From positions 1-22,015 of IMG/VR virus record IMGVR_UViG_3300020119_000214: a stretch of DNA of 22,015 bases; one strand, 5' to 3'. The stretch comes from a virus. A program made the translations under genes and the position numbers. The first letter of the stretch is position 1, and each line of letters opens with the position of its first letter. Under the pieces are notes generated by a model. That model worked only from the letters and a program-made list of their open reading frames with translations. It made no database searches and was not told the DNA's origin. Positions 1 through 22,015 of this stretch are shown here, one piece after another.

Positions 1-269
1 TAGAGCAGGTCACGGCCGGTGTCGATGGCGATGTAGTACAGGAAGTTGCTGGCCGGCTTGAAGCGGACGCGGTACCAGCCAGGTTCGATCGGTTGCGGCT
101 TCGGAGGTTCCGCGGAGATCAGCTCAGAGAGCTTGATCAACCTGTTGTCGTTGAGGTTGTACCGGACCAGGGCGACGTTGTCTTCTATGTGCTTGATGAC
201 CCCCACCGCTCCATACCGGCCATCCTGCCTGCGCCGAACCTTCTGCTCTTTCTTGTATTCTTCTGCCAC
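1..269 (-). CDS. Hypothetical protein, partial (N-terminal ~89 residues)
   Basis: The minus-strand frame stays open from a GTG at 269 to the window edge, so only the first 89 or so codons are visible. The start lies one base after the polymerase stop codon, and the polymerase's last codons (GAAGGAG) supply a Shine-Dalgarno sequence, which points to translational coupling. The N-terminus is strongly charged (VAEEYKKEQKVRRRQDGRYG). It is followed by a beta-rich stretch (GVIKHIEDNVALVRYNLNDN) and a proline-rich linker. I recognise no family. Its position suggests a gene co-expressed with DNA replication. The C-terminus is outside the window. Confidence 0.6.
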   Translation of the reverse strand, partial: MAEEYKKEQKVRRRQDGRYGAVGVIKHIEDNVALVRYNLNDNRLIKLSELISAEPPKPQPIEPGWYRVRFKPASNFLYYIAIDTGRDLL

Positions 270-270
270 T

Positions 271-2061
271 TCACTCCTTCTCGTAGAGACTTCCCCAAGA
301 TTGATTGCCGATCTTGGCCTGTGCCGGCATGTCTACCGACCTGATTTTGGTGCTCATGATCCGCTCGATCTCGCGGACCAGACCGGGCGTGCCCTCGGGC
401 ACACTGAAAATGATTTCATCGTGGATGGCCAAACGCATGAACTCGACCAGACCGGCGTCATACAACCGCACCATGGCCTGACCGGTGATATCACGGCAAC
501 CTGATTGAACGTAGTAGTTGAGTGCCGCGTACAGACGGTTCTGATCCACCGGCAGTTGCCTGCCGGTCCACGTGGTGATGTAGCCGTAGTGGCTCGCCTC
601 GTGCATGAGGGCCTTGGCCTTGGTGGCGATACCCGGATAGGTCTTCTTAATCGCGCTACGGACCTGCTGGGCCTGTTCCAGGGTCATCCCGAACTGATCC
701 ATCAGCGCCTGATTGCCGCCACCGTAGAGCGTTGCGAAGTTTCCCCCCTTCCCGTACTTGCGCATCTCGGCACCGAGACCAGGCCATGCCGCTTCCGCGG
801 TCATCAAGTGCAGATCGTCACCGTTGCGGAACGCGCGGATCATGGTGGCATCTGGTGCCATGGCTGCGATGAATCGCAGCTCCTGATTGCTGTAGTCAAC
901 CGCTACGATCCGGTGGCCGGTGTCGGCTACAAAGCAGGACCGCACCAGTGAATCCCCGGCAGGCAGTGTCTGGGCCGGTATACCAGTTACAGAGAACCTC
1001 GCAGTCCTGGCACGCAACGTAGACGTGGAGGGGTGAACACGGTTGTCCTGATCCATCCCCTTCAAGAACGATTCGATCCAGGTCTTCCGCCACTTGCCGG
1101 CCTTCTTCCCCTCAATGATCGCCTGGACCAGCGGATCTTCCGCGTGTGCTTGCAAAAGGATCTTGTCCACCGTATGGTGGCCTTTAGGCGTCAACCGATC
1201 AGAGACGATCCCCCTGTTCGCAAGTGCCTCCCACGCCTGTTGTGTGGAGTTGATGTTCTGCAAGCCGAGTGACCTGGCCGCGGACCGGTGCCGCTCCTCT
1301 TGAACGACCAACAAGTCCCGAAGATCCGCGGTGTACTTCTCGTCTAGCAGGAAACCTCTGGCATCCATGAGGGATGCCACCTTGGCGAGCTTGTGCTCAT
1401 AGACCAAGAGGTCTCCATACTGCCGTAGCACTGCCGGTGTCGCAAGGCTCTGCCATAACTGCGCGGTGATGATCGTGTCGTGGCCGGCGTAGCCGAGGTA
1501 TATGTCATTGTCTATCGGCATCACCTCGAACATTCGGGCCAAAGGTGTAGCCTTCGGAATCTCGCCCGTGGCCTTGAGCCTGAGAAACTCTTCGCGTAGA
1601 CTGGTGGTCAGCTTCCGTGCGGTCGGCAGGTAGTGCGCAGCGAGGTCTTCCAGACTGTGACCTACACCACCCTCTTCACGGCCCACAGGGTTCACGAGGT
1701 GTGATAGGATTTTCGTATCTCGCGTAGCCCACCAGAGCTGTTCGGGGTCCAAACCCAGGTGCCTGACCAGCACCTGTATATCATAGCTGGCATGGTGCAT
1801 AACGATTCTGATACGGTCACGTATCAGTCTCTTAAAGAGGAACTCCAGTCGCCTGGTATCGAGCTTCTCTGACTGGACCACCCACGCCTCGCGTGGATTG
1901 CCGAACTGGACCAGACGGAGCCTATGGGCTCCGCTGTAGATATCAAGTCCTGTGGTCTCGGTGTCAACCGCCACGGTCTTCTGATGGCCAAGCCATCCCA
2001 GTAACGCGGGGTAGTCGTCCAGGGACTCAACGATGTGAATGTTTCCGTTGATGGTCCGCAT
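271..2061 (-). CDS. Family-A DNA polymerase (Pol I type) with 3'-5' exonuclease domain
   Basis: This is a replicative or repair DNA polymerase of 596 residues. The N-terminal DnaQ-like proofreading domain shows ExoI D33/E35 (VDTETTGLD), an ExoII-like D94 in MHHASYD, and ExoIII Y191/D195 (YAGHD). The polymerase domain shows motif A (D389, VDYSNQELR), motif B (RKYGKGGNFATLYGGG, K438 and Y446) and motif C (H547-D548-E549, IHDEIIF). There is no 5'-3' exonuclease domain, as is usual for phage enzymes, and the protein is shorter than bacterial Pol I (about 930 residues). It is transcribed opposite to the other replication genes. The ATG at 2061 fits the open frame, but I see no strong Shine-Dalgarno sequence. 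A TTGACA/TATCCT promoter-like pair lies about 100 bases upstream, with a 9-bp hairpin in the leader 46 bases before the start. Function is secure; the start is slightly less so. Confidence 0.96.
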   Translation of the reverse strand: MRTINGNIHIVESLDDYPALLGWLGHQKTVAVDTETTGLDIYSGAHRLRLVQFGNPREAWVVQSEKLDTRRLEFLFKRLIRDRIRIVMHHASYDIQVLVRHLGLDPEQLWWATRDTKILSHLVNPVGREEGGVGHSLEDLAAHYLPTARKLTTSLREEFLRLKATGEIPKATPLARMFEVMPIDNDIYLGYAGHDTIITAQLWQSLATPAVLRQYGDLLVYEHKLAKVASLMDARGFLLDEKYTADLRDLLVVQEERHRSAARSLGLQNINSTQQAWEALANRGIVSDRLTPKGHHTVDKILLQAHAEDPLVQAIIEGKKAGKWRKTWIESFLKGMDQDNRVHPSTSTLRARTARFSVTGIPAQTLPAGDSLVRSCFVADTGHRIVAVDYSNQELRFIAAMAPDATMIRAFRNGDDLHLMTAEAAWPGLGAEMRKYGKGGNFATLYGGGNQALMDQFGMTLEQAQQVRSAIKKTYPGIATKAKALMHEASHYGYITTWTGRQLPVDQNRLYAALNYYVQSGCRDITGQAMVRLYDAGLVEFMRLAIHDEIIFSVPEGTPGLVREIERIMSTKIRSVDMPAQAKIGNQSWGSLYEKE

Positions 2062-2107
2062 GGACAGACGTTAGGGATCCGCGGGGTTCACCGTCGAACG
2101 ATTAAAT

Positions 2108-2129
2108 GGCCGGCCCACGAGGGCCGGCC
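2108..2129. repeat. Perfect 9-bp hairpin in the polymerase leader
   Basis: GGCCGGCCC (2108-2116) and GGGCCGGCC (2121-2129) pair around an ACGA loop. No U-tract follows in the leftward direction, so it is not a classic terminator. Its base is 46 bases upstream of the polymerase start, similar to most hairpins in the leftward small-gene operon (39-51 bases). A related hairpin with the same GGCCGGCC core is at 18326-18349. Confidence 0.7.
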
Positions 2130-2162
2130 TCAAGCCTGTATAAACCGGTTCCCGGTTCCAGT

Positions 2163-2192
2163 AGGATAGCACACGGGACCAGCGTTTGTCAA
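2163..2192 (-). promoter_or_regulatory. Putative leftward promoter for polymerase
   Basis: On the minus strand, TTGACA (2187-2192) is followed after 18 bases by TATCCT (2163-2168). Transcription would start near 2156, giving a leader of about 95 bases that contains the hairpin at 2108-2129. The match to the sigma-70-type consensus is good. It has not been shown to be used. Confidence 0.6.
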
Positions 2193-2237
2193 GTTTTCGA
2201 GGGCATCGTTACAGAACTGTTACACAAAAAAGGTGCC

Positions 2238-2267
2238 TTGACAGGGTGTTCATCACATCAGTACTTT
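2238..2267 (+). promoter_or_regulatory. Putative rightward promoter for the WhiB/replication operon, probably leaderless
   Basis: TTGACA (2238-2243) is followed after 18 bases by TACTTT (2262-2267). Only five bases separate the -10 box from the ATG at 2273, so transcription should begin at or next to the start codon. The first gene would then have a leaderless mRNA, which is common in actinobacteria. Confidence 0.55.
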
Positions 2268-2272
2268 GAGGC

Positions 2273-2764
2273 ATGGCACAGAACGATCTCAAGCTCAGCT
2301 ACGACACCACCCTTCTTGAGCAGGGCAAATACCGTCAATGGTTTTGGCTCAGCCTGTCACAGCAGGCGCTCGGTTGGCTCAAGCGGCCTCAGTGCCCCAC
2401 ATGCAGGCAAACCCTCTCCGATCCCCGCCGATCCTGCGATCATTGCAGCAAGGCGGAAGCCTTGCCACCGTGGGTGAATCGGGAGGGCTCGGCCTGGCGG
2501 CTTCAAGCCGCCTGTCGGAATGCTGCGGACCCTGAGATCTTCTTTCCGCCGAACCGCGTACTCTACAACAACCCTGATGCCGAGTGGCGGAAATATTGCT
2601 TTGACTGCCCGGTGGTCGCCAACTGTAGCATAGAGGGTGAGAGGTCAAAGGCATTGGGCGTCTGGGGCGGAGCCTTTCGGCAGACCACTTCGCAAGCCAA
2701 CAGCACCAAAGCAGACGGCACAGGCCGTCGTGGACGACCTCGGAAAGTTCTGGCGATTACGTGA
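2273..2764 (+). CDS. WhiB-like iron-sulfur transcription factor with extra N-terminal zinc ribbon
   Basis: The C-terminal half is a WhiB domain. It has four cysteines (C81, C109, C112, C118; AACRNAADPEIFF then CFDCPVVANC) that bind a [4Fe-4S] cluster in the family, followed by the GVWGG turn (129-133). The tail is basic with an AT-hook-like GRRGRPRK (151-158). Ahead of this is an unusual extension with CPTC...CDHC (C41, C44, C55, C58), probably a zinc ribbon, so at 163 residues it is longer than ordinary WhiB proteins. Phage WhiB proteins can interfere with host WhiB functions or bind the host sigma factor; which applies here is unknown. It is the first gene of the rightward operon and overlaps the next gene by GTGA. 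The ATG start is supported by the promoter ending just before it. Confidence 0.85.
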   Translation: MAQNDLKLSYDTTLLEQGKYRQWFWLSLSQQALGWLKRPQCPTCRQTLSDPRRSCDHCSKAEALPPWVNREGSAWRLQAACRNAADPEIFFPPNRVLYNNPDAEWRKYCFDCPVVANCSIEGERSKALGVWGGAFRQTTSQANSTKADGTGRRGRPRKVLAIT

Positions 2765-3597
2765 TCACCTTTGTTCCCAAGCACACCTCACACAGCGCAA
2801 TAGACGGCTACACCAGATGCGGTAAGGCCTTCGAGCTTCGCAGGGTCCTGAAGTTCCCGGAGCCGCCGGCTTGGTACCTGATCGCAGGCACCGCGATACA
2901 CACAGCAACTCAACAGTGGGATGAGGATCCAGGCGGCACCTCTCCGTCGGAGCTGTTCGTTGATGCGTTCCACGCTGAGATCGACAAGGCGCGGGCCGTT
3001 TGGCCAGATGACTCGCAGTGGCAGGCTGCCGGCTGGGGCCTCAACGGGCAACGCTACGAACACTGGTTCGCCAAAGGTCAGACGTACCTCGAACAGTGGG
3101 CCTCCACGTCGTTTCCGGGCGCGCTTGTCGATATCGAGCTTGACGTCTCTACCGTACTGCCTTCTGGTCTGGAAGTCAAAGCTTTCGTAGACCGACTCTA
3201 TCAGGTCTCACCCACACAGTGGGTGATCTGGGACCTCAAGAGCGGAGCGAGCCGGCCCGAGTCGGACCAACAGCTTGGCGTGTACGCCGCTCTCACCAGG
3301 AATTTCATATCTGCACAGTACCACATGGCGGCTGATCGTCTAGAGGTTTTAGCGGCCAACTACATGCTCAAGGACGACGTTGCCTATTACATGGATGTGG
3401 ACCACTGGACCTTGGACACGGTTGACACTCTCGGCCGGCAGTGGCTCACCGCTGTGACCTCTGGGGTGTTTCTTCCGGTCCGCGGCAAGAACTGTGGCCG
3501 GTGTGGCGTGTCGGAAGCCTGCTACCTGCAATCGGGCGATTCGCCCGTGACACGTGTTTATGACGTTCTTAACCCGAACTACGCCAAAGTTGATTAG
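2761..3597 (+). CDS. Cas4/RecB-family PD-(D/E)XK exonuclease with Fe-S cysteines
   Basis: This 278-residue protein has the layout of the Cas4-type exonucleases common in actinophage replication modules. It has one N-terminal cysteine (C20, DGYTRCGKAFELRR), a GTAIH motif with H47, and nuclease residues D144 (FVDRL), D158 and K160 (VIWDLKSG). QLGVYA follows (QxxxY), and a C-terminal cysteine group (C245, C248, C254; NCGRCGVSEAC). In the family the four cysteines hold a [4Fe-4S] cluster, and the enzyme trims DNA ends for recombination. The GTG start overlaps the WhiB stop (GTGA), so the two are probably coupled. No cas1/cas2 or CRISPR lies nearby, so a replication/recombination role is more likely than spacer acquisition. 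Confidence 0.88.
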   Translation: MITFVPKHTSHSAIDGYTRCGKAFELRRVLKFPEPPAWYLIAGTAIHTATQQWDEDPGGTSPSELFVDAFHAEIDKARAVWPDDSQWQAAGWGLNGQRYEHWFAKGQTYLEQWASTSFPGALVDIELDVSTVLPSGLEVKAFVDRLYQVSPTQWVIWDLKSGASRPESDQQLGVYAALTRNFISAQYHMAADRLEVLAANYMLKDDVAYYMDVDHWTLDTVDTLGRQWLTAVTSGVFLPVRGKNCGRCGVSEACYLQSGDSPVTRVYDVLNPNYAKVD

Positions 3598-3636
3598 TTC
3601 TATTAGTCACTAGCAGCCTATATCAAAAGGAGAACG

Positions 3637-4119
3637 ATGGATCCCTGGAACGAGTCTGAAGAGTCCGAGGAGAAGGGGAAGGTGGAGCTGAGCGACCGTG
3701 ACCGCGTCACGGTCACCATGAAGGGTGGCAGCGGTTTCGACGCTCCCTGGATTGTTCTGCATGCCAAGGACGTGGATGAGGCCAACAAGCTTCTCGATGA
3801 CACCGAGCAGTACGGCCTTGTCTCCAAGGTGATCGCCAACAGCAGGCGTTTCGCAGACTTCTATGGCCCCTCTAAGGGCTCTGCGAGCCCCGCTAACGCC
3901 CCGGCACGGTCGGGTGGGTATGGGCAGTCACAGAGCTACATCCAGCCCCCTGTGGGGGCTCCTACGGCCTCCTGCCCGGTGCACGGAAGCGCCCTTGTTT
4001 ACAACGCCCCCTTCTCCTCCGGAGGCAAGCAGATCTCAGGCCGTATGGCCTGTCCGGAGCGGGGTTGCCGCGCGATCACCTTCTGGCACAACAAGGACGG
4101 GAGCTGGAAGCAGGGGTGA
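3637..4119 (+). CDS. Hypothetical replication-module protein with C-terminal zinc-binding motif
   Basis: This 160-residue protein starts at an ATG with a strong Shine-Dalgarno sequence (AAAAGGAGAACG). Three regions are visible: a very acidic N-terminus, a compact domain at about 20-78 (VTVTMKGGSGFDAPWIVLHA), and a Gly/Ser/Pro linker. The linker leads to a putative zinc site (CPVH, C113/H116, and CPERGC, C139/C144). Order next to a Cas4 nuclease and a RecA-like ATPase makes a single-stranded DNA binding or accessory role plausible, but I do not recognise the fold. It overlaps the next gene by GTGA. Confidence 0.75.
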   Translation: MDPWNESEESEEKGKVELSDRDRVTVTMKGGSGFDAPWIVLHAKDVDEANKLLDDTEQYGLVSKVIANSRRFADFYGPSKGSASPANAPARSGGYGQSQSYIQPPVGAPTASCPVHGSALVYNAPFSSGGKQISGRMACPERGCRAITFWHNKDGSWKQG

Positions 4120-4892
4120 GTAGCAAGCTGGCCCGGATCGTCCGTCGTGGGGTTCAGGCCGGCACACCTCTCCCGGATGTCTGGTCCTCGTTCAAGAACC
4201 GCGGAATGCACTTCTACCGGGGAAGCGTCACGTTGGTCTCCAGCACGCCGGCCTCCATGAAGACGATGCTTCTGCTGAATCTCGTGGACGAGATGAAGGT
4301 TCCGACCCTCTACTTCAGCAACGACTCCAACGAGATGACAGTGATTTCGCGCCTGCTGGCCAGGCGCACCGGGATTGATTCGCTCATCACGCGCGAGCGC
4401 GCTATAGAGGATCCCGAGTGGGCCGGCAGGGTTCTGTCAGACATCGATTGGGTCAGGTGGAGTTTCGTCTCTTCACCCACGTTGGAGGACATACAGGAGG
4501 AGGTGGCGGCGTTTGATGAGCTGTGGGGCGAAATGCCCCACCTGATCGTGGTGGATGTGCTGGGCAAGGTGGACTACTCCACAGGCGACTATACCGGCGA
4601 TGAGGACATTGTTCGCTACCTGGACCGTATCGCCCGCGAATCAGGGGCCTGCGTTGTGGTGGCTTCACATACCTCTGAGAACGTCCCTGGCAACCCCTGC
4701 CAACCGCTGTCAGCCCTCTTAAACAAGATTGGTAAGTTCCCTGTGATGGTCTTGACACTCGCACACGTCAGCGGCGTATTGTACGTGGCCCCAGTCAAGA
4801 ACCGCGACGGTTTCGCCGATGCTAGCGGCCGGTCGTACGTGACGTTCCTGGTGGATCCTGCCCTCGCTCGCTTGGAGGAGGTGGATGGCTAA
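4116..4892 (+). CDS. RecA/DnaB-like ATPase of the replication module, with degenerate P-loop
   Basis: From a GTG at 4116 that overlaps the previous stop (GTGA), the protein has 258 residues. A longer frame starts at 4065, but it runs inside the upstream gene and lacks a better ribosome site. A RecA-like core is visible. SVTLVSSTPASMKTMLLLNL (37-56) occupies the Walker A position, with Lys49-Thr50 kept but both expected glycines replaced. PHLIVVDVLGKVD gives a Walker B aspartate at D147. ACVVVASHTSEN (178-189) resembles the sensor strand of DnaB/RecA proteins. Proteins like this are annotated as DnaB-like helicases or RecA-like recombinases in actinophages; I cannot choose between them. It may load or drive the replication fork with the adjacent primase and polymerase. 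Confidence 0.75.
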   Translation: MSSKLARIVRRGVQAGTPLPDVWSSFKNRGMHFYRGSVTLVSSTPASMKTMLLLNLVDEMKVPTLYFSNDSNEMTVISRLLARRTGIDSLITRERAIEDPEWAGRVLSDIDWVRWSFVSSPTLEDIQEEVAAFDELWGEMPHLIVVDVLGKVDYSTGDYTGDEDIVRYLDRIARESGACVVVASHTSENVPGNPCQPLSALLNKIGKFPVMVLTLAHVSGVLYVAPVKNRDGFADASGRSYVTFLVDPALARLEEVDG

Positions 4893-5250
4893 TGCGGCCC
4901 GCCGTGTTGGTAGCACGTTTGAGACAGACGTTGTGGCTTTTGCACGCGAACGGGGATATTCCGCCGAACGTTTACCGCGAGTTGGACGACTTGACGAGGG
5001 AGATCTCAGCCTTACTGCCGGCGGACACCTGTACGTGTGCGAGCTCAAAGCTCGCAGAGACCGAAACTCGTCTCTCAACCTTGGAAGTTGGCTTGGGGAA
5101 GCTCATCGAGAGTCTGCAAATTATGCTACCGCCAGAGCCCTTCCAGAGCATCCCACACCGATACTCATCGTCAAGAACCCCGGCAAGTCGATCGGAAAAG
5201 CCTTCGTAGTGCAGTACCTGGAGGACTGGATCAATGAGCATCCCGCCTGA
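4885..5250 (+). CDS. Holliday junction resolvase-like nuclease (Hjc type, PD-(D/E)XK)
   Basis: This 121-residue protein resembles archaeal-type Hjc resolvases and related phage nucleases. It shows GSTFETDVVAFARERGY (E13), then EGDLSL (D40), then VCELKARR (E53, K55), the acid / D / E-x-K order of the fold. The C-terminus ends in a predicted strand-helix pair (FVVQYLEDWINEH). It would cut branched DNA intermediates made during replication and recombination. The ATG at 4885 has GGAGGAGGTGG directly upstream and overlaps the ATPase gene by eight bases. The assignment rests on motif spacing; other PD-(D/E)XK nucleases remain possible. Confidence 0.78.
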   Translation: MANAARRVGSTFETDVVAFARERGYSAERLPRVGRLDEGDLSLTAGGHLYVCELKARRDRNSSLNLGSWLGEAHRESANYATARALPEHPTPILIVKNPGKSIGKAFVVQYLEDWINEHPA

Positions 5251-5461
5251 AGCCTCCCCCGACTGGTGCCACTCCTGCCTCAAGCTGGAACCTCTGCCGG
5301 ATGACTACTACATCGTCTGTGGGGAGTGTGGTCACGTGTACGTGACCACGGAAGAGCTGGTGAAGGCGTTCAGGGACTATTACGAACCACGGGTCGGCCA
5401 GATGTTGCCTGCCAGTCCGGAGGAAATTTACGCCTGCCCGCTGTGCGGGCACGACTTCTGA
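5234..5461 (+). CDS. Small zinc-ribbon protein (three CxxC pairs)
   Basis: This 75-residue protein is dominated by three CxxC pairs: CHSC (C12/C15), CGEC (C29/C32) and CPLC (C68/C71). The first two fit one zinc ribbon. The last pair is separated by a helical acidic stretch (EELVKAFRDYYEPRV). Such proteins usually mediate nucleic-acid or protein contacts. The ATG lies inside the end of the resolvase gene (17-base overlap), so co-translation is likely. No specific function can be given. Confidence 0.75.
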   Translation: MSIPPEASPDWCHSCLKLEPLPDDYYIVCGECGHVYVTTEELVKAFRDYYEPRVGQMLPASPEEIYACPLCGHDF

Positions 5462-5470
5462 GAAGGCTCA

Positions 5471-5785
5471 GTGACACACAAGATAACGATCAAGAACCCC
5501 CATGACATCACTGTTGTGGACCGCAGGGACACGGTCGAGTACCAGGTTCAAGAGACCAGCAGCGCGCCCACCGAAACCTACAGCGTTGAGAACTGGGACG
5601 TGGAGGTGACGTTCACGCGTAAGCAACCTGAGATCAAGGCGTTCGACCTGGTCAAGCACTGCGATTACACACACATTTGGCAGGTTATCGCGATCTATCA
5701 GGGCCTCGCCTGGATCATTCCTGTTAATCCGGTTTTCGGCACGACACCCAGCACCCGCCATCTTGATGACCTCCGGCCGGCCTGA
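5471..5785 (+). CDS. Hypothetical protein in replication operon
   Basis: The 104-residue frame starts at GTG 5471 behind GAGAAGG. It is rich in beta-prone, charged sequence (MTHKITIKNPHDITVVDRRD; WDVEVTFTRKQPEIKAFDLV), with a tryptophan-containing hydrophobic strand region near the C-terminus (WQVIAIYQGLAWIIPV). I see no cysteine motif, signal peptide or membrane helix. It overlaps the start of the primase gene by 20 bases. Function unknown. Confidence 0.7.
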   Translation: MTHKITIKNPHDITVVDRRDTVEYQVQETSSAPTETYSVENWDVEVTFTRKQPEIKAFDLVKHCDYTHIWQVIAIYQGLAWIIPVNPVFGTTPSTRHLDDLRPA

Positions 5786-6125
5786 GATCCCGATCGGCCC
5801 CACGCTAGACGTACTCGGCATAGACACCTCAGGCGGACCGGGCAGCAAGGTTCTGTGCGTCTTCCACGGTGAGCGCCGGCCTTCGGCCGCCTGGTACGAA
5901 ACCTATTTCATCTGCTTCGCCTGTGGTGTCAAGGGTGACGCACCCAAACTTCTTCACGATTTCGAGGGACTGAGCTGGAGGGATGCTTACCAAAGAGCGA
6001 AAGAGCTTGCTGGAGTCGAAGACAGCACAATACCAGGCCAACGTACACCTGGCCCACGAGTATCTGGAAGGCCGCGGGTTCACCGCGGACACGGTCGATT
6101 CGGCGAGACTGGGAGTGGTCGATGA
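5766..6125 (+). CDS. DNA primase, CHC2 zinc-finger part (possible frameshifted N-terminal half)
   Basis: The first 80 or so residues are a DnaG-type primase zinc-binding domain: KVLCVFHGERRPS then YFICFACGVKGDA, giving C31, H34, C50 and C53, followed by a helical WRDAYQRAKELAG. After about residue 85 the frame turns into Pro/Gly/Arg-rich sequence that looks like out-of-frame reading, while the +1 frame there encodes normal primase sequence. The protein is therefore either a separate zinc-finger subunit with a junk tail or the first part of a primase completed by a frameshift. The ATG at 5766 has little Shine-Dalgarno signal; TTG 5763 is just upstream. It overlaps the next frame by 143 bases. 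Confidence 0.8.
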   Translation: MTSGRPEIPIGPTLDVLGIDTSGGPGSKVLCVFHGERRPSAAWYETYFICFACGVKGDAPKLLHDFEGLSWRDAYQRAKELAGVEDSTIPGQRTPGPRVSGRPRVHRGHGRFGETGSGR

Positions 6126-6612
6126 ACCCCTTGAAGGCGATCCCCACGCAGCAGGTCAGCGTCTCAGCATCCCTTACCTCACTCAATCCGGGGTTGTCAA
6201 CCTTCGTTTCCGATGCCTCAGGCGGCACGATTGTGCGGAGACATCCTGTTCCAAGTACCTCGGATTCTCTGGCGTACCTACTCGGCTGTATGGTGCTCGA
6301 TACCTTGTCAGCGCAGGCTCCCGAATTTGTGTCACTGAGGGCGAATTGGATGCTCTCACTCTCCATCAACTTGGCTATCCGGCAGTCGGAGTCCCCGGAG
6401 CACAATCCTGGAAGCGCCACTGGCGCCGACTCTTCGACGACTTCAGCCGAATCTATGTCCTCTGCGACGGCGATGACGCCGGCTGGGGATTCCGAACACA
6501 TATCCTGGCTGAGATCCCTTCGGCACAAGCGGTGATGATGCCAGACGGGCAGGACGTGAACAGCATGTGCCAGAAGGAGGGAAGTGATTACTTTGCACGG
6601 CTTTTGCGGTAG
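5983..6612 (+). CDS. DNA primase, TOPRIM catalytic part (second frame)
   Basis: This frame carries the primase core. It has a helical linker (AHEYLEGRGFTADTVDSARL), an RNA polymerase-like strand region (RLSIPYLTQSGVVNLRFRCL) and a TOPRIM domain with E119 (ICVTEGELDALTL) and D162/D164 (LCDGDDAGWGF). In this family those acids bind the metals that catalyse primer synthesis. The nominal ATG at 5983 has GGAGGG directly abutting it, a poor spacing for initiation. Useful coding sequence begins near the point where the upstream CHC2 frame stops making sense, so +1 (or -2) frameshifting, a sequencing error or a real two-gene primase are all possible. The mature product probably joins both parts. Confidence 0.85.
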   Translation: MLTKERKSLLESKTAQYQANVHLAHEYLEGRGFTADTVDSARLGVVDEPLEGDPHAAGQRLSIPYLTQSGVVNLRFRCLRRHDCAETSCSKYLGFSGVPTRLYGARYLVSAGSRICVTEGELDALTLHQLGYPAVGVPGAQSWKRHWRRLFDDFSRIYVLCDGDDAGWGFRTHILAEIPSAQAVMMPDGQDVNSMCQKEGSDYFARLLR

Positions 6613-6838
6613 ACAGTGGTGGCCATTCTTGGATGAACTCACCAGGGTTTCGATGCCGCAGCCTGAGAATTCTGTGCAGTGGTGGGAGGAAGCCGCCAGG
6701 CGGGCCGTCAGATTCTTCCCGGACAAGGCAGAATTCATGGAGTGGGTCAACTCCTCGTACTCCTCTGAGGAAAATCGTTTTACAGCAAGTGTCTGCTGGG
6801 ATATCGTCAAACTACAGGAGGGCGCCAACCATGACTGA
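6584..6838 (+). CDS. Hypothetical protein in replication operon
   Basis: This 84-residue protein starts at GTG 6584 with a strong Shine-Dalgarno sequence (AAGGAGGGAA) inside the end of the primase gene (29-base overlap). It is aromatic-rich and mostly helical (GRQWWPFLDELTR; WWEEAARRAVRFFPDKAEFM). I recognise no motif. It overlaps the following gene by eight bases. Confidence 0.7.
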   Translation: MITLHGFCGRQWWPFLDELTRVSMPQPENSVQWWEEAARRAVRFFPDKAEFMEWVNSSYSSEENRFTASVCWDIVKLQEGANHD

Positions 6839-7193
6839 TAAGAACCGACAGACCAATGTTCACCTGGTGGGCCGTCTCGACAAGGGTGTCCTGGAAGCTC
6901 TCGTTAAGGAACTGGACTGCAACACGTACCCCTCTGAAGATAGTAAATCCCGCCTCAACTGGCTCGTCAACCACGCCAACCTGGTGATCATCCTACCGGA
7001 TTGGAAGAGTCGAGACCAGTGGTTGACGGAACTCGCTGTGACTCTGGAGTTGGGTAAAGAGATGAAGTTCCTCCACGAGGTGCTTGATGTGGATCCGCCG
7101 ACTGAGACGTTCGCATCAACCCTGGTGGATCACCTCGCCGGCCTGGGGGTGTCCGTGACGTTCCTGGATGTGGGTGTCTTCGATGGCGCGTAA
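6831..7193 (+). CDS. Deoxyribosyltransferase-like / DUF4406-like small protein
   Basis: From ATG 6831 (behind GGAGGGCGCCAACC) the protein has 120 residues. The segment VNHANLVIILPDWKSRDQWL followed by TELAVTLELGKEMKFL (46-81) resembles the C-terminal part of DUF4406 and nucleoside 2-deoxyribosyltransferase-like proteins. Those typically read 'LLPGWEKSRGARLEVALAxALG', with the glutamate (here E67) near the active site. The N-terminal Rossmann-like strand is less typical. A role in nucleotide metabolism or nucleotide-based defence/counter-defence would be inference only. A longer in-frame start at 6633 lies inside the previous gene and is rejected. Confidence 0.6.
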   Translation: MTDKNRQTNVHLVGRLDKGVLEALVKELDCNTYPSEDSKSRLNWLVNHANLVIILPDWKSRDQWLTELAVTLELGKEMKFLHEVLDVDPPTETFASTLVDHLAGLGVSVTFLDVGVFDGA

Positions 7194-7575
7194 ACCGCGG
7201 TTCTGGTTCGAGGCGGCCGATCCGTTGGACGGCAAGTGGTCTTTGACCCTGCATGTGGAGGCCGGCGGGAAGCGAACCTCTTGGACCATTAAACACCGCA
7301 CGACTAACGCTGAACTCAGCCAGATTTTCTATGATCTCGGAGACCTGTTGGAACCCTATATGGCAGATGGTCAGCCAGCACCTCTGGTAGCCCCGGAGAA
7401 GCCACAGCAGAGCCCTGATGTGGTGGAGGACACGCAGATGTCTGAGGAGGGCTCAGCGGAGCTGAGAGCGGCTAAGGCCGCGATGGTGGAGAAGACCGGG
7501 AAGGCCTGGTTCAGCAACATGAACGAAGCAGAAGAGGAGTTGCCGCTCTATGAGATCGGACACGGAGGAGAGTGA
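7183..7575 (+). CDS. Hypothetical protein
   Basis: I chose ATG 7183, giving 130 residues beginning MARKPRFWFEAADPLDGKWS and overlapping the previous gene by 11 bases. ATG 7168, five codons earlier, is an alternative, and neither has a strong Shine-Dalgarno sequence. A beta-rich N-terminal domain is followed by a Pro/Glu-rich linker and an acidic helical tail (MNEAEEELPLYEIG). No family recognised. GGAGGA near its end would serve the disrupted exonuclease/HNH reading frame downstream. Confidence 0.68.
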   Translation: MARKPRFWFEAADPLDGKWSLTLHVEAGGKRTSWTIKHRTTNAELSQIFYDLGDLLEPYMADGQPAPLVAPEKPQQSPDVVEDTQMSEEGSAELRAAKAAMVEKTGKAWFSNMNEAEEELPLYEIGHGGE

Positions 7576-7590
7576 TTTGAAATCAAGGTA

Positions 7591-7962
7591 TTGACTTTAG
7601 ACCTGGAGCTGACTCCGAAACGAAAGCTCGGCACGGTTCCCCATTTATGTGCAAACTGTAAGAAAACATATTTTCCACGGGCAGACTACAAAGGTAAGTC
7701 TACTTACTGTAGCAAGCGCTGTCAGATGGCTGTGGGTCTTAGGTACGCAGGAGATCACGCACCAGTCGGCTACTCCGCTGCGCATAGGCGTGTTGTTAAG
7801 ATATTTGGCAAAGCTTCTGCATACCCCTGCGTAGCAGGTTGCTGCCGTCCGGCAGCGCAATGGGCACAAACCGGTGAACCCCTCAACTCCGACGCTTACT
7901 GGCCAATGTGCGTTTCTTGCCACAAGAAGATGGATTTGGCCTTTATTCGGAGAGCCACATGA
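7591..7962 (+). CDS. HNH homing-type endonuclease carrying a relic of the exonuclease N-terminus
   Basis: The protein has about 123 residues. It starts with TLDLELTPK, a copy of the next gene's N-terminus. A treble-clef-like region follows with CANC and CSKRC (C20, C23, C40, C44). The HNH core is AHRRVVKIFGKASAYPCV (H65, C80), CC (84-85) and PMCVSCHKKMD (C107, C110, H111). The frame is open back to 7576, but the codon aligned with the exonuclease ATG is ATC (7582), so the first usable start is TTG 7591. The true start may be TTG or further in. The segment is visibly AT-richer than its surroundings (two lines hand-counted at 45-48% G+C, against roughly 55-57% nearby). It overlaps the exonuclease gene by ATGA. 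This fits a mobile endonuclease insertion. Confidence 0.82.
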   Translation: MTLDLELTPKRKLGTVPHLCANCKKTYFPRADYKGKSTYCSKRCQMAVGLRYAGDHAPVGYSAAHRRVVKIFGKASAYPCVAGCCRPAAQWAQTGEPLNSDAYWPMCVSCHKKMDLAFIRRAT

Positions 7963-8684
7963 AAGTACTTACTCTCGATCTTGAATTAACCCCCTGTACG
8001 GCGCACGTCTGGCAGCTTTGGGGGAATCAGAACGTTGCTTTGAGCCAGCTGGTGGAGTCGCAAGAGCTGCTGTGCGCGGCCTGGAAGTGGCGTGACGACT
8101 CACGGATACAGTTCCAGCGGGGCAAGAGGTTCGGCGGTGAGGCGCAGGCTTGGCTTCATGAGGCCGTTAACATGGCGGATGCGGTGGTGACCTGGAACGG
8201 CGACAAGTTCGACATACCCCACCTGAACCGCGAATTCCTGGAACACGGCTATAGCCGGCCGAAGCCTTTTGTGTCCATAGACCTGCTGAAGACCAGCCGC
8301 AAGGCTTTCCGCTTCCCCTCCAACAAGCTCGACTACGTCGCCAACAGAATTCTGGGTGTCGGCAAGATGGCCCATCAGGGCCATCAACTGTGGGTTGACT
8401 GCATGGCCGGCGATGAGGCCGCGTGGAAGGTGATGGAGGAGTACAACCGTAAAGATGTTTATATAACCGAACAGCTCTACGATCGACTGCTTCCATGGAT
8501 CACGAAGTACCCGAACCTGCGTCTTTACGATCAGCATGAGGGCTGCCCGCGGTGCGGCTCCAACAACCTCCACAAGCGCGGTTTCAAGGCTACAGCCGTC
8601 AGCAAGTTCCAGCAATACCAGTGCCAGGACTGCAAGTCCTGGTCTTACGATACGAAGCGTATAGATGCAAGCACCATGTGTTGA
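7959..8684 (+). CDS. DnaQ/YprB-like 3'-5' exonuclease with C-terminal zinc ribbon
   Basis: From ATG 7959 (GGAGAG, suitable spacing) the protein has 241 residues. An RNase H-fold exonuclease is visible: motif I D7/E9 (LTLDLELTP), motif II N80...D85 (TWNGDKFDIPHLN) and motif III Y162/D166 (EYNRKDVYI). A C-terminal zinc ribbon follows (GCPRCGS, C196/C199; CQDC, C222/C225). In phages this family is often annotated as an exonuclease and probably processes single-stranded ends. An HNH gene has been inserted directly upstream, and both copies of the first ten codons encode the same peptide. A longer frame beginning at 7908 lies inside the HNH gene and is not preferred. Confidence 0.85.
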   Translation: MKVLTLDLELTPCTAHVWQLWGNQNVALSQLVESQELLCAAWKWRDDSRIQFQRGKRFGGEAQAWLHEAVNMADAVVTWNGDKFDIPHLNREFLEHGYSRPKPFVSIDLLKTSRKAFRFPSNKLDYVANRILGVGKMAHQGHQLWVDCMAGDEAAWKVMEEYNRKDVYITEQLYDRLLPWITKYPNLRLYDQHEGCPRCGSNNLHKRGFKATAVSKFQQYQCQDCKSWSYDTKRIDASTMC

Positions 8685-9318
8685 GGAGTCCGAGCCGTGG
8701 GGCGAGGACGATATATCTAAACTAGTTTATAGTGCGGCCCGGCAGGTTCGGGGACGATTCAGCAATTACGCCGAGTTTGAAGACCTGTTGCAAGAGGCCT
8801 GGTTGGCAGTCTACACCACATCGAAGATGGCCGACTGGCAGGCACAGGGTGACCAGGGAAAGCAGCGGCTCCGCCGGCACCTGGTGAAAGCCTGCTCCCT
8901 GTACGCGCAGAAGAACAAGGCGGCCAAACTCGGCTACCGCTACGCAGATCTTTTCTTCTACTCCCCCGGTCTGCTCCGCCACATGATCTCACAGGTTCTG
9001 GAGACGATCGGCACCGACGAGCGCTTTGACTATCTGGACCGGGCACTCTTCGTGGATGTGGAAAACGCCCTCATGACGTTGAGCGACAGCGACTATCAGA
9101 TCATCTGGTGGGCGTTCAAGGGTGATCTGGATGAGGAGGAGGGCAATGCCCTCGTGGGTGAGCGTCTCGGGATTAGTGCTGATGCAGCTCGTAAGCGGGT
9201 CAATCGAGTTCTTCGCCGGCTTCAGGACCATCTTGGCGGGGAGAATCCGGTTCCGCGGCGGAAGTCGAAGACGAACGCTCAGGCTTTGGCGGAGCTCCGA
9301 ACGGCATGGGAGGGCTAA
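8665..9318 (+). CDS. Sigma-factor-like transcription protein
   Basis: This 217-residue protein has a helical region 2-like motif (YAEFEDLLQEAWLAVYTT, 35-52), typical of sigma-70 family core-binding regions. It also has a C-terminal region 4-like helix-turn-helix (ALMTLSDSDYQIIWWAF, then VGERLGISADAARKRVNRVL). The tail is basic (PVPRRKSKT). Spacing between the two regions is close to that of ECF-type sigma factors. It may redirect host RNA polymerase to phage promoters. The ATG at 8665 overlaps the exonuclease gene by 20 bases and has a modest ribosome site. A related Sig70-like HTH regulator without true sigma activity is the alternative. Confidence 0.72.
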   Translation: MQAPCVEESEPWGEDDISKLVYSAARQVRGRFSNYAEFEDLLQEAWLAVYTTSKMADWQAQGDQGKQRLRRHLVKACSLYAQKNKAAKLGYRYADLFFYSPGLLRHMISQVLETIGTDERFDYLDRALFVDVENALMTLSDSDYQIIWWAFKGDLDEEEGNALVGERLGISADAARKRVNRVLRRLQDHLGGENPVPRRKSKTNAQALAELRTAWEG

Positions 9319-9320
9319 GG

Positions 9321-9569
9321 ATGATTTGTAAAAGCTGTGCTGAGATGGCAGACAACCAGTTTAGCGGCTCTACGCATTTTCTTGAAAAGCCACACACGGA
9401 CGACTTCGTTGGTTCCCTTATCTGGATTGTGCGCGAGGAAGCAGGCGGAGCCTGCAAGGGTGGAACTCACTGCGACTGCCAGCACAAGGAACCGGGAACA
9501 GCCATCGACAAGGTGCCGGCTCTGAGCGACCTCGCCAAGAGAATCAATGAAGGGTTGCCGATCGCATGA
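9321..9569 (+). CDS. Small cysteine-rich hypothetical protein
   Basis: I chose ATG 9321 because GGGAGGGCTAAGG lies at ideal spacing; the ATG at 9306 is within the sigma-like gene. The 82-residue product has CKSC at its start (C3/C6) and a second group ACKGGTHCDCQH (C45, C51, C53, H55), so it may bind zinc. The middle contains DFVGSLIWIVREE. It overlaps the next gene by ATGA. Function unknown. Confidence 0.68.
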   Translation: MICKSCAEMADNQFSGSTHFLEKPHTDDFVGSLIWIVREEAGGACKGGTHCDCQHKEPGTAIDKVPALSDLAKRINEGLPIA

Positions 9570-9766
9570 TTGAAATCAGTCAGAAGCTCATTGACGCGAA
9601 GAATCAGATTGTTCAACTGTTCCTGGACCTCAAGGCCGCGGGTATCGAAGTGGAGATTGAGCACAACTACGGCGGTTACGGAAGTCTTGACTTGCGTGAA
9701 GTTGGCAAGCCTGGTCAGTGGGTCGAACTCACCAATGAAAATTGGCACCCGGAATGGTCGAAGTAA
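9566..9766 (+). CDS. Hypothetical protein
   Basis: This 66-residue protein (MIEISQKLIDAKNQIVQLFL) is predicted to be an N-terminal helix followed by strands (GIEVEIEHNYGGYGSLDLRE). The start overlaps the previous stop as ATGA. No known motif. It lies in a run of very short genes between the sigma-like gene and the methyltransferase. Confidence 0.65.
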   Translation: MIEISQKLIDAKNQIVQLFLDLKAAGIEVEIEHNYGGYGSLDLREVGKPGQWVELTNENWHPEWSK

Positions 9767-9831
9767 CGAACAACTGCCCGAACTGCGGACTCCCTAAGGA
9801 CTGTTGCTGCGAGTGTCCCGATGAAGACTAG
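9754..9831 (+). CDS. Possible 25-residue cysteine-rich micro-protein
   Basis: A very short ATG frame encodes MVEVTNNCPNCGLPKDCCCE followed by CPDED. It has a CPNC pair and a CCCEC cluster, so it looks like a zinc knuckle. It overlaps the genes on both sides, as its neighbours do, but has no clear Shine-Dalgarno sequence. The dense cysteine pattern would be unusual by chance, and two adjacent frames are similar cysteine-rich proteins. Still, this is only a candidate. Confidence 0.4.
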   Translation: MVEVTNNCPNCGLPKDCCCECPDED

Positions 9832-10033
9832 CCCCGACGATCCCGCATACGCTCTCCTGCTGGACGACTTCACCACCGAACCGGTCATCCAGCGGGCCGG
9901 CTGCTACATCTGTGACGATCCCGAATACGCCCTCATGGGGCTGCCACTGTGCTACCCCTGCCCCGCCTGCGGCGGGCACATCGCGGCCGATGACTGTGTC
10001 TGTGACGACTGTGGACGTGACTGTGAAGCCTAG
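9821..10033 (+). CDS. Small multi-cysteine zinc-ribbon protein
   Basis: This 70-residue protein has cysteine pairs CYIC, CYPCPAC, CVCDDC and a final C, enough for two zinc sites. It starts with an acidic segment (MKTSPDDPAYALLLDD). It overlaps the following methyltransferase gene by 11 bases, and the ATG lies inside the 25-residue frame before it. The ribosome site is weak, so expression may depend on coupling. Function unknown. Confidence 0.65.
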   Translation: MKTSPDDPAYALLLDDFTTEPVIQRAGCYICDDPEYALMGLPLCYPCPACGGHIAADDCVCDDCGRDCEA

Positions 10034-10691
10034 ACTCCTGGATTTGTTCTGCTGTCAGGGCGGGGCTTCCATGGGCTACCACAGGGCCGGCTTCGAAGTG
10101 ACCGGAGTCGATATCAACCCCCAACCCCGCTACCCGTTCAAGTTCTTCCAATACGACGCGATCAAGTTCCTTGAGGAATCCGGCCACAGATACGACGTCA
10201 TCCACGCTTCACCACCCTGCCAGCACGATTGCTCACTGACACAGGGAACGAATGCCGGCAAGTTCACCTACCCGGATCTGCTGATACCGACACTGGAGGC
10301 TCTGCGAGCCTCAGGCAAGCCTTTCGTGGTCGAACAGCCACCGGGCAAGGCATCCAAGAGGATGCGTGTCGATCTGACCCTGTGTGGGGAGATGTTCGGG
10401 CTCGGCGTGATCAGACACCGCAACTTCCACATAGCCGGCACGACAGTGGTCGTGCCCAAGCACATCAAGCACCGCGGTCCCGTGAGGGGTTGGCGACACG
10501 GCCGGTACACCTATGGTCCTTACGTTGCTGTCTACGGCAAGGGCGGTGGCAAGGCCACCGCCCAGGAGGCTCGCGAGGCCATGGGTATCGACTGGATCGA
10601 AGATCTCGAAGACCTTACCGAGGCGATCCCTCCGGCCTATACGGAGTACCTTGGCAGGCAGCTGATCAGCCGTCTAGGCTTGGCCGCATGA
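10023..10691 (+). CDS. C5-cytosine DNA methyltransferase, compact phage type
   Basis: The 222-residue product from GTG 10023 (GTG 10017 is equally possible) has C5 methyltransferase motifs. Motif I is LDLFCCQGGASMGYHRAGF (SAM binding) and ends in VDINP. Motif IV is ASPPCQ with catalytic C66. VVEQPPG stands for motif VI (E104), and RHRNFHI for motif VIII. The C-terminal EAMGIDWIEDLEDLTEAIPP corresponds to motifs IX/X. It is much shorter than typical bacterial enzymes, and little is left for a target-recognition domain. It probably modifies phage DNA, for example to evade host restriction. No partner restriction enzyme is seen. The longer frame starting at 9912 is out of context. It overlaps the next gene by ATGA. 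Confidence 0.88.
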   Translation: MKPRLLDLFCCQGGASMGYHRAGFEVTGVDINPQPRYPFKFFQYDAIKFLEESGHRYDVIHASPPCQHDCSLTQGTNAGKFTYPDLLIPTLEALRASGKPFVVEQPPGKASKRMRVDLTLCGEMFGLGVIRHRNFHIAGTTVVVPKHIKHRGPVRGWRHGRYTYGPYVAVYGKGGGKATAQEAREAMGIDWIEDLEDLTEAIPPAYTEYLGRQLISRLGLAA

Positions 10692-11083
10692 GAATCTTGG
10701 TAACCGGCTCACGCCTGTGGACCGACGAAGACATGATCAGGAACCTGCTGGCTGCCATCGACCGGCAAGAGGTCCCCGAGGTCTTAGACGCGCTAGGACT
10801 GCCGAAGGAGCCGGCTCACACGTTGGTCCACGGAGGTGCCCGCGGAGCGGACACCATAGCCGCCTCTACCGCGAAAGAACTGGGCTGGACCGTGGAAGCT
10901 CATTGGCCGGCCTGGCGGGCGCATCCGAAGGACGCGGCCCTTTTGAACAATCAGAAGATGGTGGGGCTTGGAGCCGACATGTGCATGGGGTTCCTCAAGG
11001 CGCGCTATAGGAGCTCTTTGGCTGAACACTGCATGCGTGCGGCAAGGATGGCAGGTATAACGGTTGCGAAGTTCTATGATTGA
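10688..11083 (+). CDS. SLOG-family (YspA/DprA-like) nucleotide-binding protein
   Basis: From ATG 10688 (ATGA overlap with the methyltransferase) the protein has 131 residues. It has a Rossmann-like start (MRILVTGSRLWTDEDMI) and the loop LVHGGARGADTIAASTAKEL typical of YspA-type SLOG proteins. That is followed by WPAWRAHPKDAALLNNQKMV. Members of this superfamily bind nucleotides or nucleotide-derived ligands. Some act in defence signalling, but the role of phage copies is mostly unknown. It is the last gene of the rightward operon and is followed 13 bases later by a terminator. Confidence 0.8.
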   Translation: MRILVTGSRLWTDEDMIRNLLAAIDRQEVPEVLDALGLPKEPAHTLVHGGARGADTIAASTAKELGWTVEAHWPAWRAHPKDAALLNNQKMVGLGADMCMGFLKARYRSSLAEHCMRAARMAGITVAKFYD

Positions 11084-11096
11084 AGGATACGACAAT

Positions 11097-11131
11097 GGCC
11101 CCCGGCAGAAGCCGGGGGCCTCTTTGCTTTT
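11097..11131 (+). terminator. Rho-independent terminator of the replication operon
   Basis: GGCCCCCGGC (11097-11106) pairs with GCCGGGGGCC (11111-11120) around AGAA and is followed by TCTTTGCTTTT. A perfect 10-bp stem with a T-rich tail just after the last rightward gene is a convincing terminator. The integrase stop codon from the other strand begins at 11133. Confidence 0.88.
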
Positions 11132-12639
11132 CAGCGCGGCAACGTCTCCATGAACTCTTCCAGGCTCAAACCGCTCTTGCCAGGCCAGTAGGCCACTGTG
11201 TTACCGCCAGGCAGAAGCACGACACGGAAACCCGCATCCAACAATAGATCCCGCCGCATGGGCTCAGGAGACTCCTCCCACCACTGCCCACACGCTTTGC
11301 CGGAAGGCACCTCCTCCCACCGATCCGGCTCCGCGGGCAACGCGGCCAGTTTCTCTTTTCTTACGGTGAGCGCACGCAGACGTTCAATGTACTTTTGCTG
11401 ATCGCGGATCAGGCCGGCATCCGACTCTGCCTGAAGATTTTTCAAGCCGCACTCCACAGCCTCAAGCTCTGCCATGTGGTCGCTGCCCGCGATGAACTTT
11501 TTTACAGGGCGGTCCAGGGGGCCGATGTTCTCCAGGAAGGCTTCATTGATGCGGGCGGTCAGGGGTGCTTCATTGAGCCGCACACCGCGGCAAGGCAGGA
11601 TTCCCTTATTGCGTTTACCGTAGCAAAGGTAGTGGCCGAACAGCCTGTACCCTTTGTGGATCCGCTCGGGTTGCCGATAGGCAGGACCGCCACAGATACC
11701 ACAAAAGATGATGCCGGTCAGGGGCGCGGTGTTCTTGGTGCGTGTCGGTTCCCCGCTTCGCTTAGCCAGGGCCAATTGGAGGACACGGAACTCTGATGGG
11801 GTAAGTATGCCGTCCGCAAGGATCACGGGGTCGCCCTCGGCTGTCAGGACCGGCTTGCCCTTGAATGCCTTGTGTCCCATCAATGTCACAGACCGCAGCA
11901 TCCGGCCCAACGAGGTAACCCCCCAACTGGGTGTCCCGTTCTTGTACGTGTATCCCGAGCGCGGCGAAGGCGTGCCGGCCTTGTTGAGCTGGACTACCAC
12001 TGATTGCAGGGACGCGCCGTCAAGGATGATGAGATCAACGATCTCCCAGAGGATCCGAGCCTCTTCGGGAACAATCTCCAGGGTCTTGCCGTTCGCCACA
12101 CCATCCACAATGCGAGGGATAATGCGGTAACCGTACGGGGCGGCCCCACCAGGCCAGCGAGGTTGCGTGGCAAGGTAGTTGTGCGAGGACTGAACGCGTT
12201 CCTTGGTGTTTTGTGCCTCCATCTGCGCAACAAAGGCCAGAAGCATGACGATCAGCTCGCCGATGATGTTGGTCATGTCCAGCTCGAAGGCACTACCGCC
12301 CGGACCCTCAGCGAAGATCAGTTTCTTGTTGTGCTTCTTCGCCCAGCCGGCCAGCACCTGTAGGTCATGCATGGAACGGACGATGCGGTCAAGCCGCCAA
12401 ATCACCATCACGTCGAAAGAGTTGATCTTAACAGGGTCCGTGAGCCACGGACCCAGCCCCCTCCGGTCAAACGGGCTGATCTTGGAGGCGCTGACACCAT
12501 CGTCAACGGCGTGCCCTACTGGCACCATTCCGCGGTCTGCGATAACTCGATCTTCGGCAAGCTCCTGCCGTGCAAGAGAAGTGGAGTCGTCCGTGTGGTT
12601 GGAGATGCGGCTAACCTTGAGAGCTCGAAGCACTGGCAT
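11131..12639 (-). CDS. int: Large serine recombinase (phage integrase)
   Basis: This 502-residue protein is a large serine integrase for site-specific integration and excision. The nucleophile is S10 (ALKVSRISNHTDDSTSLARQ), and the active-site arginines are in VIWRLDRIVRS (R82, R85, R88). An E-helix-type motif VAQMEAQNTKERV precedes the recombinase domain (PGGAAPYGYRI). The zinc ribbon is IFCGICGGP plus HYLCYGK and LPCRG (C313, C316, C339, C350). A coiled-coil segment around residues 400-435 (ECGLKNLQAES...) matches the synapsis/excision control motif of the family. The ATG at 12639 has AGGTGG upstream. It stands between two converging terminators and is probably transcribed on its own. Length and domains appear intact. 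Confidence 0.95.
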   Translation of the reverse strand: MPVLRALKVSRISNHTDDSTSLARQELAEDRVIADRGMVPVGHAVDDGVSASKISPFDRRGLGPWLTDPVKINSFDVMVIWRLDRIVRSMHDLQVLAGWAKKHNKKLIFAEGPGGSAFELDMTNIIGELIVMLLAFVAQMEAQNTKERVQSSHNYLATQPRWPGGAAPYGYRIIPRIVDGVANGKTLEIVPEEARILWEIVDLIILDGASLQSVVVQLNKAGTPSPRSGYTYKNGTPSWGVTSLGRMLRSVTLMGHKAFKGKPVLTAEGDPVILADGILTPSEFRVLQLALAKRSGEPTRTKNTAPLTGIIFCGICGGPAYRQPERIHKGYRLFGHYLCYGKRNKGILPCRGVRLNEAPLTARINEAFLENIGPLDRPVKKFIAGSDHMAELEAVECGLKNLQAESDAGLIRDQQKYIERLRALTVRKEKLAALPAEPDRWEEVPSGKACGQWWEESPEPMRRDLLLDAGFRVVLLPGGNTVAYWPGKSGLSLEEFMETLPR

Positions 12640-12711
12640 AACATACCACCTAAGTCTGTTTCATGTGGCGTACGATACGTTCCACTCTTAGCAGGAACCT
12701 AGCACGAAAAA
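12640..12711. other. Integrase upstream region; candidate attP
   Basis: The 72 bases between the integrase start and the upstream terminator carry the integrase ribosome site (AGGTGG). They also carry an imperfect palindrome, GTGGCGTACGATACGTTCCAC (about 12665-12685). Large serine integrases commonly use an attP of about 50 bp next to their gene with imperfect dyad symmetry, so this is a candidate only. The 13 bases on the other side (11084-11096) are too short. Confidence 0.35.
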
Positions 12712-12735
12712 AGCCCTGGCCGCAAGGCCAGGGCT
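12701..12735 (-). terminator. Rho-independent terminator of the leftward small-gene operon
   Basis: On the minus strand AGCCCTGGCC and GGCCAGGGCT (12712-12721 with 12726-12735) form a perfect 10-bp stem with a four-base loop, followed by TTTTTT (12706-12711). The stem overlaps the stop codon of the last tiny ORF (12734-12736). This classic terminator separates the small-gene operon from the integrase. Confidence 0.9.
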
Positions 12736-12838
12736 ACCGCTTGAACAGCCTCCTCCAGAGCCACACCGTTGCCGCGGCAACGGCCAGGAAGAACAGCCAG
12801 TCGAGAAACGCCGTGCCGGCGTCGGCCAGTAGGGTCAC
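12734..12838 (-). CDS. Tiny predicted membrane protein (34 residues)
   Basis: The GTG at 12838 overlaps the previous stop as GTGA. The product, starting VTLLADAGTAFLDWLFFLAV, has one hydrophobic segment (about residues 10-28) followed by a basic end (WRRLFKR), a plausible single-pass membrane peptide with its C-terminus inside. GGTGGGCAGA offers a weak ribosome site. It is the last frame before the terminator. Function unknown; an accessory role with the adjacent membrane proteins, such as lysis or superinfection exclusion, is speculation. Confidence 0.55.
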   Translation of the reverse strand: MTLLADAGTAFLDWLFFLAVAAATVWLWRRLFKR

Positions 12839-12903
12839 TCTGCCCACCAGCGAATGAGGAAGGCCACGGCAACAGCCGTGGCCAGGTAGATCCCCAGTAT
12901 CAC
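12835..12903 (-). CDS. Candidate tiny membrane peptide (22 residues)
   Basis: The GTG at 12903 overlaps the upstream stop as GTGA, and the frame ends in another GTGA overlap with the next one. The peptide VILGIYLATAVAVAFLIRWW (then AE) is a single hydrophobic span with a charged end. It has no separate ribosome site. Its length alone would not support a gene; the support is the chain of identical overlaps and the membrane-like composition. Confidence 0.4.
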   Translation of the reverse strand: MILGIYLATAVAVAFLIRWWAE

Positions 12904-13001
12904 GAGACGTGCCGCCAGTCCCAGCGGAGCACCGCGGAGCAGATGAGCCCCGGAATCATCCCGCCGGCCAGGCCGGCGAACACCACCAGCAGGGCGGTCA
13001 C
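12900..13001 (-). CDS. Tiny predicted membrane protein (33 residues)
   Basis: The GTG at 13001 overlaps the previous stop as GTGA, behind a G-rich stretch (GGGGGGTCAA). The peptide starts VTALLVVFAGLAGGMIPGLI and ends with a tryptophan/arginine-rich tail (VLRWDWRHVS), so it looks like one membrane helix with a cytoplasmic end. Function unknown. Confidence 0.5.
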   Translation of the reverse strand: MTALLVVFAGLAGGMIPGLICSAVLRWDWRHVS

Positions 13002-13177
13002 TTGACCCCCCGAACCTTGCGCACGATCTTGCGTCCTCCGAAGAACACCCCCGCCAAGATGGCGGCGTTGAAGCCCCAGAAGAACACCAGGTCGATCATG
13101 GATGCTGCCGTGCTGTTCATGTGCTTGCCCTCCCTGTCGAAGTCAACGAACTCGATCTTATGCAGGTCTTCGAGCAT
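12998..13177 (-). CDS. Small predicted membrane protein (59 residues), holin-like in size
   Basis: The ATG at 13177 follows AAAGGTGAGCC. After a charged N-terminal part (MLEDLHKIEFVDFDREGKHM) there is one hydrophobic segment (MIDLVFFWGFNAAILAGVFF, 27-46). A basic tail (GGRKIVRKVRGVK) follows. An internal ATG at codon 20 also has a ribosome site (GGGAGGGCAAGCAC), giving a possible 40-residue second product, a dual-start pattern known from some holins. No lysin gene is in the window, so a lysis role is not shown. It is coupled by GTGA to the next tiny membrane frame. Confidence 0.65.
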   Translation of the reverse strand: MLEDLHKIEFVDFDREGKHMNSTAASMIDLVFFWGFNAAILAGVFFGGRKIVRKVRGVK

Positions 13178-13180
13178 GGC

Positions 13181-13462
13181 TCACCTTTCCCACATCTTGC
13201 AGGCCTGTTCGAAAGCGTACCGCAGAACCTTGATGTTGTTCAGTACTTCCGTGCGATTGGCCCCGATGACACCCTCAGGCACGAAGGCGACAGGCGTGAC
13301 GTTCCGACCGCTCTTGCTGAGCAGACGCCAGGGGACGTTGTTCTGGACACTGCCGGCCATGAGCATCCACTGTTCGGCTCGGCTTTTAAGGCCGAGCCGC
13401 TGCGACACCACGATCAGCCTGCTCAGTTCAGCCTCGATGTCTGCCCGCGTAACCCGATTCAT
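13181..13462 (-). CDS. Hypothetical protein of the leftward operon
   Basis: This 93-residue protein starts at ATG 13462 with a strong ribosome site (GGAGGTGTTGA). The sequence is mostly helical and basic-acidic mixed (MNRVTRADIEAELSRLIVVS; EVLNNIKVLRYAFEQACKMW). Its start lies 35 bases inside the end of the preceding gene, and the next gene begins three bases after its stop. No family recognised. Confidence 0.68.
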   Translation of the reverse strand: MNRVTRADIEAELSRLIVVSQRLGLKSRAEQWMLMAGSVQNNVPWRLLSKSGRNVTPVAFVPEGVIGANRTEVLNNIKVLRYAFEQACKMWER

Positions 13463-13679
13463 TCAACACCTCCACTTCCTCGACATGAAACCAGTACTGC
13501 ACTGTGATGATCTCTATGACCTCCAGCCAAGCGCAGTCGCTACAGTACTCGGCCACCACCTCCAACCATTCTTCTATCGGGCACTGCTGTGTGCAGTGGA
13601 AGGGTTCTTGCATGATGACGCCAGGCTCACCCGACCTGATGAACGTGACTGTGGCCTGGTATGGCGTGTGGATGAGCAT
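13428..13679 (-). CDS. Hypothetical protein with paired cysteines
   Basis: I chose ATG 13679 because GGAGGGGTA is at the right distance; an earlier frame start at 13709 adds codons that cover this site. The 83-residue product (MLIHTPYQATVTFIRSGEPG) has cysteines in FHCTQQCPIEEWL and YCSDCAWLEV, a possible zinc site, and an acidic C-terminal half. A GC-rich hairpin (13719-13743) lies 39 bases upstream. Function unknown. Confidence 0.65.
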   Translation of the reverse strand: MLIHTPYQATVTFIRSGEPGVIMQEPFHCTQQCPIEEWLEVVAEYCSDCAWLEVIEIITVQYWFHVEEVEVLNESGYAGRHRG

Positions 13680-13718
13680 TACCCCTCCGATCGGTGTTCT
13701 GGCTGACACAAAACAAGA

Positions 13719-13743
13719 GCTCCCCCGCTTTGGGCGGGGGAGC
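13719..13743 (-). terminator. GC-rich hairpin, possible terminator or leader element within the leftward operon
   Basis: GCTCCCCCGC (13719-13728) pairs with GCGGGGGAGC (13734-13743) around a five-base loop. In the leftward direction it is followed by TCTTGTTTTG, so it could act as a partial terminator. It also occupies the position, 39 bases before a start codon, that similar hairpins take elsewhere in this operon. Confidence 0.6.
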
Positions 13744-13760
13744 GTCCAGCATTGAACCAG

Positions 13761-14018
13761 TCAGACATTCGGTGGGATGTTCAGTATGGTGCGCACGGCG
13801 GTCTCGTTGTCCTCACCGGAATGAGCCATGCGGAAAAGGTTGCTTTCGAAGCCTTCCCATATGCCGGGCATGGTCTTGCGGTCTGCGCCGTACCGGAGGA
13901 AGAACAGAGCTTCCGCGAAGCGGATTGCGCCGGCCTGGTTTTGCGCCCCCAACTCGTCCACGTAACGCCTGTAGAGCCACTTGTCGGTTTGTTGCACACG
14001 GCGGGAATCAGCTTCCAC
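13761..14018 (-). CDS. Hypothetical protein of the leftward operon
   Basis: I prefer GTG 14018 (AAAAGG, six bases upstream), giving 85 residues. GTG 14096 would lengthen it to 111 but would translate through a perfect hairpin (14061-14078), and its extra Pro/Arg/Gly-rich N-terminus looks non-coding. The protein is helical (DKWLYRRYVDELGAQNQAGA; IRFAEALFFLRYGADRKTMP). No known motif. Confidence 0.62.
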   Translation of the reverse strand: MEADSRRVQQTDKWLYRRYVDELGAQNQAGAIRFAEALFFLRYGADRKTMPGIWEGFESNLFRMAHSGEDNETAVRTILNIPPNV

Positions 14019-14096
14019 AATCAGCCTTTTCTGTGCGGTTGAGTAACCACCAAACCCCAGCCCCCGCCTTCGCGGGGGCCAGAGCAAGGAAGCCAC

Positions 14097-14537
14097 TCAG
14101 CCCAGCGAGTCTCTTATCCGAGCCAACTTCTCCTCCAGAACGATCACCTGGGCCTCTGCGGCCTCTGCGCGTTCGCGCAGATCCATCGGGGAACCGCCGT
14201 TGCCCTCCAGCCACGAGATGTACTCCAGAAGCTCCCCCACGGTCATGTTCTTGACCGACTCACTCACGGTGGGTTGCGCTGGCTTGGGCTCTTCCGTGGC
14301 GGCCGGCTCGGCCGGCTCTGCTGACTGCGTTGCTGCCTGATGACGCCTCACGTGACCGAACATGCTGCCGGTGTTGTTTGACGTGTACTCGCAGTTCTTG
14401 CAGCCGTAGATCTTGTCGCCGTTTTCCAGGACCAGCCGGTCATACGTTGGATTCGCAACCGCAATACCACCCTTCTCGCGGCGCATGACCGGTTCCACGG
14501 CTATGACCTTGTACTTGCCTACCTTTTCCGCGGTCAC
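14097..14537 (-). CDS. C2H2 zinc-finger protein with C-terminal coiled coil
   Basis: From GTG 14537 (behind AAGGGTGAGGGA) the protein has 146 residues. GTG 14579 would add 14 codons upstream of this site. It contains a textbook C2H2 finger, C46-x2-C49-x12-H62-x3-H66 (YGCKNCEYTSNNTGSMFGHV then RRHQ), which is uncommon in phages of bacteria. A Pro/Ala/Glu-rich linker follows, then a conserved-looking helix (VKNMTVGELLEYISWLEGNG). The tail resembles a coiled coil (RAEAAEAQVIVLEEKLARIR). It probably binds nucleic acid or a protein partner; the target is unknown. A 10-bp hairpin (14583-14606) lies 45 bases upstream. Confidence 0.72.
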   Translation of the reverse strand: MTAEKVGKYKVIAVEPVMRREKGGIAVANPTYDRLVLENGDKIYGCKNCEYTSNNTGSMFGHVRRHQAATQSAEPAEPAATEEPKPAQPTVSESVKNMTVGELLEYISWLEGNGGSPMDLRERAEAAEAQVIVLEEKLARIRDSLG

Positions 14538-14617
14538 TCCCTCACCCTTCCTCACTGAACAACCGTTCTGATTGCCCACAAAGCTACTCGGCCGTAGCCG
14601 AGTAGCAGAGAAGACCG

Positions 14618-14830
14618 TCAGTTCGCCTGCTGTGTCGCTCGATGCCTGTTCAGAACCGATGTCAGGGCTCTTGCAGCGCCGGATGCCTGCACACAGTAGA
14701 CCTGTTCGATCCCTGCGACCTTGGCAAGTTCCGCCAAAACCTCCGGATCATCTTGTGTGGTTCCCACCTTGTACGGGCCGAGGACTTCTGTCAGTGGGTC
14801 TGCGATCACCACAAAATAGGTCTTTACCAT
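14618..14830 (-). CDS. Hypothetical protein
   Basis: This 70-residue protein begins at ATG 14830 with a strong ribosome site (GGGAGGTAAGG). It looks like an alpha/beta protein (MVKTYFVVIADPLTEVLGPY; EVLAELAKVAGIEQVYCVQA). A perfect 9-bp hairpin at 14877-14897 lies 46 bases before the start. No family recognised. Confidence 0.68.
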   Translation of the reverse strand: MVKTYFVVIADPLTEVLGPYKVGTTQDDPEVLAELAKVAGIEQVYCVQASGAARALTSVLNRHRATQQAN

Positions 14831-14912
14831 CCTTACCTCCCATCCTGGCCAATCACGCTAATTGCCCACTAGCCCACTCCCGGGCATCGCCCGGGAGCAG
14901 ACTCGAAACCCG

Positions 14913-15155
14913 TCAGCTACACGTGATGCACTGCGGCGTGCCGTAGGCCCACAACTCCGAGACCGGATACCACCACCCGCCGTATGCGTTGGTCACGTAC
15001 ATCTGCCCGTCCATGCGGGTTTCCACGGTGAGCCTCTGTGGCTTGTGATAGCCGAGACCGTTGGTGAAGTCCGCATGGAAGTCATGCCCCAGGTGCTCGG
15101 AGACTTGCTTGATGTACTCTTCCGTGCTGTGCGATGGGGCATACACGTACTTCAT
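14913..15155 (-). CDS. Hypothetical protein with GGGGAGAG-type ribosome site
   Basis: The start at ATG 15155 is decided by GGGGAGAGAGC directly upstream; a longer frame from 15194 would translate the ribosome site. The 80-residue product (MKYVYAPSHSTEEYIKQVSE) contains aromatic and beta-rich sequence (TVETRMDGQMYVTNAYGGWW) and ends in CITCS. Function unknown. A 6-bp hairpin (15205-15220) lies 49 bases upstream. Confidence 0.7.
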   Translation of the reverse strand: MKYVYAPSHSTEEYIKQVSEHLGHDFHADFTNGLGYHKPQRLTVETRMDGQMYVTNAYGGWWYPVSELWAYGTPQCITCS

Positions 15156-15241
15156 GCTCTCTCCCCTATCTCTACCGGTCTGAATGACCGCCAACAGTCA
15201 CGGACGGCGCTTGCGCGCCGGCCGCAACCGAAGGAATACAT

Positions 15242-15514
15242 TCAGTCCTCATGCATAACTGCGATGGTGTCGTACGTGATCACGGGCTCAGTGGTGTTGC
15301 CGTATGAAAGGTCGTAACCTCCGCCGGCATGGATGCCCATGCTGATGAACGGCTTGAACGCGAATTCATACCCCTGCCAGTCCTGCCAGACCGCCGGATA
15401 GTCCTGCGCACCGTTGGAGCGCCAGTAGGCGCGGGAAACCCGCTTGCCGTTGAGCAGACCGCGGTAGTTCCGGTTCCACGCTTCCGACACACTGATGTAC
15501 TCGACCGTAGTCAC
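15242..15514 (-). CDS. Hypothetical protein, aromatic-rich
   Basis: The protein has 90 residues from GTG 15514, preceded by GGGGAGAGAA. It is rich in Trp/Tyr and glycine (AYWRSNGAQDYPAVWQDWQG; GIHAGGGYDLSYGNTTEP) and ends acidic. The pattern suggests a small beta-sheet domain; DUF2829-like phage proteins have a similar feel ('W..dw.a.DW.'), but I cannot confirm this. A perfect 9-bp hairpin (15559-15579) lies 44 bases upstream. Confidence 0.7.
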   Translation of the reverse strand: MTTVEYISVSEAWNRNYRGLLNGKRVSRAYWRSNGAQDYPAVWQDWQGYEFAFKPFISMGIHAGGGYDLSYGNTTEPVITYDTIAVMHED

Positions 15515-15597
15515 TTCTCTCCCCTTGCTTCCTTGCCTGCCCTACCGACAGACATCACCGGACACACAGCGTGTGTCCGATAACGCGCACCGGTCGA

Positions 15598-15834
15598 TCA
15601 GTTGTGCTGCTGGCTACCCACGACCATGACGCGACTTTCCTTGCACTGATCAGGGCACCGGGTCTTTCCCGCGTTCACCACACACATGGACCAACGGCAC
15701 CAAGTACCCCGGTCAGTGTTGTGGTAGTTGACCTGATAGACGGTTTCCGTGGTGTCCTCTTCCTCTTGCTCTTCGAGCATGAGTGCCTGGTTTGCGGCTT
15801 CCTCGGCGTAGTCACGCTGATCGTTAATGTCCAT
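15598..15834 (-). CDS. Acidic hypothetical protein with C-terminal cysteines
   Basis: This 78-residue protein starts at ATG 15834 behind GGGGAGAGCC. The first half is acidic and helical (DYAEEAANQALMLEEQEEED). The second half has four cysteines (TWCRWSMC; RCPDQCKES), possibly a zinc site. Only a weak 4-bp hairpin lies in its leader. Function unknown. Confidence 0.68.
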   Translation of the reverse strand: MDINDQRDYAEEAANQALMLEEQEEEDTTETVYQVNYHNTDRGTWCRWSMCVVNAGKTRCPDQCKESRVMVVGSQQHN

Positions 15835-15909
15835 GGCTCTCCCCTATTCTTCCCTGCCGATCAGCAGAGAGAGCAGCCTACACATGGTGCAGACCACCCG
15901 AACTGTTGA

Positions 15910-16122
15910 TCAGTTTTCTTCCTCGGCAATAACCTGGTAAATGCCCGCGTACCTGATCATGTCCCACTGGTCGCGCTCTCGCGCGTCCAGGTCCGCGTAC
16001 TTGGCGTAGAGCCGCTGGCAGACCTGGAATGCTGCTGTGGTCGCGCTAGGTGCTTCACGGGTCGTCACCAGGGGCAGGATGTCTTCATCCTGACAGAAAA
16101 CAACCACTTTGAACTTCGGCAT
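15910..16122 (-). CDS. Hypothetical protein
   Basis: The 70-residue protein begins at ATG 16122 behind GGGGAGAGCG. It looks alpha/beta (MPKFKVVVFCQDEDILPLVT), with a central helix (AAFQVCQRLYAKYADLDARE) and an acidic end. A 6-bp hairpin (16174-16189), enclosed by an outer ATCAG/CTGAT pairing, lies about 51 bases upstream. No family recognised. Confidence 0.7.
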   Translation of the reverse strand: MPKFKVVVFCQDEDILPLVTTREAPSATTAAFQVCQRLYAKYADLDARERDQWDMIRYAGIYQVIAEEEN

Positions 16123-16206
16123 CGCTCTCCCCTTTCACCATTCCACTCGCTCTGAGCAGAACATCAGGACCTACGCGCCTTACGGCGCGCTGATCCCGAA
16201 ACCTGT

Positions 16207-16482
16207 TCACGGGCCGAAGATCTGCTGTTCCCCACGCTTGACGCTCACCACGTCCAGGAAGCCATGCACCATTTGGTCAGCCGTGAGGTCACGGCTGTAG
16301 CGTCCCGGACCGTAGCTCACGGTCACCCTGCTGGATTCGTACGAGCCGAACTGTCCATCCGACCGGTGAATCTCCCGAGTGACAGCCATGGTGTAGGTCT
16401 TGCTGCCATCGATGAATTCCACCATGTCTCCACGCTTCAGCGTGGAGAGCAGATTGACGGCCACCGCATACTCGCGCTTCAT
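16207..16482 (-). CDS. Hypothetical protein, probable small beta-barrel
   Basis: This 91-residue protein starts at ATG 16482 behind GGGGAGAGC. The sequence alternates strands (LKRGDMVEFIDGSKTYTMAV; SSRVTVSYGPGRYSRDLTAD), consistent with a small beta-barrel, though I see no named family. A 7-bp hairpin (16500-16518) begins exactly 17 bases upstream of the start, as for the next two genes upstream in the operon. Confidence 0.7.
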   Translation of the reverse strand: MKREYAVAVNLLSTLKRGDMVEFIDGSKTYTMAVTREIHRSDGQFGSYESSRVTVSYGPGRYSRDLTADQMVHGFLDVVSVKRGEQQIFGP

Positions 16483-16560
16483 GCTCTCCCCTTACCTCTA
16501 GTGTGCGTCTGGCACACTCCACCACCAACCACTGTCAAAGCTGATTGATGATGGGCAGTG

Positions 16561-16905
16561 TCAGCCACGTAGGTAGTCCCACACTTCCTCGCCGTATCCG
16601 AACGACCCGGAACAGTCCTGGCAGATAGCACCGTCAGGCATGTCCACCACGTCCGTGGGAACCTCACACCACTTGCACACACCGCCGGCGATCTTGAGGC
16701 TGAGAGGCTTGTAGGCCTCCTGGATGATTTCCAGCGTCTCGTCACCGCGCATGATGTAGAGCTCGCCCGTGGTGGACAGGCCCGTATTGTGCTCTGCGAA
16801 GTGCTGTGCGTGCTCCCACTGGTGGAACGTTCCGAAGGTCAGTCCGGTCGGTCCCTGCACCGTGTAGTCAGTGGTGAGGCCAGTGGTGAAGATGTCGTTA
16901 CGCAT
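16561..16905 (-). CDS. Hypothetical protein with C-terminal zinc ribbon
   Basis: The 114-residue product starts at ATG 16905 behind GGGAGGAGAGATC. The N-terminal part is beta-rich (TTDYTVQGPTGLTFGTFHQW) with a histidine-rich helix (EHAQHFAEHN). The C-terminal part has CKWC (C77/C80) and CQDC (C95/C98), a likely zinc ribbon. Two perfect 8-bp hairpins (16923-16943 and 16953-16972) stand side by side in the leader. Function unknown. Confidence 0.72.
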   Translation of the reverse strand: MRNDIFTTGLTTDYTVQGPTGLTFGTFHQWEHAQHFAEHNTGLSTTGELYIMRGDETLEIIQEAYKPLSLKIAGGVCKWCEVPTDVVDMPDGAICQDCSGSFGYGEEVWDYLRG

Positions 16906-16980
16906 GATCTCTCCTCCCTTAACGCTGGACTGGACGTCCAGCGCTCTCCACAGTGCCCGGATGACCGGGCACCATAGACA

Positions 16981-17181
16981 TCAGGAGTTGTGCTTGCCGT
17001 AGTAGTTCTCGCCCTTGTCAACCATGTCCACGCTGTATGCACAGAGCACGTTCTCAGAGTCGTAGGCGTCGAAGTTGCCGTTCTCGTCGGGCATGGTTGC
17101 AACCACACACCCTGTTTCGATCAACTGACCGTCCGGTGAGGTAGTGCTGAAAACAGTGCCCGGAATCAGCCACTCATACAT
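16981..17181 (-). CDS. Hypothetical protein, first gene of the leftward operon
   Basis: I chose ATG 17181, preceded by GGGAGAGAACA, giving 66 residues (MYEWLIPGTVFSTTSPDGQL). The frame is open to GTG 17289, but that extension covers the ribosome site, a hairpin (17199-17218) and half of a 12-bp stem, so it is probably leader RNA. The protein is acidic with a DENGNFDAYDSEN loop. As first gene of the operon it sits closest to the antitermination-like element. Function unknown. Confidence 0.7.
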   Translation of the reverse strand: MYEWLIPGTVFSTTSPDGQLIETGCVVATMPDENGNFDAYDSENVLCAYSVDMVDKGENYYGKHNS

Positions 17182-17228
17182 TGTTCTCTCCCTTCGGACA
17201 CACGGCTTATGCCGTGTGCTCTGAGACG

Positions 17229-17295
17229 CATCACGTGTTGCATGGCCGGCCACTACACAGCCGCTCAGAACGAGCAAGACGCACAACACGTGATG
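17229..17295 (-). repeat. 12-bp inverted repeat with a 43-base loop in the operon leader
   Basis: CATCACGTGTTG (17229-17240) is the exact reverse complement of CAACACGTGATG (17284-17295). The loop contains a GGCCGGCC palindrome. In the leftward transcript this would form a long stem between the antitermination-like element and the first gene. Confidence 0.7.
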
Positions 17296-17304
17296 GACTC
17301 ACAT

Positions 17305-17348
17305 TAGGAGAGTTGGTCACGCTCAAGGCGTGACCTCTAGGAGAGTCG
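17305..17348. repeat. Hairpin flanked by 11-base direct repeats
   Basis: TAGGAGAGTTG (17305-17315) and TAGGAGAGTCG (17338-17348) flank an 8-bp hairpin, GGTCACGC/GCGTGACC (17315-17322 with 17328-17335). The unit lies just downstream of the antitermination-like box in the leftward direction. It may be a protein-binding or RNA-processing site. Confidence 0.6.
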
Positions 17349-17355
17349 TTATCGT

Positions 17356-17373
17356 CACTGTTCAGTTCTCAAG
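17356..17373 (-). promoter_or_regulatory. rRNA-leader-like antitermination box ahead of the leftward operon
   Basis: On the minus strand the sequence reads CTTGAGAACTGAACAGTG. From memory, this closely resembles the conserved TTGAGAACT-x-AACAGTG block in leaders and spacers of actinobacterial rRNA operons, which includes the boxA region where Nus factors act. It points into an operon full of hairpins. Upstream on the same RNA, CAGAGCCC and GGGCTCTG (17376-17384 with about 17469-17476) could pair over about 85 bases. An antitermination role is inference. Confidence 0.5.
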
Positions 17374-17523
17374 TAGCAGAGCCCTTAACCGACTGACCTA
17401 CCAACCGTTGTGCTCTTCAGCTGGTGTCTTCCCGATCGGCTTGCAGTGCTCAATCTAGACCTGTCTCAGGGCTCTGTCTATAGCCATTTTCCAGCATCTT
17501 TGCCGACAACACCTTGATGATAG

Positions 17524-17574
17524 GCCGATTCTAGCCTCTTACTAAGCCTCTTAATCGGCACGCACAGGCGTGCC
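17524..17574. repeat. Overlapping inverted repeats
   Basis: GCCGATT (17524-17530) pairs with AATCGGC (17553-17559), and GGCACGC (17557-17563) pairs with GCGTGCC (17568-17574). The two stems share three bases, so they are mutually exclusive at their junction, a layout seen in RNA switches. This may be chance. Confidence 0.45.
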
Positions 17575-17759
17575 CTCGGGCCGGCCGATCATGAACTACT
17601 ACGGTCACCAAACTATTCATAACATGAACTATTCTCATGTCTGCGATCATGGTGTTTGTTACTGCAAACGCGCCTGAACGGCGCGCCGAGTGTCTTTAAG
17701 GATCATGAACGAGCCCAGACCAGGCCGGCCCGCGCGCGCACGCGCGAGAACGCCCCCAA

Positions 17760-17856
17760 ACCAAGATCGTTGATCTTGGTAATCCGCATAACTTACATTA
17801 TGCGGAGTCGTCGGCCCAGGTCAGCGAGCCGCCGGCCATGATCGTTGATCATGGCC
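17760..17856. repeat. Three palindromes, two with the same GATC-GTT-GATC apex
   Basis: ACCAAGATC-GTT-GATCTTGGT (17760-17780) and GGCCATGATC-GTT-GATCATGGCC (17834-17856) share the apex and loop. They differ by a compensated A:T to T:A pair and in the outer stem. Between them TCCGCATAA/TTATGCGGA (17783-17791 with 17798-17806) forms another 9-bp stem. A looser relative, GCAAGATC...GATCTTGC, occurs at about 17914-17949. Compensated changes suggest the paired structure matters. Confidence 0.7.
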
Positions 17857-18069
17857 CTCCACAGTGTCAGCGAGTTGACATCAAGACGTTGAGATGCCCT
17901 GACCTGCACCTTTGCAAGATCATTTGTCTCAGCATTCGGACGATCTTGCCGGCCCACAAGATCAACAACCGGCCGATGTTAAAGCCGTGCGGTGTGGTGT
18001 GGTGCTGCAAACCTCAAAAATTTTCCTAGGATTCCCGCCCAGCCCCATGTCCGATCCGACCGATATGGG

Positions 18070-18169
18070 CGTTACCTGAAAGGTAACGGTTAGGTCACTA
18101 GATAAGTATGCGTTAGTTGGACATAGGGGGACAGACCGACTCTAGTTTGATAACGATTTGGTAACGATT
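18070..18169. promoter_or_regulatory. Operator-like GTAACG repeats
   Basis: CGTTACC-TGAAA-GGTAACG (18070-18088) is a perfect 7-bp inverted repeat. Downstream, TAACGATT occurs twice (18151-18158 and 18162-18169) with an 11-base period. The repeats precede the TATAAT box at 18211, so they could bind a repressor or activator of the rightward structural operon. The 11-base spacing also appears in the GTTACA repeats at 2208-2224. No repressor gene is visible in the window. Confidence 0.5.
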
Positions 18170-18178
18170 CGATTTACC

Positions 18179-18216
18179 CGCGTCCGAGACGCGATTTTGG
18201 ACGCCCTATATATAAT
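18179..18216 (+). promoter_or_regulatory. Short hairpin followed by a TATAAT element
   Basis: CGCGTC/GACGCG (18179-18184 with 18188-18193) is followed by ATTTTGG, a weak terminator-like pattern. Then comes a perfect TATAAT (18211-18216). I find no matching -35 hexamer at 16-18 bases. If used, the promoter may depend on an activator or an alternative sigma factor. Transcription would run into the hairpin array and the terminase. Confidence 0.4.
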
Positions 18217-18242
18217 GGGGGTATCCACAGTTGTGTCTTAGA

Positions 18243-18543
18243 GCAACCGGAGCGCTAGCGGAGGTTGCGGGAGGGCGCTCCGGTTGCAAAGGGCGGGCCA
18301 CAAAGCCCGCCCTGATCTGATAGGTAGGCCGGCCCTTGAAGGCCGGCCTTAGACCGGTTGATAGAAGGCGGCCCTTAAAGGCCGCCCATTCCTGGTTCCA
18401 GTGAGCCCGGGGCTTCAAGGCCCCGGGCAGAGTATAGAGGCCGCCGGTACTGACATGAGGCGGCCGATCGCGAGCCGCTCCCCGCCGCGGCTCGCTCTAT
18501 AGGGGCGATCCCCTAAATTGCCCTGCCCACGCCCTTCGGCGTG
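18243..18543. repeat. Tandem array of about nine hairpins upstream of the terminase
   Basis: Stems, in order: 18243-18255/18275-18287 (13 bp), 18291-18298/18305-18312, 18326-18334/18341-18349, 18367-18373/18380-18386, 18405-18413/18420-18428, 18439-18445/18459-18465, 18470-18478/18487-18495, 18501-18505/18510-18514, and 18528-18533/18538-18543. Three consecutive hairpins with different stems have almost the same loop, CTTGAA, CTTAAA and CTTCAA, followed by GGCC. The stems are too close together to be independent terminators, and none has a U-tract. No coding frame fits. This is a compact structured element of unknown function. Confidence 0.75.
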
Positions 18544-18565
18544 CCCTGAAGAAATCACGTTCACT

Positions 18566-20494
18566 GTGCCCAAACAATTCTCCACCGAGGACGCCAAGAA
18601 AATCGTCTTGGACAAGCTGCGTGCCGGGTGGAGTATTCAGCGTGCCTGTGAGTATGTGGGCGTCACCGTCAAGACCTACGAATACTGGTTGTACCGTGCC
18701 GCGGATCCTAAGCAACGTCAGTGGTTCCGTGATGAGGTCGACCGTATCCGCCGCAAGCAAACCATGGCCGGCCCGGCTGATGTGCCGGACTTCGAGACCT
18801 TCTCGAACGTCTATCTGGGCAACCGTCTGTTTGAGCACCACTTGCAGTGGCTCGATCTTCTGGAGGGCAATGAGCCCCGATCGCTCCACCCCGCGCAGAC
18901 CTACATCGCCGGCCACAAAAATCTTCTGCTGATCAACACGCCCCCGCACCATGCCAAGTCTGAGATGTTCTGTCAGAACTATGTGACCTGGCGTATCGTA
19001 CAGGATCCGAACATCCGTGTGCTTCTGGTGTCTGCGTCGGCTGACCGCGCTAAGAAGAACCTGGACGGCATCAAGAACCGCCTGGACAAGGATGTGATGG
19101 TTTACCGTGATCTGAAAGATCACTTTGCGCCGGCTGAGGGCTACAACTCCAAGGATGCCAAGTGGACCTCAGACATGATTCTGATCAATCCGGCGATCCG
19201 TCCGCGCAACACTTCCGGTCACCCCACGGTGCAGGCTCTCGGTATCCGCAAGAAAATCTATGGTGCACGTGCTGACCTGATCATCCTGGACGACTGTGCC
19301 GACCTCGACAACGCCCATGAGTATCAGAAGCAGATCGAGTGGATCCAGGCAATCATCAACTCCCGTCTGGAGCCGGGCACCGGCAAACTGATCATCGTTG
19401 GGACGCGCCTTGCGGCGCAGGACCTCTATTCGGAGTTGCGCAAGCCCGAGTGGTATGTGTCCGGCGAGTCCCCGTGGACGTATCTGTCGCAGCCCGCCGT
19501 GTTGGAGATGACGGATAATCCGGAGACGTGGAAGACCCTCTGGCCAAAGACGAACGTGGCTCCAGCCGGCCTTGAGGTTCACGAGCCTGACGCACAGGGT
19601 TTGTACCCGATGTGGACCGGTCCCGCCTTGGCGGAGAAGCGCAACAACATGTCCGCGGAGATGTGGTCCCGTGTGTACATGCAGGCGCAGATCTCGCAGT
19701 CAACCACGTTCACGCAACAGGAGATCGATGGCTGCACCAACGGAAGACGATTCCCTGGCGTCATTCAAGCCGGCGTTCCCGGACACAGACCAGAAGGTAT
19801 GGCAGGTCTTTACGTTGTCGCAGGACTGGATCCGGCCGCTACCAACTATACGGCAATGGTCGTCGTGGGCGCAGATCTTTCCACAGGCAGACGTTACCTC
19901 TTGGATGTCTGGAACCAGCACGGAGCTTTACCGGCGCAAACCGCTGCCGTGATGAAGGAGTGGACCAGGCGTTACGGTATCTCTGAGTGGCGCATTGAGT
20001 CCAACGCCTATCAGGCGTCCATTCTCCAAGATGAGGATCTGCGTTCATGGATGGCGTCACGGTCGGTTCGGATGAGCGCGCACACCACCGGCAAGAACAA
20101 GTGGGACAACCAGTGGGGCGTGGCGACGATGGCCAACCTCTTCAAGGGCTGGGAGCAGGGATACAACGCCTTGGAGCTGCCTTCCCGCCGGGGCCATCCT
20201 GGAATCCAATCCCTTGTGGAACAGCTGGTTGCCTGGTACCCCACGCCCAGCATGAACCGGGCACCTGTCCAAGATACAGTGATGGCGCTGTGGTTTACGG
20301 AGATTCGTTGCCGTGAGCTGCTCGACCAGCAGGATGGTTCTTCCCATTGGGATCAGGGTTGGTTGAGTCCTCGCGAACGCGAGGAACAGGTGACGCTCAA
20401 TATCGACTGGTACAGCATGTCGCAGGGCAGGTGGGAGGAACCTCCCGAATTGGAGGCCCCCGTGATTTCTAACCCCGCGAGGTGGTGGGAGTAG
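18566..20494 (+). CDS. terL: Terminase large subunit with N-terminal helix-turn-helix
   Basis: This is the packaging ATPase-nuclease. The first 60 residues from GTG 18566 form a helix-turn-helix like that of small terminases (RAGWSIQRACEYVGVTVKTY). The ATPase has INTPPHHAKSE (123-133, Walker A position) and ADLIILDDCAD (D242/D243, Walker B). The RNase H-like nuclease shows VAGLDPA (D422), WRIESNAY (E478) and PVQDTVMALW (D570). The 642-residue length is larger than many TerL proteins because of the N-terminal domain. The frame is open to TTG 18518, but that extension overlaps the last hairpin; GTG 18566 lacks a strong Shine-Dalgarno sequence, so the start is uncertain. No separate small terminase is seen upstream. 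It overlaps the portal start by one base (TAGTG). Confidence 0.92.
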   Translation: MPKQFSTEDAKKIVLDKLRAGWSIQRACEYVGVTVKTYEYWLYRAADPKQRQWFRDEVDRIRRKQTMAGPADVPDFETFSNVYLGNRLFEHHLQWLDLLEGNEPRSLHPAQTYIAGHKNLLLINTPPHHAKSEMFCQNYVTWRIVQDPNIRVLLVSASADRAKKNLDGIKNRLDKDVMVYRDLKDHFAPAEGYNSKDAKWTSDMILINPAIRPRNTSGHPTVQALGIRKKIYGARADLIILDDCADLDNAHEYQKQIEWIQAIINSRLEPGTGKLIIVGTRLAAQDLYSELRKPEWYVSGESPWTYLSQPAVLEMTDNPETWKTLWPKTNVAPAGLEVHEPDAQGLYPMWTGPALAEKRNNMSAEMWSRVYMQAQISQSTTFTQQEIDGCTNGRRFPGVIQAGVPGHRPEGMAGLYVVAGLDPAATNYTAMVVVGADLSTGRRYLLDVWNQHGALPAQTAAVMKEWTRRYGISEWRIESNAYQASILQDEDLRSWMASRSVRMSAHTTGKNKWDNQWGVATMANLFKGWEQGYNALELPSRRGHPGIQSLVEQLVAWYPTPSMNRAPVQDTVMALWFTEIRCRELLDQQDGSSHWDQGWLSPREREEQVTLNIDWYSMSQGRWEEPPELEAPVISNPARWWE

Positions 20495-22015
20495 TGGAGA
20501 TCTTTCAGATCGCCCGCAAGGTTCAGGATATGCGTATCCGCTCCTACCCGCGTGATCAGCGTATGGGCCAGGTTCGTGCTATACGTGCCTCCGAGATTGA
20601 CCGCGTGGCCCCTGGCCTGTTGGCCGATGACTTTCCCAAGCCGATCGTATCGAACGTCATCAACGTTGCCGCACAGTATTCGGCTGAGCAAATCGGCGTG
20701 ATGCCCACGGTTTCGTGCACGGCCGGCGTGATGGTCTCTGACCGCCAGAAGAAGTATGCGCAGCGCAGGACCCTCATAGCCCACAACTACCTGGAGAATT
20801 CGCGTATCAAGGTCTCCATGGTGGAGGCTGCCGACTGGCTCAACACGTACTCGTTTCTGCCGGTGATCTTGGAGCCACATTTCGGTGACGCCTACTGCGA
20901 GCCCGGTCCCCGCCTGCGTTTCGAAAATCCTCTAGGCTGCTATTTCGACCTGGACATCTACGGCCGCACCCGCTGTTTCGCCAAGGTCTATGATTCCGAT
21001 GTTCAGTCGCTGTGCGCCAAGTTCCCCCATGTGGCGAGCGCGCTTCGCGCGGGCATGTCTGTGGAGTCGAGCGCACAGGTTGAGATGGTGGTGTACTACG
21101 ATGATGACGAGATCGTCACCTATGTTCCGTCCCGTGACAACCTTGTTCTGAACCGTGTAGCCAACAAGTTCGGGCGCTGCCCGGTCTACATTGCCGAAGC
21201 ACCCAAGTTCGACAGCGAGTCCCGCGGTGCCTTCGATGATGTCGTGTGGATCCAGGTGGCTCGCGCGGTCTTCGCCCAGATGGGCATGGCTGCCGCTAAG
21301 AAGTCTGTGAACGCTCCCCTGGTGGTTCCGCCTGATGTGGTGAACATCCCGTTCGGTCGTGATCGCGTCATCCGCACCAACATGGGTGAGAAGATCCACT
21401 ACGCCGCCATGGAGATGTCGCCGGCCGCCTGGCAGATCGGTGAGATTCTCGACCGCGACATGACCGTGGGTGCCAGGTTCCCTGAGGGTGCCACCGGAAA
21501 GTCTCCAGGCTCGATCGTCACCGGCCGCGGCATGGAAGAGTTGATGGGCACCATCGACTCTAAGGTGAGAACCTACCAGCTGATTATCGGTGACATGATG
21601 CGCCGCGCGATCAGCGCGGCCTTCGAGATGGATGAGAAGTTCTGGCGCAACACCCGCCGATACATCCGCATCATGGTGAACGGGCAGCAGTATGAGGAAT
21701 CCTACGTTCCCGCCAGAGACATTGCCGGTGTCTACCAGGTTGATGTCACATACGGCATGGCTGCTGGCATGGATCCCAATCGCGCTTTGGTGTTTCTGCT
21801 TCAAGCACGAGGTGACAAGCTTATCTCCCGTGACTACGCACTGCGACAACTGCCGTTCGATCTTAACGTCGATCAAGTTATGGAGCAGATAGACACTGAG
21901 GAGATGACCGACGCCCTCAAGCAGATGCTGGCTCAGACCGCTATGGCGGTGCCGGCTCTTGCCGCACAGGGCCAGGATCCCACGGACACCCTCACCAAGC
22001 TGGCAACGGTGATGA
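20494..22015 (+). CDS. Portal protein, partial (N-terminal ~507 residues)
   Basis: The GTG at 20494 overlaps the terminase stop (TAGTG) and follows GAGGTGGTGGGAG. The frame is open to the window end. The product starts VEIFQIARKVQDMRIRSYPR and contains PIVSNVINVAAQYSAEQIGV, of the kind found near the start of actinophage portal proteins. Further on are beta-rich segments and helical stretches (MEEPLMGT-like GRGMEELMGTIDSKVRTYQL). Position directly after the terminase, size and composition all fit a dodecameric portal at the head-tail vertex. The C-terminus is outside the window. Sequence motifs of portals are weak, so the call rests partly on gene order. Confidence 0.85.
   Translation, partial: MEIFQIARKVQDMRIRSYPRDQRMGQVRAIRASEIDRVAPGLLADDFPKPIVSNVINVAAQYSAEQIGVMPTVSCTAGVMVSDRQKKYAQRRTLIAHNYLENSRIKVSMVEAADWLNTYSFLPVILEPHFGDAYCEPGPRLRFENPLGCYFDLDIYGRTRCFAKVYDSDVQSLCAKFPHVASALRAGMSVESSAQVEMVVYYDDDEIVTYVPSRDNLVLNRVANKFGRCPVYIAEAPKFDSESRGAFDDVVWIQVARAVFAQMGMAAAKKSVNAPLVVPPDVVNIPFGRDRVIRTNMGEKIHYAAMEMSPAAWQIGEILDRDMTVGARFPEGATGKSPGSIVTGRGMEELMGTIDSKVRTYQLIIGDMMRRAISAAFEMDEKFWRNTRRYIRIMVNGQQYEESYVPARDIAGVYQVDVTYGMAAGMDPNRALVFLLQARGDKLISRDYALRQLPFDLNVDQVMEQIDTEEMTDALKQMLAQTAMAVPALAAQGQDPTDTLTKLATVM

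Follow-up and report, generated by a model that had tools for sequence, protein, structure and literature searches.

A conserved hairpin array between the predicted late promoter and the terminase gene of a soil podovirus: a putative structured 5' leader

Genomic context

The window analysed here is the whole 22,015-nucleotide stretch of the virus record IMGVR_UViG_3300020119_000214, a soil podovirus related to Streptomyces podoviruses. It encodes a terminase, portal, DNA polymerase, helicase, primase, exonuclease, serine integrase and a sigma-like protein. Among cultured phages its nearest relatives belong to the Beephvirinae (cluster BF), podoviruses of Streptomyces with a terminase identity of 45%. 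BF phages are podoviruses with direct terminal repeats of 253-265 bp (PMC9753666, PMC13097060); in Percastrophe (L022) the repeat occupies positions 1-265, with a second copy at the right end, and the terminase gene starts at 668. The serine integrase of the window is large (11131-12639, minus strand); the cultured BF phages are reported to be lytic and to be devoid of an integrase. The features that surround the hairpins, together with the sigma-like gene, are as follows.

8665..9318, plus strand: sigma-70-like protein (phrog sigma families; Pfam sigma70 regions 2 and 4 below the cut-off)
17967..17995, plus strand: CAACCGGCCGATGTTAAAGCCGTGCGGTG, by extrapolation the counterpart of a BF-phage signature near the right end of the terminal repeat
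18180..18204, no strand assigned: inverted repeat GCGTCC-N13-GGACGC, directly 5' of the -10-like element; candidate activator or operator site
18207..18221, plus strand: late promoter core TATATATAATGGGGG, with transcription predicted to start at about 18223
18566..20494, plus strand: terminase large subunit, the first late gene, with an N-terminal helix-turn-helix (phrog_38, E 1.3e-62)

The terminase matches Pfam Terminase_6C and, weakly, HTH_23, and its start at GTG 18566 agrees with the M-P-(P)K starts of its relatives. In Streptomyces phage JXY1 (L029, 902-2876) the annotation splits the terminase into two hypothetical proteins, probably because of a frameshift or a sequencing error. A further terminase relative (L153, 41%) lies in the genome of Phytoactinopolyspora halophila, possibly in a prophage, with upstream hairpins of 11-12 bp.

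The promoter core TATATATAATGGGGG has no second match in the window at up to three mismatches, and the relatives that were checked have one comparable site each, ahead of the terminase gene. In BF phages the late promoter-like motif takes the form TATATATA(A/C)T. The inverted repeat upstream of the promoter has a counterpart, GTGTCC..GGACAC, in a large clade of uncultured relatives. Palindromes of the CRP type (TGTGA-N6-TCACA) precede the late promoter in L024, L026, L028, L057 and L059, which comprise BF phages and some uncultured phages. The sigma-70-like protein of the phage is a candidate reader of the late promoter. It is homologous to the product of L022 36126-36806 (22% identity, E 6e-10), which is annotated merely as an HTH DNA-binding protein.

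The hairpin array

Nine hairpins, all on the plus strand, fall between the promoter core and the GTG start codon.

18243..18287, plus strand: hairpin 1, 13-bp stem with a 19-nt loop
18290..18313, plus strand: hairpin 2, 9 bp, AGGGCGGGC-CACAAA-GCCCGCCCT
18326..18349, plus strand: hairpin 3, 9 bp, AGGCCGGCC-CTTGAA-GGCCGGCCT
18367..18386, plus strand: hairpin 4, 7 bp, GGCGGCC-CTTAAA-GGCCGCC
18405..18428, plus strand: hairpin 5, 9 bp, GCCCGGGGC-TTCAAG-GCCCCGGGC, the loop being the reverse complement of that of hairpin 3
18439..18465, plus strand: hairpin 6, 7 bp, GGCCGCC with GGCGGCC, 13-nt loop
18470..18495, plus strand: hairpin 7, 9 bp, GCGAGCCGC-TCCCCGCC-GCGGCTCGC
18500..18515, plus strand: hairpin 8, 6 bp, TAGGGG-CGAT-CCCCTA
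18528..18543, plus strand: hairpin 9, 6 bp, CACGCC-CTTC-GGCGTG, 22 nt ahead of the start codon

The first-pass annotation had reported nine hairpins within 300 bases in front of the terminase gene, and they are present where it placed them, far in excess of chance. Positions 18243-18543 hold six perfect stems of 7 bp or more, whereas 1000 dinucleotide shuffles gave a mean of 0.51 and a maximum of four. For such stems they form the densest 301-nt stretch of the window. The minimum free energy of the array is -192.5 kcal/mol, which corresponds to z = -8.0 relative to shuffled sequences on the plus strand and -7.3 on the minus strand. The statement that the array lacks a coding frame also holds: no plus-strand open reading frame of at least 40 amino acids lies within it, and the two small minus-strand frames (70 and 66 amino acids) have no Pfam match. 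In hairpin 1 an alternative short pairing joins GCAACC at 18243 with a GGTTGC within the loop; by inspection, the same alternative occurs in L001, L006, L009 and L014.

Other details of the earlier description needed amendment. Of three adjacent loops said to share the form CTT(G/A/C)AA, CTTGAA and CTTAAA are borne out, but the third, when its hairpin is fully paired, is TTCAAG rather than CTTCAA. Their stems do not change completely, since the CTTGAA and CTTAAA hairpins have a GGCC core in common. Nor is the packing end to end: the hairpins resemble beads spaced at about 36-41 nt from start to start, with linkers of 12-18 nt in the middle of the array.

No tRNA or tmRNA gene was found by ARAGORN, which disposes of a tRNA or tmRNA array. 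An array of intrinsic terminators was likewise rejected: there is no plus-strand terminator-like site in 17300-18700 and no T-run after any hairpin. Searches of the window and of the leaders of its relatives against Rfam gave no family at the gathering threshold and only far-sub-threshold matches under relaxed settings, and the leader has no nucleotide similarity to phage records.

Conservation among related phages

The order promoter, hairpins, terminase recurs in three clades, namely the close soil relatives, the cultured BF phages and the large uncultured clade, and is kept across terminases that are 45-89% identical. Stems of at least 7 bp number 53, 21 and 54 in the three clades, against 4.0, 3.0 and 2.5 in shuffled sequences. 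The close soil relatives (terminase identity 77-89%) have the same layout with other stem sequences, and the evidence within this clade, to which the window belongs, is that hairpins are repeatedly present with different stems; in one sub-branch of the soil phages (L016-L019) strong hairpins are scarce. BF phages carry an 8-bp hairpin with the loop CTCAA, CTGAA or TTCAG and a second hairpin of 6 bp, and the folding of their leaders as a whole is weak (mean z -1.9). In the uncultured clade, with terminases 45-49% identical to that of the window, a leader of 155-180 nt holds four hairpins; the first starts no more than a few bases from where the transcript is predicted to begin, and the loops of the first and last are exactly 12 nt long in 31 of 33 non-redundant loci. 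Kissing of these two 12-nt loops was considered and rejected by inspection, being good in L067 and absent in the others. Across relatives the number of hairpins ranges from one to seven by one counting criterion, the leader from about 155 to 350 nt, and the stem sequence varies freely.

Covariation, which the first-pass annotation had proposed as a check, shows stems changing by two-sided Watson-Crick substitutions. For the uncultured clade, RNAalifold recovered three helices, with eight pairs changed on both sides, from a MAFFT alignment that was built without reference to structure, so that the recovery was blind. A MAFFT alignment of the BF leaders puts the hairpins in the wrong place, and hairpins were therefore compared one by one. 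Three such per-hairpin sets show two-sided changes at 6/7, 4/7 and 5/8 pairs, far above shuffled and slid controls, although these sets were picked as hairpins and the percentage paired is partly a matter of construction. Helices are thus retained across relatives by changes on both sides, as is expected of a structured leader RNA.

A covariance model of the uncultured clade (R1) finds one match per genome, located at the terminase. It gave no match to the window at E<=10, and L004 and L007 matched only with E values of 2.3 and 5.7. The window and the uncultured clade have the same architecture, and the case for their homology, which is not proven, comes from position and architecture.

Selection on structure, as the first-pass annotation had suggested, is supported, because hairpins persist at one place across three diverged clades while their stems are altered on both sides. 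Neither finding that it had named as fatal to the idea, a lack of stem conservation in relatives or translation of the region, was made.

RNA or DNA as the working form

The stems change almost purely from one Watson-Crick pair to another. G-U pairs are nearly absent: in the stems of the two hairpins with 12-nt loops there are no G-T pairs among 62 leaders, and a comparison of the strands gave four G-T against two A-C mismatches, which points to neither strand. As judged by fold z-scores, neither strand folds better than the other in any of the clades. Loops occur in both orientations within the window (CTTGAA and TTCAAG), and one stem bears its loop either way round in different phages (CCAGCCCC-CTGAA-GGGGCTGG in L028, CCAGCCCC-TTCAG-GGGGCTGG in L051). 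The 12-nt loops of L065, L072 and L070 are also inverted relative to the rest of the uncultured clade.

These properties bring in the main overall rival to an RNA function, in which the inverted repeats would function in the DNA, as cruciforms or as single-stranded hairpins, either in replication or in the copying of the terminal repeat during concatemer processing near the left end. It is favoured by stems that are purely Watson-Crick and show hardly any wobble intermediates, by the equal folding of both strands, by the inversion of loops and whole hairpins and by the nearby terminal repeat. The concatemer-junction hairpin of T7 is comparable, being likewise an inverted repeat near the direct terminal repeat of a podovirus, but it differs in lying on the other side of the repeat and in being a single inverted repeat that works at the DNA level. 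Against such a role, the hairpins occupy the leader from near the transcript start, their density is lower upstream, nearer the ends, and BF phages have a few basal T.G pairs, as would suit RNA. Template switching, whose mutational footprint comprises flipped loops and wobble-free double changes, accounts for both features without any DNA function (PMC8794818), and could maintain perfect stems even if individual pairs were not under selection. We regard a DNA-level role as rather unlikely. Its more explicit form, with strand-symmetric, sequence-free hairpins that are kept by template switching, occasionally flipped and used in replication or in terminal-repeat copying during packaging, is unlikely to a slightly greater degree.

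Since both strands fold equally well, sequence alone does not tell an RNA from a DNA form. Position favours RNA, because the hairpins start close to where the transcript is predicted to begin, and their density downstream of the promoter is two to three times that upstream. We infer that RNA is the working level.

Packaging and protein binding

The first-pass annotation had offered a packaging recognition element as one role for the array. A packaging site (pac) bound by the N-terminal helix-turn-helix of the terminase would suit an array that adjoins the terminase gene, 200-350 bp from the BF terminal repeat. The mature ends of the BF phages, however, lie at 1/265, upstream of both promoter and hairpins, while the hairpins are at 480-620; judged in these relatives, the array neither coincides with nor abuts the mature ends. 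It also lacks the common conserved sequence required of a DNA-binding site. Better conserved is an end signature that precedes the hairpins by about 170-270 bp. In BF phages this signature falls within the left direct terminal repeat, about 25 nt from its right end, as with TTGTTAAAC near position 235 of L022, where the repeat spans 1-265. The signature, CAACCGG..TGTTAAAC or GACCCGGGGGTTGTTAAACG, is kept in the clades that were examined, 330-630 nt ahead of the terminase, and may mark the packaging end in uncultured relatives also. Judged by their contig ends, complete-looking relatives were classed as linear, without end repeats. Because the BF ends precede the hairpins by more than 200 bp and the better conserved signature is located there too, we consider that the array is very unlikely to be a packaging terminus.

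Additional hairpins are present at 17755-17860 of the window, CCAAGATCGTTGATCTTGG and CGGCCATGATCGTTGATCATGGCC, which have the centre GATCGTTGATC in common but differ in their arms and may be part of the terminal repeat. A protein-binding array, a second role suggested earlier, might also account for the hairpins, but their variable and inverted loops weigh against it. Free variation in stems, loop orientation and hairpin number disfavours any sequence-specific reader.

Antitermination and small RNAs

The main rival at the RNA level is antitermination of the kind known from the put sites of HK022, in which hairpins of the nascent RNA would engage the elongating polymerase close to the promoter, so that it reads through terminators along a late operon of about 27 kb. 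The hairpins are promoter-proximal, each of the relatives checked has one late promoter, the late operon is long and, in L022, a terminator-like hairpin lies inside it, following the capsid gene. No rrn-like boxA motif was found in the late leader of the window. A separate observation concerns the early leftward region of L022, where TTTGAGAACTC (44838-44848, minus strand) resembles the actinobacterial rRNA antitermination leader (NusA/boxA region). HK022 putL consists of two stem-loops just downstream of PL and works without proteins (PMC9378689). Like the array in our reading, putL and putR are transcribed soon after a phage promoter and before a long operon. They are, however, elements of about 70 nt in lambdoid early operons, with two stems and required bases, unlike the one to nine hairpins of free sequence that precede late genes here. 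The fixed two-stem fold with conserved required bases that characterizes put (PMC9378689) is not found in these leaders, which differ in their stems, in their loops and loop orientation and in the number of hairpins. Such a mechanism is improbable in our judgement, though worth keeping in view.

The remaining role suggested by the first-pass annotation was a non-coding RNA. A discrete small RNA cut from the leader could act in trans as a regulator, a packaging RNA or a trigger or decoy of host defence. The structure is strong and compact, and there is a precedent for structured RNA from terminase genes (PMC10686824). The cabRNA of staphylococcal phages resembles the array in being a structured RNA of the terminase region, but it derives from the terS/terL coding sequence and triggers CBASS, whereas the array would be an untranslated leader. 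Evidence for a discrete species does not extend beyond structure: no terminator follows the array, neither a 3' end nor a base-pairing sequence is conserved, and there is no Rfam match. We therefore think a small RNA highly improbable, the least probable of the alternatives considered.

A putative protective leader

The array sits between the late promoter and the first late gene, and for this reason we read it as a 5' untranslated leader of the late mRNA, a role absent from the three that had been listed earlier. Specifically, we propose that it acts in cis through stable beads and that its role is most likely protective. This is our preferred reading; it is tentatively held, and quite possibly correct.

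RNA polymerase, probably with the phage's own sigma-like protein, would initiate at about 18223 and transcribe the hairpin region. The nascent RNA of the late transcript, which would encode packaging and structural functions, would fold into independent GC-rich stem-loops joined by short linkers ahead of the terminase start codon. The hairpins would act mainly as stable double-stranded beads rather than through the sequence of their stems, a proposal made because stem sequence, loop orientation and hairpin number vary freely while the hairpins stay. Most likely the beads would shield the 5' part of the long late mRNA from nucleases and would stop it from pairing with the ribosome-binding region.

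In support of a protective role, which is suggested by analogy, we note that stem-loops at the 5' end stabilize the ompA, papA and aprE mRNAs, examples among those cited in PMC3997798. In ompA, papA and Bacillus aprE, as in the leader proposed here, a 5'-proximal stem-loop lies in the untranslated leader and its sequence is of little importance. Those leaders have one or two hairpins, whereas the present case is an array with a predicted stabilizing effect.

Implications

The array appears to be a real, conserved and previously undescribed structured leader, of a known kind but in a new variant, with a function that we propose to be protective. We found no Rfam entry and no published description for it. 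The element is conserved in a podovirus lineage that is widespread, related terminases being encoded on hundreds of IMG/VR contigs. Its presence in cultured BF phages of Streptomyces makes its role directly testable. It also offers a phage example of inverted loops and of stems in which nearly all changes are paired Watson-Crick substitutions, and so provides a natural test of template switching as the process that maintains hairpins.
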